The notes under the pieces: model-generated
Told to the model about the DNA's origin: nothing
Database searches by the model: none
The model's input: only the letters and a program-made list of their open reading frames with translations
NCBI RefSeq assembly: GCF_000243455.1
Contig: NZ_AGJL01000001.1
Location: 1 to 64,000, forward strand
DNA from: Methanotorris formicicus Mc-S-70
Lineage (GTDB): Archaea; AGJL01; Methanococci; Methanococcales; Methanococcaceae
Direction of reading: 5' to 3'
Length of the DNA: 64,000 nucleotides
In this document: positions 1 through 64,000 of the stretch, piece by piece
How the letters are laid out: the number at the start of each line of letters is the position of its first letter
How positions within the stretch are numbered: the first letter of the stretch is position 1
Position numbers and translations under genes: made by a program

Positions 1-199
1 ACAAACTCATTTTCTGATAGTTTTTGTAGGTTTTTAACGATAGTCGTTCTGTGAATTCCCGAGACATACTCTGAAAATGCTTTGATAGTTTTATTGGCGT
101 TAGTGTTCTAACTTGTGCGAACTTAGATAACTCCTCCGAACAGTTAAATCCTAAACTATTTATAGAATTAGTGAGTATACTATTAAGTGCTGTTAGCAT
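1..199 (-). pseudogene. IS4-superfamily transposase, N-terminal part, frameshifted and truncated by window edge
   Basis: Reading leftwards from the ATG at 199, this encodes the same N-terminus as copy 2 (MLTALNSILTNSINS...). At 89-92 it has four T where copy 2 has five, and here copy 1 keeps the frame into the conserved segment containing SREFTERLS. At 21-25 it has five T where copy 2 has six, and here copy 1 loses the frame. No active full-length protein can be made unless frameshifting or sequencing error is involved. The catalytic segments lie off the window. Confidence 0.75.
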
Positions 200-299
200 G
201 GAGGTTTCACCGTTTTTTAACGAGTTATTTAAGTACTACCTATTTCTATTTTTGGTTTTAAAGTTAATATTGTTAAATCACACTAATCACACTATCAGT
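1..299 (-). mobile_element. IS-B copy 1, right end only (cut by window edge)
   Basis: This stretch is nearly identical to 30810-31108, the transposase 5' half and terminal repeat of the complete IS-B copy later in the window. The terminal repeat AATCACACTATCAG is at 285-298. The inner terminal sequence is duplicated in tandem (AATCACACT twice, from about 276). The left end and target duplication lie outside the window, so completeness cannot be judged. Homology to the second copy is seen directly; the boundary at 299 is inferred from that copy. Confidence 0.85.
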
Positions 300-344
300 C
301 CTTTAATTTTAATTGGATTTTCAACCAATTTATAACGCAAACGA

Positions 345-542
345 CTATATTGAGAATATGGAGGATACTATAAAAGACAAAATTCCTCCACCAACAACAG
401 CTATAATAGCTTTTCCCAAAGATACATCTTTTATATTTGCCAATTTGCATCCGAAGTATAAAAAGATTCCTGCTATGATTAGTGCTACAAATATCATCCC
501 CAAAACCAAGGTTGATAAAACAAGAACTCCTCCCATACCCAT
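345..542 (-). CDS. small membrane protein, two TM helices, unknown function
   Basis: The 65-residue product has two hydrophobic stretches (roughly residues 5-30 and 42-62) separated by a short loop with two lysines and an aspartate, so an integral membrane hairpin is likely. It begins MGMGGVL after a purine-rich stretch AGGGGG. It lies 18 bp downstream of the DUF2085-like gene on the same strand and may be the last gene of a three-gene membrane-protein operon. No family recognised. Its stop codon overlaps one copy of the dispersed motif TATAGTCGTTTGCG. Confidence 0.6.
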   Translation of the reverse strand: MGMGGVLVLSTLVLGMIFVALIIAGIFLYFGCKLANIKDVSLGKAIIAVVGGGILSFIVSSIFSI

Positions 543-560
543 AAAATTTCCCCCTATTTT

Positions 561-1052
561 TTAAGATTTTGACAATATTTTTAAGAATACTGGAAGGATA
601 TAGAAAACCCCAACAAAACCTGCAATAAAACCAGTTATAAACCTCAATTCATTAAAACTTTCCCTCAATCCAATTAGTTGAGTAGTCCCATCAATTGCCA
701 TTGGGGTTAATGCAATTATTAAATACCATTTTGATGGCATCTTAAAATTCCCCAACCTTTTTATAAAAGGATAAATAAACATCCCAATCAAAACTCCTGT
801 ATAAATGCCAAAACATCTTGCACAAACAGCCATCTTATGCCCAAAGATGAAATAACTCCTTTGTGGAAGTTGATGACATATTGTTGAATAAATGGCATAT
901 ATATAAAATGAAACCCATCTGAAGACTTCTGAACCCTCCCCCAAATATGCGGTATATGGTGCTAAAAAAATCCCAACATAAAAGATTATAAAAGAAATCA
1001 AAATTAAGACATAGAGTTTCTTTAACATAAGAGCCCCTATAGATTTATTCAT
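561..1052 (-). CDS. DUF2085-like integral membrane protein
   Basis: The product of about 163 residues has four to five hydrophobic helices and the family-typical segment ICHQLPQRSYF followed by CARCFGIYTG, with histidine and cysteines placed as in DUF2085 proteins. Function is unknown; the conserved Cys/His suggest metal or redox binding (inference). The start used here is the ATG in TGATG, overlapping the stop of the upstream gene and so translationally coupled. An alternative is the ATG at 1028, behind AGGGGCT. The gene sits between two other small membrane-protein genes. Confidence 0.8.
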   Translation of the reverse strand: MNKSIGALMLKKLYVLILISFIIFYVGIFLAPYTAYLGEGSEVFRWVSFYIYAIYSTICHQLPQRSYFIFGHKMAVCARCFGIYTGVLIGMFIYPFIKRLGNFKMPSKWYLIIALTPMAIDGTTQLIGLRESFNELRFITGFIAGFVGVFYILPVFLKILSKS

Positions 1053-1426
1053 CACCTATTCTTTATAACAACATACAGAATTCCACCAATTGCTCCAAGA
1101 ATTGCCCCAAATATCACCCCACTAACCAGCCCTATAGCCAAAGAACTTCCCATTGCAAATGATTGATGCCCTACAAACATTGGCATAAATGATGTCATTA
1201 TAAAGAAATTTAATATTGCCGCTATAATTCCACCTATAACCCCACTAACTGCTCCAACAAGACCACAATTTTCATAATCTAAACTACCTCCAGCATTTAC
1301 GTAAAGATGAGATGCAACTGCTCCCCCAACGATATAACCTAAGCAACAAAATGTTCCTAAAACACCATTAACAATACCTCCAATAATCGAAGGATTTAAC
1401 ATCTTCTCTTTATCAAAAGTTACCAT
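1052..1426 (-). CDS. glycine-rich membrane protein (DUF5518-like)
   Basis: The product of 124 residues is rich in glycine, alanine and isoleucine, with three to four membrane segments containing GxxxG-like patterns and two adjacent cysteines (TFCCLG). It resembles the loosely defined archaeal membrane family DUF5518, but I cannot confirm membership. The start MVTFDKEK at 1426 is chosen because GGGGGG lies 6 bp before it, whereas the ATG at 1432 directly abuts the G-run. It is the first gene of the small membrane-protein run ending at 345. Confidence 0.65.
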   Translation of the reverse strand: MVTFDKEKMLNPSIIGGIVNGVLGTFCCLGYIVGGAVASHLYVNAGGSLDYENCGLVGAVSGVIGGIIAAILNFFIMTSFMPMFVGHQSFAMGSSLAIGLVSGVIFGAILGAIGGILYVVIKNR

Positions 1427-1471
1427 TAGCATCCCCCCAATTTTTATAATATTAATTTTTTCTAAAGTTAT

Positions 1472-2743
1472 TTAAATAATTTTTCCATACGCATCAAATA
1501 AAGTTCCGTTAACAACTGTATAGATTGGAAGTCCTTTAACTTTCCAACCTTCAAACGGTGTGAATTTTGCCTTTGATTTAAATAATTCAGCGTTAATTTT
1601 TCCTTCTTTTTTTAAATCAACTATCGTTAAATTTGCAAAATTTCCCTCCTTAATCTCATTGTCAATATTAAATATCTTCCCTGGGTTTTCTGAGATCATT
1701 TTAACTGCATCAAATAGCGAGATGAGTTTTTTATTCACCAAATTAAATACCAAAGGCACAAATGTCTCTATTCCAGGAATCCCAGAAGGACAGTTTTTAG
1801 GATCTTTACTTTTTTCCTCAAACGTGTGTGGAGCATGGTCAGTGGCGATGATATCAACATCTTTATTTACAATTCCTTTAATTAAAGCAATATTGTCTTC
1901 TTTTGTTCTTAATGGTGGGTTAAATTTCCCCAAACCCTTCAATTCCTCAGCCATATTCATATTTAAATATAGATGGTGAGGAGTTACCTCTGCAGTAATT
2001 TTTATATTTTTTAATTCCTCTCTTGCTTTTTTTATTAAATATAGTCCTTCCTTTGTTGATATGTGGCAGAAGTGGATATGTGGTTTGTATTTTCCAATTT
2101 TATCGATAATTTTTAAGTTTTTTATAACTTCTCTAATTGCCTCAACTTCGCTTTTTTTATCTCTTATTTTACAGTGGTCAATCCAACTGTTTAGGGAATC
2201 TCTTTTTAGATTCTCATTTATTATGTCTTTATGTTCCGCATGGATGCAGAATAACTTATTTTGACTTAAAATATCCTTTAATTTTGAGTAATCACTTATA
2301 AACAAATCTCCAACTGATTTAACCATGAAGATTTTGTATGCTTTCGCTTCCTCAACGGTTTCTAAGTAATTGCTTTTAGTAACTCCAAAGTTAAATTCAA
2401 TGTTTATTTTACTCTTTTCTTTACCTTCTTTGTATTTTTTGTGAAAGAGTTCTTTTGTTGTTATTGGGGGTTTGTTATTTGGCATATCTATTGCAAAGCA
2501 AACGCCTCCATTTATCCCTGCTAAACTTCCGCTTAAGAAATCTTCCTTCTCCTCTTCCCCATATCTAAAATGAACATGGGCATCTATAACTCCACCAATG
2601 ACGATTTTATTTTTTAGATCAATGGTTTCTCCATTATATTGTATCGATTTTCCAATTTTCTCTATTATTCCATTTTCGTTTATTAAAATATCCTCTTCAA
2701 TTATTTTGTTGTTTTTGATTATTCTGCAGTTCTTTAGTAGCAT
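1472..2743 (-). CDS. pyrC: dihydroorotase
   Basis: This amidohydrolase of about 423 residues closes carbamoyl-aspartate to dihydroorotate in pyrimidine synthesis. Seen: the metal-binding HVHF after GGVIDA near residue 60, FCHIS, TPHHLYL, and ATDHAPHT near residue 300, followed by the family's SGIPGIET. Length is normal for archaeal class I enzymes. The start MLLKNCRI at 2743 gives the family N-terminus; the upstream ATG at 2773 would add ten poorly conserved residues. It is transcribed alone, divergent from hef. pyrK lies elsewhere in the window. Confidence 0.93.
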
Positions 2744-2955
2744 TTTACCACTCTTTTTTATTGAATAAACCATATATGGTATATTTATTTTTACTTAAAA
2801 TTCAGAACAACCGTGTATAATATTTAAATTCAAAATAAATATAATGTTTGTTGTATTTAAAAAATGTTTTGAGATATTTAGAAGAGAGATGAATACGAGG
2901 AGATTTCTAAAATTACCTAATTTCAATACATTACAATGCTAAATTGGTGTTTATT

Positions 2956-5217
2956 ATGTACATAACTCATCCATTGATAAAACCAAATACCATCGAAGCG
3001 AGGATTTATCAGCAGGTTATTGTGGCAAATGCATTAAAAAAGAATACATTATGTGTATTGGGAACCGGGTTGGGGAAAACGGCAATAGCGGCATTAACAA
3101 TAGCAGGAATTTTATCAAAGAATGATGGAAAAGTCCTCATAATTGCACCATCGAGACCATTGGTTGAGCAACACTACAACAGCATGAGGAACTTCCTGAA
3201 CATTGATGAAGATAAAGTAATTGTCTTAACTGGAAAAACCCAACCAAACAAAAGGGAGAAACTTTGGAAAGATGGGAAGATATTCATTGCAACACCACAG
3301 ATTGTTGAGAATGATTTAATTGCGGGAAGGTTGAATGTGGAGGATTTTGTTTTACTCATTGCCGATGAGGCCCACCATACAACAGGAAACCACTCCTATG
3401 CCTTTGTTGCAAATAAATTCAAAGGAAAGGTTCATGTTTTGGGTTTGACTGCTTCCCCAGGATCAGACATGGATAGAATTTTAGAAGTTTGTGAAAATTT
3501 GGGAATTGAACATGTTGAAGTTAGAACTGAGGATGATGAGGATGTAAAGCCATATGTGGCAAAGGTTAGGATAATCCCAAAAAGAGTTTCTCTACCAAAG
3601 GAATTTGAGGAGAGTTTAAAGTTAATTAAAGATGCTCTAAAAGAAAGATTAAAGGTTTTAAAGGAATTTGGGGTTACAAATTCAATCAACTTAACGAAAA
3701 TAGAACTCATTGAACTTCAAAAGGAAATTTTTGCATTGGATAGGGATGAGAAGTACGAACTTTTAAGGATTGCATCAGAGGCATTAAAACTCTTCCATGC
3801 ATTGGAGGTTTTAGAAACCCAGGGAAGGGGAGTTTTTTTAAATTACATTGAGAGATTAAGGAACCAAAGAACAAAATCTGCAAAATCCATTGTTAATGAT
3901 AAAAAAATCATTAAAGTAGTAAACAATTTAAGGCAACTAAATATAGAGCACCCAAAATTTGAAAAATTAATAGATATTATTGAAGAAATTTTAAAGGAAA
4001 ATAATGATGAAAAAATCATAGTCTTTGCCCAATATAGGGATACTGTTGATAAAATTGTAAGGTTGTTAAATGAGAGGGGAATAAAAGCCATAAGATTCGT
4101 TGGGCAATCTAATAGAGAAGGAAAAGGAATGTCTCAAAAAGAACAAATTAAGGCATTGGAGGAATTTAAAAAGGATGGGAATGTTTTGGTTTCAACAAGT
4201 GTCTCTGAAGAAGGGATTGACATATCAACTGTGAATTATGTAATATTCTATGAGCCAGTTCCATCAGAGATTAGGTTTATTCAGAGAAGGGGAAGGGCTG
4301 CAAGGGGGGAAGGAGGAATGGTGATAATTTTAATAGCAAAAGGCACAGTGGATGAAATCTACTATAGATCTGCAATTGCAAAGGAAAAAAATATGAAGAG
4401 AATTTTAAAAAACATGCAAAATATATTAAATAAAAAGTTGAAAGAGAGGAAAAAAACATTAGAAGAAGGAATAGAAGAAGAACAATTAAAAGAAAAAATA
4501 AAAGAAAATATCCAAACAAAAAAAGAAAATGAAAAGGATAAAAGCATATATCCAGATATATTGGAACTCCTTAAAACAAAAGCAAAAGAAAAAACAGAAA
4601 TAAAAATTATTGTAGATGTTAGGGAGAGACACGTTGGAAGGTTATTGGCAGATAAGGCAAAGGTAGAGTTTAAGGTATTGGAGGTTGGGGATTATGTAAT
4701 AAGCGACAGGGTTGCAGTGGAGAGGAAGACTGCAGAGGATTTTGTAAATTCAATAATAGACAAGAGATTGTTCATGCAATTGAAAGATTTGAGAAAATAC
4801 CAAAAACCAATCCTAATTGTGGAGGGTAGAGAATTCTCAAGACTGCATGAAAATGCCATAAAAGGGGCAATATTATCAATCATTTTAGACTTTGGAATTC
4901 CAATTATATTCACGGAGAATATGGAAGAAACCGTTGATGTATTAATAAAGTTGGCTGAAAAGGAGCAGATAAAAGAGAAAAGGGGAGTCTATGTAAGGTA
5001 TGGAAAAACAAGCATGTCTTTAAAAGAACAGCAAAAGTTTATAGTGGAGAGTTTACCCGATATTGGGCCGCAGTTGGCAGAGAATCTATTGAAACACTTC
5101 AAGACAGTTGAGAAGGTATTTACAGCAAAGGAAGAAGAACTGAAAGACGTTGAGGGAATTGGTGAAAAAACAGCAAAGAAAATCAGGGAACTCCTAACTA
5201 AGGAGTATGAGGAATAA
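2956..5217 (+). CDS. hef: Hef helicase/nuclease (XPF/FANCM family)
   Basis: The 753-residue protein joins a superfamily 2 helicase to an ERCC4/XPF nuclease and acts on stalled or branched replication forks. Seen: Walker A GTGLGKTA near residue 36, DEAH near residue 137, helicase motif QRRGRAARG near residue 445, a lysine/glutamate-rich linker, the nuclease signature VERKTAEDF near residue 588, and a C-terminal tandem helix-hairpin-helix (LPDIGPQLAENLL and VEGIGEKTAKKI). The ATG at 2956 follows GGTG at 2946; the TTG at 2944 overlaps that site. All key motifs are present. Confidence 0.96.
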   Translation: MYITHPLIKPNTIEARIYQQVIVANALKKNTLCVLGTGLGKTAIAALTIAGILSKNDGKVLIIAPSRPLVEQHYNSMRNFLNIDEDKVIVLTGKTQPNKREKLWKDGKIFIATPQIVENDLIAGRLNVEDFVLLIADEAHHTTGNHSYAFVANKFKGKVHVLGLTASPGSDMDRILEVCENLGIEHVEVRTEDDEDVKPYVAKVRIIPKRVSLPKEFEESLKLIKDALKERLKVLKEFGVTNSINLTKIELIELQKEIFALDRDEKYELLRIASEALKLFHALEVLETQGRGVFLNYIERLRNQRTKSAKSIVNDKKIIKVVNNLRQLNIEHPKFEKLIDIIEEILKENNDEKIIVFAQYRDTVDKIVRLLNERGIKAIRFVGQSNREGKGMSQKEQIKALEEFKKDGNVLVSTSVSEEGIDISTVNYVIFYEPVPSEIRFIQRRGRAARGEGGMVIILIAKGTVDEIYYRSAIAKEKNMKRILKNMQNILNKKLKERKKTLEEGIEEEQLKEKIKENIQTKKENEKDKSIYPDILELLKTKAKEKTEIKIIVDVRERHVGRLLADKAKVEFKVLEVGDYVISDRVAVERKTAEDFVNSIIDKRLFMQLKDLRKYQKPILIVEGREFSRLHENAIKGAILSIILDFGIPIIFTENMEETVDVLIKLAEKEQIKEKRGVYVRYGKTSMSLKEQQKFIVESLPDIGPQLAENLLKHFKTVEKVFTAKEEELKDVEGIGEKTAKKIRELLTKEYEE

Positions 5218-5326
5218 TTTAAACTCAGCATTCAAATCAATCTTTTTACCTTATTCCTCACAATTTCTGGGTGTTAAATTACATTATTAGATTATTGAGG
5301 CATGGAATAAACAATTAAATAATAAA

Positions 5327-7129
5327 TTAGCATTTATTTTTCTTTTTTGTCTTTTTCTTTTCTTTTTTCTTTAATTTTTGCTCCATTATCCATTCATAGA
5401 TGATGCCTCTATAATCTACATCTTTAAATCCTTCAAGTGCTTTACTCCAATTTTCTTTTTCTCTATAAAGACAAATGGCTTTTTGAATCTTTTTTTCTCT
5501 ATATGTATATGGTACATAAACCTTTTCCATTGTTAATGGATTTATTCCAGTGTAATACATCGTCGTTGATAATGTCATTGGTGTTGGGGTGAAGACTTGG
5601 ACTTGCTTTGAGTAGCATTTATGTTCATGTATAAACTCTGCAAGTTTAATCATATCTTTTATCCTGCAGTTTGGATGGGCAATTAGCCAATATGGAAGGA
5701 TTTCTTTTGTCCCTCTAACATCTTCTGCAATTTTTCTGTATATTTCTAAAAACTTCTTAAACAACTTTCCATCTGGTTTTTGTATTACTTTGCAAGTGTC
5801 TTTTGATATATGCTCAGGAGCAACCTTCAATCTTCCAGAAACATGGTATTTGCAAATATCTTTTAAATACTCTATTCCGTATTTTTCATCATAAACTACC
5901 AAATCATACCTAATCCCAGAACGCACATAAACCTTGGCATCGACCAAATTCCTTATTTTTCTGAGTAAATCAATCACTGGTTTGTGAGATAAATTCAAAT
6001 TTTCGCATGGCTCTGGATACAGGCAGTTTTTTGGGCATTTATGGGCGATTCCCTTTTTGCACCCCATTTTATACATATTTGCTGTTGGAGCACCGACATC
6101 TTGAATAACACCTTTAAAGTCCTCATGGTTTAGGAGTTTTTTTATCTCATTTAGTATTGATTTTTCACTCCTACTTTGAATTACCTTCCCTTGATGATTC
6201 AGTATTGAGCAGAATGAACATCCTCCAAAGCATCCCCTATGTGTCACAACGGAAAATTGAACAGGCACTATTCCCGGAATATGGCATTTGTATGATGGAT
6301 GTACCTTCCTCTCAAATGGAAGTTCGTAGATTTCATCAATTTCCTTTTCGGTTAAATAAGTTGGTGGAAATTGAGCAATATACTGATTTCCAAACTTTTG
6401 AATGGTAACTTTGTCCATTGTCATTAGTTTTCTATGCATCTCAGCGTATTTTATTTTGTTGTTTTTAACATCTTCATAACTTGGTAATTCAACAACATCG
6501 TATTTTTTCCTTAATTCATCAACTTTATTTTTGTTGCATCTAAAAACCGTTCCATTTATTTCTAAATCTTTAATGTTTTCCCCACTTTCCAATGCCTTTG
6601 TTATTTCCAATATGCTCTTCTCTCCCATTCCGTACATTAGAATATCTGCTTTTGCATCTAACAAAATGCTTCTTCTGACATCATTATCCCAATAATCATA
6701 GTGGGCGAATCTCCTCAAAGATGCCTCAATTCCTCCTAAAGCTATAGGAACTCCTTTGAAAGCCCTTTTTATTAAGTTAGTATAAACGATAGTTGCCCTA
6801 TCCGGCCTCTTCCTTATACCCTCAGGCGAGCATGCATCAAAGTCCCTAACCCTTTTTTGGGGGGTATAGTGGGTAAGCATGCTGTCCAAATTTCCAGAAG
6901 TAACAGCAAAGAAGTAGTTTGGCTTCCCAAGTTTTTTTATATCATCCAAATTTTTCCAATCTGGCTGGGAAATAATCCCTACCCTATAACCATGCTTTTC
7001 CAAATATCTTCCAACAACAGACGCTCCAAATAATGGATGATCTATATAAACATCACCGGTAACAATAATGACATCGAGTTCTTCCCATCCTCTCTTATCC
7101 ATCTCTTCCCTACTCATTGGTAAAAACAT
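5327..7129 (-). CDS. YgiQ-family radical SAM protein (UPF0313)
   Basis: The 600-residue protein has the family's N-terminal block (VIIVTGDVYIDHP, then GGIEASLRRFAHYDYW) and the radical SAM cluster motif CFGGCSFC (CX3CX2C) near residue 300, so it should bind a 4Fe-4S cluster and S-adenosylmethionine. Additional cysteines follow (KMGCKKGIAHKCPKNC), possibly for another metal site. The C-terminus is lysine-rich. The reaction catalysed by this family is not known to me. The gene appears to be alone; the ATG at 7129 follows a GAGGA site. Confidence 0.9.
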   Translation of the reverse strand: MFLPMSREEMDKRGWEELDVIIVTGDVYIDHPLFGASVVGRYLEKHGYRVGIISQPDWKNLDDIKKLGKPNYFFAVTSGNLDSMLTHYTPQKRVRDFDACSPEGIRKRPDRATIVYTNLIKRAFKGVPIALGGIEASLRRFAHYDYWDNDVRRSILLDAKADILMYGMGEKSILEITKALESGENIKDLEINGTVFRCNKNKVDELRKKYDVVELPSYEDVKNNKIKYAEMHRKLMTMDKVTIQKFGNQYIAQFPPTYLTEKEIDEIYELPFERKVHPSYKCHIPGIVPVQFSVVTHRGCFGGCSFCSILNHQGKVIQSRSEKSILNEIKKLLNHEDFKGVIQDVGAPTANMYKMGCKKGIAHKCPKNCLYPEPCENLNLSHKPVIDLLRKIRNLVDAKVYVRSGIRYDLVVYDEKYGIEYLKDICKYHVSGRLKVAPEHISKDTCKVIQKPDGKLFKKFLEIYRKIAEDVRGTKEILPYWLIAHPNCRIKDMIKLAEFIHEHKCYSKQVQVFTPTPMTLSTTMYYTGINPLTMEKVYVPYTYREKKIQKAICLYREKENWSKALEGFKDVDYRGIIYEWIMEQKLKKKEKKKTKKKNKC

Positions 7130-7186
7130 AAGGAATCCTCTTGTATTTTATAAAAATCTCAATGATGAGTAATTGTAAAACATTAA

Positions 7187-8173
7187 CTAATAATGTTTTT
7201 TGAAATATATAATGTTATCTTTTTCAATATCAAATAAAACTTCTTCACCTTCTTTAAAGACACTTTTTGCTCCGTGAATTTCACCTACAAGTTTAATGCC
7301 CCCAAAGTTTATCGTATATCTAACTAAATTGCCAAGGTACTCAACATCTTCTATTTTGCCAAAGAACTTCCCATCTCCAATGTTTACATATTCAGGTCTA
7401 ACAAAATAAGAGTAATTTTTATCGTAATCCACCCCGATCTCATCAAGAATGGATTTTGGAAGTTTGCTTATACTCCCAATAAAATTTGCTACAAATAACG
7501 TACTTGGAAATCTGTATATGTTTTGAGGGTTATCAACCTGCTCAATAATGCCATTGTTCATAACTGCTATTCTATCCGAGATAGCCATCGCTTCTTCTTG
7601 GTCGTGAGTCACATAAATTGTTGTTATACCAAGTGCTTTTTGTAATTTTTTTAACTCCTTTCTCATCTTTACCCTTAACTTTGCATCTAAGTTGCTTAAC
7701 GGCTCATCTAAAAGTAATATTTTTGGTTCTATAACTAATGCTCTTGCTACTGCTACTCTTTGCTGCATTCCTCCGCTAAGTTCGTCAATCATATAATTTT
7801 CAAATCCTTCCAAATTAACTAAACTTAAGGCATTTTTGACCTTCCCCCCAATCTCCCTCTGCCTTAATCCCCTAACTTTCAATCCATAGGCAACATTTTC
7901 AAAAACTGTTAGATGTGGAAATAAGGCATAGTTTTGAAAGACCATTCCAATGTTCCTTTTGTGTGCTGGCAAGTTAGTTATATCTTTCTCATCCAATATA
8001 ACTTTACCGCCATTTGGTGTTTCAAAGCCAGCAATGATTCTTAAACATGTTGTCTTTCCACAACCACTTGGACCTAAAAGAGAAACTAACTCATTTTTAC
8101 ATTCTAAGTTGATGTTTTTTAATACATCTTTATTGCCATAGGACTTTGAGATATCAATAAGTTTTAAAACCAT
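7187..8173 (-). CDS. ABC importer ATPase, iron(III)/spermidine-putrescine type
   Basis: The 328-residue ATPase has Walker A GPSGCGKTT near residue 35, the Q-loop, the signature LSGGMQQRVAVARAL, Walker B ILLLDEP and H-loop THDQEEAM, then a C-terminal TOBE-like regulatory domain, as in FbpC/PotA. It energises import by the permease whose 3' end it overlaps by 10 bp; the order binding protein, permease, ATPase is that of Fbp-type importers. The ATG follows GGTGAG. The substrate is inferred: ferric iron is most likely, with thiamine or phosphonate as alternatives. Confidence 0.9.
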   Translation of the reverse strand: MVLKLIDISKSYGNKDVLKNINLECKNELVSLLGPSGCGKTTCLRIIAGFETPNGGKVILDEKDITNLPAHKRNIGMVFQNYALFPHLTVFENVAYGLKVRGLRQREIGGKVKNALSLVNLEGFENYMIDELSGGMQQRVAVARALVIEPKILLLDEPLSNLDAKLRVKMRKELKKLQKALGITTIYVTHDQEEAMAISDRIAVMNNGIIEQVDNPQNIYRFPSTLFVANFIGSISKLPKSILDEIGVDYDKNYSYFVRPEYVNIGDGKFFGKIEDVEYLGNLVRYTINFGGIKLVGEIHGAKSVFKEGEEVLFDIEKDNIIYFKKHY

Positions 8174-9771
8174 GCCTTCTCACCTTTCAACTTCCAAATT
8201 AAGAATGTTCCAATGGCGGAGAGGATAATCATTATTATTGCATAGCAAGCAGCAACTCCAAACTCGTTGTTTATAGTACTTTCAAAAACCATTGCTGACA
8301 AAACCTTTGTATTTGCAGTTATTAAGAAGATTATTGAACCAAGTGTTTTTACAGTTGCAATAAAGGTATAAATCATGCTAAAAATTATTGCTGGCTTCAA
8401 TAATGGCAGAGTTACTTTAAAGAAGGTCTTTAATTTATTTGCCCCCAAGTTTAAAGATGCTTCCTCAATAGATTTGTCAATTTGGGAAAGGGTGGCACAT
8501 CCAGTTTTGAAGGAAAATGGCAATTTTCTAACAACGCAGTTTAAAACAATAATTAAGGCGGTTCCAGTTAATAGTAAAGGTGGATTATTAAACGCCAACA
8601 AATAACCTATACCTATAAACGTTCCAGGAATAGCAAACGGCAAAACTGTCAAGAAATCCAAAATTTTCCTACCAAAAAATCTATCCCTTACAATCAAGTA
8701 GGCAAATATCATGCCAATTAATCCAACCAAGATACTAGATGATATGGAAAATATTATGGTGTTTTTTACTGCTAAACTTCCTCTTTCCAATGCCTCTATA
8801 AAGTAATCTAAGGTAAATGCATAGTTATATCCAAAACCTTTTGTAAATCCTGCTAAAAATACTGAAAAGAACAGTAAATAAACCACAACTGAAAATATGA
8901 CTGCAGGTGTCGATAAGACAATCTTATGCCATTTTTTTAAAGAATAGGGCTTTATCTTCAAAAATCTCTGGCTATGTCCTTTGTAAAATTTGTTGTATAA
9001 GATAAATAGAATCATTGAAGGAATTAGTAATATCATGCTTAGCGTTGAAGCCATACCGGTGTTGTAGTTGCCAATAATCTCAAAATAAGCAGCAGTGGCG
9101 AGAGTATTGAAGTTTCCTCCAACGATGATTGGTGTTCCAAAGTCAGCCATTGATTGCATGAATATCAAAAGTCCAGCACTTAGTATCCCTGGCAAAAGTA
9201 AAGGCAAGGTGACATCTTTGAATACTTTAAATTCATTTGAACCTAAATTTCTTGCCGCATCTTCTAAGTTGCTATCAATACTTAGCAAAACAGCAGAGAT
9301 GATTAAAAATGCCAATGTGGTGTAGTCAATTGATTGCATGATAACAACACTCTTCCAAGAGTAGATGTTTAGTTCTAATCCCAATAATCCATTAGTAATT
9401 ACTCCATGCCTTCCAAATAAAAATACATAAGCCAAAGATGCCACAAACCCCGGAGTAATTATTGGCAAAAAAACCGCAATTTTAAAAAATAATTTTCCCT
9501 TAGTATCTGTTTTAAAAACAAGAATTGAAAATAACAACCCCATAAGCAAGGATATTACTGTTGACAAACATGCAACCATTAGACTATTTTTCAAAATACT
9601 GAAGTAGTAGGGGTTACTTATAAATTCACGATAATACTTTAATGTAAAAACCCCATTTTCATAAAAAGATTGAACAAAAACCATCAATACTGGATATATG
9701 ACAAATATTGCCAAAAAAATAAATGGGAATATGCGGGGTAAAAATCGGGCAGTTTTCCCATAAATCTTCAA
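8164..9771 (-). CDS. ABC importer permease, fused FbpB type
   Basis: The 535-residue protein has about twelve membrane helices in two homologous halves, each with a permease EAA loop (the first near EDAARNLGSNEFKVFKDVTLP, the second EEASLNLGANKLKTFFKVTLP). Such tandem permeases form the whole channel of iron(III)-type importers. Translation starts at a TTG at 9771 behind GGTGGG; no closer ATG fits. It lies between the binding-protein gene (37 bp upstream) and the ATPase gene (overlap), so one operon is likely. Confidence 0.92.
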   Translation of the reverse strand: MKIYGKTARFLPRIFPFIFLAIFVIYPVLMVFVQSFYENGVFTLKYYREFISNPYYFSILKNSLMVACLSTVISLLMGLLFSILVFKTDTKGKLFFKIAVFLPIITPGFVASLAYVFLFGRHGVITNGLLGLELNIYSWKSVVIMQSIDYTTLAFLIISAVLLSIDSNLEDAARNLGSNEFKVFKDVTLPLLLPGILSAGLLIFMQSMADFGTPIIVGGNFNTLATAAYFEIIGNYNTGMASTLSMILLIPSMILFILYNKFYKGHSQRFLKIKPYSLKKWHKIVLSTPAVIFSVVVYLLFFSVFLAGFTKGFGYNYAFTLDYFIEALERGSLAVKNTIIFSISSSILVGLIGMIFAYLIVRDRFFGRKILDFLTVLPFAIPGTFIGIGYLLAFNNPPLLLTGTALIIVLNCVVRKLPFSFKTGCATLSQIDKSIEEASLNLGANKLKTFFKVTLPLLKPAIIFSMIYTFIATVKTLGSIIFLITANTKVLSAMVFESTINNEFGVAACYAIIMIILSAIGTFLIWKLKGEKAWF

Positions 9772-9807
9772 AATCCCACCTAAAAATTAATATTTGGGAT
9801 GTTTAGT

Positions 9808-10833
9808 TTATTTTGTTGTTATATTTTGGTATCTTTCTTTCCATTTGTTTAATATCTCATCTCTCTTTTTACCCCAGTATAGAAAGTCCATATCAATAAA
9901 ATCTAAATCTTTTGGATTTGGTACTCCTTCAATAGGTTCTATATCACTTCTTACTGGAACCCTCGGGCTTGCTTTCATTAGAACTTCCTGCCCTCTTTTT
10001 GATAAAACCCAATTAACAAATTTTTTTGCATTCTCTGGATGTTTGCAGTTCTTTACGATTGCTACTGGTGAAGGCCACCAAATTACCTTGTCCAAGTATA
10101 TTGCCTTAATAGGAAGATCTTTATTTTTCATTGGGGTTATATGTGGATCTGGACAAATACCAAAGGCATATTCTCCAGAAATAACCTTTTTACCTGGACC
10201 TGAACCTCTTTTTGTTAAGAATGGGATATTTTCATATAATTTGTCCAAATACTCCCAACCTTTTTCTTCACCTTTCATCTGCAAGATTCCGCAGATTGTG
10301 AAGTATGCAGTTCCGGAGATTGTTGGATTTGATGCAATTATCTCTCCGTTATACTCTGGTTTTATTAAGTCATCCCATGTTTTTGGCTCTGGGAGGCCTT
10401 TTTTCTTGATGAGTTCTTCATTTTCCAAGATACCAATTGTAACTAAGGAAACCCCTGTCCAGTAGTGATCTTTATCAACAAATCTCTTATCAATATATTT
10501 TACATTTGGGGATTGGTATGGCATCAATAGGCCATCTTCTTTAGCCTTTACAAAGGCATCAATACCCCCACCAAACCAGACATCACATGATGGGTTATTT
10601 CTTTCTGCTTTTAAACGAGATAAAACTTCTCCAGACGACATTGAGACATATTCCATCTTTATGCCAGTATCTTTTTCAAACTCCTTTGCTATTAAATCCA
10701 ATCCTCCATAGGCAGCATAAACTGTCAGTACTTTTTCTTCTTTTACCTCTGATTTTTGTTCATCCATGCACCCACAAACCAATATCCCTGAAATCAGTGT
10801 GAGTATAGATAGGATTACCAAATATTTTCTCAT
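9808..10833 (-). CDS. lipid-anchored substrate-binding protein of iron-type ABC importer
   Basis: The 341-residue protein starts with a lipoprotein signal ending LVCGC near residue 22, so it is probably tethered outside the membrane. The mature part fits family 1/AfuA-like binding proteins: VYAAYGGLDLIAKEFEKDTG at the start, DVWFGGGIDAF and VNWVLSKRGQEVLMKASPRVP later. A GGTGG site precedes the ATG at 10833. It is first in the three-gene importer operon. The ligand cannot be read from the sequence; iron(III) is the family's common ligand. Confidence 0.9.
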   Translation of the reverse strand: MRKYLVILSILTLISGILVCGCMDEQKSEVKEEKVLTVYAAYGGLDLIAKEFEKDTGIKMEYVSMSSGEVLSRLKAERNNPSCDVWFGGGIDAFVKAKEDGLLMPYQSPNVKYIDKRFVDKDHYWTGVSLVTIGILENEELIKKKGLPEPKTWDDLIKPEYNGEIIASNPTISGTAYFTICGILQMKGEEKGWEYLDKLYENIPFLTKRGSGPGKKVISGEYAFGICPDPHITPMKNKDLPIKAIYLDKVIWWPSPVAIVKNCKHPENAKKFVNWVLSKRGQEVLMKASPRVPVRSDIEPIEGVPNPKDLDFIDMDFLYWGKKRDEILNKWKERYQNITTK

Positions 10834-11144
10834 AAACCCACCTTTTATTCTAATAAATACGGGTTTTAAATAATAGTAAATAATATTTATGCATTACTAT
10901 TTAGAATTTCTAATAACTAAAATCTATGTATTTAAATATATGGATTCAGTAAAATAAAATTTATATTGGTAGAGCCCATAGTTGTTTGCGTTATAAAATG
11001 AATGCAATAATAATGAAATATAAGGGTGATTTATTCCTTATTTAGAATTTTAACTTTAATTTATCGTTAATTTTATTATGTTTTGAGTATGAACATAAGT
11101 TTAGAAACGACTAATAAGTATAAAGAATTGAAGGTGCATTATCT
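10834..11144. other. divergent promoter region between ABC importer and U32 genes
   Basis: This 311-bp AT-rich gap serves genes leaving in both directions. TATA-like stretches are present, for example TTTAAATATAT near 10931 and TTTATATTGG near 10959 for rightward transcription, and a TTTAAAA stretch near 10866 for the leftward operon. It also carries one copy of the dispersed motif ATAGTTGTTTGCGTTATA at 10978-10996. No small gene or structured RNA was seen. Confidence 0.5.
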
Positions 11145-12128
11145 ATGTTTTCAATCCCACACCCTGGAAATTTTGAAAGTTTAAGAGTTTTAATTGGAGA
11201 GATAAAAAAACATAAAAATAAAAAAGAAAAGTTTGAGGTTTATATGGGGTATGCTGATTTTATAGGCACTGGAAGAGCAACACTCTACAAACCACTGATT
11301 GAAGATATTAAAGAGCAAATAACTTATGCCCATAAAAATAAGGTAAAATTTGAGATTGCAATAAATGCCTCATGCTTGGGGGGAATGCATCTAACTCCAA
11401 AAGGAATAAATCTCATAAGATGGACATTTGATAAGTTCTCTGAGATTGGGGTTGATTCTGTAACATTAGCAGATCCTTATTTAATCGATTTGGCACATGA
11501 CTGTGGATTAAAGGTTACTGTTTCATGCATAGCAATGGTTGATAGTCCTCAAAAAGCCCAATTTTATGATGAAAAAGAGGTTTATGCAATATGCTTAGAC
11601 AGTTCAATAAATAGACACTTCGATATTTTAGAAAATATAAGGGAAACTGTATCTTGCAAATTAAAAATACTTGTAAATGAAGCATGTTTATACAAATGTC
11701 CAATGAGAATTCAGCATTTTAACTTATTTTCACATGCAAACTCATCCAACATCCCAGTTTTGGATGACTATTATTACAACAGATGTATCGCAATGAGGGT
11801 TAGAAACAAAGAATTAATAATAAAAAGTCCATTCATTAGACCAGAGGATTTAAAATATTACAAAAAATTAGTTGATATCTTCAAAATTTCTGGGAGAAGT
11901 CATCCGATAGGTTGGATAAAGAGGGTTTTAAATGCCTATTTAAATGAAAGTTGGGATGGGAACTTAATGGAAATCCTTGATTGTCCGAGAGAGTTGGAGA
12001 GCCACTATTATATTAATAACAAGGAGTTGGATGGTGTTATTGAACAATGGAAGAAATGCGATAAATTCTGTAATAGATGCAATTTTTGTAAGGAACTATC
12101 TGAAAAGGTTATTAGGGTGAGGCAATGA
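11145..12128 (+). CDS. peptidase U32-family protein (UbiU/UbiV-like)
   Basis: The 327-residue product matches the U32 fold: GYADFIGTGRA near the start, EIAINASCLGGMHL, the conserved NEACLYKCPMR near residue 183, and cysteines CDKFCNRCNFC near the C-terminus. In UbiU/UbiV and relatives such cysteines hold a 4Fe-4S cluster and the proteins modify tRNA, rRNA or quinones rather than cleave peptides; that link is inference here. The ATG follows GGTG. The stop overlaps the start of the next gene by 4 bp (ATGA). Confidence 0.85.
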   Translation: MFSIPHPGNFESLRVLIGEIKKHKNKKEKFEVYMGYADFIGTGRATLYKPLIEDIKEQITYAHKNKVKFEIAINASCLGGMHLTPKGINLIRWTFDKFSEIGVDSVTLADPYLIDLAHDCGLKVTVSCIAMVDSPQKAQFYDEKEVYAICLDSSINRHFDILENIRETVSCKLKILVNEACLYKCPMRIQHFNLFSHANSSNIPVLDDYYYNRCIAMRVRNKELIIKSPFIRPEDLKYYKKLVDIFKISGRSHPIGWIKRVLNAYLNESWDGNLMEILDCPRELESHYYINNKELDGVIEQWKKCDKFCNRCNFCKELSEKVIRVRQ

Positions 12129-12490
12129 AAGAAACAATAAAAAAAGATAGGGCAGAATTTGAGAAATTTCTATCAGATTTGATAAAAAAACCAATTTTTG
12201 TTCCTGAGATGGATGTTTTTGCATCAAAATGTGGCTGCTTTGGAATAATGATAATGGTTAGGGGAGTTTTGGTTGATGAGGTTGAGATATTAAAAAAGAA
12301 GATTATCGAAAAATTAAAAGAAATATCAAAAAACTATAATATAAATCCTAATTGGATATTCGTTAGAGTTATTCCGTCAAGTGATGATGTGGTTTCCTTT
12401 GGAGTTAGGGAGTTATGCAATATGTGTAAGGAAGAATACATTTCCAAAACACCAAGACCAGATTTGATAACACTATATTCAAAAAATTAA
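12125..12490 (+). CDS. conserved hypothetical protein, partner of U32 protein
   Basis: The 121-residue soluble protein starts within the stop of the U32 gene, so the two are translationally coupled. It has cysteines at SKCGCFG (about residue 36) and ELCNMCKEEY (about residue 100), suggesting a metal or iron-sulfur site shared with or donated to its U32 neighbour (inference). I do not recognise a family. The region between looks alpha/beta with a helix rich in lysine and isoleucine. Confidence 0.8.
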   Translation: MKETIKKDRAEFEKFLSDLIKKPIFVPEMDVFASKCGCFGIMIMVRGVLVDEVEILKKKIIEKLKEISKNYNINPNWIFVRVIPSSDDVVSFGVRELCNMCKEEYISKTPRPDLITLYSKN

Positions 12491-12576
12491 ACTCGGTTTT
12501 AAATTACCTATTTTAAATACGTAAGAAACAATAATATTGGTTAACATATTATTAATGAAAACCCATAAAAACAAAA

Positions 12577-12879
12577 TTAAATATCAAGACTCTCCTTCCT
12601 TATGATAGAACATATTTTACAGAATCTATCATTTAAATTCCCTTTTGAAACCTTGCCGTTTTCGATATCATCAACTATTTCTTTTACAAGTTCTTTCAAT
12701 CTTTTTGATGTTGTTGCTCCCCTTTTTTCACTGGTATATTGTGAAACTGCTGCTATTGTGACACCAAGAAATTCTGCTACTTCTTTTTTTGCATATCCTC
12801 TATTTACAAGTTCTCTTGCAATTTCTCCCCTAATCATGGGGATTACTCTCGACGCCATAACTTCACATCTGGTTTTCAT
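12577..12879 (-). CDS. small HTH DNA-binding protein
   Basis: The 100-residue protein has a helix-turn-helix of the sigma-like/Xre type at about residues 20-50 (NRGYAKKEVAEFLGVTIAAV followed by SQY). The C-terminal end has two cysteines in CKIC, possibly a metal or redox sensor. Such small regulators are common in methanogens. It is 37 bp downstream of mrp on the same strand and could report on iron-sulfur or metal status (inference). The ATG follows GGTGAT. Confidence 0.8.
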   Translation of the reverse strand: MKTRCEVMASRVIPMIRGEIARELVNRGYAKKEVAEFLGVTIAAVSQYTSEKRGATTSKRLKELVKEIVDDIENGKVSKGNLNDRFCKICSIIRKESLDI

Positions 12880-12916
12880 TATGAATCACCATAAAAAACT
12901 ATAAAAGTAGTTTGTA

Positions 12917-13792
12917 TTAGGATTCTGATTTGCCTTCAACCTTTTCAATAATTTTATTAACGATTTTCTTAAATTCTTCACTTGCCTTGCAATCCAACAT
13001 AACCATTGGGATTCCTTTGTCAGATGCTTCTCTTGCTTTAATGTCTAATGGAACTCTCCCCAAAAATTCAACATCAAACTCTTTTGCTGCATTCTCTCCC
13101 CCACCTCTTCCAAACACATCAACAATCTTATTACAATGTGGGCAAACAAATCCACTCATATTCTCAATTACTCCTAAAATTGGGACGTTCAACATTTTTG
13201 TCATTGCAATGGATTTTTTAACATCCAAAACTGCAACATCTTCTGGAGTTGTTACAACTATCGCCCCATCAATGTCCGGAATAGATTGCATTATTGTTAA
13301 CTGCTCATCCCCTGTTCCTGGTGGAGTGTCAATTAATAGGTAGTCCAATTCTCCCCAAACAACATCGCTCAAAAACTGCCTAATTGCCCCACTAACCCTT
13401 GGACCCCTCCAAATGACTGGAGTGTTGCCATTTGGTAAAAAGTATTCTATGGATATTGTCTTAATGCCTTGCGGTGTGGTTATTGGAAATATCCCTGCAG
13501 GACTTGCCATTGGTTGTAATCCTTCAACCCCAAACATCTTTGGAACATTTGGACCATGAATATCTGCATCTAAGACACCAACCTTCTTACCCACCATATT
13601 CAAGGCAGATGCTAAGTTTACAGTTACTGTTGATTTTCCTACCCCACCCTTACCACTCAAAATAACAATTTTATGCTTTATTTTTTTCATGTTCTCTCTT
13701 ATTTTTGCATTTTGCTGTTCCATGATTTTTTTAGTGTCTGGACATGTATTCTTTAATGAGCATGTATCGCATTTTCCATCACATTCAGTCAT
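12917..13792 (-). CDS. Mrp/NBP35 (ApbC) iron-sulfur carrier ATPase
   Basis: The 291-residue P-loop ATPase delivers Fe-S clusters to apo-proteins. Seen: N-terminal cysteines CDGKCDTCSLKNTC (the NBP35-like cluster site), deviant Walker A GKGGVGKST near residue 48 with the signature lysine, LIDTPPGTGDE, and the subunit-bridging CPHC near residue 218. Start ATG follows GGTGG. Two small metal-protein-like genes lie upstream on the same strand, separated from it by IS-A, so the insertion probably split an operon (inference). Confidence 0.95.
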   Translation of the reverse strand: MTECDGKCDTCSLKNTCPDTKKIMEQQNAKIRENMKKIKHKIVILSGKGGVGKSTVTVNLASALNMVGKKVGVLDADIHGPNVPKMFGVEGLQPMASPAGIFPITTPQGIKTISIEYFLPNGNTPVIWRGPRVSGAIRQFLSDVVWGELDYLLIDTPPGTGDEQLTIMQSIPDIDGAIVVTTPEDVAVLDVKKSIAMTKMLNVPILGVIENMSGFVCPHCNKIVDVFGRGGGENAAKEFDVEFLGRVPLDIKAREASDKGIPMVMLDCKASEEFKKIVNKIIEKVEGKSES

Positions 13793-13827
13793 GTAACCAC
13801 CTTATATGTTGTTCTATATAGTAATAA

Positions 13828-14943
13828 CTAAACCACAATATAAAACAGTATCTCCGAATATGCATTAGGTATGCACAACTGAGTATTATCTATTGGTTTA
13901 TTTGTATATATGTGCATTCGAATTAATTCATTAATTTTGATAACGAATTCTTTTAAATTCATGGTTTTATAATTCGTATTTTTGTTTTTCCATTGCATTG
14001 CAACCCATAGATTGTGAATAATCGCTCTAAGTATAAACAAGAATAATCTTACTTCTAAAATCTTTGATTTCGTTTTTATAGCTATGTTTTTAAGCATTCT
14101 GAATCTTGTTTCGATATTCCATCGTTTTTTATACGTTTTTAGATATATTTTTGGTCTTTTGAAATCAATGTTGGTTAAGAAAGTATAATAAACTGTTTTC
14201 TTCTCCCCATTTATTATTACCTTCTCTTCTACGATAACTAATTTCGATATAGTTTTATCATTTATAAATTTTTATACTCTTTTTCGAGATAATATTTTAT
14301 ATCATTCTTTGGAACGAAACAGATATAATTACAACCATATCTTTCAAAAATTTTGATTATTTCGAAATTTTTAAACTCCCTATCGGTCAGAACTGTAAGT
14401 TTCTTTGGATTTATTTTTAACTCGTTAATGACGAATTCTAAGATTTCCTCAATATATTTTGGGAGGAAATTGTTATGAACTTCGATAATATCGCAATAAA
14501 CCACCAAACTAAATGCCTTCGTATGTAAAACCGCAGTTATGTATTTGTATGAGCCAGAACTCCCCCTTTCTTTTCTGTAATTGTGAATTATATCGGAGGA
14601 TTTTAAGTTTCTTCCATAGTATGCTTCAAAGTGCGTATCCATCGACAGGTAAAATTTGCCTTTTATCTTTTTTAAAATCGTCGATTATTGACTTAACGAA
14701 ATATTTATATGCCTCTTTTATCATAGATATATCTGCGTTCTTTATGTATCGATAGTAAGAATCCACTGAAGGATACCCTAACGTGCTAATCGTTTCTAAG
14801 TATGTGTTGCTTTCTATAGCTTTGATGAATCCTTTAGAATAACCTTCAACCCGATAAATCCTCGGCGTAATTTGTAAAGCCTTACCAACAAAACTGTTAA
14901 ATTCGTTAAAGGATTTTATTATTGTGTGTTTTATCCCCTTCAT
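13828..14943 (-). pseudogene. IS-A transposase, frameshifted
   Basis: Reading from the ATG at 14943, the frame is lost near 14645: the expected continuation FYLSMDTHFEAYYGRN lies in another frame. It is lost again near 14265, where one A seems missing from an A-run. The third part contains YKKRWNIETRFRMLK, an exact Y(2)R(3)E(6)K signature of IS4-superfamily DDE transposases; VLTDREF and MDTHFEAYYG supply candidate acidic residues. The last reading frame runs through the terminal repeat to 13828. The family within the superfamily (perhaps ISH3-like) is uncertain. Confidence 0.85.
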
Positions 14944-15033
14944 GATTTCACCTCCATATTTTTTTGATATTAACTATTCGATATTACCAAATATTAAGTT
15001 TTCTATTAGTTAGTATGATGTTCGGAGATACTG
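13846..15033 (-). mobile_element. IS-A, degenerate IS4-superfamily insertion sequence
   Basis: The ends are perfect 13-bp inverted repeats: CAGTATCTCCGAA at 13846-13858 and TTCGGAGATACTG at 15021-15033. The flanks carry a direct repeat ATAAAA (13840-13845 and 15034-15039), the likely target duplication, 5 or 6 bp depending on the exact border. The element is about 1188 bp. Its transposase has several frameshifts, so it is probably immobile. It sits between mrp and the zinc-ribbon gene. Confidence 0.88.
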
Positions 15034-15093
15034 ATAAAATTATCATAAAAAATAAATTTGAATATATAAATTAATAATTATAAAAAATAAGGG

Positions 15094-15291
15094 TTAAAGT
15101 TTAAGTCTTTCAAGAAACCTAAGTCCACACCTCCTTCCTCTACCTCTTCCTAATCCCCTTCCACCTGTGTCTATTCTATGGATAAAAATCCCGTCTGCAT
15201 TACAATATGGACAAACATCTGGCTTTGGAACTCCATAGGGGACTTCTATAACTTGTTTGCACTTTGAACATAAAAATCTCTTCATCTCCAT
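15094..15291 (-). CDS. small zinc-ribbon protein
   Basis: The 65-residue protein has CSKC near residue 8 and CPYC near residue 27, a complete four-cysteine zinc ribbon, followed by a glycine/arginine-rich tail (GGRGLGRGRGRR). This looks like the small proteins found beside Mrp ATPases and NifX/NifB-like metal-cofactor proteins. It ends 60 bp before IS-A and starts 10 bp after the DUF5320-like gene on the same strand. Role unknown; metal handling with Mrp is inferred from context. Confidence 0.75.
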   Translation of the reverse strand: MEMKRFLCSKCKQVIEVPYGVPKPDVCPYCNADGIFIHRIDTGGRGLGRGRGRRCGLRFLERLKL

Positions 15292-15301
15292 TGTATCCCA
15301 A

Positions 15302-15607
15302 TTATTTTTTTTCTACTTCACTTAATCTCTTTTTTATCTCTGCAATTTCATCCTCAAGGATTGCTCTTTCCTCTTCTAACTCCCTTAACCTATCTGATAA
15401 ATACTCCCTATCTGTTGGAGTTGCAAATGGCATCCTATACAAGTCCCATGCGTGGAGTATTCTTCCACTGCTTACATCTTCATAAAATGCATGAGGTCCC
15501 ATCCCACATCTGCATGGGCCTATGTATCTGTATCTTCCTCCAGCAATACTTGGAGCGTAGTATCTCCAAAATCCTCTTCCTCTTCCAAACCATCCTCTTC
15601 CAAACAT
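15302..15607 (-). CDS. DUF5320-like protein, Gly/Arg-rich head and coiled-coil tail
   Basis: The product of about 101 residues starts with a glycine-, arginine- and aromatic-rich segment (FGRGWFGRGRGFWRYY), has CRCG in the middle, and ends in a heptad-like coiled coil (about residues 72-100, rich in Glu and Leu). This architecture fits DUF5320 proteins found with Mrp-type ATPases. The ATG at 15607 is preferred: AGGTGATG lies 4 bp before it, and the upstream GTG/ATG overlap that site. Probably first gene of the former operon DUF5320, zinc ribbon, mrp. Confidence 0.75.
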   Translation of the reverse strand: MFGRGWFGRGRGFWRYYAPSIAGGRYRYIGPCRCGMGPHAFYEDVSSGRILHAWDLYRMPFATPTDREYLSDRLRELEEERAILEDEIAEIKKRLSEVEKK

Positions 15608-15771
15608 ACACATCACCTCTTTTTTCTAATAATATCACATATGTGTAATATTATATAAAATTTTCTGTTATGTTCATATATGTGTCAATAATTAACACAA
15701 TAAATTAACATTGCAAAAGCATAAATTTGAGAAAATATATACAAATATTAATAAAATCGTAGGGGGAAATC

Positions 15772-16632
15772 ATGATAAGAAATCCTGTAGTTGCAGGGGT
15801 TTTTTATCCTGCAGATTCTAATGAATTAATAGAATTAATAGAATACTGCTATCTACACAAACTCGGTCCTAAAGAAATACCTTCAGAAGGAGGGATTTTT
15901 AAAAAACCAGTGGGTTTGATTTGTCCACATGCAGGATACATCTACTCTGGCCCCATAGCGGCACATTCATACAATGCATTATCTAAGAGAGCAGATATTG
16001 AAGATGAGATTACTGCTGTAATAATTGGGCCTAATCATACGGGATTAGGTACTGGAGTGGCGACAATGAAGGGAATTTGGAAAACACCCCTTGGAAATTT
16101 GGAAATTGATAACGAATTTGTAGATAGATTATGGAAGGAATGCGACATAATGGATTTAGATGAAACCTCTCATTTACATGAACATTCAATAGAGGTTCAA
16201 CTTCCATTTTTACAGCATTTGAGTATCCTCAATATTGCAAAATTTAAGTTTGTGCCAATATCCATGTTATTCCAAGATTACGAAACATCTGTTGATGTTG
16301 GATATTTCATTGCAAAGATTGCAAAGGAATTGAATAGAAGGGTTGTGGTAATAGCATCAACCGACTTTACACACTACGAACCTCAAGAGGTTGCAGCAAA
16401 AAAGGATGCCATAGCAATAAAGAATATATTGAATATGGATGAAGAGGAACTCTATAGCGACGTGGTTAATTACAACATCAGCATGTGTGGCTGCGGTCCA
16501 GTTATGGCAATGATTAAGGCAATGAAACTCCTTGGTGGAAAAGAGGCAAAATTACTTTCATATGCAACCTCTGGGGATATAACAAAAGATTACTCATCCG
16601 TTGTTGGTTATGCATCAATAATAATTGAATAA
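15772..16632 (+). CDS. MEMO1 family protein (AmmeMemoRadiSam system protein B)
   Basis: The 286-residue product has the whole family pattern: [13 protein letters not shown] at the start, [19 protein letters not shown] near residue 55, IGPNHTGLG near residue 88, [22 protein letters not shown] near residue 200 and [12 protein letters not shown]. The histidines and cysteine form the metal/active site of the fold shared with non-heme dioxygenases. The reaction is unknown; the family is tied to an AMMECR1-like and a radical SAM protein, which are not neighbours here. The ATG follows AGGGGG. Confidence 0.93.
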
Positions 16633-16633
16633 A

Positions 16634-17086
16634 TCAATCTTCCAAAACCCTAACCTCAAATTCACAGCAATCGTCCCCAGATGCGTAACATTTAACCTCC
16701 ACTACATGGACATCTTTATTGAGGATGTTTTTTAAAACCCCCGCTAAAAGTCCTGCTTCAAAGCAGCATATCTTTTTTCCAATGTTTGGTAGTCCAGCAC
16801 AATTTGCACATTCATAAATCCTCAACTTTAGGGGTTCTTCATCAATAACTTCCAAGATACCAATTTTCAATTCTTTAAAAAATTCCACAAGTTCTTCAAA
16901 CGACTCCACGTACAACTTCTCTCCAAAGTATTTTCCAGCAGAGTAGAGTTTTGAATTTCCAGTTATTCCTAAAAAATTCAGTATTGAGCACCTCAACGCT
17001 CTATATGCCAACACGTCAACGTCTCTACCCAAAGTAGGCCTATAAACTTCAATTAAATCTTCAAATTCGAGTTTTTTGTTTGTCAT
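16634..17086 (-). CDS. V4R-domain protein
   Basis: The 150-residue protein shows the 4-vinyl-reductase (V4R) domain: SAGKYFGEKL, ECANCAGLPNIGKKICCFEAGLLAGVL, and the closing ASGDDCCEFEV. Four or more conserved cysteines suggest a metal or iron-sulfur site. V4R domains bind small ligands in regulators and in bacteriochlorophyll reductase; the role here is unknown. The start MTNKKLEF at 17086 follows GGTGA; the longer reading frame to 17164 is an AT-rich extension. It converges on the MEMO gene, one base separating the stops. Confidence 0.85.
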   Translation of the reverse strand: MTNKKLEFEDLIEVYRPTLGRDVDVLAYRALRCSILNFLGITGNSKLYSAGKYFGEKLYVESFEELVEFFKELKIGILEVIDEEPLKLRIYECANCAGLPNIGKKICCFEAGLLAGVLKNILNKDVHVVEVKCYASGDDCCEFEVRVLED

Positions 17087-17290
17087 AATTTCACCTAATA
17101 TAATTATAAATGTTATTTTTAAAAGAACAAAATATACTTTTAATTTTATTGAAGATATGACCAAGAACGAAGGTTTGGATGTTTATAACATAAACAACAT
17201 AACTTAATTATTTTAAAATAAATACATCAAATTATTATTTTACTATCTTAATTACTTATTACTTTTTGATAAAAGGTAAAGGTGAGAGGA

Positions 17291-20261
<2,971 letters not shown>

Positions 20262-20313
20262 AACCCTACCTCCCAAATGTTTTATAAAAGTTTTATTTTC
20301 AACAAAATACAAA

Positions 20314-21786
20314 TTATCCAAATGGTCTTGGTAAATTCTCATCCTCACATTCAACAACCATTAAATAAGGTTTTTTCTTTTTTAAATAAGATTTTACGTT
20401 TTCTCCAATTTCATCAATATCCTCAATATATGCATTATCTATCCCATAGGCGTCTGCTATTTTATTGAAATTTGGATTCCTTATTTCTCCAAATACATTG
20501 AGTTTGTTGTTTTTCATAATAACCATTAAAATCTTTAAGTTATTCTCTGCTATAACACCCAATTCTTGGATATTCATTTGAAATCCGCCATCTCCACTAA
20601 TTAATACAACTTCTCTACCTATACCATAATCCAAACATCCAAATTTAACCCCTATGGATACAGGTAACCCAAATCCCATAGTTCCCATAGAATTGGAGGA
20701 GATGATAGTTTTTGGTAGGGAACATTTTTTTAACATACATGTAAAAACCGTATGATTTCCAGCGTCAGTTGTTATTATGGTGTTATTTGGTAGGGAATCT
20801 ATTATCTCTTTAATTTTTGATGAGTAATCACCCAAATTATATGAAGATTCTTTTAAATTTTCAATCCAAGGTTTATCGTCTATTCCCAAATTGAGGAGAG
20901 TATCTTTTAATTCTTTAATGTTATTTGGATTTGGATTTATAGAAATAATTTTATTTAAAACTTTATCTCTAATCCCCTCAACAATTGTGTTGTAAGATAG
21001 GGAAGAACCAATTGAGTATACAACATCCGCATCCAATAAGGCTTTATTTGCTGTTTCACTTCCTCTCCTACCAACCAAACCTAAGCATAGATCATCATTT
21101 TCATCAATAACTCCTCTTGCTGGAAAGGTTGTTACAATTGGAATGTTTAATTCTTCTAAAATTTTTCCTATCTTTGTTATTTCTTTGTAACTTAACTTTC
21201 CATATATTCCCTGACCTATTAACAATAGTGGTCTTTTAACGTTCTCTACTTTTAAGTTGCATTTAGAATAATTTTGGTTATTTTCTGTTTTTGTTTTTTC
21301 ATTTACTATAATATCAAGAACATCCCTTGGGATATTTATGTGAATAGGTTTTCTACTATTTAAGGTTTCGTTAAATGCCTTCTCAAAGTAGCCTACATCA
21401 GGGGTTTCAACAAAGTATCCCTTAAAAAAATTCAAAAATTCCATTGGTATTTCTTGGAAGTAATTTTCTCCAATATATTTTTTTTGGCATCTTCCAGTTA
21501 TGCACAAAACTGAAGAACTGTCTTTGTATGCCGTTGCAATACCAGTAGTTAAGTTTGTTGCCCCAGGACCAGCAGTTGCCAAGCAAACGCCAACATAATT
21601 AGTTATTCGCGCATATCCATCCGCTGCATGTGCTGCCCCTTGCTCATGTCTAACCATTATATTTTTTACATCTTCATTTTCATCTAACGCTTTATATAGT
21701 GGATAAATTTGCTCTCCTGGATAAGAGAAGATGGTTTTTATATTCTTCTCCTTAAAAAAATCCAATATTGCATCCATAAATTTCAT
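20314..21786 (-). CDS. acetolactate synthase large subunit-like TPP enzyme
   Basis: The 490-residue protein has the family's catalytic glutamate segment RHEQGAAHAADGYAR near residue 37, GPGATNLTTGIATA, and the TPP/Mg motif GDGGFQMNIQELG ... NNK near residue 430. It is shorter than typical IlvB (about 560-590) and has no adjacent regulatory subunit, so it may be a paralogue acting on other 2-oxo acids. Start MKFMDAI at 21786 follows GTGAT; the frame to 21828 overlaps fae-hps. It is 16 bp downstream of fae-hps. Confidence 0.85.
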   Translation of the reverse strand: MKFMDAILDFFKEKNIKTIFSYPGEQIYPLYKALDENEDVKNIMVRHEQGAAHAADGYARITNYVGVCLATAGPGATNLTTGIATAYKDSSSVLCITGRCQKKYIGENYFQEIPMEFLNFFKGYFVETPDVGYFEKAFNETLNSRKPIHINIPRDVLDIIVNEKTKTENNQNYSKCNLKVENVKRPLLLIGQGIYGKLSYKEITKIGKILEELNIPIVTTFPARGVIDENDDLCLGLVGRRGSETANKALLDADVVYSIGSSLSYNTIVEGIRDKVLNKIISINPNPNNIKELKDTLLNLGIDDKPWIENLKESSYNLGDYSSKIKEIIDSLPNNTIITTDAGNHTVFTCMLKKCSLPKTIISSNSMGTMGFGLPVSIGVKFGCLDYGIGREVVLISGDGGFQMNIQELGVIAENNLKILMVIMKNNKLNVFGEIRNPNFNKIADAYGIDNAYIEDIDEIGENVKSYLKKKKPYLMVVECEDENLPRPFG

Positions 21787-21802
21787 GTTATCACTTAGGG
21801 TT

Positions 21803-22954
21803 TTAAATGTTGATATCTTCATCTTCATCCAAATACAATCTATATTGCTCGATATCGTCTCCTAACTTATTTATAAATATCCTTGCAACTCTTCCAGGGT
21901 CTCTTGATTTTGTTATGGCCCTACCAACTATCAAAATGTCATAGTTTTTAATTAATTCATCAACATTTTCTGGACTAACTCCACCAGCAATTGCCAATAT
22001 TGCATTCATATCCTCCCTACTTATTCCAAACTCCTTCTTAATTCCAAATGTTTCCTCATCAATCCCTCTATGCAAAATAACAACGTCTGGCTTTAACTTT
22101 AAGGATTTATATAGATTAATTGGATTTTCCACATTCATCATGTCCAAATAACTCATTATTCCGCATTTTTGGCATTCATGGATGCCCTTTATTATTGTTG
22201 ATTTTGGGGCAACTCCGCTTATGGCAACTGCGTTTGCCGTGCTTTCAAATGCCATCCTAACCTCAACTCTTCCAGTATCGAGAGTTTTTAAATCAGCAAC
22301 AATAAATCCATCAAAATTTTCTCTGATAATTTCAATAACCTCAATACCAAACTTCTTGATTAATGGAGTCCCTGCCTCAAGAATAATCCTATCGCTTTTT
22401 GGTAGAGCATTTAAAATAAACTCCAAATTCTCAATTGTAGGAACATCCAATGCCACTTGCAAATAAGGAGGCCTTTCCAACCTAACATCCCTAAAGCCTA
22501 CGAGTGGATGCAGTGCCCTGTATTTTTCTTTCTTTATTTTTTCTTTTGAAGGATATTCATTTAAAGCCCTGTTTATTGCTAATTTTGTTGCTCCATAATA
22601 ATATTGGAATAATTTTCTTTTAGTTAGTGTTGTTAAAGGAACATCTGGAACTGAGACGGTTGCGATTATCTTCAAATCTTCCTCTAAATCCAAATCCGCT
22701 ATTGCTTTTGCTATCCCATACTGAATAACACCGTTTAGTAATTCATCATGTATTTCATTTTCTATTGGATGCCTTGGCACCACCAAAGTTAGTGGCCTAA
22801 CAATCAAATTTGGTCTTAGATTGGCGAATAATGGACATGGAGTTCTTGTTAGTGCATTTGTAAATGCTTCATCTATTTCTTTACCTTTTCCAATGATTAG
22901 ATTAACTACTGCTTTAACCTCGTTTCCAAAAACTGCCTCTCCAAATTTTATCAT
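21803..22954 (-). CDS. fae-hps: fused formaldehyde-activating enzyme / 3-hexulose-6-phosphate synthase
   Basis: The 383-residue protein joins a Fae domain (about residues 1-155) to a hexulose phosphate synthase TIM barrel (about 160-375; seen in VALDVPTIENL, EAGTPLIKKFG, IVADLKTLDTG, GGVSPENV). In Methanococcales this pathway makes pentose phosphates by running the ribulose monophosphate route backwards, Fae capturing formaldehyde on tetrahydromethanopterin. By my alignment the residue matching the catalytic histidine of Methylobacterium Fae is a valine (NEVKAVVNLIIG). ATG follows GGATGAT. It lies 13 bp after pyrK. Confidence 0.93.
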   Translation of the reverse strand: MIKFGEAVFGNEVKAVVNLIIGKGKEIDEAFTNALTRTPCPLFANLRPNLIVRPLTLVVPRHPIENEIHDELLNGVIQYGIAKAIADLDLEEDLKIIATVSVPDVPLTTLTKRKLFQYYYGATKLAINRALNEYPSKEKIKKEKYRALHPLVGFRDVRLERPPYLQVALDVPTIENLEFILNALPKSDRIILEAGTPLIKKFGIEVIEIIRENFDGFIVADLKTLDTGRVEVRMAFESTANAVAISGVAPKSTIIKGIHECQKCGIMSYLDMMNVENPINLYKSLKLKPDVVILHRGIDEETFGIKKEFGISREDMNAILAIAGGVSPENVDELIKNYDILIVGRAITKSRDPGRVARIFINKLGDDIEQYRLYLDEDEDINI

Positions 22955-22967
22955 AGTATCATCCTTT

Positions 22968-23738
22968 TTATTTTATGATGCTTCCACTTGCATCTCTCTT
23001 ATATTTCCCAAATTCGGTTATAAACTTCAACTTATCTCCCCAAAATACCGGACCGTCTTTGCAAACACAGAAGCCCTCATCATCTACACAACATTGCCCA
23101 CAAATTCCAATACCACATTTCATATATCTCTCCATTGAGACTTGTACAGGGATGTTGTATTCATTTGCAATCTCAACGACCTTTTTCATCATTATCTCTG
23201 GCCCACAAGTTATGATTAAATCAAATTTCTCTTCTTTAAGAATCTCACTCATCTTCTGTGTTGTGAATCCATGGAATCCATAACTTCCATCGTCAGTGCA
23301 AATCTCTAATTCTCCACAATTTTCAAATCTATCCAAAAACAAAAGTTCTTCCTTAGTTCTTGCTCCAATGATGGTTTTTATTTCAATGCCTTGTTTTGCA
23401 AACTCCTCAACCGCAGCAATAATTGGGGCGCCTCCAATCCCCCCTGCAACAGCCAAAATTCTATCCCCTAACGGTTCAAAATATGTTCCATAAGGTCCTC
23501 TAACTCCTATTAAATCCCCCTCTTGAAGTTCGTGCATTTTTGCTGTGAAGTTCCCAACCTTTGCTATACTAAAACCTGTTTTTGTTGAAAATCCAAATGG
23601 TTTTTCATCAACTTCAGGAATCCAGAGCATGGCAAATTGTCCTGGTTTAAAATCAAAATCTCTATCTATTATGAATGTTTTTACACTTGGGGATTCAGTT
23701 ATAATTTCTTTTATTTTACAAATAATTGGCTTTTCCAT
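22968..23738 (-). CDS. pyrK: dihydroorotate dehydrogenase electron-transfer subunit
   Basis: The 256-residue flavoprotein passes electrons from dihydroorotate dehydrogenase B. Seen: FAD site FKPGQFAMLWIP, NAD site VAGGIGGAPIIAA near residue 98, ITCGPEIMM, and the 2Fe-2S motif CGIGICGQCCVD with CVCKDGPVF near residue 215. ATG follows GGTGAT. It heads the same-strand run pyrK, fae-hps, acetolactate-synthase-like, zinc finger, pstK with short gaps (13, 16, 52 and 25 bp), which may be one transcript. Confidence 0.93.
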   Translation of the reverse strand: MEKPIICKIKEIITESPSVKTFIIDRDFDFKPGQFAMLWIPEVDEKPFGFSTKTGFSIAKVGNFTAKMHELQEGDLIGVRGPYGTYFEPLGDRILAVAGGIGGAPIIAAVEEFAKQGIEIKTIIGARTKEELLFLDRFENCGELEICTDDGSYGFHGFTTQKMSEILKEEKFDLIITCGPEIMMKKVVEIANEYNIPVQVSMERYMKCGIGICGQCCVDDEGFCVCKDGPVFWGDKLKFITEFGKYKRDASGSIIK

Positions 23739-23867
23739 AGTATCACCATAAAGTTAATAATAGAAAACTTTATTAAACTTTGGGGATATATAATCGTTCT
23801 GCAATAAATGACATTTATTGATATAATAACTGAATTTAGGATTAAATTGCTCTTTTTTAAATTTAAA

Positions 23868-23923
23868 GGCAGATGATGATATTATCCCCGTCTGATTTGT
23901 GATGAGGGAGTTTCTCTGATGCC
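23868..23923 (+). ncRNA. C/D box sRNA (2'-O-methylation guide)
   Basis: The 56-nt segment has every box of an archaeal C/D sRNA in order: terminal stem GGCA, box C ATGATGA (23873-23879), guide, box D' CTGA (23892-23895), box C' GTGATGA (23899-23905), guide, box D CTGA (23916-23919), terminal stem TGCC. Spacing between boxes is 12 and 10 nt, as in the class. The D' guide TATTATCCCCGT can pair with GGGGAUAA-type sequence such as occurs in the 23S peptidyl transferase region; that target is inference. It lies between pyrK and aglH. Confidence 0.85.
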
Positions 23924-23937
23924 TATTTTTAATTAAT

Positions 23938-24810
23938 TTAATAATATAGGATTTTTGTAGTTATTAATCCCAAGACGCCAAAAAATATTGAAATTCCCCA
24001 AATTATAAGAACGATTTCATACTCCTTCATGGGTTTCTTTTTTAGTATAATCCTTGGTAGGGATAAGTAACCTCCTTCAACATAAAGTTTTCCATTTTTT
24101 AATACTGTTGGCTTGTGCTCTTCCCTCCTTGTAACTCCAGCGCTATAGAATTTTAATCCTGCATCTAAGATATATGGCATCATAATAATCAAAAATGGCA
24201 AAATAATACCCTTCCAAATCGCCATTGTTGCCAAAAACGCCCCTATTGGTAACGTTCCAACATCTCCTGGGAAGACTTTTGCTGGATATTTGTTAAATAT
24301 AAACAATCCTAAATAAGACATCACAAAAATAATAACCAACTGGAATCCGTTTAAATCTCCAATAGTCAATAAACACAAACCCAAAAATATTGATGAGATT
24401 ATCCCCACACCAATCTCAAGTCCATTAAATCCTGCGAGCATGTTTGTTAAATTTGATGCTATGGAAACACCCAACATTAACAAAAACAAATGAAAAATAT
24501 TCATATTTAGCAATATCCCTACCGGGAGTGCAGAAATCCCGAGGAAGATGAGTTTTTCTTTTGGCGAGAGTTTTGCAATATCATCGATAATTCCAATAAT
24601 CCCAGATAACACCACAATAACTAAAATATAAGGATTGAAAAATGGCAAAACTACGGTGTTTGTGATAAGAGGTGCAAAGCCCCCCATTTCTGCAACTTTT
24701 ATTTTTTTCCCCTTATGCAAATCTATTCCATATTTTACGTTTATCATTTTTTTTATGATGAACTTTGTAAGTACTAAGGATAGGATAAACGCTATAATAA
24801 AATGTTCCAT
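23938..24810 (-). CDS. aglH: polyprenyl-phosphate GlcNAc-1-phosphate transferase (MraY/WecA-like, AglH)
   Basis: The 290-residue protein has about nine membrane helices and the MraY-like family motifs GIIGIIDDIAKLSPKEK near residue 82, NMLAGFNGLEIG near residue 127 and PAKVFPGDVGTLPIGA near residue 180, with the catalytic aspartates. It should load the first amino sugar onto dolichyl phosphate at the cytoplasmic membrane face, starting N-glycan assembly. The closing TRREEHKPT matches archaeal members. It is divergent from aglB, whose product finishes the same pathway. ATG follows GGTGA. Confidence 0.88.
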   Translation of the reverse strand: MEHFIIAFILSLVLTKFIIKKMINVKYGIDLHKGKKIKVAEMGGFAPLITNTVVLPFFNPYILVIVVLSGIIGIIDDIAKLSPKEKLIFLGISALPVGILLNMNIFHLFLLMLGVSIASNLTNMLAGFNGLEIGVGIISSIFLGLCLLTIGDLNGFQLVIIFVMSYLGLFIFNKYPAKVFPGDVGTLPIGAFLATMAIWKGIILPFLIIMMPYILDAGLKFYSAGVTRREEHKPTVLKNGKLYVEGGYLSLPRIILKKKPMKEYEIVLIIWGISIFFGVLGLITTKILYY

Positions 24811-24897
24811 TATTTCACCTATGCTATATTATAACGTGTGGGAATTTTAACTTTATGATTTTGTGGGGATTAAATATCCAATTTAAATGACAATAAA

Positions 24898-24905
24898 TTT
24901 ATATA
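24898..24905 (+). promoter_or_regulatory. TATA box of aglB
   Basis: TTTATATA stands 58 bp before the aglB start. It is the only good TATA box in the 152-bp aglH-aglB gap on this strand, so transcription should begin near 24930. Confidence 0.55.
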
Positions 24906-24962
24906 CCTTTGTTGTTTTAATCTTTTGTTGTTTTAATTTTGGAATATTAGAGGGTGGAAAGG

Positions 24963-27527
24963 ATGACCGAATATCTTAACAAAATATCTGAGTTTTTTAA
25001 AAGTCATGGGTATATAAAGATATTTCTTATTGTCTTAGTAATATCGTTAATAAGTTTTCAATTAAGAGCACAGCCAGCAGATATGGGGTTTACGAACTAT
25101 CCTGAATTAAAAAAAATGTTTTCTGATGAACATGGGAGAATGTATCTTGTAGCATTAGACCCCTATTACTACCTAAGGTTGAGTGAAAACTTATACAAAC
25201 ATGGGTATGTTGGGGAAACACTGAAGGAAGTTGATGGGAAGAAAGTCCCTTACGATACATGCCAATACGCTCCCCCTGGACATCCAGTAAGTTGGGAACC
25301 ACCAGTAATATGTATTGTTGAACTCTTACTCTATGAAATATGGCATTCCATTGACCCAACAGTAAGTATTATGAACGCTGCCTTCTGGGTTCCAGCAATT
25401 CTTAGTATGTTGTTGGGGATTCCAATATACTTCATAATTAGGAGGGCAACGTTAAGTGACATTGGAGGGATTGTTGGGGCATTGTTGTTAATTTCCTCCC
25501 CTGGGTTGTTATATAAAACATCGGCAGGTTTTGCAGATACTCCAATATTTGAGGTTTTGCCAATCTTATTCATAGTATGGTTTATTATTGAGGCAATACA
25601 CAATCAGAACAACATTAAAAAATTATTGGCATTTGGGGGTTTATCAGTTGTATTAACTGCATTATACCCAAAAATGTGGAGTGCTTGGTGGTATGCGTTT
25701 GATATTGTTTCAGTTTCTTTAGTAATCTATGGAATTTATTTAATGGTGTCAAAAAAATTAGGCAAAACAATCCAGCATGAAAATACCAAGCATATATTGT
25801 ATTTAATAGGATTTTACATAATTGGTAGTACATTCTTGATTTCATTGATTCATGGTGTGGATGTAGTGGTTAGTGCTGTTACGTCTCCATTGGGTTATCA
25901 AGTGGCTTTAACTACAACAACCGAACATACAACAGGATGGCCAAATGTATATACAACAGTAGCAGAACTTTCAAAACCAAAATTTGCAGATATTGTTAAC
26001 AACTCAATTGGAGGAAAGACTTTATTTATATTGGGTATTATTGGGATATTTATTTCATTCCTATCTTTGAGAAGTGGTAAGAAGGAGTTTGATGTCAAAT
26101 ATGCGATACTGCTAACCATTTGGCTACTTGCAACAGGATATGCCGCTACAAAAGGTATCAGATTTGCTGCTTTAATGGCCCCGCCTTTGGCAATTGGTGT
26201 CGGTATATTAACCGGGCAAATAGAAAGACTAATTATAATGAGTAGGGACGGATTGGTAAAATATGCTCTCTATCCAACAATTGGGTTAGTGTTTTTATTG
26301 AGTATCGCAAAATATGGTGCTAAAATTCCGCAAATCCTCATTCCAACAACTTATGTGCCGATTGCCGCTTATGCCTTCTTGGCATCAATTGCCATATTGA
26401 TATTGTATAAGATTGTGGATATTGTAACTTCAAATAACGAACTAAAATTAAAGAAGGGGTTTTCTTTAGCATTAGCAGTTGCTTTAGTCCTTCCACCACT
26501 TGCAAATGCAGTCCCATTCTACACAGCACCAACATTCAACAATGGATGGAAGGAAAGTTTAGATTGGATTAAAAACAACACCCCAAACAACGCTGTTATA
26601 ACATGTTGGTGGGATAACGGACACATCTATACGTGGGCTACAAGAAAGATGGTAACATTTGATGGAGGTAGCCAAAATTCCCCAAGGGCTTACTGGGTAG
26701 GTAGGGCATTCTCAACATCAAACGAAGAACTTGCAGTTGGAATATTGAGGATGCTTGCCACAAGTGGAGATGAGGCATTTAGGGAAGGTAGTGTACTTAT
26801 GAACAAAACACATAACAACGTCTCAAAAACCGTAAAGATATTGAATGAAATACTTCCAGTAAACAGAAGTACTGCATACAAAATTTTAACAGAAAAATAT
26901 GGTTTGACAGATAAAGAGGCAAAGGAAGTATTAAATGCCACACATCCAGAAAATCCAAATCCGGATTATCTAATAACCTACAACAGAATGACTGATATCG
27001 CTCCTGTGTGGAGTATGTTCGGTAATTGGAACTTTGATTTACCACCAAATACACCAAATGAAAAGAGAGATAAAGGATACTACTTTAAAGGAAAAGGAAT
27101 GATAAACAATAACTCAATCGTTACTCAAGTACAAGTTGGAAATCTCTACTATATAACGAATATTCCATTCACATTAGAGAACATAACAACTGCAGCAGTT
27201 GCCTATGAGAACGGAAGAGCAAAAGTTGTTGGACAAGTGAAGTTCCACAAAATAATTATAAAAACTCCAAAAGAAGTTATTGGAAAAGTTATTGATAATG
27301 AAGGGCAATTAAGTGAGGTTGTAAGAATAGAGCCCGATGGAAGAATCTATGTATGGGTAGTGTCAAAGAACCTTGAAGATAGTGTATATACAAGATTACA
27401 TTTACTCGATGGGTATGGATTAAAGCATATAAAATTGGTTAAAGCAAGTTATGATCCAACAAACTTTGGGGTTCAGCCAGGATTTAAGGTTTATAAGGTA
27501 GATTATGGAACTGAATATCTAAAATAA
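24963..27527 (+). CDS. aglB: AglB oligosaccharyltransferase
   Basis: The 854-residue membrane enzyme moves the lipid-linked glycan to asparagine in extracellular N-x-S/T sites. Seen: an N-terminal membrane half with about 12-13 helices, the acidic loop motif DPYYYLRLSEN near residue 65, then a soluble C-terminal half with the acceptor-binding motif WWDNG at residues 549-553 (the Methanococcales variant of WWDYG). The ATG at 24963 follows AGGGTGG; the GTG at 24954 overlaps that site. Its own sequence holds several N-x-S/T sites in the exterior part. Confidence 0.95.
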   Translation: MTEYLNKISEFFKSHGYIKIFLIVLVISLISFQLRAQPADMGFTNYPELKKMFSDEHGRMYLVALDPYYYLRLSENLYKHGYVGETLKEVDGKKVPYDTCQYAPPGHPVSWEPPVICIVELLLYEIWHSIDPTVSIMNAAFWVPAILSMLLGIPIYFIIRRATLSDIGGIVGALLLISSPGLLYKTSAGFADTPIFEVLPILFIVWFIIEAIHNQNNIKKLLAFGGLSVVLTALYPKMWSAWWYAFDIVSVSLVIYGIYLMVSKKLGKTIQHENTKHILYLIGFYIIGSTFLISLIHGVDVVVSAVTSPLGYQVALTTTTEHTTGWPNVYTTVAELSKPKFADIVNNSIGGKTLFILGIIGIFISFLSLRSGKKEFDVKYAILLTIWLLATGYAATKGIRFAALMAPPLAIGVGILTGQIERLIIMSRDGLVKYALYPTIGLVFLLSIAKYGAKIPQILIPTTYVPIAAYAFLASIAILILYKIVDIVTSNNELKLKKGFSLALAVALVLPPLANAVPFYTAPTFNNGWKESLDWIKNNTPNNAVITCWWDNGHIYTWATRKMVTFDGGSQNSPRAYWVGRAFSTSNEELAVGILRMLATSGDEAFREGSVLMNKTHNNVSKTVKILNEILPVNRSTAYKILTEKYGLTDKEAKEVLNATHPENPNPDYLITYNRMTDIAPVWSMFGNWNFDLPPNTPNEKRDKGYYFKGKGMINNNSIVTQVQVGNLYYITNIPFTLENITTAAVAYENGRAKVVGQVKFHKIIIKTPKEVIGKVIDNEGQLSEVVRIEPDGRIYVWVVSKNLEDSVYTRLHLLDGYGLKHIKLVKASYDPTNFGVQPGFKVYKVDYGTEYLK

Positions 27528-27585
27528 TCCAAAAATTAATATTTCCTATTTTTCTTTTTTGCTTTCTAAATTTCAGAGGGAAAAT

Positions 27586-28251
27586 ATGAGGGAATATTTA
27601 ATAAAAGATTCCAAAGTTGCAAATCTTCTTTTTGATAAATCAGAATACATAAAAATAAGAGAAGATATGGTGAGAGAAATAAACAGTGGAAAGGTATCAG
27701 AACAAGAGTTAATGTATCTAAAATCTCTTACATTTGGATTTGATGTTTATTTAAAAGTATTAGATAGGTTTATTCCATGTAATCCAAAAGAATTATCGAG
27801 TGATGCAACTTTGGTGGATTTAGTAGAAGAACTTTTGAAGGTTTCAATATTTTTGTTAGATAGTAATATCAAAGGAAGGGATTCAAGTATTGGTGGAGAT
27901 ATTGACGATATTTGGAAATGGGAAGAATACATGTGTAAAGAACATAATCTAAACCTTAAAAAGTCATATTATACAGATTTAGGTTATTATTGGGATAATT
28001 ATGGAGATTATATATTTGGAATAAACAAAGACGATGAAAATGAGGTAATATTGATATGCCGTGATGTACATGGCAATACAGGAATTTTAAAAGTTCCATT
28101 AGATGACTTTATTGAAGATGTAGTTAAATTGTCAGAAGAGTATCTAAGATTTGAAATTTCAGAATGTCCAAAAACTTTGGAGATATATGAATGGGAGATA
28201 AATGGAATAAAAGAAAAACTCAATAAACTATATAGTTTTTTAAAAAAATAA
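27586..28251 (+). CDS. hypothetical acidic protein
   Basis: The 221-residue soluble acidic protein is not recognised. The N-terminal 110 residues look helical; the middle holds an aromatic-rich stretch (YYTDLGYYWDNYGDY) followed by beta-like NEVILICRDVHGNTGIL and a helical end. It has three cysteines without a clear metal motif. The ATG at 27586 follows GAGGGAA; the longer frame to 27559 has no site. It lies between aglB and larC, same strand, and may be cotranscribed with larC (32 bp gap). Confidence 0.7.
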   Translation: MREYLIKDSKVANLLFDKSEYIKIREDMVREINSGKVSEQELMYLKSLTFGFDVYLKVLDRFIPCNPKELSSDATLVDLVEELLKVSIFLLDSNIKGRDSSIGGDIDDIWKWEEYMCKEHNLNLKKSYYTDLGYYWDNYGDYIFGINKDDENEVILICRDVHGNTGILKVPLDDFIEDVVKLSEEYLRFEISECPKTLEIYEWEINGIKEKLNKLYSFLKK

Positions 28252-28283
28252 CTTTTATATCATTAAAAGACAAAGGGGTTTTT

Positions 28284-29420
28284 ATGTTTCTCTTAGACCC
28301 ATTTTCTGGGATTAGTGGAGATATGTTTTTATCGGCGATGATTGATTTTGTTGATAGAGGAGATCTTATAAATACCATCAAAAAAGTTATTGATGTTGAT
28401 ATTGAAATAAAAAAGGTTAAAAAATGCCATATAGTGGCGAATAAAGTTGATATAATCCCAAAGGATGTTGATTATAAGACAGATACCTATAAAGACATCA
28501 AAAACATTATTAAAAACTCCAATATTCAGGAAGATGTTAAAATCTCTGCATTAGAAATTTTAAAGATATTGGCTGAGGCTGAAAGCAAAGTTCATAATAT
28601 AAGTATAGGGGATGTACATTTCCACGAAGTTGGGAATTATGATACAATAACTGATATAGTTGGAGCATCTTATATAATAAATAAATTAAATTTAAAAGAT
28701 AAATGCCTATATAAGCCAATAAATGTTGGAAATGGATTTGTAAGAACTGAGCATGGATTATTGCCAGTTCCAGCACCAGCAACGGCAGAGATATTGAAAG
28801 GGCTTAAAATATCCTTCTCTGATATAAAAGAGGAATTAACAACACCAACTGGAGCAGCAATAATAAAATACATAAACCCAAAATTAGTTGAAGGAAGTTT
28901 TATAATAAAAGAGGTTTCTTATGGATCTGGAGATAAAGATTTGGAGATACCAAATGTTTTAAGAGTTTTTAGAGTTGAAAATATAAAGAGGGAAGATATA
29001 GTTTTATTGGAAACGAATGTTGATGACATTTCAGCAGAGATATTGGGTTACCTATATGAAGTTTTAGATGGGAAGGTTAGGGATTTACACTTTATCCCAA
29101 CTCATATGAAGAAGAATAGGCCTGCCTGCACAATTAGGGCTATTGTTGATAAAGGCAGAGTTGAGGAGGTAACTAAGATTATAATGAGAGAAACTGGCAC
29201 TTTGGGAGTTAGAATATTTAATATAGAGAGAATAACAGCAGATAGAGAGTTTAAAACTATAAAGTTGTTTGATGAAGATGTTAGAATAAAATTTGGAAAA
29301 ATTGATAATGAAATAATCTCAGAAAAACCAGAGTTTGAGGATTTGAAGAAGATATCTAAAAAATATGGCATTCCATTAAAAGATTTGTATAAAATTATTT
29401 TCTCAAAGCATTTGAGATGA
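28284..29420 (+). CDS. larC: LarC, nickel-pincer cofactor nickel chelatase family
   Basis: The 378-residue protein fits LarC throughout: LLDPFSGISGDMFLSAMIDF at the start, HFHEVGNYDTITDIVGASY near residue 113, GLLPVPAPATAEIL, ELTTPTGAAI, and METNVDDIS-like ETNVDDISAEILGY near residue 238. In lactobacilli LarC inserts nickel into the pyridinium bis-thiocarboxylate mononucleotide cofactor; in methanogens the client enzyme is unknown. Here it is a single unfused ORF. ATG follows AGGGG. trm56 starts 9 bp after it. Confidence 0.93.
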   Translation: MFLLDPFSGISGDMFLSAMIDFVDRGDLINTIKKVIDVDIEIKKVKKCHIVANKVDIIPKDVDYKTDTYKDIKNIIKNSNIQEDVKISALEILKILAEAESKVHNISIGDVHFHEVGNYDTITDIVGASYIINKLNLKDKCLYKPINVGNGFVRTEHGLLPVPAPATAEILKGLKISFSDIKEELTTPTGAAIIKYINPKLVEGSFIIKEVSYGSGDKDLEIPNVLRVFRVENIKREDIVLLETNVDDISAEILGYLYEVLDGKVRDLHFIPTHMKKNRPACTIRAIVDKGRVEEVTKIIMRETGTLGVRIFNIERITADREFKTIKLFDEDVRIKFGKIDNEIISEKPEFEDLKKISKKYGIPLKDLYKIIFSKHLR

Positions 29421-29429
29421 GGGATTTTC

Positions 29430-30008
29430 ATGAGGGTTGAGGTTTTAAGATTAGGACATAGAGGAGATAGGGATAAAAGGATATCAACACATGTTGCTTT
29501 AACAGCAAGAGCCTTAGGGGCTGATAAGATAATATTTACTGTAGAAGATGAACATGTTGAAGAAAGTGTAAAGAAGGTTGTAGAAAATTGGGGAGGAAAT
29601 TTTAAATTTGAAGTTGTAAAAAAATGGAAGGGATATGTTAAAAATTTTAAAAATAATGGAATCGTGGTTCATTTAACAATGTATGGAGCAAGTGTCAATG
29701 AGATAATAAATGAGATAAAAGAGAAATTTAAAGAAAAGGATATTTTAATTATTATAGGGGCGGAGAAAGTTCCAAAAGAAGCGTATGAACTTGCTGATTA
29801 TAACATATCCATTGGGAATCAACCACATTCGGAAGTTGCTGCACTTGCAATTTTTTTAGATAGATTATTTGAAGGGGAAACACTCTATAGAGAATTTGAA
29901 AATGCAAAGATTAAGATAGTTCCTTCAAATGATAAAAAGGTTGTTATAAGATCTGACAGTGTGATTACGAGAATCCTTTCTTTATTAGCTCTTTACTGCA
30001 CTCTTTAA
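29430..30008 (+). CDS. trm56: tRNA (cytidine-56 2'-O)-methyltransferase, C-terminus altered by IS-B
   Basis: The SPOUT-family enzyme methylates C56 in the T-loop of archaeal tRNAs. Seen: [20 protein letters not shown] at the start, HLTMYGAS near residue 83, [11 protein letters not shown] and [23 protein letters not shown] is inserted right after codon 174: residues 175-192 (starting SDSVITR) are IS sequence. Joining the outer sides of the TAAGA duplication restores the reading ...VVIR-KIKNY-stop, so the ancestral protein had 179 residues. The catalytic core is intact and the enzyme is probably active. ATG follows GAGGG. Confidence 0.93.
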
Positions 30009-31108
30009 TCACTTCATAGAATGATAATCCATATTTGTGGCTTAAATATTCTATACAGTTTGATACCATTGCTATAAACCTAACAAACCCAATATTGCTC
30101 TTTTCAGACGTTAGGTAATTTCCCTCAACATCTAAAATCGATTTATCTCTTCTATGCTTTTCTTCTATCTTTGGTCTCTTCATATACTCGCTTATTATGT
30201 TCTCTGCCTTCTTTTTATGGTTTGTAGAGACCAGATACTTAGGTTTTTCTGATTTTCCATCAACACTGCAACGATTTTAACTCTACCAACATCGGGAATA
30301 TTGACCACTTTCTCGGATAATCTAAACTTTATTCCATTAATAGTCCTTAATTTAAGCTTTTCTTTCTCGAAATCCCTCTTAAATAGTCCTTCTACCTTAA
30401 CCTTCTTACCGAAATATTCAACTATCAGGTTTTCCCTAAGTTTACCAATATATTCCATTCCCAATTCTTTAGATTCCTTCATAATTTTCTTTGTCGTTAC
30501 AAAAGTGTCTACTACGACCGTCCCGATATCTATATGAGTTAAGAATCTAATAATTTCGATGAATATGTCTGTGGATTTTTTGCCAAGTGGTTTTATTGTA
30601 GTGTAAATCGAATATATCCCTTTTTTCGTGATAAATACAGCAGTTTATCTGCTCTTGATATGGTTTGCTATGTCTTTCGATGTAGTTATATCGAATATTG
30701 CAACCATAAACCTTTTTACTCCATCTCCTTAGTAGCGTTGAATCGATTATTGCAGTGTATTTAAATCTATTGTCATCAAAAATATCGGGAAGGTTGGATA
30801 GTTGAGTATACAAACAAAACTCATTTTCTGATAGTTTTTTGTAGGTTTTTAACGATAGTCGTTCTGTGAATTCCCGAGACATACTCTGAAAATGCTTTGA
30901 TAGTTTTTATTGGCGTTAGTGTTCTAACTTGTGCGAACTTAGATAACTCCTCCGAACAGTTAAATCCTAAACTATTTATAGAATTAGTGAGTATACTATT
31001 AAGTGCTGTTAGCATGGAGGTTTCACCGTTTTTTAACGAGTTATTTAAGTACTACCTATTTCTATTTTTTGGTCTTAATTTTAATAGTGTTAAAATCACA
31101 CTATCAGT
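29952..31108 (-). mobile_element. IS-B copy 2, complete, IS4 superfamily
   Basis: The 1157-bp element is flanked by a 5-bp direct repeat TAAGA (29947-29951 and 31109-31113). Near-perfect 14-bp inverted repeats lie at 29953-29966 (CTGACAGTGTGATT) and 31094-31107 (AATCACACTATCAG), one mismatch. It is nearly identical over 300 bp to IS-B copy 1 at the left window edge. Insertion replaced the end of trm56. The transposase is frameshifted. Confidence 0.92.
29965..31015 (-). pseudogene. IS-B transposase, multiply frameshifted
   Basis: The transposase reads from the ATG at 31015 but is broken into four frames (31015 to about 30900; about 30900-30547; 30482-30195; 30183-29965). At 30904-30908 five T replace the four of copy 1, causing the first shift. 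IIDSTLLRRW gives a candidate first catalytic aspartate. The last part contains YMKRPKIEEKHRRDK, an exact Y(2)R(3)E(6)K signature of IS4-superfamily enzymes. No full-length protein is expected from this copy. Confidence 0.88.
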
Positions 31109-31200
31109 TAAGAAAGATTAAGAACTATTGAAATTTTTGTAATGTTAATAATTACAAAGAAATTCACAAAGAACTACAATATCCACAAAAAGGGGGAAAT

Positions 31201-31575
31201 ATGCAGAACGTTGATAAAATTATAAAAAAACTAAATCCAAAATTTAGAAACATTGAAGGCAAAAAACTCCTTATTGCCATTGCAGTAGATGAGAATAAAA
31301 ATGTCCTTATGACTGCTTTTATGAGTGAAGAATCATTAAGAAAGACGCTTGAAACTGGATTGATGCATTATTACTCCACAAGTAGGGATAAGATTTGGAT
31401 GAAAGGAGAGGAAAGTGGTAATATACAAAAGGTTAAGGAAATATATAGGGATTGTGATGGTGATGCTTTGTTGTTTGTTGTTGAGCAGAAGGGAGTAGCA
31501 TGTCATGAAGGTTATTATTCCTGCTTCCATAGGAAACTTGAAAATGGAGAAATAGTCATTATCGACCGAAAATAA
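31201..31575 (+). CDS. hisI: phosphoribosyl-AMP cyclohydrolase
   Basis: The 124-residue enzyme opens the adenine ring of phosphoribosyl-AMP in histidine synthesis. Seen: [52 protein letters not shown] with the metal-binding aspartates, then [14 protein letters not shown] with zinc-binding cysteines. Length is normal for the single-function archaeal form. ATG follows AGGGGGAAAT. It now starts 93 bp after IS-B; hisF lies at 58.7 kb, so the histidine genes are scattered as usual in these archaea. Confidence 0.95.
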
Positions 31576-31861
31576 TATATATTTGAACATATACAAGTAA
31601 CTGAACTTTTTGTACTTTTAACTTATTTTAACTCCCCAGGACGGGCGGCATACTATAAAAAATTTTAAACGTATTAATATAACCCCAATAAATAAGCGTA
31701 AATTTTCAAAATAAGGGTTGTTTTTTAATTTTTTATTATTCCTAATTATTTATAGTCATTATTAATTGTAATGTAAAATTTAAATGAACAAATGCAAGAG
31801 TTTAAAATAGACTTAAAATAAAATATATAATTAGGATTTAAGATTATCGAGGTGATGGATA

Positions 31862-33784
31862 ATGGAAAGATATAATGAAGATTATGAAGTTAATTTGGAA
31901 GAAAAAAACATTCCTATTGAGGAATTAGATTTAAAAAACAAGAATATAACGGTAGATACATGCGTCGTTATTGATGGAAGAATAACTGAACTAATAAAAA
32001 AAGGTGTTATTAAAGATAGTAAAATAATAATTCCAGAGGCAGTAGTTTCTGAACTTGAATATCAGGCAAATAGGGGTAGAGAGATTGGTTACAAGGGGAT
32101 TGAAGAGTTAAGGCATATGGTGGAAATTGCAAAGGAATACAACATTGAAATTGAATACTATGGAGAAAGACCCACAAGAGAGGAAATTGCACTTGCTAAA
32201 AGTGGAGAAATAGATGCAATGATTAGAAAGGTTGCAAAAGAAACGAACTCAATACTCTTAACAAGTGATTGGATTCAATATAATTTGGCATTGGCACAAG
32301 AAATTGAGGCATATTACTTAGAGGTAAAAGAAGAAAAGGTTGAATTAGTTTTAGATAAGTATTTTGATGAGTTGACAATGTCAGTCCACTTAAAAGAAGA
32401 CTGTGTTCCTTATGCAAAGAGAGGCAGGCCAGGAGAGATTAAACTTGTTCCTATTGGAGATAAAGAACTTACAAAAGAAGATATGGAAGAAATCATAGAC
32501 AACATCATAAAATACACTGAACAAAATAACGGATTAATCGAAATTCAAAGGAGGGGGGCAACAGTAATCCAACTTGGAAATATAAGGATTTCAATTGCAA
32601 GACCACCATTCTCTGAGGCATTGGAGGTTACAGCAGTAAGACCAATAGCAAAGGTTTCTTTAGAGGATTATGACCTATCAGATGAATTATTAGAGAGGTT
32701 GAAGGAAAAAGCAGAGGGTATATTTGTTTCAGGTGCTCCAGGAAGTGGTAAATCAACATTCGTTTCAGCACTTGCAGAATTCTACAAAAATCAAGGAAAA
32801 ATAGTAAAAACTATGGAAAGTCCAAGGGATTTACAAGTTGATAAGGAGATTACACAATATGCCCCTCTTGAAGGCAGTATGGAAAAAACTTGCGATATTC
32901 TTCTATTAGTTAGACCAGATTATACAATATACGATGAAGTGAGAAAAACAAAGGACTTTGAAATATTTGCAGATATGAGGATGGCTGGAGTTGGGATGAT
33001 CGGGGTTGTTCACGCATCAAAGCCAATAGATGCCATCCAAAGGTTAATTGGCAGGGTTGAGTTGGGAGTTATTCCCCAAATTGTCGATACAGTAATATTC
33101 CTCAAAGATGGGAGAATAGAGAAGGTTTATGAGGTAAGTTTTACAGTTAAGGTTCCTTATGGAATGAAAGAAGCAGATTTGGCAAGACCAGTAATTGAGA
33201 TTAAGGACTTTGAGACAAAGAGAACTGAATATGAAATCTACACCTATGGGGAAGAAGTTATTGTTATGCCAATAAAGGAGGATGAGTTTGAAAGGTCTCC
33301 AGTTTATAAGTATGCTGAAGAGAAGTTGGGGGAGATATTGAAGAGGTTCCTTCCAAAGAAAGCAAAACCAAAAGTTAAGGTTTTAGACTACAACACTATT
33401 GAGTTGAGAGTTCCAGAAAAATATATTGGTTCAATTATAGGAAAGGGAGGAAGAGAAATCTCAAAATTGGAAGACATTATTGGATTGAAAATTAGCGTTA
33501 GAGCAAAAGAAGACGTTGAGGAATTTGAAAATGAAGGATTATCTTACGAATACATATCAGAATATGAGTTTACAAAACTCAAAGAAGTTGGAAAACATAT
33601 AGTTGTGGATGTTGGGGAGGACTTTGCTGGAGCAAATATAAAGATTTATGTTGATGGGGATTACTTATGCTCAGCAACAGTAAGTTCAGATGGAACTGTT
33701 AAGATAAACAAAAAAACAAGTATTGGTAAAGAATTATTAAAGGCAATGAAAAAAGGTAAAGATATCTACGTAGATTTGGCATAA
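31862..33784 (+). CDS. PIN domain - PilT/VirB11-like ATPase - KH domain protein
   Basis: The 640-residue protein joins an N-terminal PIN nuclease-like domain ([15 protein letters not shown] near residue 32, [10 protein letters not shown] near 139) to a secretion-type ATPase (Walker [10 protein letters not shown] near residue 293, later [13 protein letters not shown]) and a C-terminal KH RNA-binding domain ([17 protein letters not shown] near residue 522). The archaeal family is widespread but its role is unknown; RNA remodelling or decay is inferred. ATG follows GAGGTGAT. No pilus or secretion genes flank it, arguing against a secretion role. Confidence 0.93.
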
Positions 33785-33788
33785 AAAA

Positions 33789-34262
33789 TTATTTAAACAT
33801 ATTTCTAACTTTTTCATCTGATTTCATGACTTTTTCTTTTTGTTTTTTTCTGTATTCAATCAACTTCTCTGCTATTTTTTCATCTTGCAAACCTAAAATT
33901 TCAAGTGCTAAAATAGCAGCGTTCTCTCCCCTATCTATCCCAACTGTTGCAACTGGAATTCCTGGAGGCATTTGAACAGCACTTAGCAAAGCATCCATTC
34001 CATCCAATTTACTTTCAACAGGAACTGCAATAACAGGTTTTGTTGTCAAACTTGCAACAACTCCAGGCAAGTGAGCGGCTAAACCAGCAATTGCTATAAA
34101 CACTTTTGCATTAGAGTTTTTAACAATTTCCTCAACCAAATCTGGAGTTCTGTGGGCAGAGGCAACCCTAACCTCAAACTCAACGTCAAATTCTTTTAAA
34201 ACATTTGTTGCCTTTTCTGCAATTTTTAAATCACTCTCACTTCCCATAATTATACAAATCAT
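33789..34262 (-). CDS. purE: PurE, N5-CAIR mutase / AIR carboxylase
   Basis: The 157-residue enzyme makes carboxyaminoimidazole ribotide in purine synthesis. Seen: [15 protein letters not shown] at the start, [12 protein letters not shown] near residue 40, [16 protein letters not shown] with the GLAAHLPG active-site loop, and [13 protein letters not shown]. Which class (mutase or direct carboxylase) cannot be decided without checking for PurK. ATG follows GGTGA. It converges on the PIN/ATPase gene with a 4-bp gap. Confidence 0.94.
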
Positions 34263-34344
34263 GTTTTCACCATTTTATTCATTTATTTTTTTACGAAAGA
34301 CTTTTATTATTTGGGACGTATATTTAATTTATGGAGGTGTTGTT

Positions 34345-34452
34345 ATGAAAACTCTTGAAAATTTACTCAAGGCAACCGAACCTCCAGAGGAATGTCCATC
34401 ATGTGGGCATTCAAAGAACTACTATGTTGCAATAGATATGCTTTCCCTTTAA
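34345..34452 (+). CDS. 35-residue zinc-binding-like miniprotein
   Basis: The open frame starts at an ATG 6 bp after GGAGGTG and encodes only 35 residues, with a single CPSC pair (ECPSCGHSKNYYV) near residue 20. Half a zinc ribbon like this would need a partner or dimerisation to bind metal, or may be a truncated zinc-ribbon protein. The strong ribosome-binding site and position just before ndk support expression. No family recognised. Confidence 0.5.
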   Translation: MKTLENLLKATEPPEECPSCGHSKNYYVAIDMLSL

Positions 34453-34474
34453 TTAAAAATATTTTTGGGGTATT

Positions 34475-34879
34475 ATGAAAGAAAAGACCTTCATATTATT
34501 AAAACCCGATGCGGTTAAGAGGAAATTGATTGGAAAAATTATAAAAAGATTTGAAGATAGGGGATTTGAGATCGTTGAGATGAAAATGCTAACACTTTCA
34601 AGGGAAATGGCGGAAGAATTTTACAAAATACATAAGGGAAAGGAATTCTATGAAAGATTAATAGAATTTATGACATCTGGTAGGATTGTGGTGATGGTTG
34701 TTGAAGGGGAGAATGCAATATCTGCGGTTAGAAAGATGATAGGAAAAACAAATCCAGCAGAAGCAGAACCGGGAACAATAAGGGGAGATTTTGCATTATC
34801 AACTCCAGACAATATAATCCATGCATCAGATTCAAAGGAAAGTGTTGAAAGGGAAATAAAGATGTTTTTTGGGGATTAA
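34475..34879 (+). CDS. ndk: nucleoside diphosphate kinase
   Basis: The 134-residue kinase equilibrates nucleoside triphosphate pools. Seen: TFILLKPDAVKRKLIGKII at the start, GRIVVMVVEGENAI, RKMIGKTNPAEAEPGTIRGDF near residue 88, and the phosphorylated histidine in NIIHASDS near residue 115. Length is slightly short, as in archaeal forms. ATG follows TTTTGGGG. It may be cotranscribed with the miniprotein 22 bp upstream. Confidence 0.96.
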   Translation: MKEKTFILLKPDAVKRKLIGKIIKRFEDRGFEIVEMKMLTLSREMAEEFYKIHKGKEFYERLIEFMTSGRIVVMVVEGENAISAVRKMIGKTNPAEAEPGTIRGDFALSTPDNIIHASDSKESVEREIKMFFGD

Positions 34880-34883
34880 AATA

Positions 34884-35996
34884 TTATTGATAAACATCCC
34901 TAATCCTCTCACACAAAACCTCAAAATCCTCCTTTTTATGCCCAACGTTTATACTTACCCTTATTCTTTCTGAACCTCTTGGAACTGTTGGATACCTAAT
35001 CCCAACACAGAAGATGTTATTTTTTATTAAATGCTCAGCAATAAGCACAGTTTTTTCTTTAAAAATGAATGGATAGATTGGAGTTATATTATCCTCTTCA
35101 ATAAATCCATTTTCTTTAAAAATTCTATTTGCTGTTTTGATGTTTTTTTGAAGTTTTTTAACTATATCGGTTTTTTCAATAATCTCAAATGCCTTAATAC
35201 AACCTTCAACAATACACGGTGGCAGAGAAGTTGAATAGATAAAACTCCTTGAAGTGTTTATTAAGTACTCTACAACCTCCTCAATCCCACAAACAAATCC
35301 TCCTAAACCACCAATAGCCTTTGATAAAGTTCCAATTTGGATGATGTTGTCAGAAGGTTTTAAATTGAGGTGCTTTAATGTTCCTCTCCCATTGCCCAAA
35401 ACTCCTGTGCCATGAGCGTCATCAACAATTAAAATAGCATTAAACTCATCCGCTATTTTCTTTAAATCTCTAAGAGGGGCAACATCACCATCCATACTAA
35501 AGACACCATCAGTTATAATGAATAGATTGTTGTATTTTTTCCAATTCTCCTCGATTAAATTAACTAAATGCTCCACATCACAATGATTGTAAATCAAAAC
35601 ATCCGCCTTACTTAACCTACAACCATCAATAATAGAGGCGTGGTTAAGTTTATCACTCAAAATCAAATCTCCTTTTTTGCAAAGTGCAGAGATAACCCCA
35701 ACATTTGTTGCATAGCCAGACGAATAAACCAAAGATCTTTCTACCTCTTTAAATTCAGCTATTTTCCCCTCCAATCTTTGATGATTTATGTTTCCAGATG
35801 TTAATCTTGAACCAGTTGAGCCAACCCCATACTTCAGGCCTTCTTTTACTGCCTCAACAACCTTTGGATGCTTTGATAGGCATAGATAATCATTTGAAGA
35901 AAAATCCAAAACTCCATCATTTTTTTCCCTAAAAAATCTATATAAGCCATTACTTTTTATAATTTCAATTTCCTTTCTCAATTTTTCCCTAAACAT
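34884..35996 (-). CDS. bioF: 8-amino-7-oxononanoate synthase
   Basis: The 370-residue PLP enzyme condenses pimeloyl-CoA with alanine in biotin synthesis. Seen: FSSNDYLCLSKHP near residue 30, GVGSTGSRLTSGN, ITDGVFSMDGDVAPL, DDAHGTGVLGNGRG near residue 192, and the PLP lysine in IGTLSKAIGGLGGFV. It lies 12 bp downstream of bioW, the enzyme that supplies its substrate, so they form an operon. ATG follows AAAGGGA. Confidence 0.92.
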   Translation of the reverse strand: MFREKLRKEIEIIKSNGLYRFFREKNDGVLDFSSNDYLCLSKHPKVVEAVKEGLKYGVGSTGSRLTSGNINHQRLEGKIAEFKEVERSLVYSSGYATNVGVISALCKKGDLILSDKLNHASIIDGCRLSKADVLIYNHCDVEHLVNLIEENWKKYNNLFIITDGVFSMDGDVAPLRDLKKIADEFNAILIVDDAHGTGVLGNGRGTLKHLNLKPSDNIIQIGTLSKAIGGLGGFVCGIEEVVEYLINTSRSFIYSTSLPPCIVEGCIKAFEIIEKTDIVKKLQKNIKTANRIFKENGFIEEDNITPIYPFIFKEKTVLIAEHLIKNNIFCVGIRYPTVPRGSERIRVSINVGHKKEDFEVLCERIRDVYQ

Positions 35997-36008
35997 AAAA
36001 ATCCCTTT

Positions 36009-36710
36009 TTATTTTATAATGAATGGCTTGTTTTCTAATTTGTTTATTAAATCATCTATATTAACATCATCTTTAACAAAAAACACTCTTCCTCCATTCT
36101 CTCCTTTTTCTTTTAAATTTGTAATCCTAAAATAACCCTTTTTAGTTGCAACATAGCCAGTTGTGTAACTTTTATTATCTGATGTGCAGAGTTCCGCTAT
36201 AATTCCCAAATGAATAACCTTAGATGCAATTGCAATAGCATCAACAGTCCTTTCTGTCCCTAATTTTTCCTTTAAAATATTCTCCTTTAGTTCTTTTGTT
36301 GTATCTATATTTTTAACCCTAATGCCCCTTTCCTTATCTGGCTCTAATCTTTCTCCCCTTAAATTTAAAATTGCCGCTCCTCTCATTCCTCCTTTATCAA
36401 TTATTTTAAATGCGTAATCTATTAGTTCATTTGGAATACCTTCATTTTTTAATATTTCTCTTGCTTTTTCTCTTGCTTCTTCTTTATTTTTGCATTCTAT
36501 TGTTTTTATTGGCAAGTGGTTGATGTATTTTATTTCCTCCTTAATTTCCTCAATCTTTAAGTTTATAAAGTCTGGAGTTCCATTTTCATGCATTAATGCC
36601 CTTCTTATTAATTCTCTCGCAACATTTTCAATCTCCTCCTTATCCACAATCCTCTCTGCTCCAGATATGTGTTTTCCGTTTTTTGATGCCCTCATTTTTA
36701 TACCATACAT
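36009..36710 (-). CDS. bioW: 6-carboxyhexanoate-CoA ligase (pimeloyl-CoA synthetase)
   Basis: The 233-residue ligase activates pimelate with CoA and ATP for biotin synthesis. The N-terminus [20 protein letters not shown] and later [28 protein letters not shown] and [13 protein letters not shown] are the hallmarks of BioW. ATG follows GGTGA. It heads the bioW-bioF operon. The upstream gap contains three copies of a TTATCAYGATT-like repeat that could bind a regulator (inference). Confidence 0.92.
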
Positions 36711-36792
36711 TTAATTCACCAAAATTTATTATTTTAAGTGCTGTTTTATATTCTGTAGTTATAATTTGTTTATTTGAATTTATAATTTAAAT

Positions 36793-36865
36793 TTATCATG
36801 ATTGATCATTAATGTTAAAACGAACAATTTATCATTATTTTTCATTAAAGACATTTATCACGATT
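36793..36865. promoter_or_regulatory. three spaced TTATCAYGATT-like repeats upstream of bioW
   Basis: TTATCATGATT (36793-36803), TTATCATTATT (36829-36839) and TTATCACGATT (36855-36865) occur in the gap between bioW and the 53-residue gene. The first is followed by GATCATTAATG, making an imperfect palindrome. A fourth exact copy is at 37256. Regular placement in a divergent promoter suggests operator sites; the regulator is unknown. Confidence 0.45.
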
Positions 36866-36983
36866 TATAATGAGCAAAAAAGTATATATATTTGTTTTTT
36901 CAATGTATAATCAGGTGTAAAATTGAGTTAGGGAATATTAATTATACCTTGCGAATTATTACAATATTAGATAGGGTGATAAT

Positions 36984-37145
36984 ATGGAAACAAAATTAAA
37001 CAACATCAATAACATTAACTATGAGGTTGCTGAAGATATTGAGCAAATCACAACAGATTTGAAGAGACCATTTAGAGGCAGTAAGTTGGTAGAAATTTTA
37101 GGGTATGCAGTAGGTTTAATTATAATAGGTTCTATGCTTGTATAA
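36984..37145 (+). CDS. 53-residue single-helix membrane protein
   Basis: The ATG follows GGTGAT by 3 bp. The 53-residue product has a polar N-terminal 30 residues (rich in Asn, Glu, Asp) and a C-terminal membrane helix at about residues 36-53 starting LVEILGYAVG, so it is likely tail-anchored. It resembles in form, though not clearly in sequence, the small subunits of membrane complexes such as MtrF or MtrG. It stands alone between bioW and the TusA/DsrE pair, surrounded by the TTATCATGATT repeats. Confidence 0.6.
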   Translation: METKLNNINNINYEVAEDIEQITTDLKRPFRGSKLVEILGYAVGLIIIGSMLV

Positions 37146-37255
37146 AGTAGCCAAAAGAGCATTAGGTATATAAGCAAATTAAGATAAAATAAAACTGCTA
37201 TTTTACTACAAAGGCATGCATACTGTTTATAAGTTAGGTGCTATTTTTGGGAAGA

Positions 37256-37266
37256 TTATCATGATT
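37256..37266. promoter_or_regulatory. fourth TTATCATGATT repeat, upstream of TusA-like gene
   Basis: TTATCATGATT here is identical to the copy at 36793 and is followed by AATAATGATTAA, again a near palindrome. It stands about 110 bp before the TATA box of the TusA/DsrE operon and 110 bp after the stop of the small membrane protein gene. Confidence 0.4.
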
Positions 37267-37364
37267 AATAATGATTAAATAATGTATTTTAATAACATTG
37301 AAAGATTTAGATATATAGTCATTAGATTTTCTAATGTATATTTTTGCTATTAAACTTATTTTAA

Positions 37365-37380
37365 GAAAATTATTTATACC
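37365..37380 (+). promoter_or_regulatory. TATA/BRE promoter of the tusA-dsrE pair
   Basis: The box TTTATACC at 37373-37380 preceded by purine-rich GAAAATTA lies 42 bp before the TusA-like start. This matches the spacing expected for a short leader. Confidence 0.5.
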
Positions 37381-37421
37381 ATTTTTTACATTTTAAAAAT
37401 AAAAGCATTGGAGGTATTGCT

Positions 37422-37637
37422 ATGAAAAAAATTGATGTTACTGGAGATATATGTCCAGTGCCAGTATTAAAAACAAAAAAGGCATTGGAAGAGTTAGGTG
37501 GTGGGGAAGAGTTAGAGGTTGTTGGAGATTACAAACCAGCATTAGAAAATATAAAAAGATTTGCAGAGAGTAATGGATATACTGTTGTTTCTGCAGAAGA
37601 AACAGATAGTGGATTTAGAATAGTTATTAAAAAATAA
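37422..37637 (+). CDS. TusA/SirA-family sulfur carrier protein
   Basis: The 71-residue protein begins with the TusA signature: VTGDICPVPVLKTKKALEEL, where the cysteine of the CPxP motif (residue 10) carries persulfide sulfur. The C-terminal strand ETDSGFRIVIKK completes the fold. It precedes a DsrE-like gene by 13 bp; such pairs relay sulfur for thiolation reactions. The acceptor here is unknown. ATG follows GGAGG. Confidence 0.92.
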   Translation: MKKIDVTGDICPVPVLKTKKALEELGGGEELEVVGDYKPALENIKRFAESNGYTVVSAEETDSGFRIVIKK

Positions 37638-37650
37638 TAAAGGTGGGAGT

Positions 37651-37995
37651 TTGAAATTCACAGTTATTATTACAACTGCTCCTTATGGAAAAGAAAGGGC
37701 ATACTCTGCATTAAGATTTGCTTTAACTTCATTATTGGAAGGAATTGAGGTAAATATATTCTTACTTGAAGATGGTGTCTATGTTGCAAAGAAAAACCAA
37801 AACCCAAGTGAAGTTCCAAATTATTTAGAGTTTTTGAAGAATTGCATTGAGATGGGGGCAAAAGTTAAGGCATGCGGACCTTGTGGAAAGGCCAGGGGAA
37901 TTAGCGACGATGACTTAATTGAAGGTGTTGAGTTTGGAACAATGCATGATTTGGTTGCGTTTGTTAAGGAAGGTGATAAGGTTATTACATTCTAA
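37651..37995 (+). CDS. DsrE/DsrF-like sulfur relay protein
   Basis: The 114-residue protein has the DsrE fold: VIITTAPYGKERAYSALRFA at the start and a C-terminal conserved cysteine region MGAKVKACGPCGKARGI with CGPC near residue 75. The second cysteine is the usual sulfur-accepting site. Translation starts at TTG (37651) behind GGTGGG; no ATG is available. It follows the TusA-like carrier in one operon. Its end overlaps the 3' end of the convergent gene by 11 bp. Confidence 0.9.
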   Translation: MKFTVIITTAPYGKERAYSALRFALTSLLEGIEVNIFLLEDGVYVAKKNQNPSEVPNYLEFLKNCIEMGAKVKACGPCGKARGISDDDLIEGVEFGTMHDLVAFVKEGDKVITF

Positions 37996-38494
37996 AATAT
38001 ATACTCAAAAATTCCATTACAAGTTTTTCATATAAATTATTCTTGTTCTCGGGCCTAATTTTATTCATCATGCATCTTTTTTTCCATTCTTCACATAAAT
38101 TTTTATCAACATACTTCAACAAATTACAATCTCCCCCCAAAACGTGGCTTTTAAAATAATCATAATTTAGGTTATACTCTTTTTCCAAAAAATAATCAAG
38201 ATAATCGTATATTTTTAAGTTCTCATCAAGGGGTATATCATATTTTAATCGTATGTTGTACTTCCACAAATTATCAATTTTTATATGTAAGTCGTATCCT
38301 AAACAAAAGGAATACTCTGCATTGGTTTTTGGTTTGAAGAATTCAAAAACATTTCCTTCATAAAAATGAGTAATTTTTCTTTCCAAATTAGATATGTGAT
38401 TTATATCTGGAATAATACAGCCAAAATAGAAGTTATCCAAATCGATTTTATCTATTTTTATTCTATTATCCAAGTATAACTTTCCAAGAACCAA
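37985..38494 (-). CDS. PF00882-like zinc-dependent phospholipase C-family protein, start probably frameshifted
   Basis: The product has the family's histidine/aspartate pattern: CIIPDINHIS, ITHFYEGN, FCLGYDLHIKIDNLW and later DYLDYF; ligands for zinc are plausible, the substrate unknown. The in-frame TTG at 38494 lacks a ribosome-binding site. Upstream, GGGGGT leads to an ATG at 38516 whose frame runs ATG-CCC-TAA; removing one C would give MPNAYAHLVLGKL, the expected family N-terminus with the first histidine. So the gene may carry a one-base insertion, or this is a sequencing error. Confidence 0.65.
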   Translation of the reverse strand: MVLGKLYLDNRIKIDKIDLDNFYFGCIIPDINHISNLERKITHFYEGNVFEFFKPKTNAEYSFCLGYDLHIKIDNLWKYNIRLKYDIPLDENLKIYDYLDYFLEKEYNLNYDYFKSHVLGGDCNLLKYVDKNLCEEWKKRCMMNKIRPENKNNLYEKLVMEFLSIYFRM

Positions 38495-38612
38495 ATGAGC
38501 ATAAGCGTTAGGGCATTGTTACCCCCAAATGCATGTTATTAGATTTTTTAATGAAATGTTTATATATTCTAATTACTATATTTTGTAACAAATAGGATAT
38601 AAAGGTGGTTAT

Positions 38613-39269
38613 TTGCTTGGGGTGTGTGTTAGGACTAAAGATGGTTTTGAGATATTTAAGCAATTTGAATATATAGATTGGGGTCTGCATTTTTGTCCAT
38701 ACAACAAAAATATGGAGAATATTGTGGGATTCCATGCTCCAATTGTAGATTTAGGGATTCCAAATAATAATTCCCTAAGCATTCTAAAAAACACTGTTGA
38801 TATGGTTTCCAATTATGATTATCTAACACTTCACATAACCAATGGGAAAGAACCAGATCTTGATGTTCTAATCTCAAACTTATCTGAGTTAGTTGATTAT
38901 GCAAAAAAAAGGAACGTAAAAATATGTATTGAGAATTTAAAAGATGGTTTTTCATCAAATCCAAATAATTTAATCGAAATAGCAGATATTACTGATTGTT
39001 TGATAACCTATGACATAGGACATGTTGATTATAAAGATAGGATTAAGTATGTAGATATCTTTTCAGATAGAATATACAATGTTCATGTTTATGAAAAAGA
39101 AGTGCCAAAAATCGGCCATATTGCCCCAAAGAACCTTGAAAATCTAAGGCCAGTGTTGGATAAACTTTTAGATATTGGTTGTGATTTTTGGTTTATTGAA
39201 CTTATGGATATTGAAGATATAATAAGAACCAAGAACATGTGTGAGGAATATTTGAAAGAGCATAGGTGA
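38613..39269 (+). CDS. xylose isomerase-like TIM-barrel protein
   Basis: The 218-residue protein fits the AP endonuclease 2/sugar isomerase TIM barrel: GFHAPIVDLGIP near residue 35, LTLHITNGK, VKICIENLKDG with a metal-binding glutamate near residue 110, ITYDIGHVDY, NVHVYEK and WFIELMD. The metal ligands (H, E, D, H, E) are all present, so it is probably an active isomerase, epimerase or nuclease. Start is TTG at 38613 behind GGTGG. It lies 4 bp before the PP-loop gene. Confidence 0.8.
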   Translation: MLGVCVRTKDGFEIFKQFEYIDWGLHFCPYNKNMENIVGFHAPIVDLGIPNNNSLSILKNTVDMVSNYDYLTLHITNGKEPDLDVLISNLSELVDYAKKRNVKICIENLKDGFSSNPNNLIEIADITDCLITYDIGHVDYKDRIKYVDIFSDRIYNVHVYEKEVPKIGHIAPKNLENLRPVLDKLLDIGCDFWFIELMDIEDIIRTKNMCEEYLKEHR

Positions 39270-39273
39270 TTAA

Positions 39274-40077
39274 ATGTATATTGATTTTAAGGAATCATTT
39301 AATAAGTTAGAACTCTCAGGGGATACATTTAAGATCATAGATGAATTTGGAATAAAGTTAAAAGATATTGCGATAGGCGAATTTTCTGGAAAAGATAGTG
39401 CCGCTGCGATAATAGAAGCGTTTAGAGAATTTGATGTTATATTGCCTGTAGTTGCATTTACTGGGACAGATTATGGAGATAAAAAGATATTTTACAAAAA
39501 TTGGGAACTTCTAAACGATAGGGTAAAAAATCTTTATAATGACAAGGTTCTTCTACCTTTGCATTTCATGTTTGAACCAAAGTTATGGAACGCATTAAAC
39601 GGAAGATTTGTTTCCCTAATCATTAAAAAATTTGGATTTTACACACCATGCATAGGATGTCATGCATATTTGAGGATTTTGAGGATTCCATTATCAAAGC
39701 ATTTAGGGAGTGTAATAATAGGTGGAGAAAGAATTCATCACAATGGCGACTTTAAAATTGATCAAGTAGAGATGGTTTTGGAGATTTATGAAAGAATATG
39801 TAATGAATTGGGTGTTAAATTAAAACTTCCAATAAAATACGTTAAAGAGAATAGTAAGATAAAAGATATTATCGGAGTTGATTGGAAACAGGGGAAGAGA
39901 CAGTTTTCTTGTGTATTTAGTGGGAACTATAGAGATAAGGATGGAAAAGTTATATTTGAAGAAGAAAAGGTTAGAAAGTTCCTAAATGAATTTATATATC
40001 CAGTTTCTGTTGAGATTGTTAAGAGAGGATATGTGGAAGATTTTAAATATATTGAAATTGTTAAGGAATTTATTTAA
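39274..40077 (+). CDS. PP-loop (adenine nucleotide alpha hydrolase-like) protein
   Basis: The 267-residue protein shows the PP-loop EFSGKDSAAAII near residue 37, which binds ATP in enzymes that adenylate a substrate, such as tRNA thiolases and sulfur insertion enzymes. A CIGCH motif near residue 127 and IGGERIHHNG follow; a third cysteine is near residue 213. This could be a thiolation or amidation enzyme of unknown substrate. It is flanked tightly by a TIM-barrel enzyme gene (4 bp) and apgM (16 bp). Confidence 0.78.
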   Translation: MYIDFKESFNKLELSGDTFKIIDEFGIKLKDIAIGEFSGKDSAAAIIEAFREFDVILPVVAFTGTDYGDKKIFYKNWELLNDRVKNLYNDKVLLPLHFMFEPKLWNALNGRFVSLIIKKFGFYTPCIGCHAYLRILRIPLSKHLGSVIIGGERIHHNGDFKIDQVEMVLEIYERICNELGVKLKLPIKYVKENSKIKDIIGVDWKQGKRQFSCVFSGNYRDKDGKVIFEEEKVRKFLNEFIYPVSVEIVKRGYVEDFKYIEIVKEFI

Positions 40078-40093
40078 AACCAAAAGTGATATC

Positions 40094-41380
40094 ATGAGGA
40101 CAATACTGGTTTTGTTGGACGGCTTGGGGGATAGACCTTCAAAGGCGTTAAATAATAAAACTCCATTGGAGGCTGCAAACACACCAAATTTGGATGAATT
40201 TGCAAAAAGAGGGGCAACTGGGCTTATGATTCCATATAAAGAAGGAATTCCATTGGGTTCTGAAGTAGCTCACTTCTTACTTTGGGGATACAGTTTAAAC
40301 GACTTTCCCGGGAGGGGATTTATAGAATCTCTTGGGGAAGATATAGAGGTTAAAGAAAACGAAATCTACTTAAGAGCAACATTTGGTTTTGTTGAAAAAT
40401 GCAATGGGGGGTTATTAGTTAAAGATAGGAGAACAAAAAACGTAACAAAAGAAGAAATAGACGAACTCATAGATAGTTTGCCAAATTATGTCAATGGCTA
40501 TGAGTTTGAATTAAAACATTCTTATGACACACATTGTATTTTAATAATTAGGGAAGAAAATGGATGGATTTCTGATAAAATTTCAGACAGCGACCCATTT
40601 TATAAAAATAAACATGTTATGAGGGTTTGCCCAATAAAAAAACTCTGCAAAAATAAGATAGAGTACGATAAAGCAAAATCTACAGCAGATGCCCTAAATG
40701 AATACCTAAAAAAATGCTTTAAAGAATTGGATAACCATGAAATAAATAGAAAAAGGTCAAAAATGGAAAAGCAAAAGGCAAATATGTTATTAACAAAGTG
40801 GGCAGGAAAATATAAAAAAGTTGAATCGTTTAGTGAAAGATGGGGGATGGGGGGAGTTGTTATTGGAAACAGTTCAGTTTTCAAAGGATTGGCAAGATTT
40901 TTGGGAATGGATTATATTAAATGTGAGGATTTTAAAGAGGCAATTGAAATGGCGGTTGATTTGGATTATGATTTCATCCACATCCATACAAAAGAGATAG
41001 ATGAAGCAGGACACACAAAAAAACCAGAATTTAAAAAAGAAGTCATTGAAAAGATTGATGCATGTTTAAATCCCCTCTTGAATTTAGAAGATGATTTAAT
41101 TGTTATTACTGCAGATCACTCAACACCGTCTGTTGGAAATTTGATCCACTCTGGAGAGAGTGTTCCAATAACAATAGTCGGGAAATACGTTAGAAGAGAT
41201 GATGTTAAGGAGTTTAATGAAAGGGCTTGTGCAAAGGGGAGTTTATATATAAGGGCATATGATTTAATGAATATCATCCTAAACTACACAGATAGGGCTT
41301 TGCTGTATGGACTAAGGCCAAACAGAATTTTAAAATACATTCCAGACGATAGTAAAACAAGGCATTTAAGGATTGATTAA
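40094..41380 (+). CDS. apgM: 2,3-bisphosphoglycerate-independent phosphoglycerate mutase, archaeal type
   Basis: The 428-residue alkaline phosphatase-superfamily enzyme interconverts 3- and 2-phosphoglycerate. Seen: LVLLDGLGDRPSKALNNKTPLE at the start with the metal aspartate and nucleophile region, FPGRGFIESLGE, RWGMGGVVIGNSSVFKG, HIHTKEIDEAGH and TADHSTPSVGNLIHSGE. The ATG at 40094 follows AGTGAT; the upstream frame overlapping the PP-loop gene is not used. Its end is close to the frame leading into SepSecS, 86 bp before that start. Confidence 0.93.
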   Translation: MRTILVLLDGLGDRPSKALNNKTPLEAANTPNLDEFAKRGATGLMIPYKEGIPLGSEVAHFLLWGYSLNDFPGRGFIESLGEDIEVKENEIYLRATFGFVEKCNGGLLVKDRRTKNVTKEEIDELIDSLPNYVNGYEFELKHSYDTHCILIIREENGWISDKISDSDPFYKNKHVMRVCPIKKLCKNKIEYDKAKSTADALNEYLKKCFKELDNHEINRKRSKMEKQKANMLLTKWAGKYKKVESFSERWGMGGVVIGNSSVFKGLARFLGMDYIKCEDFKEAIEMAVDLDYDFIHIHTKEIDEAGHTKKPEFKKEVIEKIDACLNPLLNLEDDLIVITADHSTPSVGNLIHSGESVPITIVGKYVRRDDVKEFNERACAKGSLYIRAYDLMNIILNYTDRALLYGLRPNRILKYIPDDSKTRHLRID

Positions 41381-41465
41381 AAATAGGTATAAATATATTT
41401 ATTTAGAATCTATTTTATGTAATTTTGTGAATTTTTTAATACAGAATTTCACTTGGGGAGATACT

Positions 41466-42773
41466 ATGCTAAATTTAAACTTTTCTGGATTAATTCCAAC
41501 AAATATGGAAAAAAGAGGGGAACTAACATTAAAAGAGAACTTAAACATAATAGAGGAGATTTTCAACCAGAGAAAAATCCCAAAAGAAGGATTGGATGAT
41601 GATAAGATAAGATTGCTCTTAAAAATTTTATCATTAATGGATACTGACAAAGATCCAAAAGTTATTCAGATTGGTGAGAGGGAAGCAAGAATAGCCTCAA
41701 AAATTCAAAATGAACTTGTTGGTGGATTTTGTCATGGTATTGGTAGGAGTGGGAACTTAATTGATGCCCAACCTAAAGCACCGGGAGCAAGTATAATGTA
41801 TGCATTGACAAACAAAATCTTAGAGAGTTTTCTAAAAAATTTGGGGTTAAAGGTTAATGCTATTGCCTCTCCAGTAGCAACAGGGATGTCCCTATCGTTA
41901 TGCCTAAGTGCGGCAAGGAAAAAATACAACTCAAATGTCGTTATTTATCCCTATGCATCCCACAAGAGTCCAATAAAAGCAACATCATACATAGGCATGA
42001 GGATGAGGCTGGTTGAGACAAAACTTTATGGAGATGCTGTTAGAGTTGGTGTTTCTGATATAGAGGATGCAATTAAAAAAGAAATAAATGAAAGCAACAA
42101 CCCGTGCATTTTAAGTACTCTAACATTCTTCCCGCCAAGGGAAAGCGATGATATCATAGAAATCTCAAAAATTTGTGAAGAGTTTGATGTTCCCCACATA
42201 ATAAATGGAGCGTATGCAATTCAAAACAACTTCTATATTGATAAGTTAAAGAAGGCATTTAAGCATAGAGTCGATACTGTTGTCAGTTCATCGGATAAAA
42301 ATCTATTCACTCCTATTGGTGGAGGTATTATTTACTCAAAGGACAAAATATTTTTAAGGGAAATTTCCCTCTCCTATCCAGGAAGGGCATGTGCTACGCC
42401 AGTGGTTAATATATTAATATCCCTCCTATCCCTTGGAATGGATAAGTATTTGGATTTAATGAAGAAACAGAAAGAGAGTAAAAAGTTGTTAGATGAGTTA
42501 TTAAATGAACTTGCAAAGAAAAAAGGGGAGAGAGTTTTAAATGTAAAAAACCCAATCTCCTCATGTATAACAACAAAAAAAGACCCTATCAATGTTGCTG
42601 CAAAATTATACAACTTAAGGATAACTGGACCGAGAGGTATTAGAAAAAACGATAAATTTGGAACTTGCTATTTGGGAGAGTATCCCTACAACTACGTTGT
42701 TGTAAATTCTGCAATTGGGGTTAAAAATGAGGATATAGAGTTGGTTGTTAAGAAATTGGAGAAAGTTCTTTAA
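41466..42773 (+). CDS. spcS: O-phosphoseryl-tRNA(Sec) selenium transferase (SepSecS)
   Basis: The 435-residue PLP enzyme converts phosphoseryl-tRNA(Sec) to selenocysteinyl-tRNA. Seen: LIPTNMEKRGELTL at the start, GGFCHGIGRSGNLIDAQPKAPG near residue 85, and the PLP lysine in VSSSDKNLFTPIGGG near residue 277. The ATG at 41466 follows TTGGGGAGAT; the frame to 41373 is an AT-rich leader. With pstK at 18.6 kb it shows that this organism makes selenoproteins. None of the usual selenoprotein genes lie in this window. Confidence 0.93.
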   Translation: MLNLNFSGLIPTNMEKRGELTLKENLNIIEEIFNQRKIPKEGLDDDKIRLLLKILSLMDTDKDPKVIQIGEREARIASKIQNELVGGFCHGIGRSGNLIDAQPKAPGASIMYALTNKILESFLKNLGLKVNAIASPVATGMSLSLCLSAARKKYNSNVVIYPYASHKSPIKATSYIGMRMRLVETKLYGDAVRVGVSDIEDAIKKEINESNNPCILSTLTFFPPRESDDIIEISKICEEFDVPHIINGAYAIQNNFYIDKLKKAFKHRVDTVVSSSDKNLFTPIGGGIIYSKDKIFLREISLSYPGRACATPVVNILISLLSLGMDKYLDLMKKQKESKKLLDELLNELAKKKGERVLNVKNPISSCITTKKDPINVAAKLYNLRITGPRGIRKNDKFGTCYLGEYPYNYVVVNSAIGVKNEDIELVVKKLEKVL

Positions 42774-42834
42774 TTTATAACCTTAAGAAAAAACAAAATT
42801 TGGATTATTGATTTGTTGGTGTAGTAAAATAGTT

Positions 42835-43698
42835 TTAGTTTTTTAATTCTGATAAATCAATACTCCAAACCCCTAACTTATGTTCTTTTGCATATTCTTG
42901 TGCCTCCACATACTTTTTTAAATACTCATGAGTTTCTGGGTATTGTGTCTCATTACATATCTCTAAAACTTCTGGACGTAAGTAAGCATAACCTCTTTTT
43001 AATAGTTCGTAGGTTAAATCCTTCCCACCATCATAAATACATAAACTTGCAAGAGTTATAGGCTCGGATTCATTACTACAACTTTTAAAATCCATCCAAT
43101 ATCTAATGTATACCAATTTTCTCCCGATTAATTCATCCCTCTCCCACTCATAAGCCACGTCAGCAATTTTCAAGTACGATTCATTATACAATTTATAAAA
43201 TTTAGATTTTTTAGATTCATTAAGGAAAATTTCATACGTGTTTATGTCATTACACCTTAAAAAATAAGCAAAGGCATCAGTAGTATTGTATAGTGGTATT
43301 ATTCCTATAAATACGTCAAGGCGGTATGGCGGCATATCTTTCCCACATTCTTTTGCTTTTTCTTTTAAATTCATATATTCCTTGCCCTTTTCATAAAACT
43401 CGTCATTTCCACCAATAGGTTCCACTTGATAAGTTTGAGGAGATTTAACATCTAAAACCTTCCATATGCTATAATTATAACCATGGTATTTTGGAAGATA
43501 CTCTTTAGCCCAGAATGGAATTTCATTCGATTTTAACGAGGAATTATCGATAGAACTTATTATTGAACTTTTCTCAGAATTTGTATTATCCAGTGTCTTT
43601 GAACAATTCTGAGTTGATACATTCTCAGTCATGTAGTTATAAAAAGCCAATATTACGATTATAGAAAATATTGTCAAAATCCATTTTAAAATTTTCAA
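42835..43698 (-). CDS. membrane-anchored protein with degenerate thermonuclease-like C-terminus
   Basis: The 287-residue protein has an N-terminal membrane helix (about residues 4-21) and a Ser/Asn-rich linker, so it is likely anchored outside the cell. The last 60 residues (DLTYELLKRGYAYLRPE ... YVEAQEYAKEHKLGVWS) resemble the end of staphylococcal nuclease domains. The expected catalytic arginines and glutamate upstream are not clearly recognisable, so activity is doubtful. It has six or more cysteines, possibly forming disulfides. Start TTG at 43698 behind GGGAGGG. Confidence 0.65.
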   Translation of the reverse strand: MKILKWILTIFSIIVILAFYNYMTENVSTQNCSKTLDNTNSEKSSIISSIDNSSLKSNEIPFWAKEYLPKYHGYNYSIWKVLDVKSPQTYQVEPIGGNDEFYEKGKEYMNLKEKAKECGKDMPPYRLDVFIGIIPLYNTTDAFAYFLRCNDINTYEIFLNESKKSKFYKLYNESYLKIADVAYEWERDELIGRKLVYIRYWMDFKSCSNESEPITLASLCIYDGGKDLTYELLKRGYAYLRPEVLEICNETQYPETHEYLKKYVEAQEYAKEHKLGVWSIDLSELKN

Positions 43699-43821
43699 AT
43701 TCTTACCCTCCCAATGTTATTTTAAAAAGTTAATGTAATCCGAAAAATTAAAATACAAAAATAACAATATTGGTATTATTGTTTAATATGATAAAAATCA
43801 GTAAAAATAGAAAATTAGAAT

Positions 43822-44040
43822 TTAGATTGTTGGTATTTTGCTTGTTGCGTTCTCTGCAACTTCTCCTAATTTGTTTACAGTTGCATTTGCCTGTGTTCCT
43901 GCGTTTTGCATACTTTCTTTAACTCTTGTTGTGTAGTAGTATGCTACTATAGCAGCGACTGCAACTGCTGCTGCAACTAAGATCCCGATCTCCATTGAAA
44001 CTTGCCCCCTCTTGGACATCAATTTTTCTACTAATTTCAT
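43822..44040 (-). CDS. type IV pilin-like protein with class III signal (DUF361/EppA substrate)
   Basis: The 72-residue protein has a class III signal: KRG followed by QVSMEIGILV and a hydrophobic helix (about residues 18-40). Cleavage before the glutamine by EppA, as in Methanococcus pilins, would leave about 60 residues. The tail is rich in Ala, Asn and Thr with N-x-T sites (NATVNK, NATSK) that AglB could glycosylate. It is probably a short pilin for surface attachment. ATG follows AGGTGATG. The leader upstream is unusually G-rich. Confidence 0.88.
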   Translation of the reverse strand: MKLVEKLMSKRGQVSMEIGILVAAAVAVAAIVAYYYTTRVKESMQNAGTQANATVNKLGEVAENATSKIPTI

Positions 44041-44150
44041 TTACATCACCTTTAGATTTTTTGTTTTATAATGGTATAGCCTCTAACCCAACCTACACGC
44101 CTATCGTTTAACCCCCTAGCCAACCCAATTTCAATTAATAATATTATGTT
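44041..44150 (-). other. G-rich 5' leader of the pilin gene
   Basis: On the transcribed strand the leader reads GGTTGGCTAGGGGG, then ATAGGCGTG, then GGTTGGGTTAGAGG: many G-tracts in a genome that is otherwise about two-thirds A+T. Two related blocks (GGTTGGCTAGGGG and GGTTGGGTTAGAGG) suggest an internal repeat. It may fold as a G-quadruplex or other structured leader controlling pilin translation. No known riboswitch class recognised. Confidence 0.4.
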
Positions 44151-44203
44151 TTAAAAATATATGTCTTTCCATTACTTTGTATCACAAAGTATCCATTCTC
44201 ATT

Positions 44204-44223
44204 AACACTGCAACGATTTTAAC
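44204..44223. other. possible IS-B remnant (20-bp identity)
   Basis: AACACTGCAACGATTTTAAC is identical to 30262-30281 inside the IS-B transposase pseudogene. In the matching reading frame it encodes VKIVAVLM, the same residues as in IS-B. Similarity outside the 20 bp is weak. A chance 20-bp match within 64 kb is unlikely, so this is probably the last trace of an old IS copy. Confidence 0.5.
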
Positions 44224-44290
44224 CCCTAATCATTGAATACATATCAATTTTTCATCAAAAAATAGATATTCCCAATAAAAACTAGAAAAG

Positions 44291-45568
44291 TCATTCCCAA
44301 TACTCTAATGCTATTTTTAATTCTCTAACTTCCTCTGCTTTTTCTTCCAATGATTTTCCTTCCATAACCGCATCTATCGCTGCCCTCATTGCTATTGCTC
44401 CTTTAACAGTCCCATCCGGATGCCCATGGATCCCCCCACCTGCTTGAATAATAACATCATTTCCGAGAATTTCAATGATTTCTGGGACTAACTTAGGATA
44501 AACCCCCCCAGAAGATACTGGGAAAACATTGTTCATTCCAAACCATCCCTGACTGAAGAATTTGTTTTTGCCATCTTCCTCAACGTTATCCAATACAATT
44601 TCATCCCTTATGGAGCGAACCTCATCCCTTTCTCCTTCCATTTTACCAACAACAGTCCCAATGTGAAGTTGGTCAACCCCTAAAAGCCTATATATTTTTG
44701 CAAGGGTTAGCATGGTCATTCCCCAATTCTCTGAACGAGTTATTGCAGCGTGCATTGCTCTATGTGCGTGAACAACAAAATCAAAATTCTCTTCTCTAAA
44801 TTGTTGCACTGCAGAGAATCCAAGAACTACCACATCAAGCATAACATACTCGCTCCCAGCATCTTCTGCAAGTTCAGCCCTTCTAAGCATCTCTTTGTAT
44901 TTTGCCGTTATATTTGGCATGTAAATCTTTTTCTCTCCAGTTTCCTCCTCTGCCTTATCTCTCAACTCTAAAACCTTATATATCCTATCCTCAAATTTGT
45001 TAAAATCTTGGGATACAAGGTTTTCATCATCCTTAACTATATCACATCCCCCAATCCATGCGTTGTATGCAACCTCTGCAAACTCGTCTGTTTTTAATCC
45101 AACCTTTGGTTTTACAATTGTTCCAAGTAGTGGTCTTTCTTTAACACTTAGAAGTTTTCTTATCCCATCAATCCCATATCTTGGTCCTTTATATGCCTTA
45201 ACAAAATCCTTTGGGAATCTGTAATCTAAAATCCTCAATCCTTCAACAATCTTCATTCCAAATATGTTTCCTGCTATCCCTGCTAATGTTCCCGGCATAT
45301 TCTCAATTTCAAATGCATCTAATGGATATGCAATTTTTATTATTCCTACCTTATTCTCCCCCTCTTCCCCAATCTCTTCAATCTCATAAACCTTTGGTCT
45401 TAGTTTTTCATAAATCTCGCTCTTCATTGTTTGAACTTTTGTCCATGTCCCTATTGAACTTTCACCTGCAATTTCATTTGCAACTTTCTTTAAATCCTTT
45501 GCCTTCACCCTTATGCAAGATAACAAATCATTATCATTTGGCGTATAGTTCAAATCAACATAGTCCAT
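44291..45568 (-). CDS. rbcL: ribulose bisphosphate carboxylase large chain, archaeal form III
   Basis: The 425-residue enzyme fixes CO2 on ribulose bisphosphate, in archaea as part of nucleotide (AMP) recycling. Seen: TIVKPKVGLKTDEFA with the first catalytic lysine, GGCDIVKDDENL with the carbamylated lysine, HAHRAMHAAITR, VGKMEGERDEV (loop 6 lysine) and SSGGVYPKLVPEI, GGGIHGHPDG. There is no small subunit gene, as expected for form III. ATG follows GGGGGTG. It is divergent from the PHP gene. Confidence 0.96.
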   Translation of the reverse strand: MDYVDLNYTPNDNDLLSCIRVKAKDLKKVANEIAGESSIGTWTKVQTMKSEIYEKLRPKVYEIEEIGEEGENKVGIIKIAYPLDAFEIENMPGTLAGIAGNIFGMKIVEGLRILDYRFPKDFVKAYKGPRYGIDGIRKLLSVKERPLLGTIVKPKVGLKTDEFAEVAYNAWIGGCDIVKDDENLVSQDFNKFEDRIYKVLELRDKAEEETGEKKIYMPNITAKYKEMLRRAELAEDAGSEYVMLDVVVLGFSAVQQFREENFDFVVHAHRAMHAAITRSENWGMTMLTLAKIYRLLGVDQLHIGTVVGKMEGERDEVRSIRDEIVLDNVEEDGKNKFFSQGWFGMNNVFPVSSGGVYPKLVPEIIEILGNDVIIQAGGGIHGHPDGTVKGAIAMRAAIDAVMEGKSLEEKAEEVRELKIALEYWE

Positions 45569-45652
45569 AAAAACACCCCCATTTTATATAAAAAATTTTA
45601 TAATTGCAGATATTTAATACTTCTGTATTGTATTAAAATGATTGGTGATAGA

Positions 45653-46309
45653 ATGAGGTATGATTTCCATACGCATACGGTATTTAGTGATGGGGAATTA
45701 ATCCCTTCTGAATTGGTTAGGAGGGCAATGGTTTTAAAGCATAAAGCAATAGCAATAACTGACCACGCAGATGCGAGCAATTATAAGGAATTAATTGAAA
45801 AAACAATCCTTGCAAAAGAGGAGTTAAAAAACTACTGGGATATTGAGGTTATTGTAGGAGTTGAACTAACTCACATCCCACCAAAATCAATACCAAAGAT
45901 GGCAAAAAAAGCAAAGGATTTAGGGGCGGAGATTGTTGTTGTTCATGGGGAAACAGTTGTTGAGCCAGTTGAAGAAAAAACCAACTACTATGCCTCAATA
46001 TCTGAGGACGTCGATATTCTCGCTCATCCTGGGTTTATTGATAAAGAGACTGCTGAAAATTTAAAAGAAAATGATATATTCGTTGAAATTACTTCAAGAA
46101 GAGGACACTCATTAACAAATGGTTATGTTTTAAGCGTTGCGAGGGAATTTAAATTAAAAACTTTGATAAATACTGATGCCCATGCTCCAGAAGATTTGAT
46201 TGACGTTGAATTTGCAAAAAAGGTTGGTTTGGGTTGTGGAATGAGTAAGAAAGAGTTAGAAGATACATTATTGCATTATCCAAAGGAATTATTAAAAAGA
46301 ATAAAATAA
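45653..46309 (+). CDS. PHP-domain phosphoesterase
   Basis: The 218-residue protein has the PHP histidine motifs: YDFHTHTVFSDGELIP at residue 2-18, IAITDHADASN, GVELTHIP, VVHGETV, AHPGFID and INTDAHAPED. All metal ligands are present, so it is probably an active phosphatase; the substrate is unknown. The ATG at 45653 follows GGTGAT; the longer frame to 45638 includes that site. fumA starts 30 bp after it, so the two may be cotranscribed. Confidence 0.88.
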   Translation: MRYDFHTHTVFSDGELIPSELVRRAMVLKHKAIAITDHADASNYKELIEKTILAKEELKNYWDIEVIVGVELTHIPPKSIPKMAKKAKDLGAEIVVVHGETVVEPVEEKTNYYASISEDVDILAHPGFIDKETAENLKENDIFVEITSRRGHSLTNGYVLSVAREFKLKTLINTDAHAPEDLIDVEFAKKVGLGCGMSKKELEDTLLHYPKELLKRIK

Positions 46310-46339
46310 ACAAATTAACATCAATATAAAGGTGATTTC

Positions 46340-47197
46340 ATGAATAAGATTTCAGATATTGTTGTTGAATTGTTTAGAGAAGCAGTTATCTACCTTCCAG
46401 ATGATGTTAAAAAAGCAATTGAAGATGCTTGTAAAATAGAAGAAGGAGCATCAAAAAACATCTTAGAGGCAATCATAGAAAACAACAAAATCGCTGAGAA
46501 AAAGCAAATTCCTCTTTGTCAGGATACGGGCGTTCCAATAATATTTTTAAAAATTGGGAAAAACATGGATTCATCAGAAATTATGGAAATTATTGAGGAG
46601 ATTAAAGAAGGAGTAAAAAGAGCAACAAAAGAAATTCCATTGAGACCTAACGTCGTCCATCCATTGACGAGAGAGAACTTTGGCACAAATGTCGGCTTAA
46701 ATGCCCCATTTATAAATATTGAGTTTGATGAAAACTTAAACAGGGAAATAGAGATAACTGTTTTCCCAAAAGGTGCTGGTAGCGAAAATATGAGTGTTTT
46801 AAAGATGCTAACTCCATCTGAAGGAATTGAAGGTGTAAAGAAATTTGTCCTTGAAACTATTGCAAATGCAGGAGGAAAACCATGTCCGCCAATAGTTGTT
46901 GGCGTTGGTATTGGAGGAACTGCAGATGTAGCGTTAAAATTGGCTAAAAAGGCACTTTTAAGGGAAATTGGGGAAAGACATAGAGATGAAAATATATCGA
47001 AATTGGAAGAGGAACTTTTAGAAAGAATAAATAATTTAGGCATTGGTTCTATGGGATTAGGAGGTAAGGTTACTGCTTTAGATATTTTTATTGAGATTTC
47101 TGGATGCCATACTGCTTCTTTCCCTGTTGGAATATGTATTCAATGCTGGGCACAACGAAAGGCATCAAAACTTATAAATTTAGATGAAATACAATAA
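46340..47197 (+). CDS. class I fumarate hydratase, alpha subunit
   Basis: The 285-residue subunit of the two-subunit 4Fe-4S fumarase hydrates fumarate to malate in the incomplete reductive citric acid cycle. Seen: PLCQDTGVPIIFLKIG near residue 55 with the first cluster cysteine, RPNVVHPLTRENFGTNVG, FPKGAGSENMS, GIGGTADVALKLAKKALLR, and SGCHTASFPVGICIQCWAQR with the other cysteines. The beta subunit gene is not in this window. ATG follows GGTGAT. mfnA starts 24 bp after it. Confidence 0.93.
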   Translation: MNKISDIVVELFREAVIYLPDDVKKAIEDACKIEEGASKNILEAIIENNKIAEKKQIPLCQDTGVPIIFLKIGKNMDSSEIMEIIEEIKEGVKRATKEIPLRPNVVHPLTRENFGTNVGLNAPFINIEFDENLNREIEITVFPKGAGSENMSVLKMLTPSEGIEGVKKFVLETIANAGGKPCPPIVVGVGIGGTADVALKLAKKALLREIGERHRDENISKLEEELLERINNLGIGSMGLGGKVTALDIFIEISGCHTASFPVGICIQCWAQRKASKLINLDEIQ

Positions 47198-47221
47198 TAA
47201 AAAACTAAAAAGGTAAAAACC

Positions 47222-48358
47222 ATGGATGAGAAGAAAGTTTTAGAGGCATTAAAGGAATACAGAAAGATTGACTTAAAGTATGAAGATGGAAGGATATTGG
47301 GCTCAATGTGCACAAAACCCCACCCAATATCAAAAAAAATAGTTGAGATGTTCCTTGAGACAAATCTTGGAGATCCAGGATTATTTAAAGGAACAAAGAA
47401 ATTGGAAGAAGAAGTTATAGGGATGATTGGAGAGTTATTGCACAACAAAAATGCCTTTGGATATATAATAACTGGTGGAACTGAAGCAAATCTAATGGCA
47501 ATGAGGGTAATCAAAAACATGAAAAACAGAAATGCAAAAATACTAATCCCAGAAACTGCCCACTTCTCATTTGATAAGGCAGAAGACATGATGGATTTAA
47601 AATTCATAAAAGTTCCAATAACAAAGGACTACACAATTGATGTTGATTTTGTTAGGGATTATGTGGAAGATCACAAAGTTGATGGTATTGTTGGCATTGC
47701 AGGGAGTACAGAACTCGGAACAATAGACAACATTGAGGAACTTTCAAAAATAGCAATAGATAATGATGTTTATTTACATGTTGATGCCGCATTTGGAGGT
47801 TTTGTTATTCCATTTTTGGATAAGAAATATAAGAAAAAGAGGATCAACTACAACTTTGATTTTTCATTGGAAGGTGTTTGCTCCATAACAATAGATCCGC
47901 ATAAAATGGGGCTCTCCCCAATACCTGCGGGAGGAATATTGTTTAGGAATACCCCACTCAAAAAATACTTGGATATAGAAGCACCCTACTTAACTGAAAC
48001 CCAGCAGGCAACGATAGTGGGAACAAGAGTAGGATTTGGGGTTGCATGCACTTGGGGCATAATGAAACTCCTTGGAAAAGATGGATATAAAAAAATCGTC
48101 TCAGAATGTATGGGAAATACGATCTACTTAACAAAAAAAGCAAGAGAATATGGAATTGAATGTGTAATTGATCCAATTATGAATATAGTCGCATTAAAAG
48201 ACGAAAATCCAAATGAAACATGTTTAAAATTGAGAGAAAAAGGATGGTATGTCTCAATCTGCAAATGTGTAAATGCTTTAAGGATTGTAGTCATGCCACA
48301 TGTTAAAAAAGAACATATTGATGAGTTTGTTGAGGTCTTAGCATCATTAAGAGTATAG
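47222..48358 (+). CDS. mfnA: L-tyrosine decarboxylase MfnA
   Basis: The 378-residue PLP enzyme makes tyramine for methanofuran; it may also decarboxylate aspartate for CoA synthesis in methanogens. Seen: [33 protein letters not shown] near residue 85, [13 protein letters not shown] with the PLP-binding aspartate, and the PLP lysine in [16 protein letters not shown] near residue 228. MfnB, another methanofuran enzyme, is encoded at 57.7 kb. The start follows AAGGT. Confidence 0.94.
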
Positions 48359-48546
48359 TGATTTTATTCAAATTTTTCATAGTTTCAAAGATCATAGTGG
48401 TTAGGTTTATATATGATGAAGGATGAATAATGTATTAGTATCTTGTGTTATTTTTGTATAATTAATTTTTATCATCCATGTTCTATTTTTTAATTTAGTT
48501 AATTTCTGTTTTGTAGATTTAACAAAAATATATGTGAGGTGGTCAT

Positions 48547-49110
48547 TTGTATAAAATTTTAACAATCTCTGACATCATTAGGGTTCCTCCAAGGATGTTT
48601 GGAAGACCACTAAAGGAGACAATTACAAAAATCCTAAGGGAAAAATACGAAGGAATTTTGGATAAGGACATTGGCTTTATACTTTCAATTGTGGATTTGA
48701 AAGAAATTGGTGAGGGGAAAGTCATACATGGTGATGGAGCAGCATACCATCCAGTGGTTTTTGACACTCTCATCTATGTTCCAGAATTGCATGAGGTCGT
48801 TGAAGGAGAGATTGTGGATATTGTTGAATTTGGGGCATTTGTAAGATTAGGGCCTCTTGATGGACTTATCCACATCTCCCAAATAATGGATGATTATGTC
48901 TCTTATGACCCAAAAAGAGAGGCAATAATTGGTAGAGAAACTGGTAAGGTATTGGAAATTGGAGATAAAGTTAGGGCAAGAATTGTAGCAATAAGTTTGA
49001 GAGAAGAAAGAAGAAGAGGTAGTAAAATTGCATTGACAATGAGACAGGTAGGATTAGGAAAGTTGGAATGGATTGAAGAGGAAAAGAAAAGATCTCAACA
49101 AAATGAGTAG
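48547..49110 (+). CDS. rpoE1: RNA polymerase subunit E' (Rpo7)
   Basis: The 187-residue Rpb7 homologue forms the stalk of archaeal RNA polymerase. Seen: [18 protein letters not shown] at the start, [18 protein letters not shown], and an S1/OB RNA-binding domain at about residues 80-165 ([21 protein letters not shown]). Start is TTG at 48547 behind GGTGGT. It heads an operon with spt4, the dephospho-CoA kinase, S24e and S27ae; this order matches other Methanococcales as I recall. Confidence 0.96.
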
Positions 49111-49121
49111 TAGGTGAGTAT

Positions 49122-49298
49122 ATGAGGGCATGCCTAAAATGCAAATACCTAACAAATGAAGAGAGATGCCCCCTATGTATGGGAGAAACCACTGAAAATT
49201 GGAGAGGACTTTTAATAGTTCTCGACCCATTAAAATCGGAAATAGCAAAGAAGGCAAAGATTGATATAAAAGGGAAATTTGCATTGAGTGCAAAATAA
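49122..49298 (+). CDS. spt4: transcription elongation factor Spt4 (RpoE'')
   Basis: The 58-residue zinc protein binds Spt5 and supports RNA polymerase processivity. Seen: RACLKCKYL and ERCPLCMGE giving the four zinc cysteines, followed by NWRGLLIVLDPLKSEIAKKA, the Spt4 signature. ATG follows AGGTGAG by 3 bp and lies 11 bp after rpoE'. Confidence 0.95.
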   Translation: MRACLKCKYLTNEERCPLCMGETTENWRGLLIVLDPLKSEIAKKAKIDIKGKFALSAK

Positions 49299-49310
49299 TG
49301 CATTTGGAGG

Positions 49311-49796
49311 ATGAGCAAGGTGTATATATTAACAGATGAACTTAGAGAGTATCTTAAAAAACCCTTCGGAAAAGTATATAAAGAATTACCTCCAATAAAT
49401 GGAAAGGTTGTTTGCGTTGGTGATATCACAACAAAAACCTTATTATCCAAAGGTATTATTCCAAACTTATCGATTTTTGATTTAAAGACAAAAAGGAATA
49501 TTAAAGTAGATATAGAACATAAATTTAAAAAAACTTTTGAAGTTGAAAACCCTCCTGGATGTATATCAGATGAAGCCATCGAAAAAATTAAATACTTGGC
49601 AAACATAAATGATAGGGATATCGCACTATTGGTAAAAGGAGAAGAAGATTTATTGGTTATTCCTGTTATCAAATATTTTCCTGAAAACACAATCGTTTTG
49701 TATGGTCAGCCGGATGAAGGCATTGTTTTTTTGAAAATTACACAAGAACTAAAGAACCAAATCGACAAAATACTAAAAATGATGGAGAGGCGATAG
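49311..49796 (+). CDS. GTP-dependent dephospho-CoA kinase (DUF359)
   Basis: The 161-residue protein matches the archaeal DUF359 family, shown to be a GTP-dependent dephospho-CoA kinase, the last step of CoA synthesis. Seen: [67 protein letters not shown] and [17 protein letters not shown] abuts the ATG at 49311, leaving no spacer, so the GTG at 49320 (VYILTDEL) is an alternative start. It sits between spt4 and S24e in the operon. Confidence 0.92.
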
Positions 49797-49797
49797 C

Positions 49798-50100
49798 ATG
49801 GAAATAAAGATTATATCAGATAGGCAAAACCCGTTATTGAGTAGAAGAGAAGTTAGATTCGTAGTTGCATTTGAAGGTGCTACACCAACAATAAAAGATG
49901 TCAAATTAAAACTCGCTGCAATGTTGAATGCTGATAAAAACATGCTTATTGTTGATAAAATTGACCAAGAATTTGGTAAGCAAGAAGCAAAAGGTTATGC
50001 AAAACTCTACTTTGACGAAAAAATTATGAATATGGTTGAAAAGAAATCCGTTTTAGATAAGAACAAAATTGAAGAAGAAACTGTTGCGGAGGGAGAATAA
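49798..50100 (+). CDS. rps24e: 30S ribosomal protein S24e
   Basis: The 100-residue protein matches S24e: [19 protein letters not shown] at the start, [20 protein letters not shown] near residue 33, and [16 protein letters not shown]. It starts one base after the dephospho-CoA kinase stop and ends overlapping the S27ae start by one base. Confidence 0.96.
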
Positions 50101-50276
50101 TGGGAAAAACACAAAAATACAAATACTACAAAATTGAAGGGGACAAAGTAGTTAGATTAAAAAAGTTCTGTCCAAAATGTGGCCCTGGTGTCTTCATGGC
50201 TGAACATTTAAACAGATACGCATGCGGAAGGTGTGGATACACTGAATGGAAGAAAAGCGGTCAAAAAGAAGAATAA
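50100..50276 (+). CDS. rps27ae: 30S ribosomal protein S27ae
   Basis: The 58-residue zinc ribosomal protein has [13 protein letters not shown] and [11 protein letters not shown], the four zinc-binding cysteines of S27ae. Unlike the eukaryotic form it has no ubiquitin fusion. Its ATG shares one base with the S24e stop. A copy of the dispersed motif TATAGTCGTTTGC follows the stop by 2 bp. Confidence 0.96.
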
Positions 50277-50395
50277 TCTATAGTCGTTTGCAAGATATCT
50301 ATACCTTAATTTTTTAATGATTAATATTGTGACGCAGAGGCCTCTTTTTTCTTATTTTATTTTCAAGCATACATCCATAAATTTATATATTGGGA

Positions 50396-51400
50396 TTAAA
50401 ATCCTTTCTTTAAGCCCAATATTCTCAATGCCCTCAAAACATCAGTTTTTGAAATTAATCCTTTTAATTTCCCATTCTCCACAACAAAAACCCTATCTTC
50501 ATCATCCATATTGTTTAAAATTTCAGAAATATCGGCATTTGAAAAAACTACCACTGGATTCTTCATAACATCCCTAATCTTTTTGGATTTTTCAACACCC
50601 GCAATGTCGTTAATAGTAACAACACCAACTAAATTGCCATTTTCAATCACTGGATAGCCTAAGTATCTATACTTTAGCATAAAATCAATAAACTCATCAA
50701 TACTCATTTCCGGATGCACGTGGATTATGTTTGTTGTCATTATGTCTTTTGCCTTTATCTTCTTAAATACCTCATCAAATATCGCTGCTCTATATTCTTG
50801 CGTAGCCCCTACGTAGATAAAGATCGTTATCAATATCAAAATAATATTCATGTTTAACAATCCAAAAATGAGCATTATAAATGCAAAATACTGCCCAATT
50901 GTAGATGCTATTTTAGTTGCTTTAATATAACTTATCTTTTTTGATAACATAGCCCTTAAAATCCTCCCCCCATCCATAGGAAATGCCGGGAGAAGGTTAA
51001 AAACCCCCAACAATATATTTAAATATCCAACTGATTTAAATAATGGATATCCACTTACGTTGAAATCTACATAATTTGAGAATATCAAAAGCAGAATTCC
51101 CAATGTAACACTAATTAAAGGTCCAGCAATTGCTATTTTAAACTCCCCCTCCCTTGGAATTTTATCCATCATTGCCACTCCACCAATTGGCAAAAGCATG
51201 ATTTTTGCAATCTCCACACCATATTTTTTTGCAACATAAGAATGTCCAAGTTCATGCAAAACTACTGAAGTAAAAAGTAAAGTATATAAAATAAGCCCTC
51301 CAAGTCCCCATAAAAAATAAACCAAAATTAACAACAATATAAATGTTATATGAAGTTCGATTGGTATACCCATAATCTTAAATATCCTTAGTGATTGCAA
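50396..51400 (-). CDS. site-2 protease family membrane zinc metalloprotease with CBS domains
   Basis: The 334-residue membrane protease has HELGHSYVAKKYGVE near residue 50 (zinc HExxH), about six membrane helices, the third zinc ligand in FPMDGGRILRAML, then two C-terminal CBS domains (about residues 215-330) that bind adenine nucleotides. It should cut membrane-spanning regulators in response to energy state (inference). Start is TTG at 51400 behind GGGGGGAGAT; the longer frame to 51643 overlaps cbiT in antisense and is not used. Confidence 0.9.
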   Translation of the reverse strand: MQSLRIFKIMGIPIELHITFILLLILVYFLWGLGGLILYTLLFTSVVLHELGHSYVAKKYGVEIAKIMLLPIGGVAMMDKIPREGEFKIAIAGPLISVTLGILLLIFSNYVDFNVSGYPLFKSVGYLNILLGVFNLLPAFPMDGGRILRAMLSKKISYIKATKIASTIGQYFAFIMLIFGLLNMNIILILITIFIYVGATQEYRAAIFDEVFKKIKAKDIMTTNIIHVHPEMSIDEFIDFMLKYRYLGYPVIENGNLVGVVTINDIAGVEKSKKIRDVMKNPVVVFSNADISEILNNMDDEDRVFVVENGKLKGLISKTDVLRALRILGLKKGF

Positions 51401-51473
51401 GGTATCTCCCCCCAGAAGTAAATACTTTAATATTGTATTATTGTGTTTTTTAGTATATAAATTTGGTGAAAAT

Positions 51474-52019
51474 ATGATTCCTGATAATGAGTTTATAAGG
51501 ATGGAAGGCGTTCCAATAACCAAAGAGGAGATTAGGGCAGTTAGTATAGGAAAATTGAGGTTGAGTAAAGATGATGTTGTTGTTGATATTGGCTGTGGAA
51601 GTGGGGGGATGAGTGTTGAGATTGCAAGAAGATGCAAATTCACCTATGCAATAGATGTTAATGATAAAGCCATAGAAACCACAACAAAAAACCTAAAAAA
51701 ATTTGGAGTAGAAAACTGCAAAGTCATAAAAGGCAACGCAAAGGAAATCTTAAATGATATTGATTTTAACAAGGCATTTATTGGAGGAACGAAGGATATT
51801 GAAGGGATAATAAAAATCTTAAACAAAAAAGAAATAAACCATATCGTTGCAAATACTATTGTATTAGAAAATACTGTAAAAATCATTTCTCTATTAGAAA
51901 AATACAACTACAACGTTGAAGTAGTAAATGTATCTATCTCATATGGAAAGAAAATAAGCGTAGGGCATATGATGATGGCAAAAAATCCAATAACAATCAT
52001 AACTGGGAAGAAGGGATAA
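51474..52019 (+). CDS. cbiT: cobalt-precorrin-6B C15-methyltransferase (decarboxylating)
   Basis: The 181-residue methyltransferase acts in corrin ring synthesis (B12-type cofactors, needed by methyl-H4MPT:CoM methyltransferase). Seen: MEGVPITKEEIRAVSIGKLRL near the start and the SAM motif VVDIGCGSGGMSVEIA near residue 35, then DVNDKAIETT and FIGGTKDIEGII. The ATG at 51474 follows GGTGA. It is divergent from the site-2 protease gene; the next small gene begins one base after its stop. Confidence 0.93.
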   Translation: MIPDNEFIRMEGVPITKEEIRAVSIGKLRLSKDDVVVDIGCGSGGMSVEIARRCKFTYAIDVNDKAIETTTKNLKKFGVENCKVIKGNAKEILNDIDFNKAFIGGTKDIEGIIKILNKKEINHIVANTIVLENTVKIISLLEKYNYNVEVVNVSISYGKKISVGHMMMAKNPITIITGKKG

Positions 52020-52020
52020 A

Positions 52021-52332
52021 ATGGATAAGATAAAGATCACCTTTGAAAATCCAAAAGGTATTATTATATCTTACATAAACATTAAGTCCCCCAAACTTAA
52101 AGGAGGGGATATTACCTTAGAGTTGTTATCTGAAGAAGTTCAGTCCATTGAAATTCCATACAACAAAGATATAGAAGAAGGAGAAATCACAATAAAAATA
52201 AGATACAAACCGTTTTTTGAAATTGGAAAAAATATCGATAAAGATGATGATGTTGCATGTATTGAAGAAAATGAAGATAACGAGGCAGTTTTAGATGATG
52301 ATAAAGATGATGTTGAGATTATAATTGCGTAA
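52021..52332 (+). CDS. conserved hypothetical acidic protein
   Basis: The 103-residue product starts one base after the cbiT stop, so they are coupled. The first 70 residues look like a beta-rich domain (KIKITFENPKGIIISYINI, EITIKIRYKPFFEIG); the last 30 are very acidic (Asp/Glu runs). No family or catalytic motif recognised. The acidic tail could bind metal or a basic partner; role in cobamide synthesis is only suggested by position. Confidence 0.78.
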   Translation: MDKIKITFENPKGIIISYINIKSPKLKGGDITLELLSEEVQSIEIPYNKDIEEGEITIKIRYKPFFEIGKNIDKDDDVACIEENEDNEAVLDDDKDDVEIIIA

Positions 52333-52337
52333 TTTAA

Positions 52338-52991
52338 TTAATCTGTAAAGAACTTCCTTATTTCATCTACAGCATCTGATTTTGCAAGTACTAAAATCCT
52401 CTCTCCTGGTTTTAATTCAGTGTTTCCATCTGGGATTTTTAACTCCTTATCCTCATAGACAGCGACAATTAAATAATCATTAGGTCTTCCTAAATCTTTT
52501 ATCTTTTTATTTGCGACCTTTGAGTTTTGAGGAATTACCAACTCAAGAATCTCAGCATCCCCCCTACCAACAATTGCCAAATCAACAATTCCTGGTCTTT
52601 CTATGAGTTTTTCTATGTAGTTTGCCGCCACAAGTTCCGGGCTTACAACAACATCCACTCCCAATTTTTCAAAGACATCCTTGTATTCTGGCTCACTTAC
52701 CCTTGCTATTGTTTTTGCAACACCGTAGCCCTTTGCAATCAATGAACTCATCAGATTTATCTCTTCTCTCCCAGTGACTGCTATGAATATATCCGCATCC
52801 TCAATACCTGCATCCTCTAAAATTTTTGTTTTTGTGCAATCCCCATGTATAACAAGGGCATCAAGTTCTGCAGAGATGGTTTTGCACTTTTCTTTATCAA
52901 CATCTATTAGAACTAAATCATAACCCTTTCCAGATAATGACTTTGCAAGGGCATAACCAACCCTACCAATGCCCGCCATAATAATATACAT
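52338..52991 (-). CDS. trkA: TrkA-type potassium channel regulator
   Basis: The 217-residue protein has an RCK N domain with NAD-binding IIMAGIGRVGYALAKSL at the start, LIDVDKEKC, VIHGDCTKTKILEDAGIEDAD, and a C-terminal RCK C (TrkA-C) domain from about residue 135. It gates a TrkH-type potassium transporter, whose gene is not adjacent. ATG follows GGTGA. Confidence 0.92.
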   Translation of the reverse strand: MYIIMAGIGRVGYALAKSLSGKGYDLVLIDVDKEKCKTISAELDALVIHGDCTKTKILEDAGIEDADIFIAVTGREEINLMSSLIAKGYGVAKTIARVSEPEYKDVFEKLGVDVVVSPELVAANYIEKLIERPGIVDLAIVGRGDAEILELVIPQNSKVANKKIKDLGRPNDYLIVAVYEDKELKIPDGNTELKPGERILVLAKSDAVDEIRKFFTD

Positions 52992-53004
52992 TACTTCACC
53001 TTTT

Positions 53005-53559
53005 CTATTTTTTAAGGATTATCTTTTCGTAATATTCATCATAAGCACCATGGAAATGTGGAAGTTTTTCTTTCAATTCCTTCTCCAATTCTAAAATTCT
53101 ATAATATTCATCCTCATCTACAATACCTATTAAATTCCTCTTCCAACTTTCCTCACATTTTAAACTGCAAGGTATAAATCCAGAGGGTAGAATTATCGCA
53201 TAGGCATTATTGGATTTTTCTTTTATTTCCTCTGCTTCTTTTAAATGATCTCTATCAATTCCTATTCTAAAATCCTCTGAAAATGATTTTATACAACACT
53301 CCGGATAATTTAAAAGTTTTCCAAGTTCGTAATCATCCAATCTTCTATAAATTCCCAATTCCATGGAAACCATTGGATCTATTGCAGGTCTAACTTTTGG
53401 TTTGTATTTCTCAACAATCTCTATCTGTTTTTTTAGCCTAAATATTATGTAGTTGTATTTTTCTTCATCCATGTCTTTTATGTATCCTCCTAAGATATTA
53501 AATTCACTGTTATTGCCTTTTTCTCTCAATTCCATTATTTTATTTAGAATTTCTCTCAT
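53005..53559 (-). CDS. DUF483-like protein with PECC motif
   Basis: The 184-residue protein has RPAIDPMVSMELGIYRRL, KLLNYPECCIKSFSED near residue 90, and GFIPCSLKCEESW near residue 133, so it matches DUF483 with its conserved cysteines. A metal or iron-sulfur site from PECC and the later CSLKC pair is plausible. Function unknown. It lies 13 bp upstream of trkA on the same strand. Confidence 0.82.
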   Translation of the reverse strand: MREILNKIMELREKGNNSEFNILGGYIKDMDEEKYNYIIFRLKKQIEIVEKYKPKVRPAIDPMVSMELGIYRRLDDYELGKLLNYPECCIKSFSEDFRIGIDRDHLKEAEEIKEKSNNAYAIILPSGFIPCSLKCEESWKRNLIGIVDEDEYYRILELEKELKEKLPHFHGAYDEYYEKIILKK

Positions 53560-53954
53560 ACATACCCCAATTTTTATTTTACTTCAGTAGTTTTATCTTA
53601 ACATGATGTTAAGTATATATAGGATATCCAATAAAAATTTTAGTCATAAGATTTATAGCCGTTCTGCAAAAATTATAGTTGTTTGCGAATTTTACTAAAA
53701 TTATCCATATGCTTCGAAATTCTTAAATATTGTATTTGTCTTAAATTTTAAAATAGGTTGTAAATCTCTCTTAAATTTATTAAGTATTTTTCAATATTTA
53801 ACGCAAACAACTATATATTTAACATACATCAAATTTAAATTATATTGTTGTAAACATCCAAATTGAAATAAGACAGATTTATAGTATTTCGCAACGGCCA
53901 TATTACAATTAGATTAATTCACTGTTGTTTTGATTATTTAAGGGTGGTGATATA
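53560..53954. other. 395-bp intergenic region with clustered repeats, upstream of gap
   Basis: This AT-rich gap contains two direct copies of the dispersed motif (TATAGCCGTTCTGCA at 53654-53668 and TATAGTTGTTTGCGA at 53674-53688), one inverted copy (TAACGCAAACAACTATA at 53799-53815), and a weaker inverted one (TTTCGCAACGGCCATAT near 53888). The gap promoter must lie in the last 100 bp. No small gene was seen. The repeat cluster suggests a regulatory or replication-related role. Confidence 0.5.
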
Positions 53955-54977
53955 ATGGCAGTTAAAGTATTGATAAACGGATATGGTTCAATAGGAAAGA
54001 GAGTTGCTGACGCAGTTGCAAAGCAGGATGACATGGAAGTTATTGGAGTTACAAAAACAAAGCCTGATTTTGAGGCAAAGTTGGCAGTTGAAAAAGGTTA
54101 CAAATTATTTGCAGCAATTCCAGAGAGGAAGGGGTTGTTTGAAGAGAAAGGTGTTGAAATTGAGGGAACTATTTTTGATGTAATTGAAGATGCAGATATC
54201 GTTGTTGATTGTGCTCCTGGTGGAATTGGGAAGGACAACTTAGAAAACATCTACAAAAAATACAAAGTAAAGGCTATTTTGCAGGGGGGAGAAAAGGCAA
54301 AGTTTGTTGAGGATAGCTTTAACGCATTGTGGAGTTACGATAGATGCTATGGGAAAGATTATATAAGGGTTGTATCTTGTAACACAACAGGGCTTTGTAG
54401 AACTTTTTATGCAGTTGATTCAGTTACAGATATCGTTAAGGCAAGGGTTGTTTTAATTAGAAGGGGAGCAGATCCTAACGATGCAAAAAGAGGGCCAATC
54501 AATGCAATTGTTCCAAATCCACCAACAGTTCCATCCCACCACGGGCCTGATGTAGTTTCAGTAGTTCCTAAGTTTGAAGGTAAGATTTTAACTTCTGCAG
54601 TAATTGTTCCTACAACATTAATGCACATGCATTCTTTAATGATAGAAACAACAGGAACAACAAGAGATGCTATTTTAGATGCAATTGAAAAAACACCAAG
54701 GGTCTTCACTGTAAGTGCAGAAGATGGATTAAACTCAACAGCAACAATTATTGAATATGCAAGAGACTTGGGAAGACCAAGATATGATTTATGGGAAATC
54801 CCAATTTGGGAAGAGAGTGTTAATGTTGTTGATAATGAGGTCTTCTTAATGCAAGCAGTTCATCAAGAAAGTGATGTTATTCCAGAAAATATTGACTGTA
54901 TAAGAGCAATGCTCCAAATGGAAGATGATAATATGAAGTCCATTGAAAAAACAAATAAATCCTTGGGAATCAAATAA
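53955..54977 (+). CDS. gap: glyceraldehyde-3-phosphate dehydrogenase, archaeal type II
   Basis: The 340-residue enzyme works in gluconeogenesis. Seen: [18 protein letters not shown] at the start for NADP binding, [11 protein letters not shown], the catalytic cysteine in [13 protein letters not shown] near residue 140, [17 protein letters not shown], and [11 protein letters not shown]. It is of normal length for archaeal GAPDH. ATG follows GGGTGGTGAT. It stands alone. Confidence 0.96.
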
Positions 54978-54988
54978 ATTATCTTTTT

Positions 54989-55618
54989 TTACTTTTTTAG
55001 TGGACATACTTCCATGCATTCTTTGCAGAATATGCATGAGTTTATATCAACTTTAACTATGCATGAGTTAATGAACTCTTCTGGTGATAGAATTGCTTTC
55101 ATTGGACAAAATTCAACACATTTCAGGCAATTTTTGCATTTTTCTTCGTCGATGATAATTTTGTTATCACTAAAATATATTGCTTTATTTTCACATTTTT
55201 CAATGCAGAGTTTGCATTTGTTGCATTCGGATGTTATAACTGGAGTTTTTGGTTTTGGGATTTCATTTTTTATGTATGGGATTGAGCAGAATAATACACA
55301 ATAACCGCATTTAGTGCATTTTTCTGGATCAATTGTGAATCTGTCCTTTTCTATAGCGTTGTTTGGACAAACCTCCACACATACCCCACAACATGAGCAA
55401 ATAACTTCCCTAAATTTAAAAATCTCTATTGCATTTGTTGGACAAACATCCACACACAACCCACAACCTATGCAGTTATCTAAGTGAGGTTTTTCTGTTC
55501 TTTTGTTAGTTTCTAAAAACTCCGTCTTTTTCTCAAATAAATTTCTTATAATAATTCTTAAAATACTCTTTCTTTTTAAAAAATTGTAAAATTCATCAAC
55601 TTCCTTCTTATCCCTCAT
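54989..55618 (-). CDS. polyferredoxin with six 4Fe-4S motifs
   Basis: The 209-residue protein contains six CxxCxxCxxxC motifs (CIGCGLCVDVCP, CSCCGVCVEVCP, CTKCGYCVLFC, CNKCKLCIEKC, CKNCLKCVEFCP, CIFCKECMEVCP), so it may hold six 4Fe-4S clusters. Such polyferredoxins serve energy-converting hydrogenases (Eha/Ehb) or other oxidoreductases in methanogens; no partner is adjacent, so the acceptor is unknown. ATG follows TTGGGA. It converges on gap. Confidence 0.9.
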   Translation of the reverse strand: MRDKKEVDEFYNFLKRKSILRIIIRNLFEKKTEFLETNKRTEKPHLDNCIGCGLCVDVCPTNAIEIFKFREVICSCCGVCVEVCPNNAIEKDRFTIDPEKCTKCGYCVLFCSIPYIKNEIPKPKTPVITSECNKCKLCIEKCENKAIYFSDNKIIIDEEKCKNCLKCVEFCPMKAILSPEEFINSCIVKVDINSCIFCKECMEVCPLKK

Positions 55619-55673
55619 TTTATCCCAACAATATATTTAAATTTACGGATTAATTTTCTAAAAATAAAAAATA

Positions 55674-55751
55674 TGGCGCCCTGGTCGGGATTTGAACCCG
55701 AGTCACAGGAGTGACAGTCCTGTATGATAGGCCGAGCTACACCACCAGGGC
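55674..55751 (-). tRNA. tRNA-Asp(GTC)
   Basis: The cloverleaf folds with acceptor GCCCTGG/CCAGGGC, anticodon stem CAGGA/TCCTG and loop CTGTCAC, giving GTC. The 3' CCA is encoded (55674-55676). It is the last gene of the tRNA/5S cluster, transcribed leftwards. Confidence 0.95.
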
Positions 55752-55798
55752 ATAACAATGCCGAGGACAACCTTTATTTAATTAAGGGTAGTAAAAAG

Positions 55799-55917
55799 TG
55801 GCCGGCGGCGTCGTCCCTTTCCCACCGGAAGGCAGTACTCGGGGCATCGCTGGGGGACTTAATTTCCGAGTTCGGGATGGGATCGGATGTAGCCCCCCCG
55901 CTATGACCGCCGTACCA
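55799..55917 (-). rRNA. 5S ribosomal RNA
   Basis: The complementary strand reads as archaeal 5S rRNA of 119 nt: TGGTACGGCGGTCATAGC at the 5' end, CCCATCCCGAACTCGGAA in loop B/C, GCGATGCCCCGAGTACTGCC, and CGCCGCCGGCCA at the 3' end. It lies among tRNA genes, not after 23S. Confidence 0.95.
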
Positions 55918-55925
55918 GTGCATAG

Positions 55926-55999
55926 CGGGCCCGAAGGGATTTGAACCCTCGACCGCCTGGTTAAAAGCCAGGCGCTCTGCCAGACTGAGCTACGGGCCC
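55926..55999 (-). tRNA. tRNA-Lys(TTT)
   Basis: Acceptor GGGCCCG/CGGGCCC, anticodon stem CCTGG/CCAGG and loop CTTTTAA give TTT. CCA is not encoded (CTA follows the discriminator G). Its 3' end is 8 bp before the 5S. Confidence 0.95.
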
Positions 56000-56106
56000 T
56001 CAACAAATTTTATCTTTCGTTTTTACTTATCATTTGATTGCAACATACCATACGTTGTTCTCATATATAAACCTTTCGGTTTGAAGGTTTTGTATAAGGT
56101 ACATGA

Positions 56107-56183
56107 TGGTCCGGCGGGCCGGATTTGAACCAGCGACATGCGGATCTACAGTCCGCCGTTCTACCAGGCTGAACTACCGCCGG
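56107..56183 (-). tRNA. tRNA-Tyr(GTA)
   Basis: Acceptor CCGGCGG/CCGCCGG, with the C1-G72 pair typical of archaeal tRNA-Tyr, and loop CTGTAGA give anticodon GTA. The discriminator is A and CCA is encoded (56107-56109). The acceptor and anticodon arm look the same as those I recall for Methanocaldococcus jannaschii tRNA-Tyr. Confidence 0.96.
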
Positions 56184-56190
56184 ACAGAAA

Positions 56191-56268
56191 TGGTGGGCCT
56201 GCCCAGATTTGAACTGGGGTCTCAGGATCCCAAATCCCAAAGGATAGACCAGGCTACCCCACAGGCCC
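56191..56268 (-). tRNA. tRNA-Pro(TGG)
   Basis: Acceptor GGGCCTG/CAGGCCC, anticodon stem TGGGA/TCCTG (with two G-T pairs) and loop TTTGGGA give TGG. Discriminator A, encoded CCA. Confidence 0.93.
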
Positions 56269-56286
56269 ACAAAAAGCAAATATAAT

Positions 56287-56363
56287 TGGAGCCCCGGGGG
56301 GGATTTGAACCCCCGACCACCTGATTACAAGTCAGGCGCTCTACCAGGCTGAGCCACCGAGGC
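56287..56363 (-). tRNA. tRNA-Thr(TGT)
   Basis: Acceptor GCCTCGG/CCGGGGC (one T-G pair), anticodon stem CCTGA/TCAGG and loop CTTGTAA give TGT. Discriminator T, encoded CCA. It is the first gene of the cluster. Confidence 0.94.
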
Positions 56364-56397
56364 ACCTTGTCAGCACAAACAATAAATACAAAACTAA

Positions 56398-56413
56398 TAT
56401 ATAAAATTTTCGG
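56398..56413 (-). promoter_or_regulatory. TATA/BRE promoter of the tRNA/5S cluster
   Basis: On the minus strand CCGAAAAT (BRE-like) is followed by TTTATATA, about 35-40 bp before tRNA-Thr. A TGTGC start-site-like element follows at the expected distance. Confidence 0.55.
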
Positions 56414-56462
56414 TAGTTTTTTTATATGTCACAAACGAGCATAATAATAAAAATAGAAAAAA

Positions 56463-56864
56463 TCACTTAAAAACATAAAAAATCTCCCCATTGTAATTCG
56501 CCAGTTTTAAGTTTATTGGAAACTCATTGGATAAAGGCCTAACTATCAAATCAGCATTTACTTTTTTTGCAATATCCAAAATAAATAACTGTAAGTCTCT
56601 TGGAGGTCTTATGGAATATATCAAATCTATATTTTTATAAATGGATAAATTTGGATTAAACACATCATCAACAAATCCTCTCAATCCCTCTTTTTTTGCG
56701 TTCTCTATGGCGTTATTATTTATATCAACAACAAAAACATCAAAAAACCCACTTAATTTTTTGGCTATATTGCAATTAAATCCTACACCAACCTCAACAA
56801 TCTTTTTATAGTTGTTATCCTTTGCATAGTTAAAAATAAATTTAAAGATAACATCTTCATCCAC
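56463..56864 (-). CDS. UPF0146 family protein
   Basis: The product of about 133 residues matches the archaeal UPF0146 family: KIVEVGVGFNCNIAKKL near residue 25 looks like a SAM-binding motif I, followed by DVFVVDINNNAIENAKKEG and LIYSIRPPRDLQ. It may be a small Rossmann-fold methyltransferase lacking a substrate domain. The GTG start at 56864 follows GGTGG; a longer frame begins at 56882 within that site. Confidence 0.85.
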   Translation of the reverse strand: MDEDVIFKFIFNYAKDNNYKKIVEVGVGFNCNIAKKLSGFFDVFVVDINNNAIENAKKEGLRGFVDDVFNPNLSIYKNIDLIYSIRPPRDLQLFILDIAKKVNADLIVRPLSNEFPINLKLANYNGEIFYVFK

Positions 56865-56926
56865 ATTACCACCTTCAATCAAAATATTTAATAATATGAT
56901 TTACCATAATATGTTTTGGGGATAAC

Positions 56927-57526
56927 ATGAGGGGTTGGATAGTTTTCCTGATTCTTATGTTGGTTATATGTGGATGCATAAATGAAGTAAAAAACAAAAC
57001 TGGGGATAATATGAGCGTTTTAATGGTTATAGCACCAAAAGATTTTAGAGATGAGGAGTTATTTGAACCTTTACAGATATTTGAAAGTAAGTATATTAAT
57101 GTTGATGTGGTCTCAACAACAAGGGGGGAACACATAGGAATGCTTGGGGGTAAGATAACAACTTCCAAAACTATAAAAGAGGTTAATGCAAAGGATTACG
57201 ATGCCATAGTAATTGTTGGAGGAATTGGTTCTAAAGAATATCTGTGGGATAATGAAGATTTGCAGAAACTTGTTAAGGAATTCTACAATGATGGGAAAGT
57301 GGTCTCTGCCATATGTTTATCTCCTGTGGTTTTAGCAAGAGCAGGGATTTTAAGGGATAAGAAAGCAACGGTATTTCCAACAAAAGAAGCAATTGAAGAA
57401 CTTAAAAAACATGGTGCAATCTATGTTGATGAAGGTGTTGTTGTGGATGGAAATGTTGTAACTGCAAAAAATCCCAACTACGCTAAGGACTTTGGGCTTG
57501 AGGTTGTAAAGTTGCTTGGAAAATAA
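56927..57526 (+). CDS. DJ-1/PfpI family protein with lipoprotein signal
   Basis: The 199-residue protein has an N-terminal hydrophobic segment ending VICGC near residue 17, a lipobox, so it is probably anchored outside the cell. The rest is a DJ-1/PfpI domain: MSVLMVIAPKDFRDEELFEP with the conserved acidic residue, VNVDVVSTTRGEHIG, and the nucleophile cysteine in VSAICLSPVVLARAG near residue 129. It could be a protease, glyoxalase-like deglycase or chaperone. An internal ATG at 57011 would give the cytosolic form. ATG at 56927 follows TTTGGGG. Confidence 0.85.
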   Translation: MRGWIVFLILMLVICGCINEVKNKTGDNMSVLMVIAPKDFRDEELFEPLQIFESKYINVDVVSTTRGEHIGMLGGKITTSKTIKEVNAKDYDAIVIVGGIGSKEYLWDNEDLQKLVKEFYNDGKVVSAICLSPVVLARAGILRDKKATVFPTKEAIEELKKHGAIYVDEGVVVDGNVVTAKNPNYAKDFGLEVVKLLGK

Positions 57527-57654
57527 TACATATTATTTTTTATTATTTTTTTGTATTTTTGTAAGATAATTTTAACGTTAAATTTTTATATTAAATACCC
57601 AATTTCATAAAATTACTAAAAATAATTTTATACAAAACTATTTTAGGTGAAGTC

Positions 57655-58362
57655 ATGCTTTTATTGGTAAGTCCCAAGGATGTGAATGAGGCAATTGAAG
57701 CAATAGAAGGAGGAGCAGACATAATAGATGTAAAAAATCCAGTTGAAGGTTCCCTTGGAGCAAATTTCCCATGGGTAATTAAAGAAATTAGGGAAGTTAC
57801 TCCAAAAAACCTACTCGTGAGTGCAACAATAGGGGATATTCCATATAAACCAGGAACTGCATCCCTCGCTGCGATAGGTGCTGCATTAAGTGGAGCAGAT
57901 TACATAAAAGTTGGTTTATATGGAACAAAATCCTACAATCAGGCAGTTGATTTAATGAAAAAAGTTGTTAAAGCAGTTAAAGACATTGATGAAAATAAGA
58001 TTGTTGTTGCTGCTGGATATGCCGATGCTTATAGAGTTGGTGCTGTTGAACCCCTTATTATCCCAAAGGTTGCAAAGGATAGTGGCTGCGATGTTGCTAT
58101 GCTCGATACTGCAATAAAAGATGGGAAAACATTATTTGACCATTTGAGCAGGGAAATTTTAAAGGAGTTCGTTGAAGAAACCCACGGATATGGGTTAAAA
58201 TGTGCTCTTGCAGGTTCATTAAAGAAAGAACACATTCCAATATTGAAAGAAATTGGATGCGATATTGTTGGTGTTAGGGGGGCTGCATGCACAAAAGGAG
58301 ATAGGAATGAAGGTAGAATTGAAAGAGATTTAGTTAAAGAGTTAGTTGAACTCTGCAAATAA
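57655..58362 (+). CDS. mfnB: (5-formylfuran-3-yl)methyl phosphate synthase MfnB
   Basis: The 235-residue TIM-barrel enzyme makes the furan of methanofuran from two glyceraldehyde-3-phosphate molecules. Seen: [38 protein letters not shown] with the Schiff-base lysine, [27 protein letters not shown] and [16 protein letters not shown] follows GGTGA. It is monocistronic; tRNA-Arg follows. Confidence 0.94.
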
Positions 58363-58437
58363 ACCAAACTTTTTTAAATGGTTGTATTTATAAGATTATT
58401 GCTTTTGAAAGTTAACACAAATTTAAAGAATACATGA

Positions 58438-58512
58438 GCCCTGGTGGTCTAGCAAGGATAGGGCGCCCGCCTGCGGAGCGGGAAATCGCGGGTTCAAATC
58501 CCGCCCAGGGCA
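58438..58512 (+). tRNA. tRNA-Arg(GCG)
   Basis: Acceptor GCCCTGG/CCAGGGC, anticodon stem CCCGC/GCGGG and loop CTGCGGA give GCG. CCA is not encoded (ATTA follows). Part of its 3' end is repeated at 58677-58688. Confidence 0.95.
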
Positions 58513-58688
58513 TTATTTTAAAAGTCTACGAGGCATTACCGAGTGAAGCGAGGTATATGGTTGTGTGCAAATTTTTTTAATGTTATTTAAACCATAACTA
58601 ATTGTAAATATTAGTGTTTATCCACAACTATAATGCATCCTTTTGATGAAACTTTTTTAAAGTTTCGTTTTGATCTCGCCCAGGGCAT
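58502..58688. repeat. direct repeat of the tRNA-Arg 3' end (possible att-site remnant)
   Basis: CGCCCAGGGCAT occurs at 58502-58513 (tRNA 3' end plus one base) and again at 58677-58688. The 163 bp between hold no gene, but a perfect hairpin GAAACTTT-TTT-AAAGTTTC at 58648-58666 and a variant of the dispersed motif near 58560. Element integration at tRNA 3' ends duplicates them in this way, so this may be a scar of a lost element or a partial tRNA duplication. Confidence 0.5.
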
Positions 58689-58704
58689 ATTTTTCTGATT
58701 AATA

Positions 58705-59529
58705 TTATAATCTAACAGGAATACCCCTCTCTTTTAAATATAACTTTATCTCTTCAACTGTATATTCCCCGTAATGCAAAATACTCGCCATTAATGCAGC
58801 ATCCGCCTTTCCAAATTTAAATGCCTCATAAACATGTTGAGCATTTCCACAACCACCACTCGCTATTACTGGGAGTTTGGTGTTTTCTGAGATTGCCTTT
58901 GTTAAGAGCAGATCATACCCATTTTTTGTTCCATCTGCATCCATACTCGTTAATAATATCTCTCCAGCCCCCAACTCCTCAACTTTTTTTGCCCATTGAA
59001 CAGCATCTATACCAGTTCCCTTTCTTCCCCCATAAATATAAACTTCAAACCAACAGTAACCATTTTCTGTTTTAACAATATATTTATCCTGATTTTCTTC
59101 CTTTTCCAAATCTCCTTCATTTACATAATGCCTCTTAGCATCTATTGCAACAACAACACACTGAGAACCAAAAATATCCGCCGCTTCTTTTACCAAATTT
59201 GGATTTTTTACAGCGGCGGTGTTTACTGATATTTTGTCTGCCCCTGCTCTTAAAATCCTTCTGAAATCTTCTACTGATTTAACTCCTCCTCCAACTGTTA
59301 GGGGAATAAATACTTGTTCAGCAGTTCTCTCAACTAAATCAATTAAGATATCTCTCTTTTCATAAGAGGCAGTAATATCTAAAAAAACAATCTCATCCGC
59401 CCCTTGTTCATCATAAACCTTAGATAATTCAACAGGATCTCCAGCATCCCTTAAATTTAAAAATCTTGTTCCCTTAACTACTCTCCCATCTTTAATATCT
59501 AAACATGGAATTATTCTTTTTGTTAGCAT
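58705..59529 (-). CDS. hisF: imidazole glycerol phosphate synthase subunit HisF
   Basis: The 274-residue TIM barrel makes imidazole glycerol phosphate and AICAR. Seen: [19 protein letters not shown] with the catalytic aspartate at residue 9, [33 protein letters not shown] with the second catalytic aspartate, [20 protein letters not shown] and [10 protein letters not shown] loop at about residues 140-155 is longer than in bacterial HisF. The ATG at 59529 follows GAGGTG. It lies 46 bp downstream of the ParA-like gene. Confidence 0.95.
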
Positions 59530-59575
59530 TATATTACACCTCAAAATTTGTAGTTAATAAAAGATTATATTGGAT

Positions 59576-60346
59576 TTAATCCTCATCTTCTACATCATCC
59601 ACCAGTCTCTTCAACTCTTTAGCAAGTTTTAATGCCCTTACTTCAGCCAACTCTTTTTCAATATAGACTTGTGCTAAATCTTCCGCTAAATAAATCAACT
59701 CCTTACTGAGTTTGGATTTAATTTCCACAATTGGTTTGTTAAGGACCCATTGTTCCTCAACTTTTTTATCATATGGCAGGAGTGCAATAACATCATCCAA
59801 AACTTCTTCAAAATCGACGATTCCTCTATATTTATTAATAATAGTTCCTCCAATTTCAGTACCTATGGCTGTTAGCAATTCTCGCGTTTTTAGTGTATTA
59901 ACTATTCCAGGAATACTATCTTCACCAACAATTATCATTTTGTTTATAAGTTTCTCATCAATTGATGAAAACAGGAGGTTTCCTTCTGTAATGTTTGGAG
60001 GAAGGTCAAATATTATTATATCGTAGGTCTCCTCAAGAATATCCACCATCTCTGCAAACCTTTCAAAATCCATATCTGCGTTAAATGCATCTGGTGTTAC
60101 ATCATTTGGTATTATTGATAAGTGACTGTATGTGTGTATTGCCTCATCTAATGTACTATTTCCTGAAAGATAAGAATTTAAGTTATGAGGGTCGTTTTCA
60201 TATCCAAATAAAACCCCACTCGTTCCAGCATATAGGTCACAATCTATATAAATTGTCTTTGTTTTTTCACTGAGTAGATATGCAATATTAATAGCAACGG
60301 TGGTTTTTCCAGTACCACCTTGCAAATTATAGAAGCCTATTCTCAT
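59576..60346 (-). CDS. ParA/MinD-like ATPase lacking the signature lysine
   Basis: The 256-residue ATPase has Walker A LQGGTGKTT at residues 8-16, DCDLYAGTSGVLFG and IIFDLPPNITEGN as in ParA/MinD proteins. The family's signature lysine before GG (K in KGGxGKT) is glutamine here (Q9), which should weaken nucleotide-dependent dimer signalling. The C-terminus is a charged helix. The ATG at 60346 follows GGTGAT; a second ATG directly abuts that site. It follows the secreted-protein gene and precedes hisF; no ParB partner is seen. Confidence 0.85.
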   Translation of the reverse strand: MRIGFYNLQGGTGKTTVAINIAYLLSEKTKTIYIDCDLYAGTSGVLFGYENDPHNLNSYLSGNSTLDEAIHTYSHLSIIPNDVTPDAFNADMDFERFAEMVDILEETYDIIIFDLPPNITEGNLLFSSIDEKLINKMIIVGEDSIPGIVNTLKTRELLTAIGTEIGGTIINKYRGIVDFEEVLDDVIALLPYDKKVEEQWVLNKPIVEIKSKLSKELIYLAEDLAQVYIEKELAEVRALKLAKELKRLVDDVEDED

Positions 60347-60364
60347 CATATCACCATTAAACAA

Positions 60365-62101
60365 TTAATCAAAAATTAAATTTTTTGGAGGATTATCTAT
60401 GACAAACCTACAAGCGTTCTTTTTGTATTCCTCAATTTGTAGTTTTCCCCCATTATTTCCTATTATATCGTATATGTTTTTATCTGCATAAACTGTTATC
60501 TTTATTCCACTGTTTGACTTCAATTGAATGATGTTATTTTTTATCGTTATTCTATTTTTCCTATAGGAGTTTATCCAATCAACATAATCCTTAAATGAGG
60601 TTACGTATGTGTAGTTATCCTTCAATTTGTAGATAAAACTATAGTCATACTTCATAACATCTGCAATATAGACACCAAATTCCTCTTTACTTGGTGGTAT
60701 GTAGATTTCATCAATATAATCTACCCCATAAATTTTCTTAGAGAGTGAGGGGATTTTGATTATTGTTATATCTCCTTTTTCAATATCCTTTTTACCAGGA
60801 ATCACAATGTATTTTATTCTTCCACTCGGATTCAACCTCCAATCGAGATTCTCATCCCTTCCAAGGACTATGTCCAATAGTGTTTTATCATTTGAGAATA
60901 ACAACAAACCACTAATATTTCTTGTTAATGCATATCCATAATTCTTAACATACCATTGGTTAAAATATTTATATTTGTCCTTATTTATCTCTGAGTTGTT
61001 ACTCATTGGTAGGTACTCATCTTTATACATCCAGTGGGGATTTATGCTGTAGTTGTTTTCCCCATCCCAGTATTTTTCATTCGTAGAGTAGTAGTAGAGA
61101 TCTTCTGACTTTAATCCTTTATTCCAATATCCAACACTTTCAGTTCCAAAATAAGAGATCATCTGTGGGTAGTATTTACCAACGGGGTCGTTTTTAAATG
61201 TTTCTGGGGCTTTCTCAAAATAAATCAATGGATAATAACTTGCAGCAAGGATGTCCTCGTTGTTGAATTTAATGTCTGAAGGTTTGTAGTGTATATGTAT
61301 ATACCCATCTCTTTTTTTAAACCAGTATTGGTTTAAAAGGGACTTTTCTTCATCATTTAAAGACAACTTTCTAATTATCTCAAGATTTTCAGAACCTGTT
61401 GTAATGTAGGTAATATTAGAGCCAATAACTTCTGACAATTTTTTAATAATTAATATTTTTTTGTTTATTTCTTCATCATCCCTAACTTCTACAGGTATTT
61501 TTCTTCCAGCAACAACAACAGCACCTTCTCCCTCAGGATTTGGAATTATTTTTTCTATAACAACACCACTCACCACCACATGTTTGTGGTACGGAGGAAC
61601 CTTGTTTATGTATGCAAAGATTCCTCCTTTTTTAGCAACGTATTCTCCAACAGTATCCAGCACCACTTTGTCATTTTTATCGATTGTTTGAGGGATGAAT
61701 AATCTTTTATCTCCTATCTCGTAAGTTGGAGGATTTTCACTAATCTTTGTCCCTTTAACAATAAAATTTTTTATATATTTTTTTTCACCATTTATGTAAA
61801 CAAGAATCGGTTTTTTGAGTTTATATGTTTCATTACCAGGAATTGCAGATGAAGAAGTGGAATAACAATAAACGTTAATAGCATTTAAAATCTTAATTGT
61901 TTTCTCATTGTATTCAAAATTCCTATCAATATAAAAAACAACGACACTGTTTGATGATAAATATTCGGAAACATTATCTATTGATGATATCGGAACAAAT
62001 TGTATAGGAATTGTAGATGCCCACTTGTAGGAAACATCTGCACTTGATACGCCCATTAACACAAACAACATAATTAAAAGAATCACCCTACTAATCTTCA
62101 T
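60365..62101 (-). CDS. large secreted protein, unknown family
   Basis: The 578-residue protein has a signal peptide (about residues 3-22, ending GVSSA) and no later membrane helix, so it should be exported. The mature part is rich in Tyr, Asn, Lys and beta strands, has N-x-S/T sites that AglB could use, and contains only two or so cysteines. I recognise no enzyme motif or S-layer domain. The ATG at 62101 follows GGTGG. It is 18 bp upstream of the ParA-like ATPase gene and likely cotranscribed with it. Confidence 0.85.
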   Translation of the reverse strand: MKISRVILLIMLFVLMGVSSADVSYKWASTIPIQFVPISSIDNVSEYLSSNSVVVFYIDRNFEYNEKTIKILNAINVYCYSTSSSAIPGNETYKLKKPILVYINGEKKYIKNFIVKGTKISENPPTYEIGDKRLFIPQTIDKNDKVVLDTVGEYVAKKGGIFAYINKVPPYHKHVVVSGVVIEKIIPNPEGEGAVVVAGRKIPVEVRDDEEINKKILIIKKLSEVIGSNITYITTGSENLEIIRKLSLNDEEKSLLNQYWFKKRDGYIHIHYKPSDIKFNNEDILAASYYPLIYFEKAPETFKNDPVGKYYPQMISYFGTESVGYWNKGLKSEDLYYYSTNEKYWDGENNYSINPHWMYKDEYLPMSNNSEINKDKYKYFNQWYVKNYGYALTRNISGLLLFSNDKTLLDIVLGRDENLDWRLNPSGRIKYIVIPGKKDIEKGDITIIKIPSLSKKIYGVDYIDEIYIPPSKEEFGVYIADVMKYDYSFIYKLKDNYTYVTSFKDYVDWINSYRKNRITIKNNIIQLKSNSGIKITVYADKNIYDIIGNNGGKLQIEEYKKNACRFVIDNPPKNLIFD

Positions 62102-62788
62102 GATACCACCGACCATATATCTTATATTTAACTAACTTAAAATTTAAATTTATTGTTTTATTGAAATTTAATAAGTTTAATGTTTGTCCAAATCCAAATG
62201 AGTTATGTCATTATTTAAATATAAATCGTTTGTATTATAAATTAAGTGAAACTTAGTCTAATTTTTGAATGTGGGTGATAAATTCCAAAAAGGGAATTAC
62301 ACAAACCGGTTCTATATCCTACATAAGATTAAAAGCATGAATTATATGTCACAAAATTAATCATAGATATATTTTGTAACGATGTACTTTAACTTTTGTC
62401 AAATAATTTCAAAAACTTAAAAATATCAAAAAATGCAACCGTTAGTTTTAAATACACTTTATGTCACACATTAGGATTACATTTATTCATCCAAAAAATA
62501 CTTATATATTCATACCTCTTTACATTACACCCAAATACGCAAATTTAAGCAGTAAAAATTATTTTAAATGCTAAGAAACAATCAACGTAAAACGTGGATA
62601 CAAAATATAATCATTTGGAATATATATTGCTTACATATCTAATAAATTTCTGAAGTGTCCTTTAATTTTTTAATGATTGCGAAATTTATATACAAACGAC
62701 TACTTAAATACCACAATAAACATAATATAAAGGTAAAATTATAAGTAAATACCTCGTGAAAATTAATCTGAATAGTGGGGGGAGAATT
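62102..62788. other. 687-bp gene-free AT-rich region
   Basis: No convincing gene is seen; a 23-codon frame beginning MWVINSKKG at 62270 is too weak to call. The region holds promoters for both flanking genes, variants of the dispersed motif (TCGTTTGTATTATA near 62226 and CAAACGACTA at 62692), and TATGTCACA twice (62345, 62460) plus TTATGTCA at 62203. It may be decayed DNA or a regulatory region. Confidence 0.4.
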
Positions 62789-64000
62789 GTGTATTACATC
62801 CATAAAGAAATAAAAAATCCATACAAAACAGGATTGGATATGGCATATGAAATATCAAAAAAATAAAAAACCCATCTTTAATGATTCTACTAACATCACT
62901 AACAAAAAAAGAAGATATTGTTGAGTTGATAAATGGGTTGAAATCTAAGATTGATGTTTCAAAGTTGATTGGATGCACAACTGCAGGGGAGTTTTCTGAA
63001 TGGAAATTTACGCAAAATGGGGCATTATTGATAGTATTTGATGAACATTATAAAATAGCAATCGAATGTAAAAAATTTGATAGTAATGATGACCCAAGAG
63101 ATTTTGGAATGTCTTTGGCAAGGGATGCATTAAAGAAATTAAAAGATATCAGTCCAAAAATCTCATTGGATGAAACGTTGGTTGGTTTTTTATTTTTTGA
63201 TTGGAATTCAGACAATGAAAATGAAATTATAGAGGGGATAAGCAACATATTGAGTGGCATTCCAATCGTTGGGGGGACATCTGGGGATTGTTTTAAGTTT
63301 GAAAGAACATTTTTAATATATCAAGGTAAGGTCTTAGAAAATTCAGTAGTTAAGGCTATAGGCACATGTCCTAAAAAAATGGAGATTATTTATGGGCATG
63401 GATACAAGCCAACACAATATTATGCAAGGGTTACAAAAGCAAATGGGAAAGTCGTATACGAACTTGATGGAAAGCCTGCATTTCAAGTATATGCAAAAAT
63501 GATAAGTGACCACACAAAAATTCCCTATGAAGAAATCGTTAAAAAATTCAAACCTCAAAACTTTAAAAATCTTGACCTTGCCCTTCTATACCCACTCGGA
63601 GTTCACGATACTTGTGGAAACTACCATATAAAGTTCTTAGAAAGTGTTGAAGGGGATACCCTTGTTTTAATGCATGAGGTTAAAGAAGGGACTTTTTTAG
63701 TTATGATGGAAACCACCCCAGAAAATACAAAAAAATCTCGGGAAAAAGTTATAGAAAGAATAAAAAACAAATTCAAAAATCCAATAATATTTGTAGTTGA
63801 TTGTGCATGTAGGTGGGTTATAGAAAGTTCCATAGATGGGAAAATCTGCAGAGTTCAAACTAACAGTGAAAGTAAATTTCCAAAAAACCCCCTGCTAAAT
63901 ATTAAGGAAAGTTTATGGGGTCCCTATGGCATTGGATTCTTAAGTTATGGTGAGAGTGTTATAAAAGGTATCTTATCCTACCACAATACCTTAACTTTTG
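62789..64000 (+). pseudogene. FIST-domain sensory protein, frameshifted near the start, cut by window edge
   Basis: The GTG at 62789 behind GGGGGGA starts a frame encoding YYIHKEIKNPYKTGLDMAYE that stops at TAA (62864-62866) in an A-rich run. The same protein continues in another frame from about 62867: NPSLMILLTSLTKKEDIVELI, later IGCTTAGEFSEW, PIVGGTSGDCFKFE and a FIST C domain (about from residue 210), open to the window end. FIST domains bind small ligands such as amino acids. One base gain or loss in the A-run separates the two; an internal ATG at 62881 could still give a shorter protein. Confidence 0.78.

Follow-up and report, generated by a model that had tools for sequence, protein, structure and literature searches.

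The trm56 gene of Methanotorris formicicus Mc-S-70 carries an insertion sequence directly after the codon for R174, and its reading frame now closes with 18 codons of the element in place of the gene's own last five. With a probability of roughly 87%, the element inserted at this point with a near-neutral outcome, leaving an enzyme that still methylates C56 and bears a functionless tail. The insertion is best read as an ordinary, tolerated event at a permissive and freely varying gene end, and we infer a recent insertion and a Trm56 protein that is produced, folded and active. All positions given below refer to the window, i.e., the whole stretch of 64,000 nucleotides that was analysed (contig NZ_AGJL01000001.1, positions 1 to 64,000).

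Boundaries of the insertion in trm56

In its current form, the trm56 open reading frame occupies positions 29430-30008 of the plus strand and encodes 192 amino acids followed by a TAA stop. It is identified as Trm56 by PF01994 (residues 54-172; 1.7e-51, 173.6 bits against a cut-off of 25) and by the NF003048 equivalog (residues 2-176; 4.5e-84, 280.9 bits against a cut-off of 223), and a search of the whole genome found the gene to be single-copy. Based on the profile matches and an alignment of 21 homologues, residues 1-174 (29430-29951, plus strand) are host-encoded and comprise the entire SPOUT domain, while the remaining 18 residues (29952-30005, plus strand) are encoded by the element, antisense to the 3' end of its transposase gene. 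Codon 174 is AGA with its last base at 29951, and the insertion sequence of 1,157 bp with its transposase on the minus strand spans 29952-31108; an earlier note made from the sequence alone had likewise placed it right behind codon 174.

The element is bounded by a left terminal inverted repeat, CTGACAGTGTGATT (29953-29966, plus strand), and a right one, CTGATAGTGTGATT (31094-31107, minus strand, read from the other end), which match at 13 of 14 positions. Three such inverted-repeat sites are present in the window against 0.05 expected by chance. The outermost left base of the copy in trm56 is T, in contrast to the A found at 41 of 44 left ends. The flanking TAAGA target-site duplication described in the earlier note is found on both sides (29947-29951 and 31109-31113), and its right copy is followed by AAG ATT AAG AAC TAT TGA, the displaced old 3' end of trm56 (31114-31131, plus strand). 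Joining the flanks in frame restores the original end as the note had rebuilt it, R-KIKNY-stop with the stop at 31131, and this end position fits that of the homologues.

We take both junctions as correct because the duplication is exact (expected at one copy in about 1% of cases by chance, our estimate from base composition) and because the flanks rejoin in frame. The interior of the element is less certain than its junctions, since near-identical copies can get mixed during assembly. That the insertion is an assembly artefact, with trm56 joined to a collapsed repeat copy and the true gene uninterrupted, is highly improbable: the draft genome comprises 121 contigs, many of which start or end within the element, and a matching duplication is lacking at 11 of the 14 complete elements, but here the duplication is exact on either flank and the rejoined frame stops where homologues stop.

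Upstream of trm56, larC is found in the window as well as in the sister species and in Methanocaldococcus. Downstream follows hisI, which in the relatives checked is located elsewhere and far from trm56, so that the trm56-hisI order must have been made by a rearrangement of whatever age; the block conserved 5' of hisI starts at about 31144 and resembles the hisI upstream region of the sister species. The synteny of hisI can therefore not be used to place the old 3' end of trm56, and the duplication and the end position carry that step. Both the distance between the two genes in relatives and the resemblance of the sequence from about 31144 to the hisI upstream region would also suit a recombination between two element copies that put trm56 beside the hisI region and left KIKNY-stop as a chance reading. 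We regard this as quite unlikely, given that all five bases of the duplication match (about 1% by chance, by the same estimate), that an exchange between two copies would usually abolish such a match and that the stop lies at the expected place. The rearrangement may be older than the insertion.

A high-copy element with a ready-made tail

The element in trm56 shows what is expected of an insertion sequence, that is, terminal inverted repeats and multiple dispersed copies. Exact element ends occur 96 times in the 1.82 Mb genome, and BLAST returned 49 matching pieces. This high copy number is one reason why the assembly is fragmented into contigs and raises the risk of mis-joined flanks; some of the 11 complete elements without matching duplication are probably mis-joined or recombined. 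An exact 5-bp duplication was found at three of the 14 complete elements including the copy in trm56, with about 0.14 expected by chance as estimated from base composition. Contig C1 itself starts within another copy (window positions 1-298, right end at 285-298) that may contain a short duplication of part of the end repeat.

The transposase gene (29968-31015, minus strand) is broken across several frames in the window copy. A read-through consensus of the transposase has a weak match to the DDE_Tnp_2 profile PF04693 (26.3 bits, cut-off 20.2) that covers only residues 234-331, which tentatively suggests a DDE enzyme of ISC1217 type. Transposase matches and exact element ends are absent from the sister species, while several copies are found in one other genome (G010) and a single short match in another (G016). 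Our literature search found nothing on the elements of this species and one mention only of the ISC1217 group.

Nearly all full-length copies show a change of transposase frame at an A6/A7-GGG run (window positions 30620-30650), with six or seven A depending on the copy; the frame change may stem from programmed frameshifting, from decay or from an error in the homopolymer. In several element copies (e.g., loci L031 and L032 compared to window positions 30195-30300), the transposase gene contains a palindromic segment of 47 bp with the core GAAATGCTTCGCATTTCGTTGCTCGCTTACTTCGTAAGC. The segment has seven occurrences in the genome, of which at least two (C19:9434 and C80:2269) fall outside the listed element copies, and it resembles a small mobile palindrome. 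Shorter elements of ca. 355 bp (C6:18765-19117), 356 bp (C9:19008-19361), 739 bp (C39:14231-14967) and 861 bp (C2:75570-76428) share the same end repeats and are MITE-like deletion derivatives.

A survey of the stretches around all 96 element ends spoke against any special targeting of gene ends: only 14 ends are crossed by open reading frames with 40 or more codons beyond the element, most of the recognisable cases being truncations in mid-gene. Genes interrupted in this way encode a CobN-type chelatase (L118, contig C2), a Csx1 protein with CARF domain (L143, contig C20), another transposase and a protein whose homologue in the sister species has an open frame of 416 amino acids (L185, contig C89); one further insertion is located close to the end of a PAP2 gene. 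The tails that these 14 frames acquire are 1, 3, 5 or 18 residues long. Of the three frames by which a gene can run into the element from the left, two hit a TGA within four codons, and the third stays open for 18 codons. The 18-residue tail is also found, there with T as first residue, on two other open reading frames of the genome, an orphan on contig C82 and the truncated gene on contig C89 mentioned above. The tail of Trm56 is thus a generic by-product of landing in one particular frame, and the sole distinction of the trm56 case is that the host gene was nearly complete at the insertion point.

We propose that the multi-copy element transposed into trm56 directly after the R174 codon and duplicated 5 bp of target, with the transposase gene oriented against trm56. 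In this orientation, and in the sole frame that escapes the TGA stops of the inverted repeat, ribosomes would translate 18 codons of the element before reaching TAA. The enzyme would thereby exchange a short, non-conserved and lysine-rich tail for a more hydrophobic one of 18 residues, exactly the length that the earlier note had given, and would keep the SPOUT domain with its catalytic function in full, as well as the C-terminal segment as far as conservation extends. The most likely outcome would be near-neutral, with C56 methylation continuing and the tail without function.

Trm56 C-termini and the fate of the enzyme

We compared the end of Trm56 to 21 aligned homologues, i.e., the sister species and 20 others, with end positions counted by eye. 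Both the element and the tail are absent at trm56 of the sister species and of the 20 other homologues in all genomes where the gene was read, so that no relative in this set carries the tail without the insertion sequence. The stop codon follows one to four residues after the R174 column in 18 of the 21 homologues, and longer natural C-termini extend 7 (L059), 12 (L011) or 18 residues (L017) past it. Homologues had been expected to match KIKNY at this point; they agree in where the protein ends but differ in the letters, with terminal residues such as RNK, RK, RKP, KKDK and EK, most of them short and lysine-rich. KIKNY is therefore lineage-specific and not conserved, and the end positions place the insertion at the last conserved column, before a tail that is variable both in its residues and in its length. 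The sister-species Trm56, which is 87% identical to the window protein and free of the insertion, ends in SNDKKQVIIKKDK, and the C-terminal stretch of 11 residues in a Methanocaldococcaceae MAG (L061) equals the window protein up to R174 with a single difference (I for V).

The catalytic core is intact, as the earlier note had stated. In an alignment of diverse archaeal sequences, the invariant columns of Trm56 including R14, R17, G110, K113 and N130-E135 are all kept and, like the SPOUT domain as a whole, lie upstream of the insertion, and the open reading frame has no additional lesion. Between the window and the sister species, trm56 has a dN of 0.059 and a dS of 0.52, a dN/dS of about 0.11 that spans the whole time since their divergence and mostly reflects the period before the insertion. 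With the Methanocaldococcaceae MAG as outgroup, seven unique substitutions fall on the window lineage and nine on that of the sister species, and there is no acceleration. Judged from these comparisons, trm56 is under purifying selection and shows no decay.

It is nevertheless conceivable, if unlikely, that the insertion impairs Trm56 and has set the gene on the way to a pseudogene, be it that the new tail destabilises the protein or marks it for degradation, or that loss of the basic tail weakens tRNA binding. The new tail closes with SLLALYCTL and is more hydrophobic than the native one, the composition of C-termini influences protein expression in bacteria (PMC7246954), and the same element truncates CobN, Csx1 and the frame with the long sister-species homologue. 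The otherwise intact reading frame, the absence of amino-acid acceleration and the existence of natural tails of 7, 12 and 18 residues argue against such impairment. The solved relatives also speak for a tolerated change, as they differ widely at the C-terminus (the 8x6k chain has 151 residues and aligns only to residue 155; 2yy8 has 201 residues). An AlphaFold2 model of the 192-residue protein (from seven sequences) has a good core but a pLDDT below 50 at residues 148-192, so that it is no evidence that the tail is harmless.

The near-neutral insertion that we favour agrees with work on other enzymes of this type. Reviews describe an active Trm56 in Thermoplasma acidophilum that carries a large additional domain at its C-terminus (PMC5372735, PMC9508554), and fusion of ThiS to the C-terminus of SPOUT enzymes leaves them able to fold and to bind AdoHcy (PMC5372735). 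The suggestion of the earlier note that the insertion is tolerated is thus well supported, if indirectly, by the single gene copy, the intact core, the low dN/dS without acceleration and this precedent (PMC5372735). Its suggestion that the insertion is recent is supported only in part: the target duplication has stayed intact and the element differs little from other copies (98-99% alike), yet the event is not datable.

That the tail has been retained for a function, e.g., an effect on the stability of the dimer or on how it binds tRNA at high temperature, is the least probable reading of all, and nothing suggests here that the tail matters. If it were functional, it would be a new C-terminal element derived from a transposon, and new coding sequence would have arisen in a single step. 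As we read it, trm56 is a clear case of a host protein being extended, and not destroyed, by the ready-made tail of a high-copy element, and draft annotation will record the element-derived C-terminus as belonging to the tRNA enzyme.

Comparison with known systems

Our literature search turned up no closely comparable case of a Trm56 with an element-derived tail. The element resembles insertion sequences of the ISC1217 type (PF04693) in its size range (ca. 1.16 to 1.25 kb), its short terminal inverted repeats and its weak yet above-threshold transposase match, and differs in that this match is confined to the C-terminal part of the profile and that the transposase of the window copy is broken. 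The host protein is like other archaeal Trm56 (PF01994, NF003048; 2yy8, 2o3a, 8x6k) throughout residues 1-174 and in being encoded by a single gene copy, and the adjoining larC is common to the window, the sister species and Methanocaldococcus; what sets it apart is the replacement of its final five residues by 18 element-encoded ones. With the Trm56 of T. acidophilum and its HDPD-like domain (PMC5372735, PMC9508554), it shares the presence of extra C-terminal sequence, though the addition there is a predicted domain on an enzyme shown to be active, whereas here it is a short and apparently recent tail that originates from the non-coding strand of a transposase gene.
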